Assembly (NCBI GenBank): GCA_021805565.1
Contig: JAJZFA010000016.1
Coordinates: forward strand, 1-64,000
Origin: Pseudomonadota bacterium
Lineage (GTDB): Bacteria; Pseudomonadota; Alphaproteobacteria; Acetobacterales; Acetobacteraceae
Direction: 5' to 3'
DNA: 64,000 nt
The notes beneath the pieces are model-generated. The model ran no database searches. It saw only the letters and a program-made list of their open reading frames with translations, and was not told the DNA's origin. Made by a program: the position numbers and the translations under genes. Each line of letters begins with the position of its first letter. Position 1 is the stretch's first letter. This document shows positions 1 through 64,000 of the stretch, piece by piece.

Positions 1-333
1 GAATTTCGTGCCGCCTGGGACAAGAAATATCCGCCGGGATCGGGCGTCGCGTTCGGCGGCAACGCGATCTACGGCTATATGACCGGACTGGTGGTGGAAC
101 GTACGCTGGCCACGGCGAAAAGCCTCGATCAGATGGACATCCACGACGCGGTGTTCGCGCAGTCCGGCAAACTGAAGACGCTGGACGGGACGTTCGAACT
201 CCGCAAGGACGGCGCCCAGATCGGCGAGGTCACCCCGCTGGGCCAGTTGCAGCCAGCCGGAAAGGACCAGTTGAATCTGGTCGCCGTCTATCCGCCCGAT
301 ATGGCGAACGGCAAGGCGATTATCGGCAAGTGA
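1..333 (+). CDS. ABC transporter substrate-binding protein, branched-chain amino acid type (3' end only)
   Basis: The window opens inside this gene. The reading frame is open from base 1, and about 110 codons are visible before TGA at 331-333. The piece reads as the last part of a type I periplasmic binding protein (Peripla_BP_6 family), with the usual closing pattern of a short beta-rich tail and a final pro-rich segment (LVAVYPPDM). Such proteins capture the ligand in the periplasm for a HAAT-family ABC importer. The genes for two permeases and two ATPases follow directly (40 bp gap, then tight overlaps), so this is the first visible gene of one transport operon. The ligand cannot be told from this part; amino acids, amides, urea and aromatic acids are all carried by relatives. 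The N-terminal signal lies outside the window. Confidence 0.85.
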   Translation, partial: EFRAAWDKKYPPGSGVAFGGNAIYGYMTGLVVERTLATAKSLDQMDIHDAVFAQSGKLKTLDGTFELRKDGAQIGEVTPLGQLQPAGKDQLNLVAVYPPDMANGKAIIGK

Positions 334-373
334 CGCGCCTTGCCCGGTTTTTATCGCGCATGACCGCGACAGG

Positions 374-1270
374 GTGCTCCCAGCCGGCAAACCCGTGCTG
401 ACGGGCGCCATTATCGCCGGCATCGTGTTCGGCCTTTACTTTACACTGGTCGGACTCGGACTGAACCTTGTGTTCGGCGTCATGCGCATCGTCAACCTCG
501 CGCATGGCGATTTCCTTATGCTCGGCGGCATGGCCGCATGGTGGCTGTTTACTGGCTTCGGACTGCATCCGTTGGTTGCCGCGCTCTTGGTTGTCGTTGT
601 CTTCGTCGCGGCCGGGCTTCCCATTTACTACCTCGTTGTTCCCCGCCTGCTCCGTTCCCGCGATTCCGAAATGCTTTCGCTGATCCTGTTTTTCGGCGTT
701 TCGCAAATGATCGAGGCGGTCACCACCATCGGGTTCGGCGCCACCGAACGGTCCCTGCCACCGCGCCTGTTGGGGGTCGGCCCGTTCATCGTCCTGGGCA
801 CGCGCCTGCCGAAAGCCTGGATTTTCAGTGCGGCGGTCAGTGCCCTCGCGGTGCTGTTGGTGTATTTGTATCTGTACCGCACCCGCCTCGGCACGCTGAC
901 GCGGGCGGTCATGGTCAGCCGGGACGAAGCGCTGGCGACCGGGATCGATGTTAATTTCGTGTCCGCCGTCGCGTTCGGCATCAGCATCGCCCTGGCCGGA
1001 GTCGCGGGCGTGTTCGCCCCGTTCATCCTGGGCAGCATCACCCCCAATATGGGTGTCGCGCTCAACATCACCGCCTTCGCCGTCATCGTCGTCGGCACGC
1101 TCGGCAATCCCCTCGGTACGCTGCTGGGCGGGATTATCTACGGCGTGTCGCTGATGCTGATGCAAACCTATCTGAGTTCCTGGGCCAATCTATTGCCGAA
1201 CTTGCTGCTGATCGCCGTGCTGCTGATCCGTCCCGAGGGACTTCTTGGAAGGACGGTGCGGCGTGCCTGA
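374..1270 (+). CDS. livH: branched-chain amino acid-type ABC permease LivH
   Basis: This is an inner-membrane permease subunit of a HAAT-type importer, 298 residues with about eight hydrophobic segments. The family hallmark GVMRIVNLAHGDF lies at about residues 35-47, and the C-terminus ends in the typical LLIRPEGLLGRTVRRA. The start is GTG at 374; another GTG lies at 392, so the first six residues are uncertain. It is the third position of a binding protein-H-M-G-F operon, and its stop codon overlaps the next permease gene, which implies translational coupling. The substrate is not defined by the sequence. Confidence 0.92.
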   Translation: MLPAGKPVLTGAIIAGIVFGLYFTLVGLGLNLVFGVMRIVNLAHGDFLMLGGMAAWWLFTGFGLHPLVAALLVVVVFVAAGLPIYYLVVPRLLRSRDSEMLSLILFFGVSQMIEAVTTIGFGATERSLPPRLLGVGPFIVLGTRLPKAWIFSAAVSALAVLLVYLYLYRTRLGTLTRAVMVSRDEALATGIDVNFVSAVAFGISIALAGVAGVFAPFILGSITPNMGVALNITAFAVIVVGTLGNPLGTLLGGIIYGVSLMLMQTYLSSWANLLPNLLLIAVLLIRPEGLLGRTVRRA

Positions 1271-2216
1271 CATCGCATCCGGAACCGGCAAAAGGCCGGT
1301 GCGGCGGATAATTCTGGACGCCGGCATCGCCGCCGCCGTGGTCGCCGGCATGGGGGTCATGCGAGGCGTCTATTCGAACGAACTGATGCTGTTCAATTTC
1401 ATCGTGTTCCTGACGTTGGCGCAGGGACTGAACATCATCTACGGCTTCACCGGCTATCTGCCGTTCGGCTATGTCGGGTTCTATGGCGCGGGCGCCTATG
1501 GGTTCTCGCTGGCGGTAATGCATTTGCACGTCCCCGCGCTGGTTGGTATGGCGGCGGCGGGGGGCGCGGCGTTGGTTTTGGCCGTCATCCTGCTGCCGTT
1601 GCTGCGCCTGTCCGGCGCTTACTTCGCCATCGCGAGCATGGCCGCCGCGCAGGCGGTCTATGAAATCGTCGCCAACCCCGATCTGGAAAGCATCACCAAA
1701 GGCCCTTATGGCGTGTCGCTGTCGCAGGTGTTCGCACCCGCCGCGTCGTATTACGCGGCGCTGGCGATCCTGGCTTTCGCGTTGCTTCTGGTTGTCTGGC
1801 TGCGCAATTCCCGCTTCGGGATGTCGTTGCAGGCGATTCGCGACGATCCGGTCAGCGCGGCGATGGCGGGCGTGTCCGTGGTCCGCGGCCGCACCATCGC
1901 GTGGCTGCTGTCCGCCCTGGTCGCCGGTTTGGTTGGCGGCGTATTCGCCTGGCACATCTCGGTGTTTTACCCCGACACCGCGTTCGATCTTAGCGTTTCG
2001 ATTTTTGCCACGGTGTTTCTGCTGTTCGGGGGCGCGACAACGCTCAGCGGGCCGTTGCTGGGGGTGTTCATCCTGTATGGCATCTACAACGCGATCGGCA
2101 TCGCGGTGCCGCAGTATTTCCAGTTTACCTATGGCGCCCTGATCGTGGCGCTGGTGCTGTTCCTGCCCAACGGGCTGGCGTCGCTGCTGACACGGCGAGG
2201 CATCCGTGTCCCCTGA
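1263..2216 (+). CDS. livM: branched-chain amino acid-type ABC permease LivM
   Basis: This is the second permease subunit of the HAAT importer, about 317 residues with 8-10 hydrophobic segments. The central IYGFTGYLPFGYVGFYGAGAY block and the C-terminal GGATTLSGPLLG block are typical of LivM. I chose GTG at 1263 because GGAAGGA at 1247-1253 gives a well-spaced ribosome binding site; a TTG six codons upstream at 1245 keeps the same frame but would sit on that site. The start lies inside the end of livH (8 bp overlap), and the 3' end overlaps livG by 11 bp, so the four transport genes appear translationally linked. Confidence 0.9.
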   Translation: MPDIASGTGKRPVRRIILDAGIAAAVVAGMGVMRGVYSNELMLFNFIVFLTLAQGLNIIYGFTGYLPFGYVGFYGAGAYGFSLAVMHLHVPALVGMAAAGGAALVLAVILLPLLRLSGAYFAIASMAAAQAVYEIVANPDLESITKGPYGVSLSQVFAPAASYYAALAILAFALLLVVWLRNSRFGMSLQAIRDDPVSAAMAGVSVVRGRTIAWLLSALVAGLVGGVFAWHISVFYPDTAFDLSVSIFATVFLLFGGATTLSGPLLGVFILYGIYNAIGIAVPQYFQFTYGALIVALVLFLPNGLASLLTRRGIRVP

Positions 2217-2928
2217 ACCGTTGTTGAAAATCGAGGGCTTGGTCAAGACATTCGGCGGATTCCGAGCGCTGGACGGGGTGAGCCTGCATTTGCATCCAGG
2301 CGAGGTGCTGGGGCTGGTCGGGCCGAACGGGTCCGGTAAAACCACCTGCATCAATGTGATTTCCGGCCTGTACGCGCCGGATGGCGGGTCGGTGATCTAT
2401 GCCGGGCGATCCATCGGCGGCGAGAAATCGCATCGTCTGGCGAAATCCGGGATCAACCGCACGTTCCAGTCCCCTCGCCCGTTCCTGTCGCTGACGGTGC
2501 GGGAGAATGTCGAACTCGCGGCGCATTACGGCGACCCGAAACCGGGCTTCGATGTCGATGCGCTGCTGGCGCTGCTGGAACTGGACGGATACGCCGGCCG
2601 GCCGGCGGCGGAACTGAACAGCGCGCAACAGAAAACACTCGATCTGGCACGCGCCATGGCCACCGAACCCCGCCTGCTGCTGGTGGACGAACTCGCCGCC
2701 GGCCTCAATCCGGCCGAGTTGTCGCGCATGGCCGTTCGGCTGCGCGCCCTGGCCGGCAGCGGCATGGCGCTGCTGGTGGTGGAGCATTTGATGGGCTTTA
2801 TCGACAAGGTCACCGACCGCGTGGTGGTGATGGCCGCGGGCAAGGAATTCTTCGGCGGCACGCTGGCGGACGCGACGCGGGACCCTGAGGTGATCCGGGT
2901 TTTCCTGGGGGGCGGGCATCATGGCTGA
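2206..2928 (+). CDS. livG: branched-chain amino acid-type ABC ATPase LivG
   Basis: This is the first of two cytoplasmic ATPase subunits, 240 residues with a GTG start. Walker A GPNGSGKT lies at residues 39-46, and Walker B LLLVDE at about 157-162. The H-loop histidine is in VVEHLM. The helical region has NRTFQSPRPF, as in LivG proteins. The signature motif is unusual: the position normally read LxxGQ is LNSAQQK at about 137-143, with Ala in place of the glycine. This may weaken one of the two composite ATP sites, which is tolerated in some heterodimeric ABC ATPases. It overlaps livM upstream and livF downstream (8 bp). Confidence 0.9.
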   Translation: MSPEPLLKIEGLVKTFGGFRALDGVSLHLHPGEVLGLVGPNGSGKTTCINVISGLYAPDGGSVIYAGRSIGGEKSHRLAKSGINRTFQSPRPFLSLTVRENVELAAHYGDPKPGFDVDALLALLELDGYAGRPAAELNSAQQKTLDLARAMATEPRLLLVDELAAGLNPAELSRMAVRLRALAGSGMALLVVEHLMGFIDKVTDRVVVMAAGKEFFGGTLADATRDPEVIRVFLGGGHHG

Positions 2929-3637
2929 GGCAGCCCGCGTCGTGAGCGCGGCCGGCATCGAGACCGGGTATGGCCGCGTTCAGGTTCTGTGGGGTGCCGG
3001 CCTGGATGTGAAGGCAAAAGAGAGCGTCGTGCTGCTGGGGGCGAACGGCGCCGGCAAGACGACATTGCTGAAAGTCATCGTCGGGCTGATGCCGGCCTGG
3101 AAAGGGTCCGTGCGGTTGGGTCCGGACGACGTGACCGGGTGGCGCACCGACAAGCGTGTGCGCCGGGGCATGGCGTATATGTCCGAAATCGGTGTCTTTC
3201 CCGGCCTGTCGATCAATGAGAATTTGCGCGTCGGCGGGCAGTTTATCGAGAAAGCCGCGCTGAAACGGCGGATGGAGGAACTGTATGGTTACTTCCCCGA
3301 TCTGGCGCATCGCCGGGGCGCTCTGGCCGGCAGCCTGTCGGGCGGACAGCGCAAGATGCTGGGAATCGCCAAGGCACTGGCGTCGTCGCCCACCCTGCTG
3401 GTGATGGACGAACCGTCGGCCGGCTTGTCGCCGCTGTTCGTCACCCAGGTGATCGGCGTCCTGAGCCGGTTCCGCGAATCCGGGCTGGCGATGCTGATCG
3501 CCGAACAGAATGTCGCGTTTTTGGACCTCGCCGACCGGGTCTTCACGCTGGACGGGGGGCGGGTCAGGTTCGAGGGTTCGGTCGCGGAATTGCAAGCCGA
3601 CGACAGCCTGCACCGGACGTATTTCGGGTTGGCATAG
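2921..3637 (+). CDS. livF: branched-chain amino acid-type ABC ATPase LivF
   Basis: This is the second ATPase subunit of the importer, 238 residues. Walker A GANGAGKT is at residues 40-47, the signature LSGGQRK is canonical, and Walker B LLVMDEP is followed by the D-loop SAGLSP. The H-loop reads IAEQN, with Gln-Asn instead of His, which is usual for LivF. The ATG at 2921 lies inside livG. Because LivG has a degenerate signature while LivF is canonical, LivF probably supplies the fully competent signature half of the nucleotide sandwich. This is the last gene of the operon; the next gene starts 32 bp on and belongs to another transporter class. Confidence 0.92.
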   Translation: MAEAARVVSAAGIETGYGRVQVLWGAGLDVKAKESVVLLGANGAGKTTLLKVIVGLMPAWKGSVRLGPDDVTGWRTDKRVRRGMAYMSEIGVFPGLSINENLRVGGQFIEKAALKRRMEELYGYFPDLAHRRGALAGSLSGGQRKMLGIAKALASSPTLLVMDEPSAGLSPLFVTQVIGVLSRFRESGLAMLIAEQNVAFLDLADRVFTLDGGRVRFEGSVAELQADDSLHRTYFGLA

Positions 3638-3669
3638 CGCCCGCGCGCAAGTGGCCGGAGGAGCGACAC

Positions 3670-4473
3670 ATGTTTATCCGGCTTGCCCCTTTGTTGTTTG
3701 TTTTGCTTTGGAGTTCTTCGTTCATCGGGGCGAAGATCGGGCTGCGGCATGTCACCCCGCTGCTGTTCGTCGCGGTGCGGCTGGTGGGCTGCGCGATTGT
3801 GTTGCTGGCGGCGATGGCGGTGTTGCGCCGGTCGTGGCGCCCGCTGGCCGGGTGGAAATGGCTGCATTGCGCGGTCGCCGCGCAAATCGCGCTGGTGCAA
3901 TCGCTGACTCCGCTGCTGGCGTCGGTGTTCGGCGTGGCGATTTTGCATGAGCGGTTGCGGAGCAAGCAATGGTCCGGCCTTGCGCTGGGCTTCGCGGGGG
4001 TCGGCCTGGTTGTCGGTCAGGCCGCGCTGGAAAGCGCGACGCGGTTCGAAGGACTGGCCCTGGCATTCGTTGGCGTGATCGGGCTGGTTTCCGGCACGCT
4101 GTATTTCGGACGGTTTTGCCGGGGCGTGCCGTTGTTGCCGGGCGCCACCGCGCAATTCGTGTCGGCGGCGATCGTGTCGGCGACCGGGGCCTGGTTGCTG
4201 GAAACGCCGCACGCGGACTGGACCGGCCCGACGATCATGTCCACCGCCTGGAACACGATCATGGTGTCGCTGGGCGGAATGGGGCTTTACTTCGTTATGC
4301 TGACACGCGGGTCGGCCGCGCGCACGACATCGAATTTCTATCTGGTGCCCGGAACGGCGGCGGTGCTGGCGTGGGTAACGATCGGCGAGCGGCTGAGTCC
4401 CCTCGCCATCGCCGGTCTGGTGGTGGCTTCGGCCGGATGTTGGCTGGTGAACGCGGCGCCGGCCCGGATTTAA
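3670..4473 (+). CDS. DMT superfamily transporter (EamA family)
   Basis: This is a 267-residue integral membrane protein with ten predicted hydrophobic segments arranged as two EamA repeats of about 130 residues. The N-terminus LLWSSSFIGAKIGL is the usual EamA opening. The C-terminal half contains TSNFYLVPGTAAVLAWVTIGERLSPLAIAG, split across the characteristic P-x-x-A segment and the ExLsP turn. Members export amino acids or other metabolites. GGAGGAG at 3657-3663 is a good ribosome binding site for ATG 3670. It follows livF by 32 bp and could share its transcript, which would pair an importer with an exporter, but there is no direct evidence for a linked substrate. Confidence 0.88.
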   Translation: MFIRLAPLLFVLLWSSSFIGAKIGLRHVTPLLFVAVRLVGCAIVLLAAMAVLRRSWRPLAGWKWLHCAVAAQIALVQSLTPLLASVFGVAILHERLRSKQWSGLALGFAGVGLVVGQAALESATRFEGLALAFVGVIGLVSGTLYFGRFCRGVPLLPGATAQFVSAAIVSATGAWLLETPHADWTGPTIMSTAWNTIMVSLGGMGLYFVMLTRGSAARTTSNFYLVPGTAAVLAWVTIGERLSPLAIAGLVVASAGCWLVNAAPARI

Positions 4474-4718
4474 CGCGGACACGCACCGGGACGGGCAGTG
4501 GCGCCGGATGCGGTTTTCCGGCGGACCCGGTACGGGCATCCTTGTCGTGGTTTCCGATACGATCGTGGTCGTCGCAAACAACCGTCCAATGCTGGATGCA
4601 TGTGGTCTCCAACAGCCTCGCGAGGCATCCCGCGAACCATTCCTCGCCGCAATTGGATCGGTTTGAACCAAATCGCATCCATAACAAGGGGAATCAACCG
4701 CGAAAGACCGTTGGCCCC

Positions 4719-5399
4719 TCAGCTACTCAACCGAGCGGCGCCAATAATCCGCCCGTTTGCGGCCTGTAACAAAACCGCGAAATCCTGCCCGTCCGGCAGG
4801 GCCTGACGCACATCGATCGCCGCACCGGTCCACGTGCCGATCGGCGTCAGCGACCGCACGATGTTGGTTTCCACCAGCGACGCGCCGCTGTTCTCGCCCC
4901 GCCCGACCTCGGTCTCATGCGCCGGATCGAACCCCACCAGCAGCACGCGCGCCTGCCCGGTTCCGGCACCCAGTTTCACCAGCAAGCCAACCCCGTCCCG
5001 CACCAGCCGGACCGGCACCGGCTTGGGCGCCGCATGCGCGATCGCATCCAGCCCGCGGGATCGGCTGGACCCAACGAAACCCACCGCCCCGTCCACCACC
5101 ATTTGCGGCGTATAAACCCCGTCATCGCCCAGCGTGCGCGCATAGGCGCGCTGCCGGACAGTTGCCGCCGCCAGCGAATACGGATCTTTCCAGCCCAGGT
5201 AATCCCAGTAGGTCACGTGAAACGCCAGCGCCAGCACATCCGCCCGGCGATGCGCCAGATCGGTCAGAAACGCATCCGCCGGTCGGCACGACGAACACCC
5301 GTGAGACGTGAAAAGCTCAACCACCACGGGGGCCTCGGCCGCGTGCGCGGCGGTCGCCAACAGGGCGGCAAGGCCAATTCCGAACACTCCGGCGCGCAT
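4719..5399 (-). CDS. DUF1223 family protein, exported thioredoxin-like
   Basis: This is a 226-residue protein with an N-terminal signal peptide ending near AAHAAEA. The motif VVELFTSHGCSSCRPAD at about residues 26-42 carries a CxxC pair in a thioredoxin-like setting, and this is the hallmark of DUF1223 (PF06764). The conserved GW(K) and YTPQMVVDG segments are also present. The function of the family is not established. The position of the CxxC suggests a redox role in the periplasm, which is inference. It stands alone, with a gap of 245 bp to the EamA gene on the opposite strand and an inverted repeat just upstream. Confidence 0.85.
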   Translation of the reverse strand: MRAGVFGIGLAALLATAAHAAEAPVVVELFTSHGCSSCRPADAFLTDLAHRRADVLALAFHVTYWDYLGWKDPYSLAAATVRQRAYARTLGDDGVYTPQMVVDGAVGFVGSSRSRGLDAIAHAAPKPVPVRLVRDGVGLLVKLGAGTGQARVLLVGFDPAHETEVGRGENSGASLVETNIVRSLTPIGTWTGAAIDVRQALPDGQDFAVLLQAANGRIIGAARLSS

Positions 5400-5412
5400 G
5401 GCGATTCTGCCT

Positions 5413-5476
5413 TTACGGAAACACGACGCGCTTTCATACGACTGCTTTGCGCGAATTGGTCGTGAAGCTTCCGTAA
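5413..5476. terminator. inverted repeat between two minus-strand genes
   Basis: TTACGGAA..CACGAC at 5413-5427 is repeated in inverted form as GTCGTGAAGCTTCCGTAA at 5459-5476, giving about 14 paired bases with a 3-nt bulge. It lies between the minus-strand gene ending at 5490 and the minus-strand DUF1223 gene starting at 5399. It could end transcription of the former or act as an operator of the latter. No T-tract is seen. Confidence 0.35.
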
Positions 5477-5489
5477 TAGGCGGAATGCG

Positions 5490-5846
5490 TCAGCCGCAGC
5501 CCGCATTCGCGGCCAGGCATTGGTCCGCGTAACCGGCGGAAATAAACCCCGGCCGCTTGTAAAGCCCCTTCAACCACGCCGCCAGCATGCAAATTTCCTC
5601 CAGCCGCACCACCTCGTCCAAAGTCCTGGGCGGAAAATGCACGCCGAAACTGCTACCGATCGTGTCCAGCATGCCCTCGATCTGCTCGATCGACAGCCCG
5701 CAATCGGTTTCCAGCACCGCTGTCCGGGTCAGCGCGATTTCGTCCACGTCGTAGTCGTCGCGGATCAGCTTCACGATCCAGCGAAACATCTGCATCCAGT
5801 TTTTCACCTCGTCGGCCGGGTGCGGCATCGGTCGGCTTTCGGACAT
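5490..5846 (-). CDS. small hypothetical protein, possibly acyl-carrier-like
   Basis: This is a soluble, acidic 118-residue protein. Its middle part reads DCGLSIEQIEGMLDTIGSSF, followed by HFPPRTLDEVVRLEEIC. The order of an acidic segment, a D-x-G-L/D helix start, and a second helix leading to VRLEEI resembles DUF1493/acyl-carrier-like small proteins, but there is no serine in a DSL motif for phosphopantetheine. I do not assign a function. It ends in a Cys-containing tail (NAGCG). The ATG at 5846 is 86 bp from the divergent MFS gene, so both promoters lie in that short gap. Confidence 0.6.
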   Translation of the reverse strand: MSESRPMPHPADEVKNWMQMFRWIVKLIRDDYDVDEIALTRTAVLETDCGLSIEQIEGMLDTIGSSFGVHFPPRTLDEVVRLEEICMLAAWLKGLYKRPGFISAGYADQCLAANAGCG

Positions 5847-5931
5847 TACGGCGCCAGACCTTACGCCGGATATATGAACAGAGCGTTACCGGGCACTTTC
5901 CCCGCCGCCCGTCCCGCGCGACACTGGCCCC

Positions 5932-7479
5932 ATGCCGCAGCAGTCCTCCGTCCGCGCCCCGCGAGTCTCCCGCCAAACCCGGCTGACGGCGGTCATCGTC
6001 GCGTCCGCGCTGTTCATGCAAAACCTCGATTCGACCATCATCGCCACCGCGCTGCCAACCATGGCCCGTTCCTTTGGCTACGATCCGGTGCGGATGAACG
6101 TCGCGCTGACCTCGTACCTGCTCAGCCTGACGGTGTTCATCCCGGCCAGCGGCTGGGTGGCCGATCGCTATGGCACGCGCAACGTGTTCCGTTGGGCGAT
6201 CGCGGTATTCACCGTTGGGTCGATCCTGTGCGGTCTGTCCGATGGGCTGATCGAACTGGTCGCGTCGCGCGTGCTACAGGGCCTGGGCGGCGCCATGATG
6301 GTGCCGGTCGGGCGCCTGCTGCTGCTGCGCACCGCCGCGAAGTCGGAGCTCGTCGCCGCCATGGCCTGGCTCACCATGCCTGCCCTGCTCGGTCCCGTCG
6401 TCGGCCCCCCGCTCGGCGGCTTCATCGTCACCTATTTCAACTGGCGCTGGACGTTCTTCATCAACATCCCCGTCGGACTGGCCGGAATCGTCGCCGTCAG
6501 CCTGTTTATCCAGGACTTCCGGGAGCCTCCGCGCGGCCGGTTCGACCTGTGCGGCCTGATCCTGACCGGCGTCGCGCTGGTCTGCGCGCTGTCCGGCCTG
6601 GAAACACTCGGACGCGGGCTGGTGTCGCTGGCGGCGACGGCGGGCATGATCGCCGCCGGCCTCGCCGTCGCGGCGCTGTATGTCCTGCATGCCAGGCGGC
6701 TGGCGGCACCGTTGCTTGACTTCACGCTGATGAAGCTGCCGTGCTTTGGGCTCTCGTTCACCGCGATGATGCTGTTCCGCACCGGCATCGGGGCGATCCC
6801 GTTTCTGCTGCCGATGATGTTGCAGGTCGGTTTCGGCGATGCGGCGGTGGAAAGCGGACTGATCACGTTCGCCAGTTCGGCGGGCGCGCTGGCGATGAAA
6901 CCGGGCGCGCAATACGCCCTGCGGCTGTTCGGTTTCCGCGACACGCTGATCTGGAACGGCGTGCTGTCGGGCCTGATGCTGATGCTGTGCGCGCTGTTCC
7001 GCCCGGCCTGGCCGGCCGCGGCGATCTATCTGGTGCTGCTGGTGGGCGGATTTCTGCGATCGTTGCAATTCACCGCCTATAATACGCTGGCCTATGGCGA
7101 CGTGCCACGCGCGCAAATGAGCGCGGCGACCAGCCTGTACACCGCTGGCCAGCAACTGGCCGCGACCATCGGCGTGTCGGCTGGCGCCCTGGCGCTGGAA
7201 GTCGCGCGCACCCTATCCCATCACGCAACGCCGCAAAATTCCGATTTCAGCGCGGCCTTTGTCGTGGTGGGCCTGATGAGCCTGGCCGCCGCCCCGGTCG
7301 CGCTGTTCATGCCCATCGGCGCGGGGGATGACCTGACCGGGCGCCGAACCGCGGGACCGCCCGCGCCGGTGCGCGGGCCCGGCACGGTGTCAGACCCTCA
7401 GCGTGCCCTCGCTGACAATCGCCGCCTCGCCGCCGACAGAGGCCCGCCACAACCGGCCGCCGGCGATATCGAGCGTTAA
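5932..7479 (+). CDS. MFS transporter, DHA2 family drug/H+ antiporter
   Basis: This is a 515-residue membrane protein with about 14 hydrophobic segments, the DHA2 layout. The first helix contains the acidic motif NLDSTIIATALPTM (Asp33), and motif A, GWVADRYGTRNVFR, lies at about residues 74-87. The antiporter motif C region is seen as TMPALLGPVVGPPLGGF. Substrates of such pumps include drugs, organic acids and cations. The last 30 codons run into the 3' end of the convergent phzF-like gene (90 bp shared), and this hydrophilic Pro/Arg-rich tail may be a read-on extension rather than a conserved domain. The ATG at 5932 fits the expected N-terminus. Confidence 0.9.
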   Translation: MPQQSSVRAPRVSRQTRLTAVIVASALFMQNLDSTIIATALPTMARSFGYDPVRMNVALTSYLLSLTVFIPASGWVADRYGTRNVFRWAIAVFTVGSILCGLSDGLIELVASRVLQGLGGAMMVPVGRLLLLRTAAKSELVAAMAWLTMPALLGPVVGPPLGGFIVTYFNWRWTFFINIPVGLAGIVAVSLFIQDFREPPRGRFDLCGLILTGVALVCALSGLETLGRGLVSLAATAGMIAAGLAVAALYVLHARRLAAPLLDFTLMKLPCFGLSFTAMMLFRTGIGAIPFLLPMMLQVGFGDAAVESGLITFASSAGALAMKPGAQYALRLFGFRDTLIWNGVLSGLMLMLCALFRPAWPAAAIYLVLLVGGFLRSLQFTAYNTLAYGDVPRAQMSAATSLYTAGQQLAATIGVSAGALALEVARTLSHHATPQNSDFSAAFVVVGLMSLAAAPVALFMPIGAGDDLTGRRTAGPPAPVRGPGTVSDPQRALADNRRLAADRGPPQPAAGDIER

Positions 7480-8292
7480 CGCGATTCGCGACGGACGGCC
7501 CATGGCATCGCCCTGCTCGATGACGACAGTGCGCCTGCCGTCGGCCGGCTGTTCCTGGTCCATCAGCAGGCCGGCGAACGCTGCGGCCGCCGAACCGGTC
7601 GCCGGGTCTTCCGGCACGCCTAAACCGGGGGCGAACACGCGCGCGTGAAAGTCATGCGCCGGATCGATTGTTTCGGCGGAATAGACGAACGCATTGGCGA
7701 AATCATCCCGTTGCGCATCGAAGGCGCGGGCGAACGCTTCGCCTTGCGGCCACGCCCGCGCGACCGCATCGCGGGACCGCAATGGGACGAAACGGAAAGG
7801 ATTGCCGGCCGAGTAAATCGCGGGTCTATGCGTGCCAAACCCGATATCGGCTTCGGCCAAACCAAGCCCTTGCGCCAGCGTGGCGTTGTCTGGCAGCGAA
7901 CCGGTGCGTTCGGGCAGGCGGGGCAGCACGAACGTGGCACGTCCATGACCGGGCCCCAGCACCTGGACCGAACACGCCACCGGCCCGATCTGTTCTTCCA
8001 GCGTGAACGCCGGAGCCCCGTCCGGACTGATCAGGCCCAACAGCACGGCGGTCCCAACGGTTGGATGGCCGGCGAACGGCACTTCCCGGTTTGGCGTGAA
8101 TATCCGCAGGCTCGCCCGGTAAGCCGGATTCGCCGGCGGGGCGACGAATACCGTTTCGGACAGATTGAATTCGCGGGCAATCGCCTGCATGCGGGATCCG
8201 TCCAGCCCTTGCGAATCCAGCACAACGGCCAGCGGGTTACCGGCCAAAGCCTGTCCGGCGAACACATCGAGGGTATAAAAGCGGCGGGTCAT
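7390..8292 (-). CDS. PhzF family isomerase/epimerase
   Basis: This is a 300-residue protein of the PhzF fold (two diaminopimelate epimerase-like halves). The N-terminus has FYTLDVFAGQALAGNPLAVV, and the family acid Glu46 sits in NLSETVFV. FAGHPTVGTA at residues 73-82 and EDPATGSAAAAFAGLL near the C-terminus are the two glycine-rich substrate loops. There is no phenazine cluster around, so this is one of the widespread PhzF-like proteins of unknown substrate. Its 3' end overlaps that of the MFS gene by 90 bp on the other strand. The DJ-1-like gene is upstream on the same strand, 45 bp away, possibly in one transcript. Confidence 0.9.
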   Translation of the reverse strand: MTRRFYTLDVFAGQALAGNPLAVVLDSQGLDGSRMQAIAREFNLSETVFVAPPANPAYRASLRIFTPNREVPFAGHPTVGTAVLLGLISPDGAPAFTLEEQIGPVACSVQVLGPGHGRATFVLPRLPERTGSLPDNATLAQGLGLAEADIGFGTHRPAIYSAGNPFRFVPLRSRDAVARAWPQGEAFARAFDAQRDDFANAFVYSAETIDPAHDFHARVFAPGLGVPEDPATGSAAAAFAGLLMDQEQPADGRRTVVIEQGDAMGRPSRIALTLDIAGGRLWRASVGGEAAIVSEGTLRV

Positions 8293-8337
8293 GGCCGGAT
8301 GTTCCTGTTCATCGTTTCGTCGGCGAAATCCTGACGG

Positions 8338-8988
8338 TTAGCCGCCCGGCGCCCCGGTTACAAGCCCCAGGGCATCCCGGTTCGCCGCGTATGCCCTGTC
8401 GTATTCGATCGCCCGTGCCACATCGGCCGCGGCGGCCGAACCGTAGATCCGTCCCAGCAGATACAATGTCGTATCGATCGCCAGCGATACCCCGCCGCCG
8501 GTAACCACGCCGGCATCCACCAGTTGGGCAACCGTCGTCCGCACCGTACCGTCACGGCCCAGCAGGTCCAGCGGCGCCGCTGTTTCCGCGCCCAGCGCGT
8601 GCCGTCGCGTTGTCGCCGCGCGCCCGTCCAGCAGGCCCGCCGCCGCCAGGATCATCGCGCCGGTGCAGACCGACGCAACGGCGCCCGGCCGCAACCCGCG
8701 TAGATAGGCCAGGGTCGGTTCGTCCGCCGCCGCGGCGGACCAGCCGGCCCCGCCGCAAACGATCGTCACGTCGCATGCCGGGGCCGTCCGGATCGAATGA
8801 TCCGCCAGCACCGTCAGCCCGCCGGCCAGACGAACCGGACCCGCTTGGCGGGCGATGACGGTCGCGGCCACCGCCGGCAGAATGCGCCGGGCCATGGACA
8901 ACACGCCCACCGTGCCGCCGATATCGATCGGTTCGGCCGCCGGGTAGATCAGCACGCCAAACAGGGCCGGTTCGCTACGCTGTTTCAT
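8338..8988 (-). CDS. DJ-1/PfpI family protein
   Basis: This is 216 residues if started at ATG 8988 (MKQRSEPALFGVLIYP). A longer in-frame opening reaches 9357 but would overlap the Rieske gene and has no family homology. The nucleophile elbow VASVCTGAMILAAAGLL puts the cysteine at residue 108, as in DJ-1/PfpI domains of the GlxA/isonitrile hydratase type. TRRHALGAE follows, as in the amidase-like half of AraC-type GATase1 regulators, but no helix-turn-helix domain is attached. Its likely activity is a hydrolase or glyoxalase-like reaction, unproven. It is divergent from the Rieske oxygenase (124 bp gap). Confidence 0.85.
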   Translation of the reverse strand: MKQRSEPALFGVLIYPAAEPIDIGGTVGVLSMARRILPAVAATVIARQAGPVRLAGGLTVLADHSIRTAPACDVTIVCGGAGWSAAAADEPTLAYLRGLRPGAVASVCTGAMILAAAGLLDGRAATTRRHALGAETAAPLDLLGRDGTVRTTVAQLVDAGVVTGGGVSLAIDTTLYLLGRIYGSAAAADVARAIEYDRAYAANRDALGLVTGAPGG

Positions 8989-9112
8989 GTCCGGTCCATC
9001 GGTTGCCTGACCTGACACAATGTCGCACGCGGCCGGCGCGCGATAAAGCAGGTGCCGGTCTCTTGACCCCCGGAAACGTGCCGCGCAAGATTCGATAAAG
9101 CAGGAGGAACCC

Positions 9113-10441
9113 ATGTTGACGGAAGCCGACAACATCCTGCTGACCCGTACCGGCCAAAAAACGCCGATGGGCGACCTGTTCCGCCGCTTTTGGCAGCCGG
9201 TTTTGCTGAGCGCCGAATTGCCCGAACCCGATGGTCCGCCGGTACGCCTGACGGTACTGGGCGAAGACCTGCGCGCCTTCCGGTCCACCGATGGGACTGT
9301 CGGCATCGTGTCGCCGCGCTGCCCGCACCGGGGCGCCGATCTGTTTTTTGGCCGCAATGAGGAAGGCGGTATCCGCTGCGCCTATCATGGCTGGAAATTC
9401 GCCGTGGATGGACACTGCCTCGCCCTGCCGACCATGGACCCGGGGCCGGCCAGGATGCGCGCCGAGGGCACGATCCGGCTGCTGACCTATCCAGCGCGGG
9501 AGGCCGGCGGATTCGTCTGGGCCTACCTCGGCCCCCAGGCGCACAGGCCGCCGTTTCCAGAATTCGAATTTACCGCGCTGCCCGCCGCCCATGTCTTCGT
9601 GTCCAAGAAGCTACAACAATGCAACTGGGCGCAGGCCTGCGAGGGCGGCCTCGATACCGCGCATTTTTCCTTTTTGCATATGGCGATTTCCGATGCGGAC
9701 GCGGTGACCGCCGATTTGTTGACGAAGGTGTCGTCGGGCATCGACACGGTGCGATGGATGCGCAACGACGGCGCACCGCGCTTCACCATCGATGCCCATC
9801 CGGCCGGCCTGGTTCTGGGTGCCGCCCGCCGTGGCGACCCGGACGAAACATACTGGCGCATCAGCCAGTTCCTGATGCCCAACCACGGCCTGACACCGAA
9901 TGCGTTTCCTGGCGAAATCTATCACGGGCAATGTTGGGTGCCGATCGGCGATACGTCGTGCTGGATTTACAACTACACCTGGAACCCCGATCGCCCGCTG
10001 ACCGAGGCAGAACGGGCCCGGTTCAGTGCCGGGTCCGGCATTCATGCGCAGGTGGATGCGCGCTACATTCCGCTGCGCCGCCGGGAAAACGACTATCTTA
10101 TCGACCGGACCAAGCAGAAGACCGAAAGCTTCACCGGCATTGAAGGCGTTTCCGAACAGGACGCCTGCATCCAGGACAGTCAGGGGTTTATCGCCGATCG
10201 CACCGCCGAACATCTGGGGCCGACCGATATGGGCGTGATCCGGTTTCGCCGCCTGATCCTGGACGCCGCCCGCGCCCTGACGCAGGGCGAACCGCCTGCG
10301 GCGCTGGCGCATCCGCGCGCCTATCGCGTGCGCGGCGGCGGCGCGGTCGCGCCGTCGGCGATGGGGTTCGGCGAGGTGATGCGAAGCCGCTTCGGCAACG
10401 AACACGGCCTTGCCGCGCCGCACACAACGGCGACGGCCTGA
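9113..10441 (+). CDS. Rieske [2Fe-2S] aromatic ring-hydroxylating oxygenase, alpha subunit type
   Basis: This is 442 residues. The Rieske cluster ligands are C70 and H72 in SPRCPHRGAD and C89 and H92 in IRCAYHGW. The mononuclear iron region EGGLDTAHFSFLH follows at about residues 178-190 and supplies the usual D-x2-H-x4-H pattern. The overall form matches phthalate 4,5-dioxygenase-like one-component alpha subunits, which need a separate reductase. No reductase or ferredoxin gene lies next to it; the nearest is the ferredoxin/flavodoxin-NADP reductase at 24 kb. The ribosome binding site AGGAGG lies at 9102-9107. The substrate is unknown. Confidence 0.92.
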   Translation: MLTEADNILLTRTGQKTPMGDLFRRFWQPVLLSAELPEPDGPPVRLTVLGEDLRAFRSTDGTVGIVSPRCPHRGADLFFGRNEEGGIRCAYHGWKFAVDGHCLALPTMDPGPARMRAEGTIRLLTYPAREAGGFVWAYLGPQAHRPPFPEFEFTALPAAHVFVSKKLQQCNWAQACEGGLDTAHFSFLHMAISDADAVTADLLTKVSSGIDTVRWMRNDGAPRFTIDAHPAGLVLGAARRGDPDETYWRISQFLMPNHGLTPNAFPGEIYHGQCWVPIGDTSCWIYNYTWNPDRPLTEAERARFSAGSGIHAQVDARYIPLRRRENDYLIDRTKQKTESFTGIEGVSEQDACIQDSQGFIADRTAEHLGPTDMGVIRFRRLILDAARALTQGEPPAALAHPRAYRVRGGGAVAPSAMGFGEVMRSRFGNEHGLAAPHTTATA

Positions 10442-10494
10442 GCGCCCGGCAATGCGATGCCGCACTGGGTGTACTCACTATAGTTTCGCCAAAA

Positions 10495-10607
10495 GCAGCA
10501 TCGGCAATAAGTGCGTCAGCACGCCGGTAAAGCTGCCCGCTCAAACAAAGGCTCAGGGCATGTTCGACGCCACAATCCGAAGCGATAATCGTTGAACATG
10601 CCCTAAG
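10495..10607 (+). repeat. dispersed repeat, copy A (two-module, with hairpin)
   Basis: The first module starts GCAGCATCGGCAATAAG and contains GTGCGTCAGCACGCC, then a conserved GCCCGCTCAAACAAA. The second module is an inverted repeat, CATGTTCGACG pairing with CGTTGAACATG around a loop containing ATCCGAAGCGATAA. Related copies lie at 12263, 17991, 19354, 26344 and, inverted, 34570. All are intergenic. Confidence 0.8.
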
Positions 10608-10994
10608 TCGCGCTGGGCGCTGATCGTTCCAGGCGCCGCCGGGATACAGCGAGCCTTACAGAGTTCCATCTGGAGTTTCTGTAAACAACCGGTCGCGATC
10701 TTCCGCAGTCGGATGTTGTCGGTCACCCCAATGGATGGGTGGCTGCTTTGCGATAGGTCCACCAACAGACGCCATGACGCAATCGCTTGTCCTGCTGCAT
10801 ATCGGGTGGTGATACGAGCGATGGCTGTGCTACATTGTAGGTTGCCCATCTTGATGCGGACGTCAGGGGCCGCGTGCGGCGGATCGAGAGAGCGATTCTG
10901 GGGGCACTGTGACCCTCCAAGGGTGCGACTGTCACTGTTGCAACCGGACCCACTGCTCATTCTGGGTTTCATACAGGCACAATCCCAGTAATCT
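10608..10994. other. 387 bp without recognisable gene
   Basis: This segment lies between repeat copy A and the HxlR gene. Open frames exist on both strands (for example about 75 codons at 10723-10953, minus), but none has a convincing start, codon pattern or family motif. It may be a scar from the event that brought in the AT-rich HxlR/MBL pair. I see no terminal inverted repeats. Confidence 0.4.
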
Positions 10995-11330
10995 TCAGGG
11001 GTATGACCCGAAATTCTTCTGCCCCCAAGCGTATAAACCTTGCAAAATTGGCTTGAGTGTAGTGCCGAGATCAGTCAGCGAGTACTCAACTTTAGGCGGT
11101 ACTTCAGCGTACACCTTGCGTCGCACGATTCCATCTGCCTCGAGTTCACGCAGTTGCTGAGTTAGCATTTTTTGACTGATGGGGGGAATATTTTTTTTAA
11201 TTTCACCAAAACGCATAGTTCCGTCGCTCAGCATATGTAAGATGATTGGCTTCCATTTCCCGCCTATCACATTGATCGCCGATACCATTGGGCAGCTTAT
11301 CGGATTCTCTGTGTGCCATTGTTGTATCAT
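10995..11330 (-). CDS. HxlR family transcriptional regulator
   Basis: This is a 111-residue winged-helix protein. The family opening CPMVSAINVIGGKWKPIIL includes a conserved cysteine at residue 13, the redox- or aldehyde-sensing position in several HxlR proteins. MRFGEIKKNIPPISQKMLTQQL is the recognition helix region, and YSLTDLGTTLKPIL closes the wing. It is divergent from the MBL-fold gene (120 bp between starts), the usual regulator-target layout, so it probably controls both. Base composition is clearly more AT-rich than that of the surrounding genes, which points to recent acquisition together with its neighbour. A palindrome lies 5 bp upstream of the start. Confidence 0.93.
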   Translation of the reverse strand: MIQQWHTENPISCPMVSAINVIGGKWKPIILHMLSDGTMRFGEIKKNIPPISQKMLTQQLRELEADGIVRRKVYAEVPPKVEYSLTDLGTTLKPILQGLYAWGQKNFGSYP

Positions 11331-11334
11331 AATG

Positions 11335-11350
11335 GTTACCTTTTGGTGAC
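11335..11350. promoter_or_regulatory. candidate HxlR operator
   Basis: GTTACC-TTTT-GGTGAC is an imperfect palindrome (five of six positions paired) directly before the hxlR-type start and within the divergent promoter region. Its placement would allow autoregulation and control of the MBL gene. The assignment is inference. Confidence 0.4.
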
Positions 11351-11372
11351 TATGCCACTTAATTGTGCGTAC

Positions 11373-11401
11373 TTGCTGAAATCCTTGTTGCCTCCTTAAA
11401 T
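11373..11401 (+). promoter_or_regulatory. candidate sigma-70 promoter of the MBL-fold gene
   Basis: TTGCTG at 11373-11378 and TTAAAT at 11396-11401 are separated by 17 bases, and the start codon follows 49 bp later. It is a moderate match to the -35/-10 consensus within an AT-rich intergenic stretch. Confidence 0.35.
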
Positions 11402-11450
11402 AGGCAAAGCTGGCTGTTCAACGCAAGCTTGAAAAATGGAGAATTAAGTT

Positions 11451-12170
11451 ATGTCCTTGCCGCAAATCATTCGCATACCAATCCTGCCATTTGGCATGGT
11501 AAACTGCCATCTCATCACTGGAAAAAATGGCTGCATCCTGGTTGATGCGGGCCTGCCAGGTTCGGAATCAAAAATTGAACGAGTATTAAAAAGATATCAA
11601 CTCTCATTTCAAGATATTAAATTGATTGTTGTAACTCACGCTCATGTGGATCACGCGGGGAGTGCTGCACACTTGCGCGAATTGTCGGGTGCACCGATTG
11701 TCGGCCACGAGGGTGATGCTGAGTACTATAGCCAAAAGAAAATGATGACCTTTTGCTCCACTGGATGGTTTGGTCGGCTCTTTCTTCGCACGGGGTTAAT
11801 TTTCCAACCCTACACTCCGTTTAGGCCAGATGTTTTGCTCTCAAATGATGAAATTCTAAACCTGGAGCGTTTCGGATTTCCTGGTGTTGTAAGGCATTCT
11901 CCGGGACATACAGCTGGCTCGATCTCCGTCCAACTTACTACCATGGATGTAATGGTAGGTGACCTCATTGCGTCTGGAATATTGCTAGGCGGCATAGCAA
12001 GGACAAAACATGCAATGCGCCCCCCTTTTGAAGATGACCCTCAAATTGTGGCAATTGAGTTGCAGCGCTTGATTGATTCAGGCATGCAAAGATTTTATAT
12101 GGGGCACGGTGGCCCCCTTAATGTCGATGAAGTAAAATTCCATGTGAAAAATCTTCGAAATCTAATATAA
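11451..12170 (+). CDS. MBL-fold metallo-hydrolase
   Basis: This is a 239-residue metallo-beta-lactamase-fold protein. The metal motif THAHVDHAG lies at residues 62-70 (H63, H65, D67, H68), the next ligand is in RHSPGHTAGS, an aspartate is in MVGDLIASG, and the last histidine is in YMGHGGP. These give a full dinuclear site. Relatives are hydrolases of lactones, thioesters (glyoxalase II-like) and other substrates, so the substrate is not defined. The start at 11451 has GGAG about 9 nt upstream. Codon use and AT content resemble the divergent HxlR gene and differ from everything else nearby. Confidence 0.88.
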   Translation: MSLPQIIRIPILPFGMVNCHLITGKNGCILVDAGLPGSESKIERVLKRYQLSFQDIKLIVVTHAHVDHAGSAAHLRELSGAPIVGHEGDAEYYSQKKMMTFCSTGWFGRLFLRTGLIFQPYTPFRPDVLLSNDEILNLERFGFPGVVRHSPGHTAGSISVQLTTMDVMVGDLIASGILLGGIARTKHAMRPPFEDDPQIVAIELQRLIDSGMQRFYMGHGGPLNVDEVKFHVKNLRNLI

Positions 12171-12262
12171 GGACGAGATGATTCAACAATGTTGTTAGTA
12201 TCTGGTTTGGCGCTGGAGGCGGGCGGCAGGGCAGGCGTTCCCAGGCCGGCCGCGGCAGCCCC

Positions 12263-12326
12263 GCGGCAGCATCGGCAATCAATGCGCCGGCACACCGATA
12301 AACCTGCCCGTTCAACCAGCGCCCTA
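12263..12326 (+). repeat. dispersed repeat, copy B (first module only)
   Basis: GCGGCAGCATCGGCAATCA is followed by GGCACACCGATAAACCTGCC and GTTCAACC. The hairpin module seen in copies A, C, E and F is missing. It lies between the end of the MBL gene and the 3' end of the SDR gene, on the far side of the AT-rich islet from copy A. Confidence 0.6.
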
Positions 12327-13013
12327 TGGCAATGCCAGCCCCCCGCCATCGACCGGCAGCGCATGCCCGGTAATCCCGCGCGACTCCGGCCGCAGCAGCC
12401 ACATCACCGCATCCGCCACCTCATCCGCCGACGCGATCCGGCCCGTTGGCACCCCGGCCGCCGCCTGCTCTGGCGTTATGCCGAGTTCGGCATAACGGCG
12501 CGCAGCCATCTCCGTATCCACCCAGCCCGGGCACAACGCATTCACCGTGATGCCGCGCGGCGCCACGGCCAGCGCCAGGGCGCGGATAAATCCCACCACC
12601 CCATGTTTGGCGGCGCAATACGCCGTCTGGTCCGGCACCCCGCGCAGCCCCAGCACCGAGGCGATCGTCACAATCCGCCCGCTGCCATCCGGCAACAGCG
12701 GCAGCGCCGCCTTGCAGCAATGATACGTGCCGAACAGGTTGGACCCGATAATGGCGTGCCACAGCGTATCGTCGCCATCCAGCCGGTTCGCGCCGGCGAT
12801 TCCCGCGCAATTCACCAGCGCATCCACCCGCTGTAGCGTCACGAACGCGGCCCGCACCGCCGCAGCATCGGCCACGTCGCACGCCATGAACCTGTGCGGC
12901 GTATCGGCCGGATGCCGGGCCAGGACCAGCACCGTCCAGCCTTCGGCGGCCAACCGGTCAGACACCGCCCGGCCGATGCCGCGCGTGCCGCCCGTAACGA
13001 CCGCCTGTTTCAT
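12324..13013 (-). CDS. SDR family NAD(P)-dependent oxidoreductase
   Basis: This is 229 residues. The nucleotide-binding motif TGGTRGIG is at residues 7-14, the NCAG motif at about 68-71, and the catalytic triad is S119, Y132 and K136 (YCAAK). The length and the C-terminal GHALPVDGGGLALP are those of classical SDRs such as 3-oxoacyl-ACP reductase-like enzymes. It overlaps the next upstream SDR gene by 4 bp (13010-13013), so the two form a coupled pair and may act on one substrate. No substrate can be read from the sequence. Confidence 0.9.
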   Translation of the reverse strand: MKQAVVTGGTRGIGRAVSDRLAAEGWTVLVLARHPADTPHRFMACDVADAAAVRAAFVTLQRVDALVNCAGIAGANRLDGDDTLWHAIIGSNLFGTYHCCKAALPLLPDGSGRIVTIASVLGLRGVPDQTAYCAAKHGVVGFIRALALAVAPRGITVNALCPGWVDTEMAARRYAELGITPEQAAAGVPTGRIASADEVADAVMWLLRPESRGITGHALPVDGGGLALP

Positions 13014-13744
13014 TGCGCCGTGCCCCCGCCATCGACAGGCAGGACAACGCCGGTGATGAAGGACGCGGCGTCCGACACCAGGAAGGCGACGGCGCCGGCA
13101 ATTTCCGATGGGTCGGCGAAGCGCCCCAGCGGAATCCCGGATTTGTAGGCGTCGGCTGAGGAGACCGGGAATTGGCCTGGGTTTCGGGCCGACAGATCGC
13201 CGATCACGCGCGCTAGCATGGCGGTATCGGTGCTGCCGGGCGCGATGCAGTTCACCCGGATGCCGTGGCGCGCCCAGTCCAGCGCCGCCGACCGCGACAA
13301 TTGCGCGATCGCCGCTTTGGACGCGCCATAGGCGGCGCTGACCGGCTTGCCGATCAACGCCTGGTCCGACGCGATGTTGACGATCGCCCCGCGCCGCCGC
13401 TGGATCATTCCCGGCAGCACCGCGCGCATCAGCGCGTAGGCGGCGAGGAAATTGACCCGGAACACCCGTTCGGTCTCCGCCAGCGAGGTTTCCAGCACGG
13501 TGCCCAGAACCGTGACTCCGGCGTTGTTGACCAGGATGTCGATGGGGCCGCTTCCGGCGATCAGCGCCGCGAGACGGGTCTCCAGCGTGGCGGTGTCCGA
13601 AAGGTCGAAATCCGGCAGGTCCAGGCCGGTCACCTCCGCGCCGTCGCGCGACAGCGTATCGAAAATAGCGCCGCCGATACCGCCGCGATGGCCGGTGACA
13701 ATGGCGCGGCGTCCGGCCAATCCATAGCTTAGATGCGAACCCAT
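13010..13744 (-). CDS. SDR family oxidoreductase
   Basis: This is 244 residues. The cofactor loop reads TGHRGGIG at residues 17-24, a slightly altered TGxxxGIG. NNAG is at about 73-76, and the triad S126, Y139 and K143 has canonical spacing. The C-terminal FITGVVLPVDGGGTAQ is typical. It is the first gene of the two-gene minus-strand unit, with its ATG at 13744 only 59 bp from the divergent ABC binding-protein gene. The two dehydrogenases are not close copies of each other, so they are more likely successive steps or partners than a recent duplication. Confidence 0.9.
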   Translation of the reverse strand: MGSHLSYGLAGRRAIVTGHRGGIGGAIFDTLSRDGAEVTGLDLPDFDLSDTATLETRLAALIAGSGPIDILVNNAGVTVLGTVLETSLAETERVFRVNFLAAYALMRAVLPGMIQRRRGAIVNIASDQALIGKPVSAAYGASKAAIAQLSRSAALDWARHGIRVNCIAPGSTDTAMLARVIGDLSARNPGQFPVSSADAYKSGIPLGRFADPSEIAGAVAFLVSDAASFITGVVLPVDGGGTAQ

Positions 13745-13803
13745 CTTGCCTCCCCGTGTAACGATGCCATGCTTAGGCTTAACCCCTGGATGGAGTCCCG
13801 CTT

Positions 13804-14790
13804 ATGCGTATCCCGGTCGCGCTTCTGACTCTGCTGCTTCTGACTGGCGTTGCCCAGGCCAATGACAAGGTTACGTTCGGCTTGGACTGGACGGCTGAGG
13901 CGGAATATGGCGGCTATTATCAGGCCGCCGCGACAGGTATCTATGCGAAGCACGGGCTGGATGTAACGATCCAGCAGGGTGGACCCCAGGTCAACCACAC
14001 GCAGTTGCTGCTGGCGGGGCGGCTGGATTTCAATATCTCGTCCAATTCGTTTCTGGCGATGAATTTCGTCAAGGAGACCATTCCGTTTCGCGCGGTGGCG
14101 GCGATGTTCCAAAAAGATCCGTCGGTGCTGATCGCCCATCCAGGCATGGGCAACGACAATTTTCCGGCGCTGAAGGGCAAGCCGATCATGATCAGCGGCG
14201 ATACCCGCGTTGGGTGGTGGACATTCTTGCGGGCCAAATTCGGCTACACCGATCGTCAGATCCGGCCCTACACGTTCAATCTGGCGCCGTTTCTGGCCGA
14301 CAAAACCGCCATCCAGCAAGGCTATCTGGGATCGGAACCATTTTCGATCGAGCAGGAAGCGCACTTCAAGCCGGTGGTGCTGCTGGTCGCGGATGCCGGG
14401 TTCAAGGGCTACGCCGGCATGATCGCCACGTCGGACAAGAAGATCGCGGAGCAGCCCGATCTGGTGCAGCGGTTCATCGATGCCTCGGCCGAGGGCTGGT
14501 ACTCGTATTTGTACGGCGATCCGGCACCCGGCAACGCACTGATCAAGCAGGCCAATCCGGAAATGAACGACGCGCTGATCGCTTATGGGATCGCTTCGAT
14601 GAAGGCGTACGGTATTGTGGACTCTGGCGATGCATTGACCAGGGGGATCGGCGCGATGACGGCGGAACGCTGGGCGGATTTCTATAAGGCCACGGCGGAC
14701 GCCGGGGTGTTTCCCGCGGGCATGGACGCGACGAAGGCCTACACGCTCCAGTTCGTCAATAAAAAAGCCGGGATGGACATGAAGCATTGA
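13804..14790 (+). CDS. NitT/TauT-type ABC substrate-binding protein (NMT1/THI5-like)
   Basis: This is 328 residues with a signal peptide of about 19 residues ending AQA. The mature start KVTFGLDWTAEAEYGGYYQA, the GGPQVNHTQLLLAG segment and ISSNSFLAMNF fit the NMT1/THI5-like family, whose members bind pyrimidine precursors of thiamine, riboflavin, taurine, nitrate and similar small molecules. It is followed by ATPase and permease genes, making a complete importer. The resemblance to ThiY-type proteins is suggestive only, and no TPP riboswitch is apparent in the short leader. Confidence 0.88.
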   Translation: MRIPVALLTLLLLTGVAQANDKVTFGLDWTAEAEYGGYYQAAATGIYAKHGLDVTIQQGGPQVNHTQLLLAGRLDFNISSNSFLAMNFVKETIPFRAVAAMFQKDPSVLIAHPGMGNDNFPALKGKPIMISGDTRVGWWTFLRAKFGYTDRQIRPYTFNLAPFLADKTAIQQGYLGSEPFSIEQEAHFKPVVLLVADAGFKGYAGMIATSDKKIAEQPDLVQRFIDASAEGWYSYLYGDPAPGNALIKQANPEMNDALIAYGIASMKAYGIVDSGDALTRGIGAMTAERWADFYKATADAGVFPAGMDATKAYTLQFVNKKAGMDMKH

Positions 14791-14830
14791 GGCCGGCCTG
14801 CCGCCAGGGTCCGGTGCGACCGGCCCTTTC

Positions 14831-15565
14831 GTGCTGACCGTCAGCCACGCCGGCCGCCGCTTTCCCAGCGGCGTGGAGGCACTGCGGGACGTGTCCCTAC
14901 GGTTGGTTGCGTCCGACTTCGTCGCGCTGCTAGGTCCGTCCGGCTGCGGTAAATCCACCTTGTTGCGGCTGATCGCCGGATTGGACCAACCGGACCAGGG
15001 TTCGGTGACATGGGACGGCGGATCGCCGGCGCCGGGCGATATCGGCTATGTGTTCCAGGATGCCACGCTGCTGCCCTGGGCCACGGTGGAGGACAACGTG
15101 TTCCTGCCGCTGCGTCTGCGCGGCCTGCAACGGAACGCGGCGATGCCGGCGGTTCGGGCGGTACTGGAACGGGTCGGCCTGCAAGGCTTCGAGAAGGCAC
15201 GTCCGCGCACCCTGTCCGGCGGCATGCGGATGCGGGTTTCGATCGCCCGCGCGCTGGTGACCCAGCCACGGATTCTGTTGATGGACGAACCGTTCGCCGC
15301 TCTGGACGAGTTTACGCGCCACCGGCTGCAGGCCGATTTGCTGGCGGTATGGCGTCAGGCCGGTTGCACCGTCGTCTTCGTTACCCATTCCATTTACGAG
15401 GCGGCGTTTCTCGCCAGGCGCATCGTGCTGATGACCCCACGGCCCGGACGGATCGACCGGGAAATCGGATCGGCGCTGACGGCCGGTCCGGACACACGGC
15501 TCGATCCGGCCTACGCGGCGCTGGTGGCGGAGGTCTCGTTCGGCATGGCAGACGCCGTGCGATGA
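14831..15565 (+). CDS. ABC transporter ATP-binding protein (NitT/TauT family)
   Basis: This is 244 residues with a GTG start. Walker A GPSGCGKS is at residues 35-42, the Q-loop VFQDATLLPW near 74-83, the signature LSGGM at 128-132, and Walker B ILLMDEP at 148-154. VFVTHSIYEAAFLARR is the H-loop and the SsuB/TauB-like following helix. Its stop overlaps the permease start by four bases (ATGA), so translation is coupled. Confidence 0.92.
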   Translation: MLTVSHAGRRFPSGVEALRDVSLRLVASDFVALLGPSGCGKSTLLRLIAGLDQPDQGSVTWDGGSPAPGDIGYVFQDATLLPWATVEDNVFLPLRLRGLQRNAAMPAVRAVLERVGLQGFEKARPRTLSGGMRMRVSIARALVTQPRILLMDEPFAALDEFTRHRLQADLLAVWRQAGCTVVFVTHSIYEAAFLARRIVLMTPRPGRIDREIGSALTAGPDTRLDPAYAALVAEVSFGMADAVR

Positions 15566-16311
15566 AGTTCGCCCCTGCCCTATTCGGCTTGCTGGCGCTG
15601 GCGCTGTGGGAGGCGGCGGTGCGGTTCGGCGGCGTGCCGGTTTACGAACTGCCGGGGCCAATCGCGATCGTCAGGGCCTTCCTGTCCGATCCGGCGGGAC
15701 TGCTGGAAGCCCTGGGATCGACGCTGTTCGTCACCTTCGCGGCGCTGGCGGCGGCGGCGGTGCTGAGCGTGGCGATGGCAATGGGCATGTCGGCCAGCAA
15801 GCTGGCGCAGGCGGCGATTCAGCCCTGGGCGGTGGCATTGCAGGTGACTCCGCTGCCGGCGATCGCGCCGCTGATCATCATCTGGGTGGGCGACCCGTTC
15901 GTCGCGCTGGTGGTCTGCGCCACCATCGTCGCGTTCTTTCCGCTGTTCGCCAATACCGCGACCGGGCTGGCGTCCGCGCCGCCCGAACTGCACGATCTGT
16001 TCCGGTTGTACGGCGCCGGCCGGTGGCGGACCATGGCGCTGCTGCGGTTGCCGGCCGCCCTGCCCTATTTCCTGTCCGGGCTGCGCATTTCCGGCGGACT
16101 GGCGCTGGTTGGCGCGGTGGTGGCGGAACTGGTCGCCGGATCGGGCGGGTTTGCCTCCGGTTTGGCTTATCGTATCCTGGAAGCGAGCTTCCGGCTGCAG
16201 ATGCCGCGCATGTTCGCCGCCCTGGTGCTGCTGGCCCTGGCGGGCATCGTGCTGAATTTCGGCCTGGGCGCGGCCGGGCAGGCGATCCTGCGGCGGCGCG
16301 GGCTGGTTTGA
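15562..16311 (+). CDS. ABC transporter permease (NitT/TauT family)
   Basis: This is 249 residues with about six membrane segments (BPD_transp_1 fold). The start ATG 15562 overlaps the ATPase stop as ATGA; longer readings upstream in this frame run inside the ATPase gene and are not real. The EAA loop region lies at FRLYGAGRWRTMALLRLPAA, which contacts the ATPase. LYFIS-type and GAVVAELVAGSGG segments are typical of SsuC/TauC permeases. Its TGA overlaps the start of the epimerase-like gene by one base. Confidence 0.9.
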   Translation: MKFAPALFGLLALALWEAAVRFGGVPVYELPGPIAIVRAFLSDPAGLLEALGSTLFVTFAALAAAAVLSVAMAMGMSASKLAQAAIQPWAVALQVTPLPAIAPLIIIWVGDPFVALVVCATIVAFFPLFANTATGLASAPPELHDLFRLYGAGRWRTMALLRLPAALPYFLSGLRISGGLALVGAVVAELVAGSGGFASGLAYRILEASFRLQMPRMFAALVLLALAGIVLNFGLGAAGQAILRRRGLV

Positions 16312-17183
16312 TGAAAGAACCGATCATGACGGACGAAACTGGCCGGGTGCTGATTTTCGGCCTGGGCTACAGCGGACGCGCCATCGCGGCGGCGGCCAGG
16401 GAAGCGGGTTTCCACGTGGACGGCACCAGCCGTTCGGATACGGCCGGCTTGCTGGCCTTCGATGCGGCGGACGCGGCGATTCAGGCGGCGACGCATCTGG
16501 TGACCACCGCCGCGCCGGACGAGTCCGGCGATCCGATCCTGGCCCGCTATGCGCCGGCCATCGCGGCGGCACCCCGGTTGCGCTGGATCGGGTATCTGTC
16601 CAGCACGACGGTTTACGGCAACCGCGACGGCGGCTGGGTGGACGAAGACACCCCCGTGAGGCCCACGCAGCTTCGGGGGCAGCGCCGCGTGGCGGCCGAG
16701 GACGCATGGTCCCGCTTCGGCGACCGATGGCCGGTCGATATTTTCCGGCTGGCGGGAATTTATGGGCCAGAACGCTCCGCCTTCGGCGATCTGCGCGCCG
16801 GACGGGCACGGCGGATGGACAAGCCGGGTCACTGTTTCGGCCGCATTCACCGCGAAGATATCGCCCGCGCGGTGGTCGCGGCGATGCTTCAACACCCGCC
16901 GGCCCGGCGACGGGTGTTCAATCTGACCGACGACGAACCGTCCGAAAGTGCCGCCGTCGTGACCGAGGCGGCGGCCCTTTTGGGTGTGCCGCCGCCGCCC
17001 ATAATGGCGTACGCGGATGCGCTGCCCGCGATGAGCCCGATGGCGCGCGGCTTCTGGGCCGACAATCGCCGCGTCGCTAACGCGAAGACCAAGGCGGCGC
17101 TGGGCATCGCGTGGTTGTATCCAACCTATCGGGACGGACTACGCGCCATCCTGGCCGAGGAGCGCGGCGAGCGTCTGGCGTAA
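16311..17183 (+). CDS. NAD-dependent epimerase/dehydratase-like protein (extended SDR, YeeZ type)
   Basis: This is 290 residues from ATG 16311, which overlaps the permease stop (TGATG); ATG 16326 is a possible later start. The nucleotide loop GLGYSG lies at residues 17-22, STTVYGNRDGGWVDED carries the S/Y positions of the extended SDR active site, and FRLAGIYGPERSA is the family's substrate-loop motif. The usual YxxxK is not obvious, as in YeeZ/atypical SDRs, so catalytic activity is uncertain. Its coupling to an importer operon hints that it acts on the imported compound or only shares regulation. Its 3' end overlaps the convergent hydrolase gene by 45 bp. Confidence 0.82.
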   Translation: MKEPIMTDETGRVLIFGLGYSGRAIAAAAREAGFHVDGTSRSDTAGLLAFDAADAAIQAATHLVTTAAPDESGDPILARYAPAIAAAPRLRWIGYLSSTTVYGNRDGGWVDEDTPVRPTQLRGQRRVAAEDAWSRFGDRWPVDIFRLAGIYGPERSAFGDLRAGRARRMDKPGHCFGRIHREDIARAVVAAMLQHPPARRRVFNLTDDEPSESAAVVTEAAALLGVPPPPIMAYADALPAMSPMARGFWADNRRVANAKTKAALGIAWLYPTYRDGLRAILAEERGERLA

Positions 17184-17906
17184 CAGCGCCAGATCTGCCG
17201 GCCGGGACAAACGGTGGTCGCCGTCCTTGACCAGGATCACCCGCACATCCGGCGTTTCGGCCTGTTCGGCAATGCGCAAGGCCAGTTCCCATGGCACGTC
17301 GGGATCCGCCTGACCGTGCAACAGGCGGATCGGGCACCGGATGGGAATGCGGCCGGTTAGAACCGCATGCCTGGCGCCGTCCTCGATCAGGGCCTTGGTA
17401 ATGGGTGTCGGATCGCCGTATTGGCTGGGGACATAGAGCACGCCGTCGCGTTGCAGCGTGGCGCGTTCCGCCGGGGCCATCGAGTCCCACATCAGGCGCT
17501 GGGTAAAATCCGGAGCGGCGGCGATGCCCACCAGGGCGACAACGCGATCCGGACGGGCGATGGCGGCCAGAAGCGCGATCCAACCGCCCATCGACGACCC
17601 GACCAGGATCAGCTTGCCGGTGGTCAGCGTGTCGATCGCCGCCAGCGCGTCGGCGGTCCAGGCACCGATCGTGCCGTCCAGGAAGTCTCCGCCGCTGGCA
17701 CCATGGCCCGAATAGTCGAACCGCAACAGGCCGCTACCGCGCTCGGTGCAAAACTCCGCCAGGGCGGTGGCTTTGTCGCCGGTCATATCCGACCGGAATC
17801 CGGGCAGAAACACGATCGACGGGCCGGCGCCATCCAGGCGTATCCAGGCGATTTCGGTGCCGTTGCCGCGATCCAGGCGACCGGTGGTCTGCTTCATATG
17901 CGTCAT
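17139..17906 (-). CDS. alpha/beta hydrolase
   Basis: This is 255 residues. The nucleophile elbow is GSSMGG at 103-108 (Ser105). The oxyanion region FLPGFRSDMTGDKA, the acid in GQADPDVPW and the histidine in KDGDHRLSR complete a standard triad. The arrangement, with FDYSGHGASGGDF before the elbow, matches the ABHD10/carboxylesterase-like group of small esterases that act on acyl thioesters or acyl glucuronides. It is transcribed against the epimerase-like gene, with which it shares 45 bp at the 3' end. The next plus-strand gene is 304 bp upstream of its start, across repeat copy C. Confidence 0.88.
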   Translation of the reverse strand: MTHMKQTTGRLDRGNGTEIAWIRLDGAGPSIVFLPGFRSDMTGDKATALAEFCTERGSGLLRFDYSGHGASGGDFLDGTIGAWTADALAAIDTLTTGKLILVGSSMGGWIALLAAIARPDRVVALVGIAAAPDFTQRLMWDSMAPAERATLQRDGVLYVPSQYGDPTPITKALIEDGARHAVLTGRIPIRCPIRLLHGQADPDVPWELALRIAEQAETPDVRVILVKDGDHRLSRPADLALLRQTLAALLGQDGA

Positions 17907-17990
17907 AATCCCCAGAACAGGCAGTCCGATGCGTGGGTCAGTTTGTCACGACGCAACCGGTGGGCGTCGCCGGAACGAACGGCCCTATCC

Positions 17991-18108
17991 TTAGGCAACG
18001 CTGGCCAATAAGTGCGTCAGCACGCCAGCAAAGTTGCCGCGCAAAACATGAGCTTAGGGATTGCCCGACGCTGCCGCTTGTAGCGATTATTGTCGGGCAA
18101 TTCCTAAG
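17991..18108 (+). repeat. dispersed repeat, copy C (two-module, with hairpin)
   Basis: CTGGCCAATAAGTGCGTCAG and CACGCCAGCAAAGTTGCC form module one. TTGCCCGACG pairs with TGTCGGGCAA as the hairpin of module two, flanked by TTAGG and CCTAAG. Compared with copy A the two arms have both changed so that pairing is kept. It fills most of the 304 bp gap between the divergent hydrolase and GT4 genes. Confidence 0.8.
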
Positions 18109-18210
18109 CTGCCGCCGCACTCCGCACGGCCAGCACAGGGCGCGCCGGCTCTCCCAACGTTCGAGGCTACAGGTGCTGGCGAATATCGCCAAGCATGATA
18201 TGCCGCCCGC

Positions 18211-19353
18211 ATGGTGCCTTCCCCCGATTCGGCCGTGGTTTTGCAGGTTCTGCCGTCGCTTGTTACCGGCGGCGTGGAACGCGGCACCGTCGAAATCGCA
18301 CAGGCCATCGCCGAAGCCGGCGCCACCGCCCTGGTCGCCAGCGAAGGCGGACCGCTGGTGCGCCAGATCGAGCGCGCGGGCGGCATCCACATCGCCCTGC
18401 CGCTGACCGTCAAATCGCCGTTCGGTATCTGGCGCAACGCCGCGGCGCTGGAACGGGTGATCCGTCAGCAGAACGTGTCGCTGGTGCATGCCCGGTCGCG
18501 CGCGCCGGCGTGGTCGGCCTGGCTGGCCTGCCAGCGAACCGGCGTGCCGTTCGTTACGACGTATCACGGCACCTACAGCGAAGGCGTTCCGTTCAAACGA
18601 ACCTATAACAGCGTGATGGCGCGCGGCCGCATCGTCATCGCCGCCAGTCATTTCATTGCCGGGCTGGTAACCGAACGGCACGGCGTCGATCCGTCCGCGA
18701 TCAGGGTTATCCCACGGGGTGTCGATCCGGCGGTGTTCGACCCGGCCATGGTTGCCGGCAACCGCGTCGCCAAACTGGCGGCGGCATGGCGTCTGCCGGA
18801 CGGGGTCCGGACCGTGGTACTGCCGGCGCGGCTGACCCCGTGGAAAGGGCATGCGGTGTTGCTGGATGCCATGGTCCGGCTGAACCGGCCCGGCATTATG
18901 TGCGTCTTCGTGGGCGCGCATCAGGGGCGCTATCGGTATGTCCAGGCCCTGGAAAACCGGGCCGCCCGGCTGGGCATCGCCGGGCAACTGCGGTTCGTGG
19001 GCCAGTGCGACGATATGCCGGCCGCCCTGGCCCTGTCGGACGTGGTGGTACATGCCTCGACGAAGCCCGAAGCGTTCGGCCGCGTGGTGATCGAGGCACA
19101 GGCCATGGGCCGGCCGACGATCGCGTCCGACCTCGGCGGCCCGGTTGAGACGGTACGGCATGGCGACACCGGTTGGCGCGTCGAACCCGGCAACGCGGAT
19201 GCGCTGGCGGCGGCGATCGCCGTGGCGCTGGACCTGAGCGCGGACGACCGCATGGCGCTGGGACTGCGGGCGCGGGCGTCGGTGCCAACGGTGCGGGCGA
19301 TGCAGGATGCGACGCTGGACGTGTACGAATCGGTGCTGACGGCGGAAGTATGA
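18211..19353 (+). CDS. glycosyltransferase family 4 (GT-B)
   Basis: This is 380 residues. The N-terminal acceptor domain begins VLQVLPSLVTGGVERGTVEI, the glycine-rich GGVE loop of GT4 enzymes. The donor domain holds VLPARLTPWKGHAVLLDA and the EX7E motif in KPEAFGRVVIEAQAMGRP. It should transfer a sugar from a nucleotide-sugar donor to a lipid- or polysaccharide-linked acceptor on the cytoplasmic face. It is isolated between two repeat copies (C and D) and not in a visible polysaccharide operon; other glycosyltransferases lie at 23, 43, 47 and 54 kb. Confidence 0.9.
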   Translation: MVPSPDSAVVLQVLPSLVTGGVERGTVEIAQAIAEAGATALVASEGGPLVRQIERAGGIHIALPLTVKSPFGIWRNAAALERVIRQQNVSLVHARSRAPAWSAWLACQRTGVPFVTTYHGTYSEGVPFKRTYNSVMARGRIVIAASHFIAGLVTERHGVDPSAIRVIPRGVDPAVFDPAMVAGNRVAKLAAAWRLPDGVRTVVLPARLTPWKGHAVLLDAMVRLNRPGIMCVFVGAHQGRYRYVQALENRAARLGIAGQLRFVGQCDDMPAALALSDVVVHASTKPEAFGRVVIEAQAMGRPTIASDLGGPVETVRHGDTGWRVEPGNADALAAAIAVALDLSADDRMALGLRARASVPTVRAMQDATLDVYESVLTAEV

Positions 19354-19420
19354 TGGCGGCAGCGGCAATAAGCGGGTTGGCACACCGGCAGGGCTGCCCG
19401 CACAGGCAAGGCATTGGGGC
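19354..19420 (+). repeat. dispersed repeat, copy D (first module only)
   Basis: GGCGGCAGCGGCAATAAGC followed by GGCACACCGGCAGGGCTGCC matches module one, and its GGCACACCG variant is shared with copy B. No hairpin module follows. It begins right after the GT4 stop codon. Confidence 0.55.
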
Positions 19421-19578
19421 GTGGCTGTCGCTGCGATCCGGCGACGCCCCTTACGAAACAATCCGCCGCCTGAATGCCGCGCTGGCGTCAACGGCCACCA
19501 CCATCGGAGACTTTGCAAATGTCGTTGAGTCCGGCGCCCGATGCGGGCCGTGACTGAAGTGCCCGAAAGGTCAAACCC

Positions 19579-20475
19579 ATGAGCCTGCGGAACATCGCCC
19601 TGACCTGGGCCTTGCGCCGATGGGTCAAGGGAAACGATCAGGATATCGCGGCATCCCGAGCGATGGCCGGCAAGGTGCCGTTCGGGGCAAAACACGCGAA
19701 AGGCTGGCGGGTCCGGTCCCCGGCGGAATCGCCTTTGACGGGCGACTGGATCGAACCGGTTGCCGCCGGCCATCCGGCCCTGGGGCGGTGCATCTTGTAT
19801 CTCCATGGCGGCGCATACGTCGCGATGTCGGCCGCAAGCTACCGTACGCTGACCTCCCGCCTGGCATATGCCGTTCCGGCTCGGCTCTTCGCGCTGGATT
19901 ACCGGCTGGCCCCCGAACATCCGTTTCCTGCCGCGCTGGACGACGCGATTGCGGCCTATCGGGCACTGGTCGCCAGCGGAATACCGCCGTCCCGGATCGT
20001 CGTCGCGGGCGATTCCGCGGGTGGCGGCCTTGCCCTGGCGCTGCTGATCGCCCTGCGCGACGACGGCGCCGCATTGCCTGCCGCCGCGGTGCTGTTCTCG
20101 CCCTGGACCGACCTGGCCGCCACCGGCCAAAGCGTCATCGATAACAGCGACAGCGACGCACTGTTCTTCGGCACGGCGATCAGCCGAACCGCGCGGCATT
20201 ATCTTGGCGATACACCCGCCAACACGCCGCTGGCCTCGCCGTTCTATGCGGATCTGGCCGGATTGCCGCCGTTGCTGTTCCAGGTCAGCGACACCGAAGT
20301 GCTGCTGGACGATTCGCGCCGGGTTGCGGAAAAGGCCGGACGCGCCGGCGTTCCGGCGACGTTGCGCATCTGGCACGGTCTGCCGCATGTCTGGCAGTTC
20401 TTCGCCGCGATCCTGCCCGAGGGCCGCGACGCCCTGAAGGAGGCAGCCACCTTCGTCAGAACCCACCTTCCATAG
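19579..20475 (+). CDS. alpha/beta hydrolase, hormone-sensitive lipase family
   Basis: This is 298 residues. The HSL-family oxyanion motif HGGAY lies at 76-80, and the nucleophile elbow GDSAGG at 144-149 (Ser146). The acid is in SDTEVLLDDS and the histidine in WHGLPHVWQ. DYRLAPEHPFPAALDD is also characteristic. Such enzymes hydrolyse short-chain esters of lipids or xenobiotics. It stands alone on the plus strand. Its stop codon is 5 bp from the 3' end of the convergent methyltransferase gene. Confidence 0.92.
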   Translation: MSLRNIALTWALRRWVKGNDQDIAASRAMAGKVPFGAKHAKGWRVRSPAESPLTGDWIEPVAAGHPALGRCILYLHGGAYVAMSAASYRTLTSRLAYAVPARLFALDYRLAPEHPFPAALDDAIAAYRALVASGIPPSRIVVAGDSAGGGLALALLIALRDDGAALPAAAVLFSPWTDLAATGQSVIDNSDSDALFFGTAISRTARHYLGDTPANTPLASPFYADLAGLPPLLFQVSDTEVLLDDSRRVAEKAGRAGVPATLRIWHGLPHVWQFFAAILPEGRDALKEAATFVRTHLP

Positions 20476-20479
20476 GCGG

Positions 20480-21055
20480 TTATGGTGCTGCCAGCAGATC
20501 GAGCCGATAACCCGGCCGCCGGTCTTGAAGTATAACCGTCATGGCACCCGCGGTTGCCGCGATAAAATGTTCCGCCGCCTGATCGCCCGAACACGGATCG
20601 TCCGCGTGTCCAAGCCAGTTGACCAGCACCGCCCGCGCGCCCGGCAACAGGCTGTTCAGGGTTTGCCGCGCGCAGCGGTCGATGTCGGCCGGCGAGAGAA
20701 AATACAGCACCTCCGACAACACAATCAGATCGAACCGCTGACTGGGCCATTCATCCGGTATCCGCATCCGCTGAAACCTGACCCACGGTTCGCCGGCACA
20801 ATAAGCCGATGCGGTTCGCAGCGGCGGGTCGGCGATGTCCACCGCCAGCAGCGTGTCGCACAATGGTGCCAGCATCCGCGTCAGCACACCGATGGAGCAC
20901 CCCGCCTCCAGGCCGCTGGTGAACCGGCGGCCTGCCAGAACCTCTATTGTGCGACGATATTTCGCCTGCTCGTATGCGCTGGTCCTGAACGCCCATGGGT
21001 CCGGATTGGCTTGATAAAGCCGGTCGAAATGGGCGGGTTCGCGCGAACCGGTCAT
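20480..21055 (-). CDS. SAM-dependent methyltransferase, NodS-like
   Basis: This is 191 residues. The N-terminus DRLYQANPDPWAFRTSAYEQ with the PDPW signature, and the SAM motif I as LEAGCSIGVLTRMLAP, match the NodS family (N-methyltransferase of Nod-factor chitooligosaccharides) and related uncharacterised proteins. FDLIVLSEVLYFLSP supplies motif IV. In other proteobacteria a domain like this is found next to or fused with a PIG-L deacetylase; here the PIG-L gene is directly upstream, overlapping by 4 bp. A role in N-methylating a deacetylated amino sugar is an attractive inference. It is the last gene of a four-gene minus-strand operon. Confidence 0.85.
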   Translation of the reverse strand: MTGSREPAHFDRLYQANPDPWAFRTSAYEQAKYRRTIEVLAGRRFTSGLEAGCSIGVLTRMLAPLCDTLLAVDIADPPLRTASAYCAGEPWVRFQRMRIPDEWPSQRFDLIVLSEVLYFLSPADIDRCARQTLNSLLPGARAVLVNWLGHADDPCSGDQAAEHFIAATAGAMTVILQDRRPGYRLDLLAAP

Positions 21056-21789
21056 GTCGTCAGAAACGTCTCGAACGGATTGCCGAACACCGCCAGCAAT
21101 TCGGCGGGAAGCTGGAAACCGCCGGGATCGTCGGCGATCAGACCGCCATATTGCGTCGCATGCGCCTCGATCGCCCGGCGTTTCCGCGGCAGCATCGCCG
21201 CGATGCCGAGGCGCCAGCCGGTTCCGGCCGCACCCGGTATCTGTGTGTCCGGCGGCAGTGTCCAGCCCCAGACGGGATATGCCACGTGCCGTATGTCCGC
21301 GATCGCGGCAGCGGCGCCGGCTGCGAGCGACGCGGCTTCATGGTCGCAATGCGGATCGTATCGCCAGGGTGCCAGAATGGCGGTACATCCCGGTTCCCGG
21401 CCGATCAGCCGGACCAGTTGCGCCACCACGGCCGCGAACCCAGGACCGCTGCTCGGCGCGGCGCTGTCCGGTTCGCCCATGAAGACAACACGATCCGGGG
21501 GCAAACCGAGACAAGCAACTGCCTCGTGCACCTCGCGCGCCCGCATCTGGCGCAGGCGGGCGGGTGGATACTCCCAGGAATTTGGATGCGATGCGGCGCC
21601 GTCGGTCAGCACCACGACAAGCGGAGCCCGTCCGGCGACCACGCAGGTCGCGATCAGGCCCCCGCAACCCAGGCTTTCGTCGTCCGGATGCGGCGCCAGG
21701 ATCACGCATGTCCCCTTGCCGATCATGTCGTCCAGGCCACCCAGGGGCAGGGCCCGCCAGGCGCGGTGTAAGTCTCCTGCCCGCGTCAT
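21052..21789 (-). CDS. PIG-L family deacetylase
   Basis: This is 245 residues from ATG 21789, which overlaps the acyl-CoA dehydrogenase stop as ATGA; a longer frame to 21963 lies inside that gene. The metal-binding motif APHPDDESLGCGG is at about residues 32-44 (H34, D36, D37), and the second metal site is the histidine of DPHCDHEAA. These are the zinc ligands of LmbE/PIG-L enzymes, which remove N-acetyl groups from GlcNAc-type sugars. It is sandwiched between an acyl-CoA dehydrogenase homologue and a NodS-like methyltransferase, with a glycosyltransferase at the head of the operon, so a modified amino sugar or glycolipid is the likely theme. Confidence 0.9.
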   Translation of the reverse strand: MTRAGDLHRAWRALPLGGLDDMIGKGTCVILAPHPDDESLGCGGLIATCVVAGRAPLVVVLTDGAASHPNSWEYPPARLRQMRAREVHEAVACLGLPPDRVVFMGEPDSAAPSSGPGFAAVVAQLVRLIGREPGCTAILAPWRYDPHCDHEAASLAAGAAAAIADIRHVAYPVWGWTLPPDTQIPGAAGTGWRLGIAAMLPRKRRAIEAHATQYGGLIADDPGGFQLPAELLAVFGNPFETFLTT

Positions 21790-22835
21790 GTTCTTGCTTC
21801 CGGGTGATCCGCGACCCACTTGGCTGCCTCGACCAGCACCTCGTCGGGGGCCGGTTGGCGAAGATAAGTGGACAGGTCGCGGCAAATCAGTTCGACAGGG
21901 CTGCCTTGCCGGAACGCCGGCAAACCGAGAGATCGTTGCAACAATCGTATCGCATCGAGGCACGCGGTTTCGACCGCGATCCGGCCCAGGCCGGCCATGG
22001 CGACCCGAGCGCCGACCGGCGCGGCGGCATCTTCCGCGATTCTGGCGACGGCGTGCACCCAGAGCCGGCAGGTCTCACGCGCAATGATCGCCAAACCACA
22101 ACGGGCTTGCGTATGGGGATTATCGAACCGGCCGGTTTGTCGGAGTTGGGCGACACCGTGTTCCAGCAATGCGATCAGGCCACCCAGCGCGACCGCCGAC
22201 CCGCGCCAGGCGCCAGCCGAAAAATCGGGCTCGCGCAAATAATCTCCCGGATCGCCGAGCAGCGCGGCGGCGGACGTTTCGCAACCCGAAAAATCGACCG
22301 CGCCGGTCACGGCCGCCCGCATGCCTTGCAACGGCGAAGGAAGGGGCGTTGCTGTTTCGCCCATGCCCAGACGCAAAACGAGCATCCTTGTGTCGCCATT
22401 CTCATCGCGCGCGGTCACCAGGGCGCCATCGGTATAGCCGGCTCCGGAGCAGAATTGTTTGCCGCCATCCAGAAAAATCCGGTTGCCTTGCCGGCGCATG
22501 CTCAGTCCGCCCGAAGGCGGATCGGTGACCCACAACGCACACAGGCGCCCATCGTCGTCGGCCGGCCTGCCATAGCGGGCGATCGCATGCAGTGCGTTCA
22601 CATGCGCTTCCAGAATACGGCCCACCGACAGATTGCCTTGGCCAGCCAGGATCAGCAACGCCGCCAGATCGTCGGGATCGCCGCTGCCCGAAACCGGCAG
22701 GGCCGGCGATAGCGCCCCGGCGCGGCGCAACCGGCCGATCTCGGCAGCGGGAAATTCCGCGTTTCGGTCCAGCGCGATGCTTCTCTGTTGCATCCAGGGA
22801 ACCATTTCGCGAACAGCGGCGAGGACCATATCCAT
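21786..22835 (-). CDS. acyl-CoA dehydrogenase-like flavoprotein
   Basis: This is a 349-residue protein of the ACAD fold: an N-terminal helical domain, a beta domain with NRIFLDGGKQFCSGAGYTDG, and a C-terminal helical domain with RLLQRSLGLPAFRQGSPVE in the place of the usual IQVLGGxGY. It is slightly shorter than catabolic ACADs (about 380), and the usual catalytic Glu near the C-terminus is not evident. An unusual substrate or a monooxygenase-like role is possible. Its tight coupling to PIG-L (4 bp overlap) and to the GT2 gene (2 bp gap) argues for a job in a glycan or lipid modification path rather than in beta-oxidation. Confidence 0.78.
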   Translation of the reverse strand: MDMVLAAVREMVPWMQQRSIALDRNAEFPAAEIGRLRRAGALSPALPVSGSGDPDDLAALLILAGQGNLSVGRILEAHVNALHAIARYGRPADDDGRLCALWVTDPPSGGLSMRRQGNRIFLDGGKQFCSGAGYTDGALVTARDENGDTRMLVLRLGMGETATPLPSPLQGMRAAVTGAVDFSGCETSAAALLGDPGDYLREPDFSAGAWRGSAVALGGLIALLEHGVAQLRQTGRFDNPHTQARCGLAIIARETCRLWVHAVARIAEDAAAPVGARVAMAGLGRIAVETACLDAIRLLQRSLGLPAFRQGSPVELICRDLSTYLRQPAPDEVLVEAAKWVADHPEART

Positions 22836-22837
22836 CG

Positions 22838-23899
22838 CTAGTCCGCCGCCAGGGTTTCAGGGGGCCTCAACGTGCGTAAGATTGCTTCGGCGGCGGCGAT
22901 TTCGTCCGTAAGCGCCGCGAAGCGGACGCGCCGGCGTTGCAAAAGCGGGCTTGTCGCTTCCAGCGCCGCCCAGGCTGCGCCAAACAACCGGTGGGCCAAC
23001 ATCCGGTTCAACTGTCCAGGCGAAATCCCCAGGCCGGCGGCCAGAAACCGGTCTTGTATGCCACCCCAGGCCCGGCGAGCGCGATTGCGGAACGCATAAC
23101 GCCGGTACGCGTCCGCGGCCGGTTCAGCCTGCTCGTCTGCCCATTCGTCCTGCTGGATCATCCGCCGCCTTATGGTGTCGGCCATGCCGCCCGCTGCCCG
23201 TCCGGCAATACGCCCCGACACCGTCACCACAATCGCCGGATCGTGCCGCACCCGTGCGTCCATCATCCACAGCGCCCTGACGAAGGCCCGGTCTTCTCCG
23301 GCGGGGATGGCCGGAATGCCCCCAACCCGGCGAAACGCCCCGGCCCGAACCGCGAGGCTGGCGCCCGATGCTTCGGTATGGCGCGACGGCGGATCGTGCG
23401 GTTCCGGATCGAGCATCCACGCGATATCGTCCAAAAGTCCGGTCAGCCGGCATTCCCGCGCGTCGTCGGCGTGCAAATGCGCCGGAATCAGCGCGGCATC
23501 TTCAGGACCGATCGCCGCTCGGCCGCACACGATGTCCGCCCCCCGCGCCAGCCCTGCACAATTGCGCGCAATCCAGTCGGGCGGCGTCACGGAGTCCGCA
23601 TCGGTGGTCAGCAGTACGCCATCCTCGTCGGCAAGCGATGCCGCCAGTTGCATCGCCAGACGGCGCGCATGTCCGGCACTGGCCTGGGGCGCTGGCAAGT
23701 TCCGGCTGACAACCTCCAGCTTGAACCGCAAGTCCGGCAGCATTGCGTGGGCAATCCCCGCGGTGCTGTCGGAACAGTTGTTCAGCATTAAAACCACACA
23801 GTCGGGCGTCTGTATTTGCCTGTTCAATGCCAGCAGGCACGGGCCGATCCGGCCGGCCTCATCCCGCGCCGGAATTGCGACAACGGTCCGGCTAAGCAT
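22838..23899 (-). CDS. glycosyltransferase family 2
   Basis: This is 353 residues if started at ATG 23899 (MLSRTVVAIPARDEAGRIGP); an upstream GTG at 23974 would add 25 residues without family similarity. The GT-A nucleotide site VVLMLNNCSDSTAG is followed by the metal motif TTDADSVTPPDW. GEDRAFVRALW resembles the catalytic ED motif of inverting GT2 enzymes. It is the first gene of a minus-strand operon with ACAD, PIG-L and NodS-like methyltransferase genes (2 bp gap, then two 4 bp overlaps). I do not see membrane helices, so the acceptor is probably reached from the cytoplasm. Confidence 0.87.
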   Translation of the reverse strand: MLSRTVVAIPARDEAGRIGPCLLALNRQIQTPDCVVLMLNNCSDSTAGIAHAMLPDLRFKLEVVSRNLPAPQASAGHARRLAMQLAASLADEDGVLLTTDADSVTPPDWIARNCAGLARGADIVCGRAAIGPEDAALIPAHLHADDARECRLTGLLDDIAWMLDPEPHDPPSRHTEASGASLAVRAGAFRRVGGIPAIPAGEDRAFVRALWMMDARVRHDPAIVVTVSGRIAGRAAGGMADTIRRRMIQQDEWADEQAEPAADAYRRYAFRNRARRAWGGIQDRFLAAGLGISPGQLNRMLAHRLFGAAWAALEATSPLLQRRRVRFAALTDEIAAAEAILRTLRPPETLAAD

Positions 23900-24034
23900 C
23901 GGCGCACTGTGCCATCGGAGATTTCCTGACGATTGCAATTTCAGGAAAGTGGTCCGCGCCGCCGCCGATGCCACCCATGGTCACCAGGGCGTTATGCGGT
24001 TTGTGTTAACAAAAAAGCGAAGTATAGGGCGGAC

Positions 24035-25045
24035 ATGACACAACACATCGAAACCGACGTGGCCATCGTCGGCGCCGGCCCGGTGGGGCTGTTCGCCGTT
24101 TTCCAGTTGGGTATGCTGAAACTGTCCAGCGTATTGATCGACGCCCTGGCCGAGACCGGAGGCCAATGCGCCGCCTTGTATCCGGAAAAGCCGATCTACG
24201 ACATTCCGGCTCATCCGGCGATCGAGGCCGCTGCCCTGATCGCCCAACTGGAACAGCAAATCGCCCCATTCCCAACCCCTCGTCTGCTCGGACGTCAGGT
24301 TACCGGCCTGTCTGGCGCATGCGGCGGTTTCACGCTGACCACGGATACGGGCGACACGATCCGAGCCAAGGCCGTCATTGTCGCGGCCGGCGCGGGCGCG
24401 TTCGGTCCTAACCGTCCCCCGCTGGATGGCTTGGCCGCGTACGAAGCCAGCGGGGCCGTGCAATATTATGTGCGCCGCCGCGAGGACTTGCGCGGCAAGC
24501 GTGTGACGATTGCCGGCGGTGGCGACTCCGCCGTGGACTGGGCGCTGGCGCTGAAGGATATCGCCCGGGTTGCCGTCGTGCATCGCCGCGCCAAATTCCG
24601 GGCCGCGCCCGAATCCGCGGTCCGCTTGGACGACGCAGTCCGGAAAGGCGAGATCGAGATGGTCGTCCCGTACCAGCTTCACGGCCTGACCGGCACCGAT
24701 GGTAAACTGTCCTCGGTCGAGGTCGCCACCCTGGACGGTACGGTGAAGTCGATCCCAGCGGATATGTTGCTGCCGTTTTTCGGCCTGTCGATGGACCTCG
24801 GGCCGATCGCCGCCTGGGGGCTGCAAAGCCAGGCGCATCGCGTCGAAGCCGATCCCGCCACCGGACAGACCAGCTTGCCCGGCGTATTCGCGATCGGCGA
24901 CGTTGCGACCTATCCCGGCAAGCTGAAACTGATCCTGCAAGGCTTCAGCGAGGCCGCCGTCGCCGCGCACGCGATCTTCCCGATCGTCCATCCTGGCCAG
25001 GCGTTACATTTCGAGTATTCCACCAGCAAAGGGGTGCCTGCCTAG
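24035..25045 (+). CDS. ferredoxin/flavodoxin-NADP+ reductase, thioredoxin reductase-like
   Basis: This is 336 residues from ATG 24035. The FAD loop GAGPVG is at 13-18, ETGGQCAALYPEKPIYDIP at about 40-58 is a signature of TrxR-like FNRs (YumC/Bacillus type and alphaproteobacterial type), and the NADP loop GGGDSA is at 161-166. The redox CxxC of true thioredoxin reductase is missing. The enzyme passes electrons between NADPH and ferredoxin or flavodoxin. It could serve the Rieske oxygenase at 9.1 kb, but that is only a guess from the absence of other reductases here. Confidence 0.9.
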   Translation: MTQHIETDVAIVGAGPVGLFAVFQLGMLKLSSVLIDALAETGGQCAALYPEKPIYDIPAHPAIEAAALIAQLEQQIAPFPTPRLLGRQVTGLSGACGGFTLTTDTGDTIRAKAVIVAAGAGAFGPNRPPLDGLAAYEASGAVQYYVRRREDLRGKRVTIAGGGDSAVDWALALKDIARVAVVHRRAKFRAAPESAVRLDDAVRKGEIEMVVPYQLHGLTGTDGKLSSVEVATLDGTVKSIPADMLLPFFGLSMDLGPIAAWGLQSQAHRVEADPATGQTSLPGVFAIGDVATYPGKLKLILQGFSEAAVAAHAIFPIVHPGQALHFEYSTSKGVPA

Positions 25046-25110
25046 GGCCTTGCGAAACGGCACGATTCGTTGGACCCTGCCCGGTATAAAAATAAACTGG
25101 GAGGGCTGTT

Positions 25111-26343
25111 ATGAACGTCTCGATACCGCGCCGCCGGATACTTGCCGGGGGCTTTGCCGCTGCTGCGTTGCCGGCCACCGCGCGTGCCCAGGCCAAGCCG
25201 ATCCGTATCGGCGTATTGACCGATATGGTCGGCGTCTATTCCGCCAATGCCGGCCCCGGATCCGTAGCCGGCACCAGGCTGGCGATCGAGGATTTCGCCA
25301 AGCTGCATCCGGACGTCAAAGTGGAGCTGGTGTCCGCCGATTTGCAACTGAAGCCGGATGTCGCGGTCGGCATCGCCGGCGACTGGCTGGATAACCAGGG
25401 TGTCGATCTGATCACCGATGTGCCGCTGTCTTCCGCCGCGTTCGCGATCGGCGACATGGTGAAAGCCAAGAACAAGGCGGCGATTTTTACCGGAGGCGCG
25501 TCGGCTGCCATTACCGGCGCCCATTGCGGGCCGAACCACCTGCACTGGGCCTACGACACCTGGTCCATGCCGCACGCGGTCGTCGATGCGACCGTCAAGC
25601 AGGGCGGCGACACGTGGTTTTTCATCACCGCCGACTATGCCTTCGGCCATGCGCTGGAAAGCGATGCCGCCAATTTCGTGACCGGCGCCGGCGGCCGGGT
25701 GTTGGGCCAGGCAACGGCGCCATTTCCAGGTACCACCGATTTCTCGTCCCATCTGGTGCAGGCCAAGGCCAGCGGCGCCAAGGTGATCGGCTTTGCCAAC
25801 GGCGGCGACGATACGGTCAACTGCATCAAACAGTCCGCCGAGTTCGGTATTCAGAAGGGCGGCCAGAAAATCGCTGGCCTGCTGTTCCTGATCCACGACG
25901 TTCATGGTGTCGGCCTGACCGCCGCGCAGGGCGTGCTGCTGACCGAACCGTTCTACTGGAACATGAACGACGGCACGCGGGCCTTCGCCAAGCGATATGC
26001 CGTTCTGATGCCGGACACCGTGCCTGGTTCGGTTCACGCCGCGCAGTATTCGGCGACGATGCACTATTTGAAGGCCTGTGTCGCGGTGGGCGTGGACAAG
26101 GCAAAAGCCAGCGGGCTGGCGGCGATCGAGCAGATGAAGGCCACGCCGACGGACGATCCGCTCTACGGAAAGGGCCTGGTTCGCAAGGACGGCCGGGTCA
26201 TTCACAATATGTATTTGTTCGAGGTGAAGTCGCCGGCTCAATCGAAAGAGCCGTGGGATTTTTATACTCTGAAACGTACTGTTCCAGCCGCCGAGGCCTT
26301 CCGGCCGATCGATCAGGGTGGCTGCGATTTCGCGAAGTGGTAA
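25111..26343 (+). CDS. ABC transporter substrate-binding protein, branched-chain amino acid type, Tat-exported
   Basis: This is 410 residues. The N-terminus IPRRRILAGGFAAAALPATARA has a twin-arginine motif and an AxA cleavage site near residue 27. The mature protein has the Peripla_BP_6 pattern (GVLTDMVGVYSANAGPGS, then two lobes and a long C-terminal tail). No permease or ATPase gene is near, so it is an orphan that may work with a HAAT transporter elsewhere, perhaps the Liv operon at the start of the window. Export by Tat suggests it folds in the cytoplasm. GGGAGG at 25099-25104 is its ribosome binding site. Repeat copy E follows directly. Confidence 0.9.
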   Translation: MNVSIPRRRILAGGFAAAALPATARAQAKPIRIGVLTDMVGVYSANAGPGSVAGTRLAIEDFAKLHPDVKVELVSADLQLKPDVAVGIAGDWLDNQGVDLITDVPLSSAAFAIGDMVKAKNKAAIFTGGASAAITGAHCGPNHLHWAYDTWSMPHAVVDATVKQGGDTWFFITADYAFGHALESDAANFVTGAGGRVLGQATAPFPGTTDFSSHLVQAKASGAKVIGFANGGDDTVNCIKQSAEFGIQKGGQKIAGLLFLIHDVHGVGLTAAQGVLLTEPFYWNMNDGTRAFAKRYAVLMPDTVPGSVHAAQYSATMHYLKACVAVGVDKAKASGLAAIEQMKATPTDDPLYGKGLVRKDGRVIHNMYLFEVKSPAQSKEPWDFYTLKRTVPAAEAFRPIDQGGCDFAKW

Positions 26344-26458
26344 GGGCGGCATCGGCAACACGTGCGTCAGCACGCCGATAAAGGTGCCCGCTCAAACAAA
26401 AACTTAGTCCATGCCCGGCGCTGCAATCCGAAACGATAATTGTTGGGCATGGCCTGAG
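26344..26458 (+). repeat. dispersed repeat, copy E (two-module, with hairpin)
   Basis: GGGCGGCATCGGCAACACG, GTGCGTCAGCACGCCGATAA and GTGCCCGCTCAAACAAA form module one, starting directly after the binding-protein stop codon. In module two CCATGCCCGG pairs with TTGGGCATGG around a loop with AATCCGAAACGATAA. It is the closest relative of copy A. Confidence 0.8.
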
Positions 26459-26579
26459 CGGATCGACGAACCTGAGGCGCTCACGCGGTGTTTCCTCGAT
26501 CCGGGCGCCCAGCTGGCATTGCCACTGCCGCCTGAATGACTCATGCTGTTGACAACAAAGGCGGCGGGGAAACGGATCG

Positions 26580-28205
26580 ATGCAGGATGTCTATGATTTC
26601 ATCGTGACCGGCGCCGGGTCCGCCGGCTGCGCGATTGCCAGGCGGCTTGCTGAATCGGGCCAGTATCGTGTGCTGTTACTGGAAGCCGGGCCACCCGACA
26701 AAAGCCCCTGGATCCATATCCCGCTGGGGTATGCCAAAACCTATGTCGATCCGGCGGTGAACTGGATGTTCGAAACAGAACCGCAGCCGCAGATGCAAAA
26801 TCGCCGGCTTTACTTGCCGCGCGGTAAGACGCTGGGCGGCTCCAGTTCGATCAACGGTATGTTGTATATTCGTGGCAACCACGCGGATTACGACGAATGG
26901 CGCCAGCGCGGCTGCACCGGCTGGGACTGGGTATCGGTCCTGCCCTATTTCAAAAAGGCCGAACATCAGGCGCGCGGGGCCGATGACTTTCACGGCACCG
27001 GTGGCCCACTGCACGTGTCCGATCAACCGGAGAAGGGCGAGCTTTCGAAGGCTGTCCTGCAGGCTTGTGTCCAAGCTGGAATTCCGCCGAATCCCGATTT
27101 CAACGGCGCCCAGCAGGAAGGGTGCGGCTACTATCAGACCACCACAAGCAACAAGCGCCGCTGGAGTGCGGCAAAAGCCTACCTGACCAACCCGCCGCCA
27201 AACCTGACGATCCAGACCGGCGCCCATGCCACCCGCATTATCATCGAAAATGGCCGAACCAGCGGGGTGGAATATCGAACCACGGCCGGTCGCCAGACCA
27301 GCAGTGCCCGCATCGAGGTTATCGTGTCGGGCGGCGCTTACGGATCGCCGCAATTGTTGCTTCTGTCCGGTCTTGGGCCGGCGCAACACCTGCGGGACAT
27401 GGGTATAGACGTTATCCGGGACATGCCGGCGGTTGGGTCCAATCTGCACGATCATTTCAGTACCAACGTAAGCTGGCGGTGCAGCAAGGCGATTACGTTG
27501 AACGACCTGCAAAACAGCGCGTTCCGCAAGGCGATGGCGGGACTCCGCTATGGGCTGTTCCGCTCTGGCCCCATGGCCGGCAACGGCATCACCGCCGGGC
27601 TGTTCACCCGATCCGATAATCGGCTGGAACGACCCGATATTCAGATCAACCTGTTCGAATGGAGCACCAAGGAACGGACCCGGAATTCCGTTATGACGCA
27701 CCCGTTTTCCGGTTTCACCCTGGGGCCGGTTCACTTGCGTCCCGACGGCCGGGGGACGGTTCGTCTTGGCAGTCCGGATCCGTTCGCCTGGCCGGCAGTA
27801 CTGTTCGACTATCTGCGCACGGATTATGACATCCAGGCCGCTTTGGCCGGCGTGCGGCTGGCGCGCACGATCGCCGCACAACCGGCACTGAAGCCCTACG
27901 TGGCGGGCGAGACCGCGCCCGGCCCGGCTATCGAGAGCGATGCGGACCTGCTGGAGTTCGTTCGCCGCACCGGCGTATCCAACCAGCATCCCACCAGTTC
28001 CTGCGCAATGGGCACGGGGCCGAACAGCGTGGTCGATCCGCGGCTGCGGGTGCATGGCATCGCCGGGTTGCGAGTCGCGGATGCGTCGATCATGCCGGTC
28101 GTGGTCGGCGGTAACACCAACGCGCCCACCATCATGATTGGCGAAAAAGCCGCCGCGATGATTCTGGAAGACGCCAGGACCACCGCGCCGGCGCTGGCCG
28201 CGTAA
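26580..28205 (+). CDS. GMC family oxidoreductase (choline dehydrogenase-like), copy 1
   Basis: This is 541 residues. The FAD loop [15 protein letters not shown] is at residues 9-23, and the GMC signature GKTLGGSSSINGMLYIRG lies at about 82-99. The C-terminal catalytic pair is the histidine of SNQHPTSSCAMG and the asparagine of [10 protein letters not shown]. Such flavoenzymes oxidise primary alcohols to aldehydes. It has no signal peptide, so it is probably cytoplasmic or membrane-associated. A very similar gene follows after 32 bp; several stretches are almost identical (for example [18 protein letters not shown]), so the pair arose by tandem duplication. Confidence 0.92.
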   Translation: MQDVYDFIVTGAGSAGCAIARRLAESGQYRVLLLEAGPPDKSPWIHIPLGYAKTYVDPAVNWMFETEPQPQMQNRRLYLPRGKTLGGSSSINGMLYIRGNHADYDEWRQRGCTGWDWVSVLPYFKKAEHQARGADDFHGTGGPLHVSDQPEKGELSKAVLQACVQAGIPPNPDFNGAQQEGCGYYQTTTSNKRRWSAAKAYLTNPPPNLTIQTGAHATRIIIENGRTSGVEYRTTAGRQTSSARIEVIVSGGAYGSPQLLLLSGLGPAQHLRDMGIDVIRDMPAVGSNLHDHFSTNVSWRCSKAITLNDLQNSAFRKAMAGLRYGLFRSGPMAGNGITAGLFTRSDNRLERPDIQINLFEWSTKERTRNSVMTHPFSGFTLGPVHLRPDGRGTVRLGSPDPFAWPAVLFDYLRTDYDIQAALAGVRLARTIAAQPALKPYVAGETAPGPAIESDADLLEFVRRTGVSNQHPTSSCAMGTGPNSVVDPRLRVHGIAGLRVADASIMPVVVGGNTNAPTIMIGEKAAAMILEDARTTAPALAA

Positions 28206-28237
28206 ATTTTTTCCGGAACCGGCAGCAGGGGCGGAAC

Positions 28238-29854
28238 GTGACCGAACCATACGACTACATCGTGACGGGTGCCGGTTCGGCCGGTTGCGTTCTTGCCGCG
28301 CGATTGACCGAATCCGGACGGTACCGGGTGTTGCTGCTGGAAGCCGGCGGCAAGGACAACAGGTTCTGGATCCATGTGCCGATGGGGTACGCGAAAACCT
28401 TTGTCGATCCCAGGGTGAACTGGAAATTCGAATCCGAACCGGAAGCGGAATTGCTTGGCCGGACGATGTACCAGCCGCGCGGCAAGGTGCTGGGCGGTAC
28501 CAGTTCCATCAACGGCATGATCTACATGCGTGGCAACGCCGCCGATTACGACCAGTGGCGGCAACTCGGCAACGAAGGCTGGGATTACGACTCGGTTTTG
28601 CCTTACTTCCGCAAGGCCGAGGACAACGAACGCGGTGCCGACGAATTCCACGGATCCGGCGGCCCGTTGCGGGTGTCCAACCAGCCGTACGAATGGGAAA
28701 TCGCCAAGGCGCTGCTGGAAGCTTGCCAGCAGGCGGGCATTCCATTCAACCCGGACTTTAACGGCGCGAAACAGGAAGGGTGCGGCTACTATCAGACCAC
28801 CACGAAGGACAAACGCCGCTGGAGCACCGCCGCCGCATATTTAACGGCGGCGAAATCGCGCCCAAATCTGACGATCAGAACCAACGCGCATGCGACTCGG
28901 GTGCTGTTCCAGGGCAACAAGGCGACCGGGGTGGAGTTCCGCACGCCGCGAGGCGTGGAAACCGCGTATGCGGGGCGGGAGGTTATCGTATCGGGCGGCG
29001 CCTATGGATCGCCGCAACTGCTGCAACTGTCCGGCGTTGGGCCGGCCCAGCACCTAACCGACATGGGCATCGCTGTCGTCGCCGACATGGCGGGTGTTGG
29101 CAGCAACCTGCAAGATCATTTCAACACGTACTGCACGTATCGCATTTCCCGTAATCTGTCGCTAAACGCATTGCAATACAGCCTGCCGCACCGGCTGGTG
29201 GCCGGTGCTCGGTATATGTTCGGGCGATCCGGTCCGATGTCTGGCAACGGCATGTATGTCGGGGCGTTGGTGCGGAGCGACAAACGCCTGGAACGGCCCG
29301 ACCTGCAATTCAACATCTCTGCCTGGAGCACGATCGACCGCACCGCCGATGGCATCGTCTCGCACCCGTTTCCCGGCATTTCGATCAGCCCCGTCCATCT
29401 GGCGCCCCAAGGCCGGGGTACGGTGCGGTTGCGCGACAGCGACCCCTTTGCCCCGCCGCGGATCGAATTCAATTTCCTGCGATCGGACAACGATATGCGG
29501 GTCATGATCGCGGGCGTCCGGATCGCCCGGAGCATCGCGCGGCAGCATGCGTTGCAAAAGCTGATGGTGGAAGAAACCGCGCCCGGGGTTGCCACGCGAA
29601 CAGACGAGCAAATCGCCGAGGACGTCCGCCGGCGCGGCGTTTCGAACCTGCATCCGGTCGGCACCTGCGGCATGGGGCACGGTCCGATGGCGGTGGTCGA
29701 TCCGCGCTTGCGGGTGCATGGGATAGCGGGGCTGCGCGTGGTGGATGCGTCTGTCATGCCGGTTATTGTCGCCGGCAACACCAACGCGCCGACGATCATG
29801 ATCGCGGAAAAAGCATCGGACATGATCCAGGAAGATGCCCGCGCCGCGGCGTGA
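28238..29854 (+). CDS. GMC family oxidoreductase (choline dehydrogenase-like), copy 2
   Basis: This is a 538-residue paralogue of the preceding gene and starts with GTG. The FAD loop [15 protein letters not shown] is at 9-23, the GMC signature [18 protein letters not shown] follows, and the active-site histidine is in [12 protein letters not shown]. Copy 2 has the more usual HPxGTCxMG, where copy 1 has HPTSSCAMG, so the substrates may have diverged. It is cotranscribed with copy 1 (32 bp gap) and followed by a strong hairpin before the convergent dehydrogenase operon. Confidence 0.92.
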
Positions 29855-29874
29855 CCCGGTATCGGGGCGAACCA

Positions 29875-29911
29875 CACGTGCGGAGCGGGACCGTTGCCCC
29901 GTCCGCACGTG
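29875..29911. terminator. strong hairpin between convergent operons
   Basis: CACGTGCGGAGCGGG at 29875-29889 pairs with CCCGTCCGCACGTG at 29898-29911 (one bulged base, 7-8 nt loop). It lies 20 bp after the plus-strand GMC stop and 10 bp beyond the minus-strand gene's end, so it can stop transcription from both sides. No clear T-tract is seen. Confidence 0.6.
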
Positions 29912-29920
29912 CCGCCGGTA

Positions 29921-31489
29921 TCAGATTTCGTTACGGCCCATCATGGCGGACATGTTTTCCGCCTGACGGATCGCCAGTGCGACAATGGTCAGGGTTGGAT
30001 TGCATGCGGCACCCGAGGTGAACTGGCTGCCATCGGAGACGAACAGGTTCTTCACATCGTGAGTCTGGCCGAACTTGTTGACGACGCCGTCCTTGGCGTT
30101 CGCGCTCATGCGGTTCGTGCCCATGTTGTGTGTGCTGGGATACGGCGGGGTTTGGACAATGCGTGTCGCACCCACCGCGTCGTAGATCGCGCCGCCCTGA
30201 CGGTACGCATGCGCCCGCATTTTTAGATCGTTCTCATGGTCGTCGAAATGTACTGACGCGACAGGCATGCCATTCTTATCCTTGGCGGTGGGATCGAGGG
30301 TGACGCGATTGGTTTCGCGCGCCATGTCCTCTCCGACGATCCACATGCCGGCCATATTCGGATAATCGTCCATGCCGGCCGCGAAGTCCCGGCCCCAGGC
30401 GCCGGGATCCAGGAACGCGGCCATGAAGGGCAGACCGAGCGACAAGGTTTCAAGCTCATAGCCGCCGACGAAACCGCGTTTGGTGTTCAGCGCCGCCTCA
30501 TCGCGGACAATGCCGGCCATCGTGGTGCCGCGATACATATGCACCGGCTGGTCGAACACCCCATACACGCTGCCGGTCATGTGCCGCATGTAGTTGCGCC
30601 CGACCTGACCGGAACTGTTGGCCAGCCCGTCGGGGAATTTCGCCGATGCGCTGTTCAGCAGCAGCCGCGGGCTTTCCAGCGAGTTTCCCGCCACCGCCAC
30701 TACGCGGGCCTTTTGGCGCTGCGTTTTGCCATCGGCATCGACATAGACCACGCCGGTCACTTTGCCGGACGCGTCGTGTTCGATATGGGTCACCATGCTG
30801 CCGGGGCGGACTTCCAGCTTGCCGGTCGCCTCGCCTTTCGGAATTTCGGTGTAAAGGGTGGACCATTTCGCACCGGACTTGCAGCCCTGGAAGCAAAAGC
30901 CGATCTGCTGGCAGCTTCCCCGTTCATCGCGCGGTTGGCTGTTGATCGCCATGTTGCCGGTATGGACTTCCTTGTAGCCGAGCTTCGTCGCGCCCGCGTG
31001 CAGTATTTTGAAGTTGTTGTTGCCGGGTAGCCGCGGGATTCCATTTGTGCTGGTGACGCCCATCTTGAATTCGGCTTTGGTATAGTACGGTTCCAGGTCG
31101 CTCAGGGTGATCGGCCAGTCCAGCAGATTGGCTTCCGGCAGGGCGCCGTAGGTTGTGCGGGTTTTGAATTCGTAATCCTGAAACCGCAGCGAAGCGCCGG
31201 CCCAGTGTACGGTGGAACCGCCAACGGCCTTGACGATCCAGGCCGGCAGGTTCGGAAAGTCTTTGTGTACGCGCCAGCTTCCCGACGTGGTGCGCATATC
31301 GGTCCACGCCAACTGCGAAAAACTTTCCCATTCGTCGTTGACGAAATCGGCGATTTCGTTACGATTTCCTGCTTCCAGGATAACCGTCTTGATGCCGCGC
31401 TGGGCAAGCTCGTTACCGAGTGTGCCGCCGCCGGCACCGGAGCCGACAATGCAGACGACGCTGTCGTCGTTCAGATCGAATTGGGCCAT
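29921..31489 (-). CDS. GMC oxidoreductase, gluconate 2-dehydrogenase large-subunit-like flavoprotein
   Basis: This is 522 residues from ATG 31489 ([12 protein letters not shown]), preceded by GGGAGAAAC as ribosome binding site; the longer frame to 31615 has no support. The FAD loop [17 protein letters not shown] is near residue 14. The C-terminus has [10 protein letters not shown] and the closing block [20 protein letters not shown], as in the FAD subunit of periplasmic membrane-bound sugar or alcohol dehydrogenases. It has no signal peptide of its own; such subunits are exported together with a Tat-bearing small subunit, which is the next gene upstream. With the cytochrome c gene this makes a three-part dehydrogenase. 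Confidence 0.9.
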
Positions 31490-31544
31490 ATTTGTTTCTC
31501 CCTGTGCGAAAATTGGGCGAATGCCGCTTGCGCGATCCGCCGGT

Positions 31545-32069
31545 TCAACTGACCCAGTCGATGTCGTCGAAGCCGCGATGGATGTATCCGCCCTTGTCGG
31601 CCGACGATCCTTCATACCCGAACTTCGCCCAAAGCGGTTTCTGGTTGTAAAGCGTGACCACCAGGTCGGAGCGAAGCTTGTTGAAGAACGGTGTATCCTG
31701 ATTTGCCGTCAGGATAGCGACGCGGTGTGATTCCTCGGGAATCAACAGATACGACGTGCCGTGGCGCTTCATGGCGTCGGCGTCCAGGGTCTGGCAGCCC
31801 TGGGTCATCATGTCGCGTAATGCGGGAGCGCCGCTATCGTAACCGGCAACGGCGGCGATGTAATAGGAATCGGCGATACGGTCATGGGGATAGATATCGC
31901 GGGCGGCGCGCGCCAGCGTTGTCAGTGTCGCGGGCGCCAGATTAACGGCAGCCTGCGCCCACGCCGCACCTGGAACGATTGTCATAGCCGCGGCGATGCC
32001 GGGCATGACCGCCGCGCCGCGCAGAACGATGCGGCGCGTGATTTGGGGGCGCCGGTCAACGATTCTCAT
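31545..32069 (-). CDS. gluconate 2-dehydrogenase subunit 3-like, Tat-exported small subunit
   Basis: This is 174 residues. ITRRIVLRGAAVMPGIAA is a twin-arginine signal, with cleavage near AWA (about residue 38). The mature part with LARAARDIYPHDRIADSYY and the C-terminal LWAKFGYEGSSADKGGYIHRGFDDIDW fits the gluconate_2-dh3 family. Its role is to carry the cytoplasmically folded FAD subunit through the Tat system and to stabilise it. It lies 55 bp upstream of the flavoprotein gene and 21 bp downstream of the glyoxalase-fold gene on the same strand. Confidence 0.87.
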   Translation of the reverse strand: MRIVDRRPQITRRIVLRGAAVMPGIAAAMTIVPGAAWAQAAVNLAPATLTTLARAARDIYPHDRIADSYYIAAVAGYDSGAPALRDMMTQGCQTLDADAMKRHGTSYLLIPEESHRVAILTANQDTPFFNKLRSDLVVTLYNQKPLWAKFGYEGSSADKGGYIHRGFDDIDWVS

Positions 32070-32090
32070 GATGATGTCCTCCTGTTTTTT

Positions 32091-32486
32091 TCAGCGGTAG
32101 CGGCCATGGCGTTCCAGGACCTCGATGCGGTATCCGTCCGGGTCGGTCACGAAAAAGAAGCGTGCCATCAATGCCCCGTCGCGGTGGAATTCCTTGACCG
32201 GTTCGGGGTTCAGGCCCTCGGCAACGAAGCGGGCCTGTTCTGCAACGGCATCCGGCACCACGAAGGCGATGTGGCCGTAGCCTTCGCCCTGGGTATAGGG
32301 TTCGCGACGGTCGTGATTGATTGTCAGTTCGATCTCGAACTCGCTTTCGGGCGCGCGGAGATAAACCAGCGTGAAGCTTTCGAACGGAAAGCGGCCGGCG
32401 ATATCCATGCCGAAGGCGCGCTGGTAAAAATCGACGCTGGGCGTTTCGTGCAACACGCGGATCATGCTGTGGATCGGTTTGGCCAT
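32091..32486 (-). CDS. glyoxalase I/VOC family protein
   Basis: This is 131 residues from ATG 32484-32486. Two beta-alpha-beta-beta-beta halves of the VOC fold carry candidate metal ligands H6 (HSMIRV), Glu in FEIELTINH, His in YGHIAFVV and Glu in YRIEVLERH. This is the His-Glu-His-Glu set of lactoylglutathione lyase (GloA-type). It sits between the cytochrome c gene (2 bp gap) and the Tat small subunit of the dehydrogenase. It may detoxify methylglyoxal or another alpha-oxoaldehyde made by the dehydrogenase, which is inference from position. Confidence 0.88.
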   Translation of the reverse strand: MAKPIHSMIRVLHETPSVDFYQRAFGMDIAGRFPFESFTLVYLRAPESEFEIELTINHDRREPYTQGEGYGHIAFVVPDAVAEQARFVAEGLNPEPVKEFHRDGALMARFFFVTDPDGYRIEVLERHGRYR

Positions 32487-32488
32487 GA

Positions 32489-32881
32489 TCAGTGCTGCCC
32501 CTGCAGCCAGCCGATAATGGCTTTGCGGGTGTTGGCGTTGGCCTGGCTGTAGGCCATGACCGCGCCCGGAATAACCGCTTGCGGTTTGGTCAGCCATGCG
32601 TCCAGGCGATCGGCGTCCCACACGAAATCGGCGTTCGCGAACCCGGCGGAATATTTGAACCCCGGCACGCTGCCGGCTTTGCGTCCGAAGACGTTGCCCA
32701 AAGGCGGGCCTTGCCGAATTGGATCCTGGGCCGACAATGTGTGGCACGTGCCGCATTGGTTGCGGAACAGGGACTCCCCGTTCGGGGCAGTTGCCACCGA
32801 TGGCATCGGCATTTGCGCGTGCGCCGGGAGCGAAACGGCGATGAACAGGCCCGCCATAACGAGTCGCGCAGTGAACGGCAT
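32489..32881 (-). CDS. periplasmic class I cytochrome c
   Basis: This is 130 residues with a signal peptide ending AHA (about residue 22). One heme site CGTCH lies at residues 43-47, and the distal methionine is probably M109 in PGAVMAYSQ. GPPLGNVFGRKAGSVPGFKYS is the usual cytochrome c2/c550-like middle. It is the first gene of the minus-strand unit cytochrome c, glyoxalase, Tat small subunit, FAD subunit, and would take electrons from the flavoprotein towards a terminal oxidase. Confidence 0.92.
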   Translation of the reverse strand: MPFTARLVMAGLFIAVSLPAHAQMPMPSVATAPNGESLFRNQCGTCHTLSAQDPIRQGPPLGNVFGRKAGSVPGFKYSAGFANADFVWDADRLDAWLTKPQAVIPGAVMAYSQANANTRKAIIGWLQGQH

Positions 32882-32943
32882 GGAATCCCCCGGTTGTTAA
32901 CCTGGATGATGCATCCGCGGTGCGGCGGGCAGGTAGTAGCCGG

Positions 32944-33294
32944 CTACGACATCGATGCGGCCACCGCGTTTGCGTGACGAAGCGGACGATCGTCCGGTTC
33001 GCTCAGCCGAGCCGCGACCTGCTGCGTGTGCAGGTCCTGATTGCGCAGATAATGCAGGCAGGTCACGCGCAGGAACGACGTGAAGTTCTGCACATCGCCG
33101 ATCTGGCCGACGATTTCGTCGTAGAGGATCGCGACGAATCGGGGCAGGCTGATCTGTTCCTTAACGGCGATTTCCTCCAGCGTTGACCAGAAAACCGCTT
33201 CCAGGCGGATCGACGTGCTGTAGCCGTGCAGCCGCAGGGCGCGAGTCTCGGCCTGATAGGTCCGCGTGTCCTGCGTTAGGAACAAGTTGCACAT
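32944..33294 (-). CDS. ribbon-helix-helix domain protein
   Basis: This is 116 residues from ATG 33294, chosen because AAGGGAGG stands about 6 nt before it; a longer frame to 33444 is not supported. Residues 27-65 (STSIRLEAVFWSTLEEIA and following) match the RHH_4 pattern: a short beta strand of alternating S/I/L residues, then two helices. Such proteins are probable DNA-binding dimers. The tail contains a Cys and a run typical of alphaproteobacterial members. It precedes the dehydrogenase operon by 62 bp on the same strand and might regulate it, although nothing in the sequence proves that. Confidence 0.85.
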   Translation of the reverse strand: MCNLFLTQDTRTYQAETRALRLHGYSTSIRLEAVFWSTLEEIAVKEQISLPRFVAILYDEIVGQIGDVQNFTSFLRVTCLHYLRNQDLHTQQVAARLSEPDDRPLRHANAVAASMS

Positions 33295-33482
33295 GGAAAC
33301 CTCCCTTCGCCGGCTGATACCGGTCTTACAATCTAACCTTACGATGGAATACGGGTCACGCGCCAGCGGCGCGACATTCGATCGGGGGTCTGGTGGCATT
33401 ACCCGCCCGGATGAAGACCGGAAACAGTACAATGTGGCCGTCACAGGTCAAAATACTGTTGCACCCCTGCAGGCCGGGTGCA

Positions 33483-34202
33483 TCACGCCGCGTCGTGAAA
33501 GATCAATCCCAGCGTGTGCCTCTGTCCGGTATTGATCCGGCTGACCCCGTGCCGCATCGTCAGCCGGTACGGGCCACGGGTTCCCATCGCGGGCCGGTGA
33601 TGAACGGGAAATATCGCTGCCTCCCCCTGGCGCAACGGCACGACCACCGGACGCGACTGCGCGCGCGGGCGCTGCTCCACCAGGATGAATTCGCCGCCGG
33701 TAAAGTCCGCGCCAGGGGCGTTCAGCAGAACCGCGACCTGAAGGGGAAACACCAGGTCGCCGTACAAATCCTGATGCAGGCAGTTGAACCCGCCCGGCCC
33801 GTACCGCAGCAGCAAAGGGGTTGGCCGGGTCTGCCCGGCCGCATGGCACAGGGCCAGATACGCATCCAGCGTATCGGGAAAGATCGCGGTTTCCCCGAAC
33901 GCCATGCGCCAGGCATTCGCAATGGCCGCCAGCGACGGATACAACGCCGTTCGCATCGCCTCTACGATATCCGGCAGCGGATAGGCGAAATATTTGTATT
34001 CCCCGTTCCCGTATCCGTGCTGCTCCATCGCGATCCGTTTACGGAATCGCTGGTTGTCATCGTATAGCGCGGCCAGCGTGGCGCACGTTCCGGCTGGCAG
34101 CAGCATGCGGGTCGCATAGCCCTGCCCGGCCAGTTCGGCCGCCAGGTCCGCGGGGCGCACGGTATCGGGGGAAAAATCGAACATCGTACGATCATAGCGC
34201 AT
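33483..34202 (-). CDS. 2-oxoglutarate/Fe(II)-dependent dioxygenase
   Basis: This is 239 residues from ATG 34202 (ATG 34184 is an alternative). The facial triad is H143 and D145 in CLHQDLYGD and H218 in MRHGVSRI. R228 in TGQRHTLGL is a good candidate for binding the 2-oxoglutarate carboxylate. GADFTGGEFILVEQRPR is the conserved segment between them in prolyl-4-hydroxylase-like proteins. Whether the target is a protein or a small molecule is not known. It runs on the minus strand, 188 bp upstream of the RHH gene. Confidence 0.87.
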   Translation of the reverse strand: MRYDRTMFDFSPDTVRPADLAAELAGQGYATRMLLPAGTCATLAALYDDNQRFRKRIAMEQHGYGNGEYKYFAYPLPDIVEAMRTALYPSLAAIANAWRMAFGETAIFPDTLDAYLALCHAAGQTRPTPLLLRYGPGGFNCLHQDLYGDLVFPLQVAVLLNAPGADFTGGEFILVEQRPRAQSRPVVVPLRQGEAAIFPVHHRPAMGTRGPYRLTMRHGVSRINTGQRHTLGLIFHDAA

Positions 34203-34302
34203 TTCCGCGCCGCGGCATCCCGTTTCTTGCCGTCGCCTGTCGTATGGAACCCAACGCACATCGCCGCGTTTAGGTGTTTCACTTCCATGCAGGAGCTAAA
34301 GC

Positions 34303-34533
34303 ATGAACGATCGTCTTGAAGGCACGGCCCGCGAATTCGGCGGCCGCGTGCAGGAAGCTGCCGGCAACCTCGCCGGCGATACCAATACTCAGGCGCAGGG
34401 CCTGTACAATCAGGCGGCGGGCCAGGCACAGCAGGCGGCCGCACAATTCGGCGACATGGTCAAGGCGCAGCCCATCGTTGCGTCGCTGGTCGCACTGGCA
34501 ATCGGATACGTCCTTGGTCGCCTGACGGCCTGA
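34303..34533 (+). CDS. CsbD family stress-response protein with C-terminal membrane anchor
   Basis: This is 76 residues. The N-terminal half NDRLEGTAREFGGRVQEAAG is the CsbD-like amphipathic repeat. A Gln/Ala-rich linker follows, then the hydrophobic segment PIVASLVALAIGYVLGRL with the G-x3-G-R ending of small inner-membrane stress proteins. CsbD-like proteins accumulate under general stress. GCAGGAGC about 8 nt before the ATG is the ribosome binding site. It lies between the divergent 2OG oxygenase gene and repeat copy F. Confidence 0.88.
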   Translation: MNDRLEGTAREFGGRVQEAAGNLAGDTNTQAQGLYNQAAGQAQQAAAQFGDMVKAQPIVASLVALAIGYVLGRLTA

Positions 34534-34542
34534 CGTCGCCGC

Positions 34543-34560
34543 CCCCTAAAAAGGGGGCAC
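34543..34560 (+). terminator. GC hairpin after csbD-like gene
   Basis: GCCCCC and GGGGGC flank a TAAAAA loop about 10 bp after the stop codon. The stem is short and lacks a T-run, so termination may be weak or rely on the larger hairpin of repeat copy F that follows. Confidence 0.4.
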
Positions 34561-34569
34561 CTGTGCCCC

Positions 34570-34682
34570 TAGGGCATGCCCGGCAAGTCCCGCTTCGGAT
34601 TGCGGTGCCGGGCATGCCCTAACTGTTTGTGTGAGCGGGCAGATTTATCGGCGCGTTGACGCATCTGTCGCCGATCCTGCCC
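34570..34682 (-). repeat. dispersed repeat, copy F (inverted orientation, with hairpin)
   Basis: On the plus strand the hairpin comes first: AGGGCATGCCCGGCA pairs with TGCCGGGCATGCCCT, the most perfect stem of the family, around a loop with CGGATTGCG. GTGAGCGGGCAGATTTATCG then reads as the reverse complement of module one. It lies 36 bp upstream of the glgX start. Confidence 0.8.
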
Positions 34683-34717
34683 TCGATTTGTCCGTGTCCC
34701 CGGAAATAAGGTCGCCC

Positions 34718-36982
34718 ATGCCCCCTTCCATTCAGAAATCCCGCATCGGCGAAGGATCGCCTTATCAACTCGGCGCGACCTGGGACGGCATCGGCGTGAA
34801 TTTCGCACTGTTTTCGGCCAACGCGACAAAAGTCGAACTGTGCCTGTTCGACGACCATGGCAAAAACGAAATCGAACGTATCGAGCTGCCCGAATACACC
34901 AATGAGGTTTGGCACGGTTATCTGCCGGACGCCCGTCCCGGCACCACCTATGGTTATCGGGTCCACGGGCCATATGAGCCGGAGGCCGGCCACCGCTTCA
35001 ACCCCAACAAGCTCTGCCTCGATCCCTATGCCAAGGCGCATGTCGGCACTCTGGAATGGAATCCCGCCATTTTCGGCTATGTCATGGGGAAAGCGGACAC
35101 CACGTTCGACGACCGCGACAGCGCCCGGTTCGTGCCGAAGTCGAGGGTGATCGATCCTGCGTTCACGTGGGGCCGGGAACGCGCACCGTCGATCCCCCGC
35201 GACCGGACCATTATTTATGAGACCCATGTCCGCGGCTACACCATGCTTCACCCCGCCGTGCCGGAAAAATTGCGCGGTACCTTCGCCGGACTTGGCCGCA
35301 AGGAAGTGGTCGATTACATCAAAACGCTAGGGGTTACCGCCGTCGAACTGCTGCCCGTCCATACCTTCGTCAACGACAGCCATCTGCTCGAAAAAGGCCT
35401 GACGAATTATTGGGGTTACAACTCGATCGGCTTTTTCGCGCCCGACCCCCGCTATTCCGCCGTTCCGGACTTCGTTTTTTCCGAGTTCAAGGAAATGGTG
35501 GCCAGGCTGCACGACGCCGGCCTGGAGGTCATTTTAGACGTCGTTTACAACCACACCGCGGAGGGCAACGAAAACGGCCCGACGCTGTCGTTCCGCGGAA
35601 TCGACAACCTGTCCTATTACCGGCTGATGCCAGACAATCCCCGCCATTACATCAACGACACCGGCACGGGTAACACCCTGAACATGAGCCACGCCCGCGT
35701 CGTGCAAATGGTCACCGACAGCCTGCGATACTGGGCAACGGAAATGCGGGTGGACGGATTTCGGTTCGACCTGGGCACCATCCTGGCCCGCGAATCCGAC
35801 GGTTTCAGCGAAGCGCATGGCTTCCTGCAAAGCTGCCTTCAGGACCCGGTGCTTTCCAATGTCAAACTAATCGCCGAACCCTGGGACATCGGACCGGGCG
35901 GCTATCAGGTCGGCCGCTTCCCACCGGGCTGGGCGGAATGGAACGACAAATTCCGCGATACGGTCAGGGCTTACTGGAAAGGCGATTCCGGCAAGCAGGC
36001 CGAAATGGCGACACGGCTTGCCGCGTCCGCCGGCGAGTTCGCTCATCGCGGCCGCAAGGCGTGGGCCAGCGTCAACTTCATTACCGCGCATGACGGGTTC
36101 ACGCTGAACGACCTGGTTTCCTATAACGACAAGCACAACGAGGCGAACGGCGAGGACGGTCGCGACGGCCATTCGGATAATCAATCCTGGAATTGCGGCG
36201 CGGAAGGCCCGACAGACGATGCCGCGATCGTGTCCCTGCGGGAGCGGCAGAAGCGCAATCTGCTGGCCACGCTGCTGCTGGCCCAGGGAACGCCCATGCT
36301 ACTGGCGGGCGATGAGTTCGGCCGGACGCAACAAGGCAATAACAACGCATATTGTCAGGATAACGAAATCAGTTGGATAAACTGGAATTTCGGCGACCCG
36401 GAAGTCGAACTGGCGGAATTTGTCCGCAAGGTGATCGTTCTGCGGCAGTCGTTTCCCATTCTGCGCCGCACGCGGTTTCTGACCGGCGAATATAATGCCG
36501 ACCTCGATGTCAGCGACGTACGATGGCTGTCCCCGTCCGGCCAGGATATCGAGGAATCGGATTGGGACGATGCCCATGCCCGCTGTTTCGGTATGCTGAT
36601 GGACGGCAGAGCCCAGGCCAGCGGCATCAGGCGCCCGGCCATGGATGCGACCGCCCTGCTGGTGCTGAATGCCCACCACGACGTGGTGAATTTCGTTCTG
36701 CCGGAAGTGGTTGGCGGCAAAATCTGGCGCTGCCTGCTGGATACCAACAACCCCGACGACGGCGGCCACGAATCGTTTCAAACCGGCGGCACTTACGAAA
36801 TTACCGCCCGCTCGCTCGTCTTATTCGTGCTTGAACCAGACAGCAGCCGCTCGGTCGCACTGCGCCGGGCAATCGAGGGCTTTCGTCAGATGGCCGAACG
36901 TCCGATGCCGATGGCAACGCCGGACTCAGATCAGGCGGGACAGGACGGTCCAGCGGATGGGCCTCCGCCGGCGGCGGGCTGA
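34718..36982 (+). CDS. glgX: glycogen debranching enzyme GlgX
   Basis: This is 754 residues from ATG 34718. An upstream in-frame opening from 34631 lies inside repeat copy F and is rejected. GlgX hydrolyses alpha-1,6 branches of limit dextrin during glycogen breakdown. An N-terminal CBM48 domain (YQLGATWDGIGVNFALFSANA) is followed by a GH13 barrel. Barrel motifs seen are DVVYNHTAEG, MRVDGFRFDLGTI (nucleophile Asp), LIAEPWDIGPGGY (acid Glu) and NFITAHDGFTLNDLV. No other glycogen genes are near, which is unusual since glgX is often beside glgA, glgB or glgC. Confidence 0.95.
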   Translation: MPPSIQKSRIGEGSPYQLGATWDGIGVNFALFSANATKVELCLFDDHGKNEIERIELPEYTNEVWHGYLPDARPGTTYGYRVHGPYEPEAGHRFNPNKLCLDPYAKAHVGTLEWNPAIFGYVMGKADTTFDDRDSARFVPKSRVIDPAFTWGRERAPSIPRDRTIIYETHVRGYTMLHPAVPEKLRGTFAGLGRKEVVDYIKTLGVTAVELLPVHTFVNDSHLLEKGLTNYWGYNSIGFFAPDPRYSAVPDFVFSEFKEMVARLHDAGLEVILDVVYNHTAEGNENGPTLSFRGIDNLSYYRLMPDNPRHYINDTGTGNTLNMSHARVVQMVTDSLRYWATEMRVDGFRFDLGTILARESDGFSEAHGFLQSCLQDPVLSNVKLIAEPWDIGPGGYQVGRFPPGWAEWNDKFRDTVRAYWKGDSGKQAEMATRLAASAGEFAHRGRKAWASVNFITAHDGFTLNDLVSYNDKHNEANGEDGRDGHSDNQSWNCGAEGPTDDAAIVSLRERQKRNLLATLLLAQGTPMLLAGDEFGRTQQGNNNAYCQDNEISWINWNFGDPEVELAEFVRKVIVLRQSFPILRRTRFLTGEYNADLDVSDVRWLSPSGQDIEESDWDDAHARCFGMLMDGRAQASGIRRPAMDATALLVLNAHHDVVNFVLPEVVGGKIWRCLLDTNNPDDGGHESFQTGGTYEITARSLVLFVLEPDSSRSVALRRAIEGFRQMAERPMPMATPDSDQAGQDGPADGPPPAAG

Positions 36983-37118
36983 CGCCGCGCCGGTGGACGG
37001 ATATCGGGACCTCGCGACGCCGGCGATACGCGGATCGCCGAACCGCGCGGTACTGGCGGACGCCGGATACGATGTGCGATCGTCATGGTGCCGGGACGCT
37101 TCACGTTCGTAGCGCGTT

Positions 37119-37146
37119 TTGGAACATACGCCCGGTGTGTTAGAGT
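37119..37146 (+). promoter_or_regulatory. candidate sigma-70 promoter
   Basis: TTGGAA at 37119-37124 and TAGAGT at 37141-37146 are separated by 16 bases, 28 bp before the ATG of the membrane hydroxylase gene. Confidence 0.4.
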
Positions 37147-37173
37147 GCGATTCGTCAGTCGAGGAGACGCGCC

Positions 37174-37920
37174 ATGATGTCAGATCGCCAGGCGGCTTTC
37201 CGGACCGCCTATCGCGCCCAGATCGCCCCAGCCTACCACGGCCTGATCCATGTCGCGCTGATCTACCTGATCGGCGGATCGGCCCTTTGGTATGCCGCCC
37301 GGCATATCCACGCCCCAACCGTGGCAGACATTGCCGTCGTTCCCGCCGCGATGATTCTGGCCAACCTGTTCGAATGGTTCCTACACGCCAAGGTCATGCA
37401 CCGCCCGGTGCGGGGCTTCATGGGCATCTACAATCGCCACACCCTGGCGCATCATGTGTTCTTCACACAGGACGCACCCTATCACGACACCGCCCGCGAC
37501 TACCGGATCGTGTTCTTCCCGCCTTACGCGCTGATTGCCTTTCTGGCGATGGCCTCGGCCGGCGGCGCCATCCTGGGCGCGGTCTGGTCCGCCAACGCGG
37601 GCTGGTTCGCGGTCTGCACCGCCGCCGGCATGTACATGAACTATGAGTTCTTTCACTGGTGCTGCCACGTTCGCGACGACCGTATTCTGCGGCACCTGCC
37701 TTTCGTGAACACCATCCGCCGCCATCACATCGCCCATCACGACACCGCGATCATGATGACTCGCAACATGAACCTGACCTACCCGTTCGCCGACTGGCTG
37801 TTTGGCACCAGCGATCTGAACACCGGCCTGCTGGGCCATCTGTTCAACGGCTACGACACGCGATTCGTCCGCCCCGGCCAGCCGAAGGCGCAATCCCGCA
37901 CCGCCGTCGCGGGGGAATAG
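37174..37920 (+). CDS. fatty acid hydroxylase/sterol desaturase superfamily membrane protein
   Basis: This is 248 residues with about four membrane segments and the histidine clusters of the integral di-iron family: HAKVMH at 71-76, HTLAHH at 89-94, HWCCH at 161-165 and HHIAHH at 184-189. These ligate the two irons on the cytoplasmic face. Members hydroxylate or desaturate lipids, sterols or carotenoids. The substrate is open; a membrane lipid is likely. GAGGAG lies 8-9 nt before the start. A two-helix protein gene follows after 3 bp and is probably cotranscribed. Confidence 0.85.
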   Translation: MMSDRQAAFRTAYRAQIAPAYHGLIHVALIYLIGGSALWYAARHIHAPTVADIAVVPAAMILANLFEWFLHAKVMHRPVRGFMGIYNRHTLAHHVFFTQDAPYHDTARDYRIVFFPPYALIAFLAMASAGGAILGAVWSANAGWFAVCTAAGMYMNYEFFHWCCHVRDDRILRHLPFVNTIRRHHIAHHDTAIMMTRNMNLTYPFADWLFGTSDLNTGLLGHLFNGYDTRFVRPGQPKAQSRTAVAGE

Positions 37921-37923
37921 GGC

Positions 37924-38130
37924 GTGGCGATAACGATCCGCGACACCGGGCCGCGCAAGCGCAACATCGCGTCGCTGGTGGGCGGCGTCGTTATCGCGGT
38001 GGGCTGCTTCGTTTTGTGGGTATTGGTGGCCGGCGAGTTGACCCGTTTTCCGCCCAGCCTGCCGCTGATCGCGTGCGGGCTGGCGGCGGCGGTGGCGATC
38101 GGGGTCTGGATCCGGCTCGCCGATCTGTGA
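37924..38130 (+). CDS. small two-helix membrane protein, unknown function
   Basis: This is 68 residues with a GTG start 3 bp after the hydroxylase stop. A charged N-terminus (TIRDTGPRKRN) is followed by two hydrophobic segments, about residues 16-36 and 46-63. I do not recognise the family. The spacing suggests cotranscription with the hydroxylase and perhaps an accessory role. Confidence 0.6.
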   Translation: MAITIRDTGPRKRNIASLVGGVVIAVGCFVLWVLVAGELTRFPPSLPLIACGLAAAVAIGVWIRLADL

Positions 38131-38316
38131 CGGACCGTCTGGCTGCTCGCACTCCGCCCAGGCAGAACGCCGGAGCCGCTGCAACGCTTCGCCCGGGAAT
38201 AGCCGGTGGTCGTCTTGCCAAGCCGCCGCATGATTCAACGTGACGCGGCGGTCCTGGAGACCCGCGACATGACCGTGCTTGTTCGCCGGACGGGACAGTA
38301 GCCTCCCTGCCCCGGT

Positions 38317-41300
38317 TCACGCGGCCAGCAGATCGGGCGTAACACCGAACAGATAATCGATATCGTCGGCATCCATCGCGGGCAGCGCCACGCCATCCTC
38401 GCTCAACGCCAGGTTTGCCAGGGCGGCCTTGCGTTCCTGCAATTCGACGATTCGTTCCTCCACGGTATCGGCCGCGATCAGTTTGTAAACGAACACCGAT
38501 TTGGTCTGCCCGATCCGGTGCGCGCGATCGGATGCCTGATCCTCCACCGCCGGATTCCACCACGGGTCGTAATGGATCACCGTATCGGCCGAGGTCAGGT
38601 TCAGCCCGCGGCCGCCGGCTTTCAGGCTGATCAGGAACAGCGGCACCTCCCCAGCCTCGAACCGCCGCACCGGCGCCGCTCGGTCGGCCGTATCGCCGCG
38701 CAGTTCCACGAACGGCACACCGGCCGCCGCCAGCGCCGGTTTCATCAAATCCAGCATCGACGTGAACTGCGAGAACAGCAGAATGCGCCGCCCCTCGGCG
38801 ACCATTTCCGACACCATCTCCATCAGGTCGTCCAGTTTGCTGGATGAACCGCTCAGACGGGCGGACGGCAGCTTGACAAGCCTGGGGTCGCAACAGACCT
38901 GACGCAGCTTCAGCAAGGCATCCAGCACCAGGATATGGCTTTGCGCCACGCCGCGTTCGGCGATGCCTTCCGTTACCTTTTCATGCATCAGCGCTCGGAT
39001 CGTTTCATAGAGTTCCCGCTGGTCCGGGGCCAGCACGATCCGCCGCAGTATCGTATGTTTCGGCGGCAATTCGGTGGCTACGGCCGATTTGGTGCGGCGC
39101 AGGATAAACGGCCGGATGCGGGATGCAAGCTGGCGCCGGCGCACCGGGTCGCCGTCCTTCTCGATCGGCGCGCGAAACCGTTTGTTGAAGCTTTTGCGCT
39201 GCCCCAGCAGGCCGGGCATCAGGAAGGCGAACTGCGACCATAATTCGCCCAGGTTGTTTTCGATCGGTGTGCCGGACAGGCACAGCCGATGCCGGGTATC
39301 CAGCCGGCAGACCGCGTGCGTCGCCTTGGACGTGGAGCTTTTGATCGCCTGTGCCTCATCCAGCACCACCATGTGCCAGGATAGCGCGGCCATCTCCTCA
39401 ATGTCGCGCGACAGCACGGTGTAGGTGGTGATGACGACATGCACGCCGGTCAGGTCTCGCCGCCGTTCGTGACGGTCCAGCCCGTGTAGCACCGCCACGC
39501 GCAGATGCGGGGCGAACCGCGTCAGTTCGGCGGTCCAGTTCGGCACCAGGCTGGTCGGCACCACCACCAGGGCGGGCCGGTCAAGCCGCCCGCTGTGTTC
39601 CTCGATCGCGATGTGGGCGATGGTTTGGGCGGTCTTGCCCAGCCCCATGTCGTCGGCGAGCAAACCGCCCAGATCGTTTTCCCGCAGATGCTGCAACCAG
39701 TTCACGCCCTGCTGCTGATACGGGCGCAGGCTGGCGGTGAAACTTGCCGGCACCGGTGCCTCCGGAATCTCCGCCACGGCCCTGAACCGTTGCACCCGAA
39801 CGGCGATCGCGGCGCCATCCTGCCAGCGCGTGGTCAGCACGTCTTCCAGGTCCAGCACCGTATGCGCGGCGCCGCCGTCCAGCACCATGGTGTCGCCGGC
39901 GGTGCGGCTGGATGCTTCGATCATATCCTCGATCACCGCCAGCAGCCTGGCGATCCGGTCGGCGGGCAGTTTCAGGATGCGGCCGTCGTCCAGGCTGGTG
40001 ATCACTTCGCCATCGATCGTACGGGCGGAGGCCAGGCCGCCGCGTTCGTGCAGGCGCATCAGGATCGGCAGCAGTGGGTGGCGGACACCGTCGATTTCGA
40101 TGCCGAAATCGAGCGAAAATGAGCCTTGCGGCGCATTCGCCGGCCCATCGGCGACTTTCAGGTCGCAAAGGCCGACGGACTGCACAAGACGCGGACCGAA
40201 ATCGGTGTCGATCTGGTTGCGCCATCCCAGCGCCTGGAGCGCGGGCAGGCGTTCGGCGATAAACCCCTGCCACGCCTCGGCGGCGTCCCGGCCACGGAAC
40301 ACGAACACCAGGCGGCCTTTTTCGGTCTTGCCGGTTGCCATCCGCATTTGCACCAGACCGTCCTGGCGGATGGCATCCTGCGCGGCGGTTTCCGCTGCCC
40401 GGTCGCGGCGGACAAATACCGGCCCGGCCGGCGCATGAACGCGGACGAATTGCCGGTCGTCGTCGAACGGGACCGTGGCGCCCTCGTAGTCGAATTCCAG
40501 TAACAAGGCGTCCAATTGCTGCATCCGGCCGAACTCGTCCGGACATGGGAAGCGGGTCAGCCGCACTACCGGAGTCATCGGACGATCGACGATCGCCTGT
40601 TCGCCGATGGCTGCCGGATCGACGCGGCGTTTCAGCGGCGCGGGCGGTGCCGCGGCGGGGGCGACGAAGGCCGGCCGCACCGGCGCCGGCGGCTGAATGC
40701 GGACGCGGGCGACCGCGCCGGTGGCGGCATCGACGTACCAGGGGCCGGAATCGGCAACGATCACCCCCGAACGCGGCGGCAGGGCAGCGGCGGCGGCGGA
40801 TGCGAAGAACCGGGTCTCGCCCTTGATCAGCCGCCGCCCGCCCGCATGCCAGCGCGCCTGGCCGGTTTCGATCAACGCATCCAGCACATCGACGACCAGA
40901 CTGGCGGCGATGCCGGTGCGGGCGTCGCCGCCCTCGCCCAGCAGGTACGCCAGATCGCGAAGCCTGGAATCGGCCTGTTCGTCGGCGGCGATCGCGCGCG
41001 GCGTGGTCGGCGTGGCGATACCCGAGCGTTCGCCGATGGAAAGGGCGGTGACGATACAGGCGTGGGGCGGTTCGGCCGGGGCCAGTTCGAACACGATACG
41101 CTGGCGTTCTTTCTCGGGCGCGGCCGTGGTGAGTGTGTCGAGGAACGTCTGCTGTTCGGCCTTACGGAGCGCGGGAAAGCGGTCCAGCGCGGCGAACGCA
41201 GCCGCGGCCAAGTGGGTGCAGCCGGTGGACCGGCAACTGCACGCATGATCGAACACCACGCGGCGCCCGAACAGCGAGGGCGTGATGCGGACGGTGTAAG

Positions 41301-41448
41301 GCACCCCCCGGTCCAGCACCGTGCCCGTGACGGTATCGCCGTCCAGCCGGACATCGACCCCGCCGGCGAGCCCCAGCCCGCGCCCGCGCGTTAACACCCG
41401 TGCGTCGAAAATCCGGCCCAGGTCCTGAGAAGAATACGGCGTTGGCAT
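38317..41448 (-). CDS. SNF2-family DEAD/DEAH box helicase with SWIM zinc finger
   Basis: This is 1043 residues. A SWIM-type zinc motif CSCRSTGCTH lies at residues 70-79. After a long middle region the SNF2 ATPase core starts with YQQQGVNWLQ and Walker A in LADDMGLGKTAQT; the DEAQ box is in VVLDEAQAIKSS. The C-terminal helicase lobe has LISLKAGGRGLNLTSADTVI and the motif VI segment SDRAHRIGQTKSVFVYKL. Bacterial proteins of this shape (RapA/HepA-like with SWIM) are translocases acting on DNA, suggested to have roles in transcription recycling or repair. No phage-defence partner genes are adjacent. The upstream region is a 409 bp intergenic stretch shared with the LpxR-like gene. Confidence 0.93.
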   Translation of the reverse strand: MPTPYSSQDLGRIFDARVLTRGRGLGLAGGVDVRLDGDTVTGTVLDRGVPYTVRITPSLFGRRVVFDHACSCRSTGCTHLAAAAFAALDRFPALRKAEQQTFLDTLTTAAPEKERQRIVFELAPAEPPHACIVTALSIGERSGIATPTTPRAIAADEQADSRLRDLAYLLGEGGDARTGIAASLVVDVLDALIETGQARWHAGGRRLIKGETRFFASAAAAALPPRSGVIVADSGPWYVDAATGAVARVRIQPPAPVRPAFVAPAAAPPAPLKRRVDPAAIGEQAIVDRPMTPVVRLTRFPCPDEFGRMQQLDALLLEFDYEGATVPFDDDRQFVRVHAPAGPVFVRRDRAAETAAQDAIRQDGLVQMRMATGKTEKGRLVFVFRGRDAAEAWQGFIAERLPALQALGWRNQIDTDFGPRLVQSVGLCDLKVADGPANAPQGSFSLDFGIEIDGVRHPLLPILMRLHERGGLASARTIDGEVITSLDDGRILKLPADRIARLLAVIEDMIEASSRTAGDTMVLDGGAAHTVLDLEDVLTTRWQDGAAIAVRVQRFRAVAEIPEAPVPASFTASLRPYQQQGVNWLQHLRENDLGGLLADDMGLGKTAQTIAHIAIEEHSGRLDRPALVVVPTSLVPNWTAELTRFAPHLRVAVLHGLDRHERRRDLTGVHVVITTYTVLSRDIEEMAALSWHMVVLDEAQAIKSSTSKATHAVCRLDTRHRLCLSGTPIENNLGELWSQFAFLMPGLLGQRKSFNKRFRAPIEKDGDPVRRRQLASRIRPFILRRTKSAVATELPPKHTILRRIVLAPDQRELYETIRALMHEKVTEGIAERGVAQSHILVLDALLKLRQVCCDPRLVKLPSARLSGSSSKLDDLMEMVSEMVAEGRRILLFSQFTSMLDLMKPALAAAGVPFVELRGDTADRAAPVRRFEAGEVPLFLISLKAGGRGLNLTSADTVIHYDPWWNPAVEDQASDRAHRIGQTKSVFVYKLIAADTVEERIVELQERKAALANLALSEDGVALPAMDADDIDYLFGVTPDLLAA

Positions 41449-41805
41449 CGGTGCGGATCGGCCTTAGGCAGTCGATGGATACGGATGAGCCGCGGTGACG
41501 GCGGGGCGAACGGGTGGGTCGGATGGGCCGAACCGGATAAAGACAACTCGCCCGGATTGGGTGGCGAATGCAAGGGGTGGAACTGGGGTGGGCGGGGGCA
41601 CCCGGCGCGGTGGGATTCGAGCGGTCCTGCGATCGCCGCCGAGTTCGGATATTCGGACACCCTCGCTGCTGCTCATGCATTTGTATTTTATTTGCATACC
41701 ATTGTATAAGTATATTTTCAATAAAACGTCAGATAATTTTACACAATTCCACCGCATACATTTGAAAATCGCGGAAATATATAATAAAACAATGTTTTAG
41801 AAAAA
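41449..41805. other. intergenic region with AT-rich segment
   Basis: The first 200 bp are GC-rich and hold the promoter side of the helicase gene. From about 41660 to 41820 the sequence turns strongly AT-rich, with several TATA- and AAAA-rich runs, in contrast to the rest of the window. Such bendable DNA upstream of a sigma-54 promoter could bind IHF or an enhancer-binding protein; I could not identify an exact site. Confidence 0.5.
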
Positions 41806-41820
41806 TGGCACGTAATTTGC
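41806..41820 (+). promoter_or_regulatory. sigma-54 (RpoN) promoter of the LpxR-like gene
   Basis: TGGCACG-TAAT-TTGC reproduces the -24/-12 consensus (TGGCACG-N4-TTGC) exactly, with the GG and GC dinucleotides 10 bases apart between their inner edges. Transcription would begin near 41832, about 26 bp before the ATG at 41858. It lies in non-coding DNA at the right distance and orientation. Confidence 0.75.
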
Positions 41821-41857
41821 GTTAATCGCGTCGTCTAAGCGCGGGGCTATTGCGGTC

Positions 41858-42850
41858 ATGAAAGTCGAACACATTGTCCTCGGCGCGGCGTTTATACTGA
41901 TGCCGTTGTCCCGAGCAAATGCCCAGCCAGCGGCCGATCCGGCCAGCATTTGGACCATACAGGACGAAAACTCGGCCGCGTCCCGAACCCCGGTCAGGGA
42001 TCATTTCTATACCAACGGCTTTCAACTCGGCTGGATATCCCCAACCGGTATGGTTCCGTCCGCGCTGGCCGATTTTGGGCACGCCATCTGGGGGGACGGT
42101 GTGCAGCGGGTTGGGTTCGATCTGTCGCAGCAAATCTATACGCCGGTGGATACGCAGGCCCCCAGCCCGAATCCGCGCGACCGTCCGTATGCCGGGCTGC
42201 TGACGGGCGATGTGTCGCTGCTCAGCGATACGGCCGATTCGCGGCACGTGCTGATCCTGAGCCTGGGACTTGTGGGCCCCGGGGCCGGCGCGGGGGAGGT
42301 GCAGAACGGCTTTCATCGCCTGATCGGCCGTCCGGCGGTTCAAGGCTGGGGGGCGCAGATCGGCAATACGCCCGCCGTCGAATTGCTGCATGAACAGACG
42401 TGGCGCCTGCCAACCGGCACGATCGCCGGACTGGAGACCGACATGCTGCCAGCCCTGACGGCCGGAATCGGGGATGTGCGCGACTATGTTCAGGCCGGGA
42501 TCAGTTTCCGGATCGGCCAGGGCCTGGACTCCGACTTTGGCGTGCCGCGCTTACGGCCGGGTTTGAGCGGCGGCGACGCCTATACGCCGGTGCGGCCGTT
42601 CGCCTGGTATGTCTTTGCCGGAGCGGACGGTCAGGCTGTAGGTTACGATCTGTTGTTGCAGGGCGGACCGTTCCGGTCGGGCCCGCGCGTATCTCCGGTC
42701 TGGGACGTGGCGGAAATGCAGGCCGGCGCCGCGATCATGGTGGCGGGACTGCGCCTGACGGTGGCGTATGTTGCGCAGACCGTGGAATTTCAGGGGCAAG
42801 CCTGCGGCATTCACCAGTTCGCGTCGGTGTCGCTGTCGATGCGGTTTTGA
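41858..42850 (+). CDS. lipid A deacylase LpxR-like outer-membrane protein
   Basis: This is 330 residues with a signal peptide ending ANA (about residue 22). The DUF2219/LpxR pattern is clear: DHFYTNGFQLGW at 48-59, DRPYAGLL at 108-115, and SLGLVGPGAGAGEVQNGFH with H153 in the place of the catalytic histidine. The first family motif, usually N-D near the N-terminus, reads QDEN here, so that side of the active site is altered. LpxR removes the 3'-acyloxyacyl chain of lipid A in the outer membrane. The C-terminus ends in Phe (LSMRF), as expected for BAM-inserted barrels. A sigma-54 promoter precedes it. Confidence 0.85.
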   Translation: MKVEHIVLGAAFILMPLSRANAQPAADPASIWTIQDENSAASRTPVRDHFYTNGFQLGWISPTGMVPSALADFGHAIWGDGVQRVGFDLSQQIYTPVDTQAPSPNPRDRPYAGLLTGDVSLLSDTADSRHVLILSLGLVGPGAGAGEVQNGFHRLIGRPAVQGWGAQIGNTPAVELLHEQTWRLPTGTIAGLETDMLPALTAGIGDVRDYVQAGISFRIGQGLDSDFGVPRLRPGLSGGDAYTPVRPFAWYVFAGADGQAVGYDLLLQGGPFRSGPRVSPVWDVAEMQAGAAIMVAGLRLTVAYVAQTVEFQGQACGIHQFASVSLSMRF

Positions 42851-43076
42851 GTTAGTGGGCTGAATTGTGGGATCGCAAAAGGCCCGCCAGCGCCCTGGTG
42901 ACGCCGAGCGGAATGCTGTAAAGGTTGTTCGTAAGGAGAATCATGTCATGCGTGTGATACCATGAATGGTTCAGCAAGACAGCGAGGGCTGGACTGCTGG
43001 ATTCGGTATTCGCCTGAAATCGCTCGATGACCGAACTCAGGCTTAGATTTTCAACCCTGACAAGCAGTGCCGGGCC

Positions 43077-44297
43077 ATGAAGATCGCGATGATGTCGCAC
43101 TACTTCGAGAGTCATCGCGGCGGTGTGGAAATCGTTGCTGGGCAGTTGGCCCGGGCGTTCACTACGTTGGGCCATCAGGTTGTGTGGATGGCATGCAACA
43201 CCACCCGGCCTCCGGCCGACCCATCCATCTGCGTGCAGGCAATACCGATTCCAGCCAATAACGTGTTGGAGCGGCGAACCGGTATCCCCTATCCGCTACC
43301 CATACTTGGCGCGTCGAAACAGATCGATGCGGCCATTCGCGATGCGGATGTTGTATTGGTGCATGACGGGTTTTATCTGCCGTGCCTTCTAGCCAAACGC
43401 CGATCTCGCCGAAACGGGAAGGCGGTTGTATTGATCCAGCACATCGGCTTCGTACCTTACCAGAGTCCGTTTTTGCGCCTTGCCATGACGGCCCTTAACC
43501 GGATGCTGACCCGGCCATTCCTGGCGACGGCGGCACAGGTCGTGTTCATAAGTGAGATAACGCGGCGGTATTTTTCCACAGTTCGTTTCCAGCGCCCAGC
43601 AATGCTTCTATTCAACGGCGTGGATACCTCGGTATTCGCGCCCGTGGCGTCACCGATGGATCGTCTCGCCCTCCGGCGCGCGTTAGGCCTCGATCCTGGC
43701 CGGCCGGCGATTTTGTTCGTTGGGCGCTTTGTCGAGAAAAAAGGGTTGGTTCATCTCGAACAAATGGCTCGGCGACGGCCGGATTGGGACTGGATTGTGG
43801 CAGGCTGGGGGCCGATCGACCCAAACCGCTGGCGGTTGCCGAACGTGCATGTCATTACTGACCGCATCGGCCCGAGCCTTACGCCACTTTACCAAACCGC
43901 TGACGCCTTAGTCCTACCAAGCGTCGGCGAGGGGTTTCCGTTAGTTGTGCAAGAAGCCCTCGCGTGTGGGCTTCCAGTGGTTTGCGGGGATGACACTGCG
44001 ATGGCCGACGACGCGGCGGGAGCCTACCTTGCCGGCGTCCGGGTGCGCCTGCACGACCCGGTGGGCACCGCCGAAGCGTTTGTCGCGGCGCTTTCATCGA
44101 TCATGGGCGCTGCTGGGCCAGGCGAGGTCGGCCGGATGGCAATGGCTGCGTTCGCGCGCGCACGGTATTCCTGGGCCGCTATGGCATTGGATTTGGTGGC
44201 AGCTTTTGAATCAGTCGAAGTGAGCGCGCTTGCCATGGGTGATGTCGCGACCTCGGTTGACTTACGAACGCCAATCGGATCGCACGAAATGCCGTAG
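43077..44297 (+). CDS. glycosyltransferase family 4 (GT-B)
   Basis: This is 406 residues. The acceptor domain starts MMSHYFESHRGGVEIVAGQL with the GGVE loop. The donor domain has LFVGRFVEKKGLVHLEQ and PSVGEGFPLVVQEALACGLP, which carries the E-x7-E motif (EGFPLVVQE). It belongs to the family that builds surface polysaccharide or LPS. Composition is less GC-rich than that of the genes before 42 kb, a trend that continues into the next genes. An IS-end-like element separates it from the TylF gene. Confidence 0.9.
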   Translation: MKIAMMSHYFESHRGGVEIVAGQLARAFTTLGHQVVWMACNTTRPPADPSICVQAIPIPANNVLERRTGIPYPLPILGASKQIDAAIRDADVVLVHDGFYLPCLLAKRRSRRNGKAVVLIQHIGFVPYQSPFLRLAMTALNRMLTRPFLATAAQVVFISEITRRYFSTVRFQRPAMLLFNGVDTSVFAPVASPMDRLALRRALGLDPGRPAILFVGRFVEKKGLVHLEQMARRRPDWDWIVAGWGPIDPNRWRLPNVHVITDRIGPSLTPLYQTADALVLPSVGEGFPLVVQEALACGLPVVCGDDTAMADDAAGAYLAGVRVRLHDPVGTAEAFVAALSSIMGAAGPGEVGRMAMAAFARARYSWAAMALDLVAAFESVEVSALAMGDVATSVDLRTPIGSHEMP

Positions 44298-44400
44298 GCC
44301 TTCCGCAAAATGATCGACACGGCCGGTTTAATCCGTAAAATACGCTGGCTTTGGGTTAGGTCATGAAATATTCCGTAAGCGAGCGTAGCATTTGCCTGAC

Positions 44401-44519
44401 AGAGTGCTGAAAAAACCCGGAGCAAAAAATTAAAGCACCAATTTCTGCGCATGCGCCCGCTCTGACCTCTACATATATAGTAGCCTGGCGGATCGTTTCA
44501 CTCTTTTTCAGCAGCCTGC
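44401..44519. mobile_element. MITE-like or IS-end remnant with inverted termini
   Basis: GTGCTGAAAAAA at 44404-44415 and TTTTTCAGCAG at 44504-44514 are inverted with respect to each other, in a 119 bp segment with no coding capacity. The CTGCTGAAAAA form is common at the tips of IS5/IS1182-like elements. The segment is either a non-autonomous miniature element or the fused ends left after internal loss of an IS. It interrupts the GT4-TylF gene order. Confidence 0.55.
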
Positions 44520-44553
44520 TAAGTCGGACTATGATCGCCCTCGGAGAAAAATA

Positions 44554-45321
44554 ATGACGTGGCGTGTAACATTGGGGTTGAAATTCAGGGCGCTTTTACG
44601 ACCACTGAACCTCCGTCTTCCACAGACGATCCGCCGGATAGCGGCGCTAGGTCCATTTGATCCTGAACACCAGACGATCATTAAACACGTGCAACGCTAC
44701 ACAATGACAAGCCCGGAGCGTATAGCCGCAACATGCCATGCAGTCGATCATGTCATTCGTTACCAAATCCCGGGTGACTTCGTAGAATGTGGCGTGTGGC
44801 GCGGCGGCAGCACCATGGCTGCCGCACTTTCTTATCTCCGCGCGGGGAAACGTCTTCCGAAATTGCATCTCTTCGATACCTTTACCGGAATGACGGAGCC
44901 GACCGACGTTGACCGCCGTGGCACCGACGGGCAAAGAGCCTCAGCGCTTCTTGCTAAATCAAACAAACTCGCGGCATTATGGGCGTTCTCGCCTATTGAT
45001 GAAGTTCGCAAAAATATTGCAGCGACTGGATATCCGCCTGATCGGATTGTCTTTGTCAAAGGTCGGGTTGAAGACACAATTCCAGGGATGGCCCCTACCC
45101 AAATCGCAGTCCTGCGCCTTGATACGGATTGGTACGAATCTACTAAACATGAGTTAGAATACCTGTTTCCGCGAATTTCACCAGGAGGCGTAATAATTAT
45201 CGATGACTATGGTGACTGGGAAGGTGCAAGAAAGGCTGTCGATGAGTACTTTGCGTCTCGCCAAGAGCCGATATTTCTTGCCCGTACCGATCACACTGGA
45301 AGGATTGGAATGAAAATTTGA
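44554..45321 (+). CDS. TylF/MycF family O-methyltransferase
   Basis: This is 255 residues. The SAM site FVECGVWRGGSTMAAAL lies at about 77-93, and the metal-binding acidic residues are in VLRLDTDWYEST and IIDDYGDW. This is the pattern of macrocin O-methyltransferase (TylF), a Mg-dependent sugar O-methyltransferase family also common in polysaccharide clusters. Given its glycosyltransferase neighbours it probably methylates a sugar of a surface glycan. Base composition is lower in GC than in most of the window, in line with horizontal transfer of this segment. Confidence 0.9.
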   Translation: MTWRVTLGLKFRALLRPLNLRLPQTIRRIAALGPFDPEHQTIIKHVQRYTMTSPERIAATCHAVDHVIRYQIPGDFVECGVWRGGSTMAAALSYLRAGKRLPKLHLFDTFTGMTEPTDVDRRGTDGQRASALLAKSNKLAALWAFSPIDEVRKNIAATGYPPDRIVFVKGRVEDTIPGMAPTQIAVLRLDTDWYESTKHELEYLFPRISPGGVIIIDDYGDWEGARKAVDEYFASRQEPIFLARTDHTGRIGMKI

Positions 45322-45456
45322 CGACTGCTTAACTCCAGGTTAGCTCGCGCGGCAATAGATGGTTTGACCCGAATATATCAAGCAAGCTAAATTTTTTGGT
45401 GATCGCAGCGGTATTAATCGTGTTATCGTTCATAGTTTTTCTCGAAATTGCGCTTG

Positions 45457-45840
45457 TTATTGATCTCTTCGGAATGCCCAATGTGATGAGGCATAATTCC
45501 AAATATATAAAAAAACGGTTGCGGTGGGCGCCGCAGCGACGACCCGTAAATGTAAGCCCCCACATAGCGCCGACATACACAAAAAGAAGACGGGAAATGC
45601 TGTCGCAAGGCCCGCGACGAACCGAAGGAAACTCCGTAAAGATCCACTTACTTCGAAAGTGAATTTTGCATGCATCAGATACGCCATTGGTGTTACAGTT
45701 AAGAATGCTATGATTGTCATAGAGATGTAAGATATACCGTAGAAATTTCCAACTATAATGGTGAGGTTGTTAAGCAAAGCGCAGATCACGCCGATCAATG
45801 TATATCGTATCGTTCGCCCAGACCAAAAATATGAGCGCAT
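45457..45840 (-). CDS. GtrA family membrane protein
   Basis: This is 127 residues from ATG 45840 (MRSYFWSGRTIRYTLIGVIC); the frame continues upstream without support. It has four hydrophobic segments, an early YTLIGV(x)xALLNN motif and a basic end (FRRDQ), all typical of GtrA-like flippases or anchors that move polyprenyl-phosphate sugars across the inner membrane. The gene is clearly AT-rich, unlike the GT39-like gene 82 bp upstream on the same strand. It may belong functionally with the GT2/GT39 pair (polyprenyl-P-sugar synthase, flippase, membrane glycosyltransferase). Confidence 0.85.
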   Translation of the reverse strand: MRSYFWSGRTIRYTLIGVICALLNNLTIIVGNFYGISYISMTIIAFLTVTPMAYLMHAKFTFEVSGSLRSFLRFVAGLATAFPVFFLCMSALCGGLHLRVVAAAPTATVFLYIWNYASSHWAFRRDQ

Positions 45841-45922
45841 AACTAAACCGATTTTACAATGTGATTTTCCGCAACCATGTATTCCGCTCCCATCGAGATT
45901 GCCTTGGCTTTCGAGCCGCGGT

Positions 45923-47557
45923 TCATCGACAATCCTCCCGAACCAACCGCCCCGGCTCTTCCCAAACGAAAACCGCCCGGCCATCCAGCCGGCACGCCCG
46001 CGACACCGCGTCCGGCACATCGGCCCGGCCATACACCGTCCGTCCGGTCAGATCGATACCGTTGCGCGTGAAGTCCAGACTCGATGCCTCGATCATAACA
46101 CTCCGCCAAGGCCACAAAACCAGATACCGTTCTGGCAATAAAACAACAGACCGCCCGGCCGGCCGCGGCACGTCGAAGACCGCCCGGCGAGCCGATATAT
46201 ACGCATGTGTCGTCAGAACCAGAACACAAAGCGCCCCCGCCGCATAAACCAAACACCCCGAGACAAACCCCGCCAACGACACCCGGCGTCCCGCCAAACG
46301 AAGATCGCCTTCCGAGTCAACAAGCCCCGTTGCAATCGTCAGGCTGGCCATCGGCCACGCCCAGAACCAGTAACGCGGCCCGTACTGATGATCGCCGGTG
46401 AACGGAAGAAACGCATAGCACGCCATCGCCACCGGCAGCAGGAAATCGTAAAATCGACAGGTCCGGCTGCGAATCTTCAAGACCAGCCCAACCGCGCCCA
46501 GCACCACGACGGGAAGTCCGCCGAACTCCGCCAGACCGCCGAACCAGTAAAGGTTGGTCGTGGCCGCACGTTTCAGCAACCCCAAACCGCCGCCGGACAA
46601 ATCGAACAATGGCGGCACGACCCACGTGGTCGTCAGTTGCAACGGATTGCCCGTCACCCCGGCATCGTAGATCAACTGACAGGCAACCCACGGCAGCAAA
46701 CCCAGCAGAACCGGCACCGCATCGGCCAGCGCGTAAAACCGGCGAATGACAAGCCGATCCGCCGCATACACCAAAACGACGGCCGCGAACACATCGTACC
46801 GCGTCAACAACAAAGCACCGAACAGGCTTCCGGTCAGCAGCTTGCGCCAGACAGACGGGCGCGCCTCATCGGTCAGCGCGGACCAGACGATGCAAGCCAC
46901 CAGCGCCGCCGCCATCGTTTGGGGAAACACCGATCCGCCCAGAAACAACGTAAACGGCGTCAAAAGCACCAAGGCCAACAGGGGCTTCACAACCGCCCGC
47001 CCGCCGCCCAACCGGACAAGCGACCCGTACAGTGCAACCCCAAGCAAACCGGTCAGCACCGGATTGGCCAGCCATACCGCCCCAACCGCTCGGAATGGCA
47101 CCAAAAACGCCGACCACCCCGGCGGATAGGGGCTAAAAAACCGGCCCTGGTTGACCAGGATGTGAAAGCTGGCGAACAACGCCGGGTCGGGCGGCGGCGG
47201 GTTCCAAAATCGTCCGGCCAGAAACGTGTCCGCGAGAAAAACATAGCTGTATTCGTCGCCCGAATTGGGCCAGGACACCCCGGCCAGCCATCCGGTCAGC
47301 ACCGCTCCAAGAACCGACAGCCCAATCGGGAAAAACGGCTTGTGCCACGGCAGATGCCGGAACCGGTTCGCGGCCTGTAAGGCCAGGACCACGGCGGCCA
47401 GCCCAAGGACCGCCCGCATCGCATCCGAAGCGAGAGCGGGTAAGCCGATGATCCCAGGAATGTAAAGCTCGCTCGCCGCCGAAACGGTTCCGGCCAACAG
47501 CAACAAGACAGCCGTTCGCCGGGACGCGCCGGCAGCACCGTCAATATCCGGCGTCAT
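45923..47557 (-). CDS. GT39/PMT-like integral membrane glycosyltransferase
   Basis: This is 544 residues with about 11-12 hydrophobic segments and a soluble C-terminal part after residue 440. The first periplasmic loop carries the acidic motif WPNSGDEYSYVFLADTFLAGRF, the D-E-x-x-Y pattern of GT-C enzymes such as ArnT/PMT_2, which use polyprenyl-phosphate sugars. The acceptor is unknown. It starts 6 bp after the end of the GT2 gene, so the two are one unit, with GtrA next on the same strand. Together they have the parts of a glycan-tailoring module of the Gtr type. Confidence 0.82.
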   Translation of the reverse strand: MTPDIDGAAGASRRTAVLLLLAGTVSAASELYIPGIIGLPALASDAMRAVLGLAAVVLALQAANRFRHLPWHKPFFPIGLSVLGAVLTGWLAGVSWPNSGDEYSYVFLADTFLAGRFWNPPPPDPALFASFHILVNQGRFFSPYPPGWSAFLVPFRAVGAVWLANPVLTGLLGVALYGSLVRLGGGRAVVKPLLALVLLTPFTLFLGGSVFPQTMAAALVACIVWSALTDEARPSVWRKLLTGSLFGALLLTRYDVFAAVVLVYAADRLVIRRFYALADAVPVLLGLLPWVACQLIYDAGVTGNPLQLTTTWVVPPLFDLSGGGLGLLKRAATTNLYWFGGLAEFGGLPVVVLGAVGLVLKIRSRTCRFYDFLLPVAMACYAFLPFTGDHQYGPRYWFWAWPMASLTIATGLVDSEGDLRLAGRRVSLAGFVSGCLVYAAGALCVLVLTTHAYISARRAVFDVPRPAGRSVVLLPERYLVLWPWRSVMIEASSLDFTRNGIDLTGRTVYGRADVPDAVSRACRLDGRAVFVWEEPGRLVREDCR

Positions 47558-47563
47558 GACCAG

Positions 47564-48925
47564 TCACAATGCAGCACCGATAACGACAGGCGCCCGCCTG
47601 ATCTTCAACAGGGCCACGAACATCGCGCCATAAGCAGCCTGCACCGCCAACAGCATCGCGGTGGCCGCCGGAATCGCAAGCCGCATGCTTTTGACTGGAT
47701 CGAGTCCCTGAAAACCTGTCGCCCCCCAGTTCGCAACCGAGACAATTCCCAGAAAAAATCCCAGCAGAAACAATACCAGACTGCCCAGCAAAACCCGTTC
47801 CAGGGTAACCTGGCCTAGAACACGTTCAAAACCGGGGTCGGGGGCGACGATACCTTCGCGCAGCCCGTGAATGGTCGCACATACCCAAAATATCATCGAT
47901 TGCCAGCCAATGGCCGTGGCTGCGGACGCATACAGCAACGTATCGATACCAAAACCGACACTCCCCAGCACCACAGGACCGATCAGCAGCCGCAGCATCG
48001 CCAGCAACCCCACGCCGAACAGCACCGCGCCGGGAACGAAGAACAATCCGCGCGGGCTGAACAGCAGCAAAAACCGCAGATGACGCCAGCCATCGTGCCA
48101 ACTTCGTAGATGCGGCGGCCGGTCCCGCCCGTCCGGCGCCAGGGATGTTGGGACCTCGACGATCCGCAGCCGGGCGATGGCGGCCTTGACCACCATTTCG
48201 CTGGCGAACTCCATACCGCCCGCCGACAGACCCAGCCGCAGGATCGCGGCGCGTTCGAACCCGCGCAGACCGCAGTGGAAATCCTTGCACGCGGTTCGAT
48301 ACAGCAGCCGCCCGATGGTGCTGAGAACCGGATTGCCCAGATAGCGATGCAGCGGCGGCATCGCACCTGGCTGAATGCCACCGGCGAACCGATTGCCCAT
48401 CACCAGTTGCGCGCCGTCGCGAAGACGATCCAGAAACAGATCCAGCCGGCTGAAATCGTAACTGTCGTCGCTGTCGCCCATGATGACATAGCGTCCCCGC
48501 GCGGCGCCGATCCCGGCGATCAGCGCGCTGCCGTAACCCTTTTCCGGCACGGCGATCACGCGGGCGCCATGTTGGCGTGCCACGGCCTGCGAGCCGTCGG
48601 TACTGCCGTTATCGGCAATCAGGATTTCACCCGCGACCCCCGAACGGGCAAGAAAGCACATCGCCCGCTCGATGCAGGCGGACAGCGTCCGGACTTCGTT
48701 GAGGCATGGCATCAGGATCGTCAGTTCCAGGCTCAGCCCGGCCGGTTCCGCGATCATCGCCGCCCAGTTGACCGGCGAAACCAACGGCAGGGGCCGATCC
48801 GCGATCGTTGCCGCATCGCCAGGCCCCGCCAAACCGGCCGTGCTGTCGTCAAAATTCATCGGCAATACATCCTGCCTGATCCACAGCCCCCGTCGTCCGG
48901 GAAGCGCGCCTGGTACATGATTCAT
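47564..48925 (-). CDS. glycosyltransferase family 2, polyprenyl-phosphate sugar synthase type
   Basis: This is 453 residues from ATG 48925; ATG 48859 would give 431. The GT-A domain has LTILMPCLNEVRTLSACIERAM, the IADNGSTDGS nucleotide loop and the metal motif MGDSDDSYDFS (D-x-D). After about residue 280 two to four membrane helices follow, the layout of DPMS/GtrB/ArnC-like enzymes that make polyprenyl-phosphate sugars. With the following GT39-like and GtrA genes it suggests the route: charge the lipid carrier, flip it, transfer the sugar. It is read from the minus strand and its promoter is in the 259 bp gap to the MCP gene. Confidence 0.88.
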   Translation of the reverse strand: MNHVPGALPGRRGLWIRQDVLPMNFDDSTAGLAGPGDAATIADRPLPLVSPVNWAAMIAEPAGLSLELTILMPCLNEVRTLSACIERAMCFLARSGVAGEILIADNGSTDGSQAVARQHGARVIAVPEKGYGSALIAGIGAARGRYVIMGDSDDSYDFSRLDLFLDRLRDGAQLVMGNRFAGGIQPGAMPPLHRYLGNPVLSTIGRLLYRTACKDFHCGLRGFERAAILRLGLSAGGMEFASEMVVKAAIARLRIVEVPTSLAPDGRDRPPHLRSWHDGWRHLRFLLLFSPRGLFFVPGAVLFGVGLLAMLRLLIGPVVLGSVGFGIDTLLYASAATAIGWQSMIFWVCATIHGLREGIVAPDPGFERVLGQVTLERVLLGSLVLFLLGFFLGIVSVANWGATGFQGLDPVKSMRLAIPAATAMLLAVQAAYGAMFVALLKIRRAPVVIGAAL

Positions 48926-49184
48926 CCTGCGACGGCAGCCGTTACGATCTACTTACAAATCGGCCAGCGGCGACAAACGCGATTGTCCAGGCGGGACAGC
49001 GCCTGCATCGCGCATCCGACGATTTTGGCGGCCGGCATTAAGCTTTCGTTAAGGCCGGCGCGCTAACCTCCTGTCCCGGTGAACGGATCGTCGCGAAGCA
49101 GCGATCTCTCGCCTAAGCCTGGAGGGTCAGCCATCGGCCTGGCGTCCGGGCGATCCATCACGCCTTCCCGTTCGGGGCAACACC

Positions 49185-51185
49185 ATGAACCATCTCCGCG
49201 TATCGCTTCGCATTCTGATCGGGTTCGGCGCGGTCCTGATCTTGCTCGCCGCGATCGGGATATCCGGGATTTTTGGGTTGAACCGGACCCAGGACCAAAT
49301 CGCGCGCTATGCCCAGGCGGCGGGCCTGACCGTCACGGTGATGCGCGCGCAAAACGATCTGGAAACCGCGGTGCGCGGGGCGCAAACCTTCATGGGCGGC
49401 GGTCCGGCCCAAAGCCTGGACGATTCGCACGCCGCCGGACTACGCGCCGACGCGGCCCTGCGGGAAGCGGAAAGCGCCGCACCGGCGGATCTGGCCGCGC
49501 TGTTGCGCGAGGCGGCCGATGCGAAGGCGCGCTACGATGCGGGCCTACAGTCCCTGCTGGCGGGTCACGCCCAGTTTGGCAGGCTGGCAAAGCGGCTGCG
49601 CGATGACGTGGCGCCCGCGTCCCTCCGCGACATCGGTGCATTGCTGGATGCATCGAAGGCCGCCAGCGAACTAGGCGCCGAAGCCTTCGCCGGCGCGGTG
49701 CAACAAAAAGTCCAGACCGCCAGCCAGGCATTGAGCCGCTTCCTGGTCACACCCGACCCGGCGGACAGCGCGGCCGCTGTCAACGCCCTGAAACAAGCGA
49801 CACCGATGCTGACAGATACGCTGGCCGAACTCGATCCAGGACCGCTGCACACCCTCGGCGAGACCGCACGGGCAAGCCTGGCCGTGTTCCAGCACGAACT
49901 TGACGACCTGATCGCCATGCAGGCGGCGCAAGCACGCGATAGCCAGCATGTGTCCGGCGATCTGGCTCGGACATTGGGCGTTCGGATTCAGGCAGCCCAG
50001 ACCGCCGCCGAAGCCGGGTTGGCCCATGACGGCGCACAGGCCGGCCAATATGTCAGCGACGTTCGCGGTCAGCTTGGCTGGATCGCCGCGTTCGGACTGC
50101 TTACCGGTATTGTCCTCGCCGTCTCCATTGCGCGCAGCCTGATCGGGCCGTTACGGGATCTGGTCGGGGTGATGGTCCGGCTCGCGGCAGGCGATACGTC
50201 GGTCGATGTGCCGATGCGCACGGTACGAACCGAGATCGGCGACATGGCGAGGGCGGTGGAGGTGTTCAAGACCAATGCCCTGGCCGTCGCCGGCATGTCC
50301 GCCGAACGGGCGGCGACTCGGCAAGAAGCAGAAGCAAGCCGGCGAGCGGCGCTGACCGCACTCGCCGAAGGGTTCGAAGGCAGCGTCCGTCAGACCGTGC
50401 GGCAGGCCGGCACCACGGCCACGGCACTGGCATCGGTCGCGGATCGGCTTCACATCTCGGCGTCCGCGGCGATGGTGCAAACCGAATCGGCCGCCGCGGG
50501 CGCCCATGAAGTCACCAGCGCGATCGGCGTGGTGGCGGCGGCGGCCGAGCAACTGGCGGCATCGGTCGGCGAAATCACCCGGCAGATGGCTCAGTCCTCG
50601 CGTATGGCCAGCCAGGCGGCGAACGATGCAAGCCGCGGGACGATGGCCATGGACTCGCTGGCGGAGGCGTCGAACAAGGTCGGGCAGATCGTGGGCATCA
50701 TCAATGCCATTGCCTCGCAAACCAACCTGCTGGCGCTCAACGCGACGATCGAGGCCGCACGGGCTGGCGATGCCGGCAAGGGCTTCGCCGTCGTGGCGGG
50801 CGAGGTCAAGGGTCTTGCCAACCAAACCGCCCGAGCGACCGAGGATATCCGCCGGCAGATCGCCGCCATGCAGGCCGCGACGGAAACGGCGGCCGGGGCG
50901 ATCGCCGCGATCGTCGAAACGGTGCGGACCATCGACGAAGTGGCGTCATCGGTCGCCTCCGCGGTCGAGCAGCAAGGTTCGGCAACCCGCGAAATCGCCA
51001 GCAGCATCCAAACGGCGGTGAACGAAACTAGGGTTGTGTCGGACGCGGTCGGGTCGGTGACACGCACCACCGCGGATACCGGAACGCTGTCCGGCGAGGT
51101 CAAACGTGCGATGGGCGATATGTCTGGCCGGTTCGGCCGGCTGGAAGCCGAGGTCGAGCAGTTCGTGCAGCGCGTCCGCGCCTGA
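49185..51185 (+). CDS. methyl-accepting chemotaxis protein
   Basis: This is 666 residues. A first membrane helix ([17 protein letters not shown], about 8-24) is followed by a long helical periplasmic domain of about 270 residues rich in Ala and Gln, which resembles helical-bundle sensor domains. A second helix ([15 protein letters not shown]) leads to a HAMP domain at about 310-365. The signalling domain contains the highly conserved tip [19 protein letters not shown] and [15 protein letters not shown]. No CheB/CheR pentapeptide is seen at the C-terminus (VQRVRA). No che genes are adjacent, so it depends on an array encoded elsewhere. Confidence 0.93.
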
Positions 51186-51214
51186 TACCGGCGACGCCCG
51201 GAATTTGGCCCCGG

Positions 51215-52846
51215 CTATTCAATCGCCGTTCTGGACTTCGCGATCTCCCGCAGTGCGAATTTCTGGATTTTGCCGGTCGATGTTTTCGGAATATCGCGGA
51301 ATAGAAATGTTTTCGGAACCTTGAACCGAGCCATGTGCCGGCGACAAAATTCGCGCAGGTCATCGGCGGAAACGGAAGTGCCTGGCTTCAGTTCGATAAA
51401 CGCGCACGGCGTTTCGCCCCATTTCGCGTCCGGCTGCGCCACCACCGCCGCGGCAAGCACAGCCGGATGCCGGTACAGCGTCTCCTCTACCTCGATCGAC
51501 GAAATATTCTCCCCGCCCGATATGATCACATCCTTGGACCGGTCGCGGATTTTGGCGTATCCGTCGGATTGCATCACTGCCAAGTCGCCGGTGTGGAACC
51601 ATCCCCCGGCAAACGCTTCTTCGGTCGCCGCCGGGTTCTTCAGATAGCCTTTCATCGTGATATTGCCGCGGAACATGATCTCCCCCATGGTTTCGCCATC
51701 CCATGGAACGGGCTGCATCGTGACCGGGTCGAGCACCGTCATCGCCTCCTGCAACGGCGTTCGCACGCCCTGGCGGCTATTTCGTTCTGATCTAAGATCG
51801 ATCGGCATGTGCGCCCAGGTCTCTTGTTTGCAGCATACGCCTGCCGGGCCATAGACCTCGGTCAGCCCGTACACGTGGGTCAGATCGATCCCAATTTCTT
51901 CCGAACCTTCGATAATCGCCGCCGGGGGCGCCGCGCCGGCAACTTGTCCCGCGATCCGCTGTCCAATCCCCACCCGCAAATCGGCCGGCGCATTGATCAG
52001 CATCGAATACACAATCGGCGCTCCACACATATGCGTGACACCGTGGTCGCGGATCGCATCGAACATTGCCTTCGCTTCTACCCGGCGCAGGCAGACGTTC
52101 ACACCCGCCCGTTCGGCCATTGTCCAGGGAAAGCACCAGCCGTTGCAGTGGAACATCGGCAGTGTCCACAAATACACAGCATGGTGCGGCATGCCCCAGT
52201 TGAGTATGTTGTTGACCGCGTTCAAATGCGCGCCGCGATGATGGGTAACGACGCCCTTGGGATCGCCCGTGGTGCCGGACGTGTAATTGAGCGCGATCGC
52301 ATCCCATTCATCCGCCGGATTCTGCCAAACGTAGTCCGGGTCGCCCCCCGCCAGAAACGTCTCATAGTCCATGGCGCCCAGCAATTCGCCCTGCGGCCAG
52401 GCGGGGTCGTCGATATCGATCACCAGCGGCTTGTCGTCCAGCAGCGCCAGCGCCGCGCCAATCACCGGAGAAAACTCCCGATCCGAGATCAGTACTTTTG
52501 CGCCGCCATGACGCAGTTGAAAAGCGATCGCTTCGGCATCCAGGCGGGTGTTCATCGTGTTCAGCACCGCTCCGCACATCGGCACGCCGAATGCCGCTTC
52601 GTACATCGGCGGTGTGTTGGGTGCCATAACCGCCACGGTATCGTTCTTACCGACCCCATGCCGCGACAGGGCGGACGCCAGCCGCCTGCAACGTGCGTAG
52701 GTCTGCTTCCATGTCCAACGTTCCGCGCCATGGATAACGGACGTCCTGTCTGGATAGACAAAGGCAGCGCGCTCGATAAAGGTCAGCGGAGTCAGGGACG
52801 AATGGTTTGCGGCGTTTTTTGGCAGGTCATCGTACGGGCTGGTCAT
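51215..52846 (-). CDS. acyl-CoA synthetase (AMP-forming)
   Basis: This is 543 residues from ATG 52846 (MTSPYDDLPKNAANHSSLTP). The P-loop-like motif LNYTSGTTGDPKG is at about 188-200, THVYGLTEVYGP is the A5 region, GWFHTGDLAVMQSDGYAKI the A7 region, and TSTGKIQKFALRE holds the A10 catalytic lysine. It activates a carboxylic acid to its CoA thioester via the adenylate. The sequence resembles the short- to medium-chain group often annotated as 3-methylmercaptopropionyl-CoA ligase or fatty acyl-CoA ligase. The acyl-CoA dehydrogenase and crotonase genes 3.3 kb away may act in the same degradation path. Confidence 0.92.
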   Translation of the reverse strand: MTSPYDDLPKNAANHSSLTPLTFIERAAFVYPDRTSVIHGAERWTWKQTYARCRRLASALSRHGVGKNDTVAVMAPNTPPMYEAAFGVPMCGAVLNTMNTRLDAEAIAFQLRHGGAKVLISDREFSPVIGAALALLDDKPLVIDIDDPAWPQGELLGAMDYETFLAGGDPDYVWQNPADEWDAIALNYTSGTTGDPKGVVTHHRGAHLNAVNNILNWGMPHHAVYLWTLPMFHCNGWCFPWTMAERAGVNVCLRRVEAKAMFDAIRDHGVTHMCGAPIVYSMLINAPADLRVGIGQRIAGQVAGAAPPAAIIEGSEEIGIDLTHVYGLTEVYGPAGVCCKQETWAHMPIDLRSERNSRQGVRTPLQEAMTVLDPVTMQPVPWDGETMGEIMFRGNITMKGYLKNPAATEEAFAGGWFHTGDLAVMQSDGYAKIRDRSKDVIISGGENISSIEVEETLYRHPAVLAAAVVAQPDAKWGETPCAFIELKPGTSVSADDLREFCRRHMARFKVPKTFLFRDIPKTSTGKIQKFALREIAKSRTAIE

Positions 52847-53203
52847 GGCAGCGTCTCCCAGGGGGCGTATCCGGCGCGGCGGGCAGGATGCACCGATGCG
52901 GCATACCGGCAACTGGAAACGCCTGCAATCCGATCGCTACCGCGGCGTGGTATTCAGCGACCGCGTGCCATATATCGCGAATGCACCCGGCGTTACCGCC
53001 CAGACCGCCTTGAAAGTCCTGGGCAACCGGCGCCGGCACAGCGACGAAGCCGCCCGAACCAATCCGGCCGATGGATCAGACATCGGCGTCGCGGGCGAAC
53101 GGCACTTCAACGGGTGAATTTATGCAACTATGTTCGAAGCGCTCACTATCGATGGCGCTTTGATGCGATAACACCCGACATTGAATGGCAAGGGTCGGCT
53201 CGC
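52847..53203. other. 357 bp without recognisable gene
   Basis: This lies between the divergent acyl-CoA synthetase and AlgD-like genes and must hold both promoters. A plus-strand reading of about 75 codons (52898-53117, RYRGVVFSDRVPYIANAPGV) has GC-rich codon use but no family I can name and no ribosome binding site, so it is left unassigned; it may be a decayed gene. Confidence 0.35.
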
Positions 53204-54520
53204 ATGCGCATTTCTGTCTTCGGTATCGGCTATGTCGGGGTGGTATCCTGCGGCTGCCTGGCCGAATTGGGACACCAGGTCACCGGTGTCGATATCTCGC
53301 CCGAAAAAGTCGCATTGTTGGCCGCGGGCCGGTCGCCCATCGTGGAGGAAGCGATCGATACCCTGATCGCAGGCGCCGTCCGACAAGGCCGTCTGACCGC
53401 AACCGGCGATGTCGCGGCGGCGGTGATGGGGACGGACGTATCATTCATCTCGGTCGGCACGCCCAGCGCGGCGGACGGCAGCGTCGCACTGGGCGCCGTC
53501 GATAGCGTCATAGCGGCGATCGGATCGGCTATTCGCGCCAAACCCGGCCCGCACGCCGTGGTCATGCGCTCCACGGTGCCGCCCGGCACCGCGGAAGACC
53601 GGATCATCCCGCTGTTGGAGCAAGCCAGCGGACGCCGCCTTGGCGACGGCCTCGCCTATTACAGCAACCCGGAATTCCTGCGCGAAGGATCCTCCGTTCG
53701 CGATTTCCGCGCCCCGCCGTTCACCCTGATCGGCGCGCCGGCCGGCGACGACGCACCGCTGCTGCGCGAAATCTACGCGGCGATCGATGCGCCCGTTCAC
53801 ATCGCTCCGATCCGCGTTGCGGAAAGCGTCAAGCACATTTCCAACGTCTTCCATGCGGTGAAACTGACTTTCGCGAATGAGGCCGGCGCGATTCTCGCTG
53901 CTCACGGCGTCGATGCCCGGGACGCGTTGCGGCTGTTATGCGAAGACCGGGTGCTGAACATCTCGCCGGCCTATCTGCGGCCCGGCTTCGCGTTCGGCGG
54001 GTCCTGCCTGCCCAAGGACGTGCGCAGCTTCCTGGCTCTGGCCGACGAAAAAGGCCTGGCCGCGCCGATGCTGAAAAATCTGCTGCCGGCCAATCAGGCC
54101 ATCATCGACCGCACGTTCCTGGCGGTCGCCGCGCATGGACGCCAGCCCGTGGCGCTGTTCGGCCTGGCGTTCAAGCAGGGCACCGACGATTTGCGCGAAT
54201 CGCCGTTCGTGCTGCTAGCCGAAAAACTGCTGGGCCGAGGTTACGATCTGCGAATCTACGACCGGTTCGTGCAGGTCGCGACCCTGATGGGCTCCAACCG
54301 AAGCTATATCGATCGCGAGATCCCGCATCTGGAGCGGCTGATGGTGGACAGCCCGGACGCGGCGCTGTCGGGCACGAAAATCGCCATCGTCGGCCATGTG
54401 GCGCCCGAGGACCGGCCCGCTCTGTTTGCCGCGCTGAACGGCCACGCGGTGATCGATCTGGCCGGGCTCGCGGGACTGCGGGACCATCCCGGTATCGCGT
54501 ATGAGGGCCTGTGCTGGTGA
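53204..54520 (+). CDS. UDP-glucose/GDP-mannose dehydrogenase, AlgD-like
   Basis: This is 438 residues from ATG 53204; frames extending far upstream are shadows. The NAD loop is GIGYVG at 7-12, YYSNPEFLREG at about 152-162, and the catalytic cysteine is C268 in FAFGGSCLPKDVRSF, with K210 in the VKHISN motif. The GLAFKQGTDDLRESP block and the overall length fit GDP-mannose 6-dehydrogenase (AlgD, about 436 residues) better than the UDP-glucose enzymes. The reaction is a four-electron oxidation of a nucleotide sugar to a uronate for exopolysaccharide. It overlaps the following GT4 gene by 4-10 bp. No alginate genes are near. Confidence 0.9.
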   Translation: MRISVFGIGYVGVVSCGCLAELGHQVTGVDISPEKVALLAAGRSPIVEEAIDTLIAGAVRQGRLTATGDVAAAVMGTDVSFISVGTPSAADGSVALGAVDSVIAAIGSAIRAKPGPHAVVMRSTVPPGTAEDRIIPLLEQASGRRLGDGLAYYSNPEFLREGSSVRDFRAPPFTLIGAPAGDDAPLLREIYAAIDAPVHIAPIRVAESVKHISNVFHAVKLTFANEAGAILAAHGVDARDALRLLCEDRVLNISPAYLRPGFAFGGSCLPKDVRSFLALADEKGLAAPMLKNLLPANQAIIDRTFLAVAAHGRQPVALFGLAFKQGTDDLRESPFVLLAEKLLGRGYDLRIYDRFVQVATLMGSNRSYIDREIPHLERLMVDSPDAALSGTKIAIVGHVAPEDRPALFAALNGHAVIDLAGLAGLRDHPGIAYEGLCW

Positions 54521-55791
54521 GCCGCCCACGGCTTTTGTTCGTCAGCCCGCGCTTTCTGTTTCCCATGGATCAGGGCGGCAAAATCCGCACCGGCAACATC
54601 CTGTTCGGCCTGAAAGGCGGCGCGTTCGATATCACGCTGGCATCCCCTGCCCCGGCGGATCGCGATCGGTATCAAGACGCGATCGCCGCCGCCAGCGACC
54701 ATTTCCTGTCCTGGCCGGAACACGTGCCGTCGCGGCTGCGGCGCGCCCTGGCGCTGGGTAGTCGGCTGCCAGTGGCCGCCGCCACGGATCGATCCGCCGC
54801 CGGCCAGGCTGTCGTTCGGTCGGCCCTGGATCGGGGCGCGGATGTGGCGGTCATCGATTTTCCGCACGCCGACGTGTTGGTGCCGCGGCGCATCGCACCG
54901 GTACGGACGATGTTTACCCACAACGTCGAAGCCGAGATTTTTGAACGCCATGCGGATCGGGCCAAGGGGTTGTGGCGGCTGATCTGGGCCAGTCAGGGCC
55001 GGAAAATGCGACGGCTGGAACAGGACAGCCTGTCGCGCTGCGATACCGTCATCGCGGTGTCGGAACGCGACCGGAACGCGCTGGGGAAACGCTACGGGCT
55101 GGCGACGGCGAACGCGATCGATACCGGTGTCGATCTCGACTTCTTCGCCATGACCGCACCGGACACCGCACCGGACCCAGGCAACGACGGCGGCACCCTT
55201 GTGTTCACCGCCACCATGAGCTGGGCCGCCAATGTCGATGGCATCCACTTCCTGCTCGACTCGGTTTTCCCGCTGCTGCTGAGCGCCCGCCCGCGAATGA
55301 AAGCATACATCATCGGCCGGAATCCGCCGACATCGCTGGCAGACAAAATCAAAGCGCGCGGACTGGATGTGACCCTGACCGGGTTCGTGGACGATATCCG
55401 GCCTTATGTCGCCCGGTCGCATGTCTATGTCATCCCGCTGTTTGTCGGCAGCGGCACCCGGATCAAGGCGTTCGAGGCGATGGCGATGGGCCGTCCGGTG
55501 GTATCGACAACGCTGGGCATCGAAGGTTTGGACGTCGCGGACGGTGAGCATTTTCTGCGCGCCGACGATGCCGACGCATTCGCTCGGTCGATCCTGAGAC
55601 TGATGGACGACGCCGCGATGCGCGATCGTATCGCACGTGCCGCCCGGCGGCTGATGGAAGACCGGTTTTCCTGGAACAGCGTCGCGCGCCAGTTCGAGGC
55701 CATCTGCCTGCGGGCGCTGGAGCGCAAATGCCGGCCTTCAAGCGACACAAACGGAGATCGGAACGCTCGCGACGCGGACATTGCCTCCTGA
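54511..55791 (+). CDS. glycosyltransferase family 4 (GT-B)
   Basis: This is 426 residues from GTG 54511; GTG 54517 would give the classical 4 bp overlap with the AlgD-like gene. The N-terminus LLFVSPRFLFPMDQGGKIR and the donor domain TATMSWAANVDGIHFLLD resemble the GT4 group seen in exosortase/EPS clusters (TIGR03087-like). VIPLFVGSGTRIKAFEAMAMGRP is the donor-site segment; note R-I-K-A-F-E in place of the classical E-x7-E. Its coupling to the dehydrogenase suggests a uronic acid-containing exopolysaccharide. Confidence 0.88.
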   Translation: MLVSRPRLLFVSPRFLFPMDQGGKIRTGNILFGLKGGAFDITLASPAPADRDRYQDAIAAASDHFLSWPEHVPSRLRRALALGSRLPVAAATDRSAAGQAVVRSALDRGADVAVIDFPHADVLVPRRIAPVRTMFTHNVEAEIFERHADRAKGLWRLIWASQGRKMRRLEQDSLSRCDTVIAVSERDRNALGKRYGLATANAIDTGVDLDFFAMTAPDTAPDPGNDGGTLVFTATMSWAANVDGIHFLLDSVFPLLLSARPRMKAYIIGRNPPTSLADKIKARGLDVTLTGFVDDIRPYVARSHVYVIPLFVGSGTRIKAFEAMAMGRPVVSTTLGIEGLDVADGEHFLRADDADAFARSILRLMDDAAMRDRIARAARRLMEDRFSWNSVARQFEAICLRALERKCRPSSDTNGDRNARDADIAS

Positions 55792-55803
55792 CTGGCCCGA
55801 AGT

Positions 55804-55858
55804 CCCGGCCGACGCCGGGAGCCAACAGTACAAAGGATAAACCGCACGGTTTATCCTT
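55804..55858 (+). terminator. two hairpins after the AlgD/GT4 operon
   Basis: CCCGGC-CGAC-GCCGGG at 55804-55819 is followed by AAGGATAAACCG at 55833-55844 pairing perfectly with CGGTTTATCCTT at 55847-55858. The second has 10 bp of stem around a CGCACG loop. Both lie within 70 bp of the stop codon, so one or both should end the operon. Confidence 0.55.
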
Positions 55859-55861
55859 ACG

Positions 55862-56031
55862 CCGGGTTTTTCGACGAGTTGGAAAGCCGCGGAAACCGGG
55901 TCAGGATGGACGGCAAGGGCCGGTTTCTGGACACCGTCTTTATCCAGCAGGCATACGCTGCCGTCATCAGCCACAACCGCAAGGCGCCCTGTCTAACGTT
56001 GCGGGAAGGCGACGTTCTCGCGATGCGGTGA
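55862..56031 (+). pseudogene. decayed transposase fragment, IS3-like integrase core
   Basis: A plus-strand frame ending TGA at 56029-56031 reads FFDELESRGNRVRMDGKGRF followed by LDTVFIQQAY. The S/RMDGKGRxxDNVFIERLW pattern is the stretch before the last catalytic glutamate of IS3-family transposases. Here the sequence drifts after FI and stops 30 codons later, so the glutamate region is lost. No start, upstream part or terminal repeats are present. This is a remnant of an old insertion next to the exopolysaccharide genes. Confidence 0.5.
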
Positions 56032-56105
56032 AACAGGCGTCGATGCCTTGACCCCTTGCGGTCACCGGGCTACCCGCTGGTCATGCGTATTGAGGATTTC
56101 GACCG

Positions 56106-57263
56106 GTGAACGCCTTCAGTTTCCCGCCGCCGCCGCCGTCGCCCACGGCGGAATTGTTGCGCCACGAAGTTCGCGACTTTCTGCATACCGCGTTGGCAGA
56201 CCGCAAACCGGCCGAGAGAGCCGAGTCCTGGACCGGCATGGATGCGGATTTCAGCCGGAAGATGGGCCAGCGCGGCTGGATCGGCATGACCTGGCCGAAG
56301 CAGTACGGGGGTCACGAGCGATCCGCCCTGGAACGCTATGTCGTGCTGGAGGAAATGCTGGCCGCGGGCGCGCCGGTGGCCCTGCACTGGATTGCCGATC
56401 GCCAATCCGGCCCGTTGATCCTGCGCGTCGGCACCGACGAACAGAAGAAAATCCTCCCCCGGATCGCGGCGGGCGAAGCGTTCTTCTGCATCGGCATGAG
56501 CGAACCGGATGTCGGGTCCGATCTTGCGTCCGTCCGCACCCGGGCGGCGAAGGTACAAGGCGGCTATCTGGTCAATGGCACCAAGGTATGGACCAGTTTC
56601 GCACATAAATCGCATTACATGATTTTGTTCTGCCGCACCGGTTTGGTGGACGCCACGAGCGGCGACCGCCACGGCGGCGTCAGCCAGTTTCTCGTCGATC
56701 TGCACAACACCCCCGGCATCGCCATCCGGCCTATCGTTTCGATGACCGGAGAACATCATTTCAACGAAGTCGTGTTCACCGATACCTTCCTGCCAGACAC
56801 CTCCCTGCTTGGTCGGGAGGGCGATGGCTGGGCGCAGGTCACCAGCGAACTGGCGTTCGAACGCAGCGGGCCGGAACGCTTCCTGTCGTCGTTCTGGCTG
56901 TTGACGGAATTGGTCCGGGCGATCGGCCCCAATCCGTCCGATGCGGCCGCCATCGCCGTCGGCCGGCTGTCCGGTCACATCATGATCCTGCGCCGGCTGT
57001 CGCGATCGGTCGCGGGCATGCTGCAAAACGGCGAGAACCCGGCGCTACAGGCGTCGCTGGTCAAGGACCTCGGCGCGCTGGTGGAGCAGGAAATCCCCGA
57101 GATCGCCCGCCAACTGGTGGACCAGGAACCCGACGCCACGTCCACTCAGGCGTTCTCCGCCGTGCTGGCGCACATCACGATGCATGCACCGTCTTTCTCG
57201 CTGCGCGGCGGCACGCGGGAAATCTTGCGCGGAATCATCGCCCGCGGCCTCGGCCTTCGCTAA
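56106..57263 (+). CDS. acyl-CoA dehydrogenase
   Basis: This is 385 residues with a GTG start. The three ACAD domains are visible: the N-terminal helices, the middle beta domain with FCIGMSEPDVGSDLASVRT (the FAD/substrate signature), and the C-terminal part with SLRGGTREILRGIIARGLGL. The closing RGGTREILR corresponds to the adenine-binding/C-terminal signature. It oxidises an acyl-CoA to the enoyl-CoA and passes electrons to ETF. The crotonase gene follows after 21 bp, the usual order for a short beta-oxidation module. Confidence 0.92.
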   Translation: MNAFSFPPPPPSPTAELLRHEVRDFLHTALADRKPAERAESWTGMDADFSRKMGQRGWIGMTWPKQYGGHERSALERYVVLEEMLAAGAPVALHWIADRQSGPLILRVGTDEQKKILPRIAAGEAFFCIGMSEPDVGSDLASVRTRAAKVQGGYLVNGTKVWTSFAHKSHYMILFCRTGLVDATSGDRHGGVSQFLVDLHNTPGIAIRPIVSMTGEHHFNEVVFTDTFLPDTSLLGREGDGWAQVTSELAFERSGPERFLSSFWLLTELVRAIGPNPSDAAAIAVGRLSGHIMILRRLSRSVAGMLQNGENPALQASLVKDLGALVEQEIPEIARQLVDQEPDATSTQAFSAVLAHITMHAPSFSLRGGTREILRGIIARGLGLR

Positions 57264-57284
57264 TCGCTTCAAAGGAAACGCCCC

Positions 57285-58085
57285 ATGACCGACAAGGTAC
57301 TGTACCAGCAGGACGGCCAAATCGTCACCATCACGCTGAACGATCCGGCGATGCGCAACCCGATCTCGGAACGCGAAACGGTCGATGCCATCGTCGCGGC
57401 GATCGAGCGGCTCAATCAGGACGGCACCGCCCGCGTCGCCATCCTGACCGGGGCCGGTTCGGCGTTCAGTTCCGGCGGCGATCTGCGCGCGATGCAGAAA
57501 AATTTCGAGACCCGCGCACAACAACCGGCCGCGACCCCGCAATACTACAAGTTCGGCATTCAGCGCATTCCGCTGGCGTTCGAGAAACTGGACGTGCCGA
57601 TCATCGCCGCGGTCAACGGCCCGGCGATCGGTGCGGGGCTGGATCTGGCCTGCATGTGCGACATGCGCATCGCATCGGACAGCGCGCGGTTCGCCGAAAG
57701 CTTCGTCAAGGTGGGTATCGTGCCGGGCGACGGCGGGGCGTGGCTGCTGCCGCGCGTCGTCGGCTATTCGAAAGCCTGCGAGATGGCGTTCACCGGCGAC
57801 ATGCTGAACGCACAGGAAGCCCTGACCTGCGGGCTGGTGTCGCGCGTCGTGCCGGATGCGGATTTGCTGGATGCGGCGAAGGCGCTGGCCGGACGCATCG
57901 CGGTAAACCCGCCCTATGCCGTGCGCATGGCAAAACGGCTGCTGATCGAAGGCCGCCACAGCCGGCTGGATACGCTGCTCGAACTGTCCGCCAGCCTGCA
58001 GGCGCTGACCCATGCCACCGCCGATCACCGCGAAGCGGTGAATGCGTTCCTGGAAAAGCGCAAGCCGGTCTTCAAGGGAGATTGA
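57285..58085 (+). CDS. enoyl-CoA hydratase/isomerase family protein (crotonase)
   Basis: This is 266 residues. The oxyanion-hole segments AGSAFSSGGDLRAM and NGPAIGAGLDLACMCDMRIA are present. The first catalytic glutamate of classical hydratases (position E144 in the rat enzyme) is replaced: the segment reads ARFAESFVKVGIVPGDGG, with Phe at that place. The second glutamate is kept in KACEMAFTG. This pattern points to an isomerase, hydrolase or other crotonase activity rather than a standard 2-enoyl-CoA hydratase. It is coupled with the acyl-CoA dehydrogenase (21 bp gap, AAAGGAAA ribosome site). Confidence 0.9.
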   Translation: MTDKVLYQQDGQIVTITLNDPAMRNPISERETVDAIVAAIERLNQDGTARVAILTGAGSAFSSGGDLRAMQKNFETRAQQPAATPQYYKFGIQRIPLAFEKLDVPIIAAVNGPAIGAGLDLACMCDMRIASDSARFAESFVKVGIVPGDGGAWLLPRVVGYSKACEMAFTGDMLNAQEALTCGLVSRVVPDADLLDAAKALAGRIAVNPPYAVRMAKRLLIEGRHSRLDTLLELSASLQALTHATADHREAVNAFLEKRKPVFKGD

Positions 58086-58121
58086 GGCCCAGGGGAAGAC
58101 CCAAGCGGCCACACGGCGGCG

Positions 58122-58817
58122 TCAGGCAATCAAGCCGCGCAGCGCCTGCCGGTCCTTCAGGCCGATCCGCCGGGCGCATGGCAGATCGATGACGCGATCG
58201 CGCTCAAGCTGCGACAGGGTGCGCGACACGGTCTCGATCGTCAGTCCGAGGTAATCGGCGATGTCCTGGCGGGTCATGGGCAGATCGATCATGCTGCCCG
58301 CATCGTTCATGGCGTCCTGTTCCAGCAGAAACGCGGCGATTTTCTGCGCCGCGCTGCCCCGGCCGAGCAGCAGGGCGTGTTCGCGCGTGCGGGACAGCGC
58401 GGCCATGAGGTGGGACAGGAACCAGTGGCCGAGTCGGTCATCGCCGACAATGGTCGTGTCAAGCCCGCGCCAGCGGTATGCGGCAATCGAACAATCCGTC
58501 ACTGCCTCGGCCGTCAGCCGGTGATCCGGCCCGCTTTCTATTCCGAAAACGTCCCCGGCGCCGTGGAAGGCAGCGATCTGCCGGCGACCGTCGTTGAGAA
58601 ACCGACAGGTCCGCACGGTGCCGCCGATCACTTTATAAAACGATCTGGCGTCGTCGCCTTCGGCGTAAATCTGCCGGCCGGCCGGAAAATGCGCCACCAC
58701 GCCGCTGAGGTCGAAACCGGTGTCGCCGGTTTGTGTGTCGCGCCGAACCGGTGCGAACGATGCCAGAACGTTACCGAATCGGCTGTCGCCAGTTGCGGCC
58801 GCACGCGAAAACGACAT
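58122..58817 (-). CDS. Crp/Fnr family transcriptional regulator, FixK-like
   Basis: This is 231 residues. An N-terminal cyclic nucleotide-binding-like barrel (about 38-140) precedes the HTH at about 182-210, TRQDIADYLGLTIETVSRTL. Its recognition helix carries E195, S198 and R199, the E-x2-S-R set with which FNR and FixK read TTGA. The N-terminal cysteine cluster of oxygen-sensing FNR is missing, so it is FixK-type and probably controlled at the level of expression by FixLJ, whose genes lie 0.6-2.7 kb away. Two matching boxes exist at 59370 and 61546. GGAGCC precedes the ATG at 58817. Confidence 0.9.
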   Translation of the reverse strand: MSFSRAAATGDSRFGNVLASFAPVRRDTQTGDTGFDLSGVVAHFPAGRQIYAEGDDARSFYKVIGGTVRTCRFLNDGRRQIAAFHGAGDVFGIESGPDHRLTAEAVTDCSIAAYRWRGLDTTIVGDDRLGHWFLSHLMAALSRTREHALLLGRGSAAQKIAAFLLEQDAMNDAGSMIDLPMTRQDIADYLGLTIETVSRTLSQLERDRVIDLPCARRIGLKDRQALRGLIA

Positions 58818-58912
58818 CGGAGGCTCCTGTCATGAAATGACCTTGCCTTTCTTGTATGCGGCGATGCGGGTTCCGGATATTCGGTTCGATCCTACGTACA
58901 GTCCCGTATCGT

Positions 58913-59290
58913 TCAAACGGCGGCGTTCAGGATCGACCGGATATTGTCCACAAGAATATTGCCGAGCAACGGCTTTTCCAGCACCGCGTGAACGCCCGCC
59001 GCGCCGGCTCGGGCCTGGATTTTCGCCGTTGCATGGTTGGTCAGCATGATCGCCGGCAGATCGATATGATGGCTTCGGAGGTGACGGAGAAGTCCGAAAC
59101 CATCCATCCGCGGCATCCGGTCCTCCACTATGACGCATCCCGCCCGGCTCAGATCCGGGTCGGCCAGCAACGCCGCGACTCCGCTATGGACATGCACGCA
59201 AAGCCCTTCCAGACGCAGAGCGAATTGCAGGGCGTCCCGCACAGCCTGATCGTCTTCGACAATCAGGACGAGTTTCCTCCGGTCATCCAT
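58913..59290 (-). CDS. single-domain response regulator with altered phosphoacceptor
   Basis: This is a 125-residue receiver domain only. The acidic pocket is D13/D14 in LIVEDDQAV, T84 in IMLTNHA, and K106 in LEKPL. At the phosphoacceptor the sequence is CVIVEDRMPRMDG: by the fixed spacing to Met-Pro (D-x-x-M-P), Glu56 stands in the place of the Asp, with Asp57 shifted by one. The neighbouring FixJ has the normal TDVRMPGMDG. The protein may be locked in an active-like or inactive state or phosphorylated on Asp57. A FixK box lies about 80 bp upstream of its start, so it is likely induced at low oxygen. Confidence 0.85.
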   Translation of the reverse strand: MDDRRKLVLIVEDDQAVRDALQFALRLEGLCVHVHSGVAALLADPDLSRAGCVIVEDRMPRMDGFGLLRHLRSHHIDLPAIMLTNHATAKIQARAGAAGVHAVLEKPLLGNILVDNIRSILNAAV

Positions 59291-59369
59291 TCTTGGAACT
59301 CCCGTCCCCGCGAAAGGCTCCCGCGCAAGGACACGGCGCTAAGCTACTGGCACCGAGGCAGGAATTGCC

Positions 59370-59383
59370 TTGATCCAGGTCAA
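59370..59383 (-). promoter_or_regulatory. FixK/FNR box upstream of the receiver gene
   Basis: TTGATCCAGGTCAA is a TTGAT-N4-RTCAA palindrome (nine of ten consensus positions). It is centred 86 bp before the start of the receiver gene and overlaps the last codons of fixJ. The FixK-like regulator encoded next door has the matching recognition residues. Confidence 0.75.
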
Positions 59384-59994
59384 TCGGCGGGCCGAACCGC
59401 GAACACCATTCGCACCAGGTCGGCGACACTGTTGGCAGACATGCGCGTCATCAGGTTGGCGCGATGCACCTCCACTGTACGGGGACTGATTTTCAGATCG
59501 TAGGCGATTGTTTTGTTTGGCAAGCCGGCGATCAATCCGTCCAGCACCTCCCGTTCCCGCTGGGTCAGGCGGGCCAGCCTGGTTTCGATCGCAGCCGCCT
59601 CCTCCTCGCGCCGAGCGTCGCGGGCATGCCGGCTGGTCGCCACCCGGATCGCCGACAGCAAGGTGTCGTCCGCGAACGGCTTTTCGATGAAATCGACCGC
59701 GCCGGCCTTCATCGCCGCTACCGCCAAGGGCACATCGCCATGCCCGGTGATGACGATAACAGGCAGGCCGACGCCGCGTGTTTTCAATTCCCGCTGAAGC
59801 GCCAGGCCGTCCATTCCGGGCATCCTTACATCGGTCACGATGCAGCCCGGCTGCACCGTCGGCAGCGCATCCAGGAAGGCGATCCCGGAATCATACGTCC
59901 TGACAGCGAATCCCGATGCCGTCAGCAGGAACGCAACCGCATGGCGGACCCCTTCGTCATCGTCGATCAGGTGGATCACGGCTTCAGGCGTCAT
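59380..59994 (-). CDS. fixJ: response regulator FixJ
   Basis: This is 204 residues. The receiver domain has D11-D13, phosphoacceptor D55 in CIVTDVRMPGMDG, and VDFIEKPF with the conserved lysine. A LuxR-type HTH (about 138-195) reads LTQREREVLDGLIAGLPNKT followed by SPRTVEVHRANLMTRM. With FixL it forms the oxygen-responsive pair that switches on fixK-type regulators under micro-oxic conditions. Its start overlaps the end of fixL by 11 bp, so the pair is translationally coupled. Confidence 0.93.
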   Translation of the reverse strand: MTPEAVIHLIDDDEGVRHAVAFLLTASGFAVRTYDSGIAFLDALPTVQPGCIVTDVRMPGMDGLALQRELKTRGVGLPVIVITGHGDVPLAVAAMKAGAVDFIEKPFADDTLLSAIRVATSRHARDARREEEAAAIETRLARLTQREREVLDGLIAGLPNKTIAYDLKISPRTVEVHRANLMTRMSANSVADLVRMVFAVRPAD

Positions 59995-61516
59995 GGATCA
60001 GTTCGTCCTTGCTCAATGCCTTCAACGTAAGCCGGAAGATGGTTCCCCCCCCGGCGTTCGGCTCGGCCGTCAGGCGTCCGCCATGGGATTCGGCGATCGT
60101 GCGGGAAATCGACAGCCCGACGCCCATCCCGTGCGGCTTGCTCGTTACAAACGGCTGGAACAACTGACCGGCGACCTCTGGTGCGATTCCGGGGCCGGTG
60201 TCGGCGACGGCGATTTCCACCATCCGGTCCGGCTGCGCGCGCGTGGAGATCGTCAGATCCCGGCGCGTTGTTTCCTGCATTGCCTCGATCGCGTTGCGCA
60301 TCAGATTCAGAATGATCTGTTGCACCTGAATTTTGTCCGCCAGCACGAATTCGATGGCCGGATCGCAGGCGAAGGCCACGCGGACGCCGGTTTCCTTCAC
60401 CCCCACCAGGGCCAGCGCACTGGCTTCCTCGATCAGCTTGCGCAAATCTTCGGCCTGTCGCTCGCTCTCGCCGCGGGCGACGAACTGGCGCAGTCGGCGG
60501 ATGATCTGGCCCGCCCGCATCGCCTGATCGGCTGCCCTGTCGATCGCATCCCTCAACACGAGGGCGTGTTGGTCCGCCGCACCGTCCAACAGGCGTTTGC
60601 ACCCGTTCAAATAGCTCGCGACCGCGGTCAGCGGCTGGTTGAGTTCGTGCGCCAGCGTCGAGGCCATCTCCCCCATCGCGGAAAAGCGCGACATATGGAT
60701 CAATTCCGCCTGCAATTCCTGTAGCCGCTGCTGTGTCGCCTGGCGTTCCGTCAGGTCGCGCACAAAGCCGGTGAACGAGCGGGTGCCGCCGGAGATCATT
60801 TCACCCACCGCCAGTTCCATCGGAAAGGTGGACCCGTCCTTGCGTATGCCCGTCACAATGCGGCCCCGGCCGATCACCCGCCTTTCACCGGTGGCGAAGT
60901 AGCGTGCCAGGTACATGTCGTGCTGCTCGCGGTATGGCGATGGCATCAGCTGGCTGACATTCTGCCCGATGGCCTCGGCCGCCGTGAACCCGAACAGCCG
61001 TTCGGCGGTCGCACTGAAGGATTGCATGATTCCCGCACTGTCGATGATGATCATCGCATCCGGGATCGTATCCAAAACCGACTGTAGGTGCGCGCTGCGT
61101 TCTTCCAGGGCGGTTTGCCCAGGCATCCCGGCGGAGCCCGAATCGATCACGAGCCCGCTCGCCCCGGCATGCGCGCCCGGATAATCGAAAACCTTGCCGC
61201 GAACGCGAACCGAGCGACTGCCGGTGGCCGTGCGCGCGAGGAAATCGAACGATCCATTCAGCGGAAGACAGGCCTGTAGCGTCCGATCCGCATCGCCGCG
61301 GCTGGCTGGATTCAGCAGCGCGATAAAGCCGACGTAGTCCAGCGGCGTATCCGGACGACACCCCAGCAGAACAGCGGCGACCGGCGACACATTAATGACG
61401 CCTGTCGCCAAATCCCACTGAAACAGGCCGGCACCGGCCGATTCCAACGCACGCGGGAAGGCGTCGGAAGCCGGACTCCTTGGTTCGCCGATGCAAGAGG
61501 GCATGAATATCCGCAA
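59984..61516 (-). CDS. fixL: oxygen sensor histidine kinase FixL
   Basis: This is 510 residues. A first PAS-like region spans about 20-125, and the heme PAS domain about 140-260. Heme-binding H199 (YREQHDMYL) and the oxygen-sensing arginine R219 (IGRGRIVTG) correspond to H200 and R220 of Bradyrhizobium FixL. The kinase part has H290 in LAHELNQPL, an N-box LNLMRNAIEAM and the G boxes ADTGPGIAP and GMGVGLSISR. No membrane helices are seen, so this is a soluble sensor like the Bradyrhizobium protein. Oxygen release from the heme should start autophosphorylation and transfer to FixJ. Confidence 0.94.
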   Translation of the reverse strand: MRIFMPSCIGEPRSPASDAFPRALESAGAGLFQWDLATGVINVSPVAAVLLGCRPDTPLDYVGFIALLNPASRGDADRTLQACLPLNGSFDFLARTATGSRSVRVRGKVFDYPGAHAGASGLVIDSGSAGMPGQTALEERSAHLQSVLDTIPDAMIIIDSAGIMQSFSATAERLFGFTAAEAIGQNVSQLMPSPYREQHDMYLARYFATGERRVIGRGRIVTGIRKDGSTFPMELAVGEMISGGTRSFTGFVRDLTERQATQQRLQELQAELIHMSRFSAMGEMASTLAHELNQPLTAVASYLNGCKRLLDGAADQHALVLRDAIDRAADQAMRAGQIIRRLRQFVARGESERQAEDLRKLIEEASALALVGVKETGVRVAFACDPAIEFVLADKIQVQQIILNLMRNAIEAMQETTRRDLTISTRAQPDRMVEIAVADTGPGIAPEVAGQLFQPFVTSKPHGMGVGLSISRTIAESHGGRLTAEPNAGGGTIFRLTLKALSKDELIHDA

Positions 61517-61545
61517 ATCCTGACCGCCAACCGGTACGCCGTTCC

Positions 61546-61559
61546 TTGACCTGAATCAA
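61546..61559 (+). promoter_or_regulatory. FixK/FNR box upstream of the universal stress protein gene
   Basis: TTGACCTGAATCAA (TTGAY-N4-ATCAA) lies 58 bp before the start codon at 61617 and 30 bp before the divergent fixL start. The distance suits class II activation of the stress gene, and the site could also act on fixL. Confidence 0.75.
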
Positions 61560-61616
61560 TGCTCTGTCCGCGACCTGGGTGCATGGTTGGGCAAGAAACG
61601 TAAACAGGCGGGTGCG

Positions 61617-62477
61617 ATGGACCTTCGCGATATTGTTGTCCTGCTGAACGGATCGGCGCGAGACGATATCGCGCTGAATGTCGCCGCCAGACTGGCACGC
61701 CGCAACGATGCCCATCTGACCGGCCTATGCCCGCTGGAACCCCAGGTGCCGGGGGACGTGCCGTTTGCCCTCGGCGGATACTCCGATCTGTGGACGCTGC
61801 CGGACATCGCCGCCCGGATCGATCGCCAAACCGGCGGCAACGCCGCGTCGATCCAGGAGCGGTTTCGCGTATTGCTGGCCCGCGAGGGCATCCGGGGCGA
61901 CTGGTGGACCACCACGGGATCGCCGATGCCGGCCATTCTACGCCGGACTCAGGCGACCGATCTGGTGGTGGCCGGGCAGACCGATCCGGACACTCCATCG
62001 CCAGACATGCCGCGGAATCTGGCCGAGGACGTGCTGATGGGCGCCGGACGGCCTTTGCTGCTGATTCCCTATGCCGGCCGGTTCGAGACGATCGGCACCA
62101 ACGTCCTGGTGGGGTGGACCCCCACCCGCGAAGCCGCCCGAGCCCTGCACGATGCCATTCCGCTGTTCGCGCCAGGGGCGAAAATAACGGTTCTGACCAT
62201 CGGGACATCGGCCACGCCGTCCGGTCTGGCGCCGCCGCTCCCCACGGATATCGTCAGGCATCTGACCCGTCACGGGCTGGATGCGGTCGCCGCCCGGACG
62301 GTGATAACCGATGGATTGCGACCGTCCGATGCGCTGCTGGATTACGCCGCCGATTTGGGGTCCGATCTGCTGGTGACCGGCGGTTATGGCCATTCCCGGA
62401 CGCGGGAAATGGTAATGGGCGGCGTCACCCGCGACCTGCTGCGGCACATGACGCTGCCGGTGCTGATGTCGCACTGA
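61617..62477 (+). CDS. tandem universal stress protein (UspA-like)
   Basis: This is 286 residues from ATG 61617 (MDLRDIVVLLNGS); an upstream in-frame ATG-less extension is not needed. It has two Usp domains, about 1-150 and 155-286. The second ends with VTGGYGHSRTREMVMGGVTR, the G-x2-G-x9-G-x(S/T) ATP-binding pattern (last position Thr), followed by LLRHMTLPVLMSH. The first domain lacks this motif (AEDVLMGAGRPLLLIPY). Usp proteins of this form are induced in low oxygen in several bacteria, in agreement with the FixK box upstream. It is divergent from fixL. Confidence 0.9.
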   Translation: MDLRDIVVLLNGSARDDIALNVAARLARRNDAHLTGLCPLEPQVPGDVPFALGGYSDLWTLPDIAARIDRQTGGNAASIQERFRVLLAREGIRGDWWTTTGSPMPAILRRTQATDLVVAGQTDPDTPSPDMPRNLAEDVLMGAGRPLLLIPYAGRFETIGTNVLVGWTPTREAARALHDAIPLFAPGAKITVLTIGTSATPSGLAPPLPTDIVRHLTRHGLDAVAARTVITDGLRPSDALLDYAADLGSDLLVTGGYGHSRTREMVMGGVTRDLLRHMTLPVLMSH

Positions 62478-62483
62478 GGGCGT

Positions 62484-62519
62484 GTTCGACACCTACCGCT
62501 ATGAGGTGCGGTGTCGAAC
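62484..62519. terminator. hairpin between convergent usp and topA
   Basis: GTTCGACACC at 62484-62493 pairs with GGTGTCGAAC at 62510-62519 around a 16-nt loop, 6 bp after the usp stop codon. GTTCGAC is also found in the hairpin of repeat copy A, but the rest of that repeat is not present here. Confidence 0.55.
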
Positions 62520-62673
62520 CAGTAACCGAAGCAAAAGTGTGGGTGCGGTTCCCGATCGGGCGGGGAGCGCAGATTCACGCCGCGGCCACCGACATAAACC
62601 CAAACACGTTTTTCCTTACACAACTGACCCGCGATCATACGGCAGGACGATATTGAAACAACGCTGATTCGTT

Positions 62674-64000
62674 CTATTCGGCGGCCCGCCGGGGCAGTTT
62701 CGCCGCCCCCTTCGCGCCCGCCTTCGCCGCCACCGGTTTCTTCCGGGGCGCGGCCTTTTTCGCGGCGACCGCCGGCGTCTTACGAGGCCCCTTATCCCCC
62801 GCAACAGCCGCCTTAGCCGGAGCTTTGCCCTTCCGCCCAGCCGCGCCGCGCGCCTTCAGCACCTTGCCCTTCTCGGCCAGCAGCGTCACCGCGTCGGCGA
62901 GCGAAATATCCTCCATCGCCACACCGCGCGGCAGGTTGGCCACGGTCTTGCCATGCTGGACATACGGCCCGAAACGGCCCTTCCGCACGCTGATAAGGTC
63001 CTTATCGCCAGGATGCGCCCCGATCGTCCGCACGCTCGCCAGTTTCTTCGCCAGCAAATCCACCGCTCGGTTAAGCCCCAGCGCCAGCACGTCGTCGTCC
63101 TTGTCCAACGACCCGAACACCGCGCCCATCTTCACATAAGGCCCGAACCGCCCGATCCCGGCTTCGATTTTTTCCTTGGTTTCAGGGTGCAATCCGATCT
63201 CGCGCGGCAGCGACAGCAGACCCAGCGCCTGCTCCAGCGTCAGGCTTTCGCCGTCCATCCCGCGCGCCAGCGACGTTCGCTTCGTGCGGACTTTCTTATC
63301 CTCGGAGTTCTCGCCCTGCTGCACATACAAGCCGTAAGGACCGCGCCGGACGGTGATTTCCTCGCCGGTATCCGGGTGATGGCCCAGGCTGCGCATGCCC
63401 TCCTTCAGCGTCTCGCCGCCTTCCTCCCCGGCATCGATCGCCAGCCGCCGCGTGTACTGGCACGCCGGATAGTTGGAACAGCCGATAAAACTGCCATAGC
63501 GGCCCAGTTTCAGGCCCAGCCGCCCGTTCCCGCACGCCGCGCAAACGCGTGGATCGGACCCGTCTTCCCGCGACGGAAAGAAATGCGGTCCCAGATCCTT
63601 ATCCAGCGCGTCGATAACATCGCCGATCTTCAGCTCGCGGGTCTGCTCCACCGCCTTGGAAAACCCGTCCCAGAAATCATGCATCACCTTCCGCCATTCC
63701 AACGCCCCGGCGGACACTTCGTCGAGTTTTTCCTCCAGCCCCGCCGTAAAGCCCGGATCGACATAATGCTCGAAGAAACCGGTCAAGAACGCGGTCACCA
63801 GCCGGCCGCGATCTTCCGGGACGAAGCGCCGCTTATCCAGCTTCACATAATTCCGGTCCTGCAACACCGACAGGATGGACGCATAGGTGGACGGGCGGCC
63901 GATGCCCAGTTCCTCCATTTTCTTGACCAGGCTGGCTTCCGAATAGCGCGGCGGCGGCTGAGTGAAATGCTGGCTGGCATCCACTTTCTGCCGCTTCAAC
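62674..64000 (-). CDS. topA: DNA topoisomerase I, C-terminal part (gene continues beyond the window)
   Basis: About 442 codons of the 3' end are visible on the minus strand, and the reading frame continues past base 64000. The first visible part FTQPPPRYSEASLVKKMEELGIGRPSTYASIL is the conserved type IA topoisomerase segment after the active site, with the GIGRPSTYA signature. One zinc-ribbon domain (CAACGNGRLGLKLGRYGSFIGC, shown in part, then NYPAC) is followed by repeated GRFGPYV-type C-terminal domains (three copies of a G-R/P-[FY]-G-x-Y-V core). The end is a long Lys/Ala/Pro-rich tail of about 60 residues. The enzyme relaxes negative supercoils. Confidence 0.95.
   Translation of the reverse strand, partial: LKRQKVDASQHFTQPPPRYSEASLVKKMEELGIGRPSTYASILSVLQDRNYVKLDKRRFVPEDRGRLVTAFLTGFFEHYVDPGFTAGLEEKLDEVSAGALEWRKVMHDFWDGFSKAVEQTRELKIGDVIDALDKDLGPHFFPSREDGSDPRVCAACGNGRLGLKLGRYGSFIGCSNYPACQYTRRLAIDAGEEGGETLKEGMRSLGHHPDTGEEITVRRGPYGLYVQQGENSEDKKVRTKRTSLARGMDGESLTLEQALGLLSLPREIGLHPETKEKIEAGIGRFGPYVKMGAVFGSLDKDDDVLALGLNRAVDLLAKKLASVRTIGAHPGDKDLISVRKGRFGPYVQHGKTVANLPRGVAMEDISLADAVTLLAEKGKVLKARGAAGRKGKAPAKAAVAGDKGPRKTPAVAAKKAAPRKKPVAAKAGAKGAAKLPRRAAE

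Follow-up and report, generated by a model that had tools for sequence, protein, structure and literature searches.

A widespread four-gene cassette with an ACAD-fold flavoprotein is a candidate pathway for a modified amino-sugar glycoside

Results

A tightly coupled operon in a Rhodopila-type Acetobacteraceae

The window, by which we mean the whole 64,000-nucleotide stretch of DNA that was analyzed, comes from a Rhodopila-type Acetobacteraceae and carries a minus-strand operon of four genes, encoding a GT2, an ACAD-fold protein, a PIG-L deacetylase, and a NodS-like methyltransferase, which was read directly from the sequence. The operon and its surroundings, in window coordinates, are as follows.

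22838..23899, minus strand: GT2, a GT-A-fold glycosyltransferase, first gene of the operon, 353 aa (PF00535 34.1 bits, AlphaFold, Foldseek)
21786..22835, minus strand: ACAD-fold flavoenzyme, 349 aa (AlphaFold pLDDT 88.5 and Foldseek)
21052..21789, minus strand: PIG-L/LmbE-family N-deacetylase, 245 aa (PF02585 77.3 bits)
20480..21055, minus strand: NodS-like SAM methyltransferase, 191 aa (PF05401 60.5 bits)
23900..24034, minus strand: intergenic region, expected site of the operon promoter
19579-20475, plus strand: alpha/beta hydrolase, convergent
24035-25045, plus strand: pyridine-nucleotide reductase, divergent (start taken as 24035)

A 2 bp gap separates the GT2 and ACAD genes, and the ACAD/PIG-L and PIG-L/methyltransferase junctions are both 4 bp overlaps (ATGA), confirming by direct reading the coupled arrangement described in the original prediction. 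The GT2 start was set at the ATG at 23899 because homologs begin near that codon, while the open frame extends to 23974. Since the same four genes occur together in 14 of 17 related loci, their grouping is not due to chance. The hydrolase ends 4 bp beyond the methyltransferase stop. The reductase, 135 bp upstream of the operon, is 85-89% identical in seven related loci and 42% in L119, and the remaining loci searched lack it; it is therefore a neighbor typical of the genus, and we rejected it as a cassette member. Clustering of the neighboring frames also returned many antisense shadow ORFs.

Neither a sigma-70-like nor an EcfG-like match was found in the intergenic region 23900..24034, and sigma-70 promoter matches (1 versus 0.8 expected) and terminators (3 versus 2.5 expected) were near expectation. 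Using what we take to be the EcfG motif, we found a match within 1.7 kb upstream of the ACAD gene in only 5 of 34 alphaproteobacterial loci and none in that interval in the window, and an EcfG-type stress promoter driving the cassette was rejected on these grounds. The GC content of the cassette (0.661) compared with that of 3.4 kb windows (mean 0.635, sd 0.029) gives no signal of a foreign island, and the repeats listed belong only to short, imperfect families.

The GT2, PIG-L, and methyltransferase proteins retain their catalytic motifs

Catalytic motifs are intact in three of the four enzymes. GT2 scores above the PF00535 gathering cut-off (23.3 bits), its AlphaFold model (pLDDT 90.3) finds GT-A-type proteins in Foldseek, hyaluronan synthases among them, in matches that are globally weak (TMq about 0.4-0.5), and it has the DxD motif, which together place it in the GT2 family. 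Among sequences of at least 85 bits, D102 and E202 are conserved in 49/49 and D100 and D203 in 48/49. Loci L037 and L053 were excluded from the GT2 profile because the GT2 frame is broken there, and the absence of GT2 from L101, where 8001 of 13001 positions are N, carries no information.

Membership of the PIG-L/LmbE family is supported by the PF02585 score (cut-off 28.2 bits) and by the HPDDE and HxDH motifs, whose residues P33, H34, D36, D37, E38, H147, D149, and H150 are each present in 53/53 sequences. For PIG-L, as for ACAD and the methyltransferase, residues were counted only in sequences of at least 100 bits; all residue-conservation counts also omit L043, which is cut by a contig end. 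The deacetylase matches BshB, MshB, and the teicoplanin deacetylase, at scores below the BshB, MshB, and Mca cut-offs (36.1 versus 182.5 bits for BshB1, TIGR04001). The methyltransferase exceeds the cut-off of the Pfam NodS family (24 bits), and its nearest solved chains are 4isc and then NodS (3ofj/3ofk). Against the NCBIfam NodS model (NF041650) it reaches 64.1 bits versus a cut-off of 300.

The ACAD-fold protein lacks the usual dehydrogenase base

The second gene product reaches no Pfam cut-off (PF02770, 19.7 versus 33.3 bits). Its ACAD fold is evident from the AlphaFold model, with a best Foldseek E value of 1.4e-15 and TMq of 0.74-0.86 in the 50 matches listed; 5gj7, TdsC, SCAD, and KijD3 are among the matches, and dehydrogenases are among the top ones. 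In a PDB profile search the best match was methanesulfinate monooxygenase (6u76, 84.6 bits), with ordinary ACADs close behind (80.5 and 79.6 bits). When NCBIfam models were run on 18 members of the family, SfnB matched 16 (E 0.001), a CoA desulfinase model 14, and DszC 10; the window protein scores slightly higher with the desulfinase model than with SfnB, where it reaches 18.5 bits versus a cut-off of 430.9.

To place the catalytic base we relied on residues 328 and 208 (window numbering), which we take to be the SCAD/MCAD or IVD glutamate positions and which were placed by hand on the alignment. Glutamate was found at these positions in 0/60 subfamily sequences, which makes a role as an acyl dehydrogenase doubtful. 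Arg326 and Gln327 are invariant (60/60), and an Asp or Glu stands at residue 331, three places on from 328, in 59/60; this acidic residue could act as a base. The acyl step assigned to this enzyme by the original prediction is thus disfavored, with residue 331 as the caveat, and a flavin oxygenase role appears likelier. The cassette thereby marks out an ACAD subfamily that is annotated as acyl-CoA dehydrogenase in the annotated records examined yet lacks the usual catalytic residue of a dehydrogenase.

The cassette is conserved across phyla

Sampling 398 genomes of the phylum, we found the ACAD subfamily (>100 bits) in 33; at most five ACAD candidates were scored per genome, and ordinary ACADs reached no more than 97 bits. 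Near the subfamily ACAD, the window included, the methyltransferase was found in 32/33 genomes, PIG-L in 28/33, and all four genes in 24/33; at three control loci with the next-best ACAD (of 76 such genomes) there were no cassette partners. An adjacent PIG-L of the subfamily was missing in 5/33 genomes: in G207, G085, and G194 it lies elsewhere in the genome, while G378 and G311, the latter with a 32-bit match, have none genome-wide at E 1e-10. Duplicates (L052-L056), a distant ACAD (L051), and the control loci (L128-L130) were excluded before counting.

Named hosts include Acinetobacter, Comamonas, Novosphingobium, Bradyrhizobium, Komagataeibacter, Deinococcus, and Nostoc, the Nostoc and Acinetobacter baumannii copies being recognized by profile. 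In hosts other than that of the window the cassette is often plasmid-borne, and one Methylobacterium plasmid carries the ACAD gene alone, without the rest. Conservation of gene order outside close relatives, on which the original prediction depended, holds for ACAD-PIG-L-methyltransferase, which is kept across phyla, but not for GT2, which may lie upstream, convergent, or downstream.

Trehalose, catalase, or Ku genes lie near many copies

Within 10 kb of the cassette, 17/33 genomes have a trehalose, catalase, or Ku gene, giving 19 stress-gene pairs versus 0.84 expected; the five stress families were picked after the neighbors had been seen, and related genomes do not count as independent samples. 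The ribosomal S2 control gave 0/33. One Comamonas plasmid has otsA and otsB on either side of the cassette (otsA-ACAD-PIGL-MT-GT-otsB), Acinetobacter plasmids carry it with catalase and otsAB, and catalases are nearby in four relatives. None of the five families is near the window copy; in that genome TreY, OtsB, and Mn-catalase are encoded on different contigs, and no Ku and no catalase was found. The original prediction did not anticipate an association with trehalose and oxidative-stress genes.

In PMC5660220 (Table 2), A. baumannii ACICU_02432-02435, which correspond to the cassette in product names and order, are down 31-62 fold together with otsA/otsB and catalase, in data that compare colistin-dependent mutants with their parents, not stress.

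Discussion

We propose, with confidence about evenly poised, that the cassette is a widespread biosynthetic pathway for a small modified amino-sugar glycoside that in many hosts belongs to a desiccation, osmotic, or oxidative stress program. The combination of glycosyltransferase, PIG-L, and methyltransferase supports the amino-sugar logic of the original prediction, and our best reading of the product is a deacetylated, methylated, and oxidized amino-sugar glycoside. GT2 would use a nucleotide sugar to attach an N-acetylhexosamine to an acceptor, PIG-L would then remove the N-acetyl group, and the NodS-like enzyme would methylate the freed amine. The ACAD-fold flavoprotein, lacking the usual base, would carry out an oxidation of the product, for which DszC/SfnB/KijD3-type oxygenase chemistry is the likeliest mechanism. 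As acceptor, the leading candidates are a surface glycan and a stress solute, for instance trehalose.

In an alternative reading, the cassette would modify a surface polysaccharide or glycolipid: GT2 would work alongside several other transferases, and a single sugar within a larger envelope glycan would be decorated. We consider this rather unlikely. In alphaproteobacterial loci L062, L100, L102, and L104 further transferase genes (a GT4, a second GT2, and one other glycosyltransferase) are found on the flanks of the cassette, the Deinococcus AJ005 copy is flanked by UDP-galactopyranose mutase, GT1, GH1, and SDR genes, and an LTA-synthase-family gene lies 4 kb away in Roseomonas. However, a single glycosyltransferase stands beside the core in the window and in the Acinetobacter, Comamonas, and Cupriavidus copies, and the 14 annotated cassette stretches name neither a flippase nor a polymerase.

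A modified glycolipid, as originally suggested, is a possible product. A role for the ACAD enzyme in desaturating or processing an acyl chain of such a lipid seems improbable to us. The fold of the enzyme, the dehydrogenases among its top Foldseek and PDB profile matches, the acidic residue 331, and an acyl-CoA thioesterase gene 5 kb from the Komagataeibacter cassette are consistent with this role, whereas both known base positions lack glutamate throughout and a scan of ten recurrent neighbor frames found no acyltransferase, ACP, or thioesterase.

The order glycosyltransferase then PIG-L, the BshB and MshB matches, and the nearby catalases also recall a low-molecular-weight thiol pathway for redox stress, with further steps as in mycothiol or bacillithiol synthesis. 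This is very improbable: membership of those pathways was rejected on curated cut-offs, the cassette contains no cysteine ligase, and its transferase is a GT2, unlike MshA and BshA, which are GT4-type. Synthesis of a Nod-factor-like lipo-chitooligosaccharide has a negligible chance of being correct, for although among solved structures only 4isc is closer to the methyltransferase than NodS, and GT2 has hyaluronan synthases among its Foldseek matches, the NodS score again excludes membership on curated cut-offs, no NodC model is among the NCBIfam matches of GT2, and the hosts include Deinococcus, Nostoc, and Acinetobacter, none of which is known to nodulate; the analogy to Nod-factor chemistry in the original prediction is superficial.

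Returning to the amino-sugar glycoside, a more specific version, which we regard as unlikely, is that an N-methylated, flavin-oxygenated amino sugar on trehalose or on an acceptor derived from trehalose or alpha-glucan represents a new class of stress metabolite, made together with OtsAB or TreY/GlgE and carried by plasmids across Pseudomonadota, Deinococcota, and Cyanobacteriota. As an orphan four-enzyme pathway found in three phyla, often plasmid-borne, and in one plasmid lying within a trehalose operon, the cassette is a good candidate for producing a new bacterial stress metabolite; its candidacy also leans on the joint fall with trehalose synthesis and catalase in the A. baumannii data set. 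Literature searches, mostly outside subscription journals, found no paper on the function of the cassette and, in agreement with the original prediction, no characterized product; PMC5967708 contains none of the terms looked for.

Comparison with known systems

GlcNAc is added by a glycosyltransferase and then deacetylated by a PIG-L/LmbE enzyme in the mycothiol, bacillithiol, butirosin-type, and teicoplanin-type pathways. The cassette shares this logic but has a GT2 as its transferase, and to the pair it adds a NodS-like methyltransferase and an ACAD-fold flavoenzyme. The methyltransferase has the Pfam family, the DPW motif, and a solved-structure match in common with the Nod-factor N-methyltransferase NodS (3ofj/3ofk), but lies far under the NCBIfam NodS cut-off, and no nod genes are among the listed neighbors. 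The flavin monooxygenases 6u76, TdsC/DszC, SfnB, and KijD3 share the fold of the cassette ACAD and are among its nearest profile or model matches, whereas the cassette protein has its own invariant C-terminal R-Q motif. A further close system is the operon beside blsA/anbluf65 in Acinetobacter, which the available parts of PMC9020721, PMC6240043, and PMC5660220 draw or tabulate without a function, the last as ACICU_02432-02435 going by names and order. By profile it consists of the same four genes (131, 153, 160, and 124 bits for the A. baumannii record against the cassette profiles), differing in that its glycosyltransferase is shorter and stands at the downstream end.

A compact operon bounded at both ends

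When the window sequence was read directly, the positions originally predicted for the four cassette genes proved exact:

22838-23899, minus strand, GT2 glycosyltransferase
21786-22835, minus strand, ACAD-like flavoprotein
21052-21789, minus strand, PIG-L N-deacetylase
20480-21055, minus strand, NodS-like methyltransferase (MT)

GT2 and the ACAD gene are 2 bp apart, and the next two joints are 4 bp overlaps. Neighbouring genes bound the operon at both ends: a convergent alpha/beta hydrolase gene ends 4 bp past the last cassette stop, and a divergent reductase gene starts 135 bp upstream. The host genome contains a single NodS-family gene, and the window's ACAD protein has one match there. Elsewhere in the window, two neighbouring, mutually similar frames of 541 and 538 aa (26580-29854) and a third related frame on the opposite strand (29921-31615) were assigned by eye to the GMC-type oxidoreductases.

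The ACAD-PIG-L-MT core is conserved across phyla

A profile built from 18 diverse ACADs (A1) was run against 398 genomes of the phylum, with at most five candidates scored per genome. It matched 109 genomes at E 1e-20, and 33 of these exceeded 100 bits; in the remaining 76 the score was at most 97 bits and the alignment stopped by profile position 332, before the R-Q motif of the subfamily. Counting partner genes within 7 kb of the ACAD gene, we found all four genes together in 24 of the 33 cassette genomes (a tally that takes in the window), ACAD, PIG-L and MT with GT2 not recognised in three, ACAD and MT without a subfamily PIG-L in five (one with a 32-bit match downstream), and ACAD with PIG-L alone in one. 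A subfamily PIG-L lies elsewhere in the genome in G207 (278 bits), G085 (290 bits) and G194 (185 bits), and a genome-wide search at E 1e-10 found none in G378 or G311. The partners were absent at all three next-best ACAD loci checked from the 76 lower-scoring genomes.

The closest named loci to the window cassette are from Rhodopila and other Acetobacteraceae. Among 17 named related loci, 14 hold all four genes; L033 lacks GT2, L043 is truncated by the contig end, and in the Acidisphaera sp. S103 copy (L037/L053) GT2 is split over two frames and neither PIG-L nor MT is present in the stretch, possibly reflecting a decaying copy or an assembly error. Since a close ACAD homologue (at least 219 bits) occurs in only 14 of 33 genomes of the sampled genus, its own genome counted, the cassette is patchy even in close relatives.

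Outside the Acetobacteraceae, complete cassettes were found in named plasmid records of Deinococcus (NW-56 and AJ005), Novosphingobium, Bradyrhizobium, Roseivivax, Comamonas, Acinetobacter and Nostoc. Incomplete copies occur in Roseomonas (GT2 missing), Pandoraea (GT2 match spread over two frames), Cupriavidus (PIG-L represented solely by a distant match, 26.7 bits, some 3 kb off) and D. radiodurans (PIG-L and MT separated by a helicase gene, GT2 not seen), and a Methylobacterium plasmid has the ACAD without partners. Across loci the ACAD-PIG-L-MT order is the constant part, and GT2 lies upstream, convergent or downstream. The proposal of an undescribed biosynthetic system, open to refutation had gene order been confined to close relatives, thus stands for this core.

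Several loci carry additional features. In two Deinococcus plasmids (L060:6750-9086, L066:6714-9074) a fusion protein joins the ACAD domain to a preceding N-terminal domain of some 420 aa, which is similar to the adjoining family 1 glycosylhydrolase (24-25% identity). Four loci of one genus have a second PIG-L frame after the cassette at 132-141 bits (L109:8997-9935, L111:3111-3875, L113:8345-9220, L116:3023-3793), and four alphaproteobacterial loci (L062, L100, L102, L104) share a larger cluster in which a GT4, a further glycosyltransferase and a second GT2 surround the cassette.

Stress and trehalose genes lie near the cassette

We located five gene families, picked after viewing the neighbours of named loci, in the 33 cassette genomes and measured their distance to the ACAD gene. 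Of the copies over the cut-off, those within 10 kb numbered 6 of 26 for TreY, 3 of 25 for OtsB, 4 of 21 for Mn-catalase, 4 of 102 for catalase and 2 of 27 for Ku. This makes 19 pairs, spread over 17 genomes, where random placement would give 0.84, although the independent events are fewer than 19 because four of the six TreY cases belong to a single genus and stress genes cluster together. The control, ribosomal protein S2, was near the ACAD gene in none of the 33 genomes.

In a Comamonas plasmid (L143:5571-10539) the cassette is inserted nearly without gaps between otsA and otsB (otsA-ACAD-PIGL-MT-GT-otsB): otsA and the ACAD gene overlap by 4 bp, and 4 bp separate the GT gene from otsB. In the low-GC genome G130 the ACAD gene is preceded, in the same orientation, by an OtsB gene and, by eye, an otsA-like frame. 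In each of two Acinetobacter plasmids, one stretch contains catalase, DUF2171, the cassette, an MFS transporter, otsA and otsB; in a third plasmid the cassette and otsA have transposase genes upstream, and no catalase is among the listed features. The module in L139 and L141, both Acinetobacter plasmids, reads catalase-DUF421-iron redox enzyme-DUF2171-cassette-MFS-otsAB, and transposase genes border it in L141. The window's own cassette has none of the five families as a neighbour, and the co-location with trehalose genes may reflect shared regulation only.

An A. baumannii record also contains the cassette; the profiles gave 131, 153, 160 and 124 bits for its four genes. Three A. baumannii records of 3.7-4.1 Mb filed as plasmids (H44-H46: NZ_CP077849.1, NZ_CP064203.1, NZ_CP104448.1) look like misfiled chromosomes. 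Small frames flanking the cassette fit, by eye, the DUF2171, BOF and BLUF genes that PMC9020721 draws around anbluf65/blsA, a locus also described in PMC6240043. PMC5660220 lists ACICU_02432-02435 as one operon (glycosyltransferase, SAM-dependent methyltransferase, LmbE, acyl-CoA dehydrogenase-related), lowered 31-62 fold in colistin-dependent mutants, which is not a stress experiment; otsA, otsB and a catalase are in the same list of strongly lowered genes, which by the paper's count number 33. Judged by product names and gene order, ACICU_02432-02435 would be the counterpart of the A. baumannii cassette locus. The association with stress and trehalose genes, together with conservation across phyla, is what this analysis chiefly adds to the original prediction.

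The ACAD-like protein lacks glutamate at the known base positions

The ACAD-like enzyme had been proposed to perform an acyl step. With base positions placed by hand in 60 sequences, the SCAD/MCAD position holds Pro, Ser, Ala, Cys or Thr and the IVD position holds Gly, so Glu occurs at neither (0/60). The acyl step is therefore disfavoured, though residue 331 is acidic (Asp/Glu) in 59 of 60. Arg326 and Gln327 are invariant in the same set.

The predicted model (pLDDT 88.5) has the ACAD fold, and its best 50 Foldseek matches mix TdsC/DszC monooxygenases with many acyl-CoA dehydrogenases. The profile ranked methanesulfinate monooxygenase first in the PDB (84.6 bits), with two acyl-CoA dehydrogenase entries close behind (80.5 and 79.6 bits). 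Among 18 ACAD members, NCBIfam matches were SfnB in 16, sulfinopropanoyl-CoA desulfinase in 14, FadE16 in 12 and DszC in 10, with the best E-values for DszC and SfnB; the window protein scored 18.9 bits with the desulfinase against 18.5 with SfnB. We infer that the flavin reaction is oxygenase-like or otherwise unusual, rather than that of an ordinary acyl-CoA dehydrogenase.

The partner enzymes and comparison with known pathways

In sets picked by score, the PIG-L motif residues are intact in 53/53 sequences, E50, G52, G56 and D73 of the methyltransferase are conserved in 55/56, and the GT2 DxD and ED residues in 48-49/49. Diacetylchitobiose deacetylases are the closest matches of the PIG-L profile; BshB and the teicoplanin deacetylase rank lower. 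The methyltransferase profile ranked PDB 4isc first (titled only Methyltransferase, and presumably a Pseudomonas protein), then NodS, then phosphoethanolamine N-methyltransferases. The GT2 profile gave zero matches to PDB sequences; the predicted GT2 structure (pLDDT 90.3) folds in the GT-A manner, and its best structural matches include AvpGT, WrtF, PcManGT, TarS and hyaluronan synthase, all at low whole-chain TM scores.

The link to Nod factors drawn in the original prediction does not survive. Glycosyl transfer followed by PIG-L deacetylation is the established order in the mycothiol, bacillithiol, butirosin and teicoplanin pathways, and a NodS-like methyltransferase beside GT and PIG-L suggests, by analogy, methylation of the amine that PIG-L would expose. 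KijD3, at ranks 40 and 50 among the best 50 Foldseek matches listed for the ACAD model, demonstrates that an ACAD fold is capable of amino-sugar oxidation, and the cassette flavoprotein might oxidise an amino sugar as KijD3 does.
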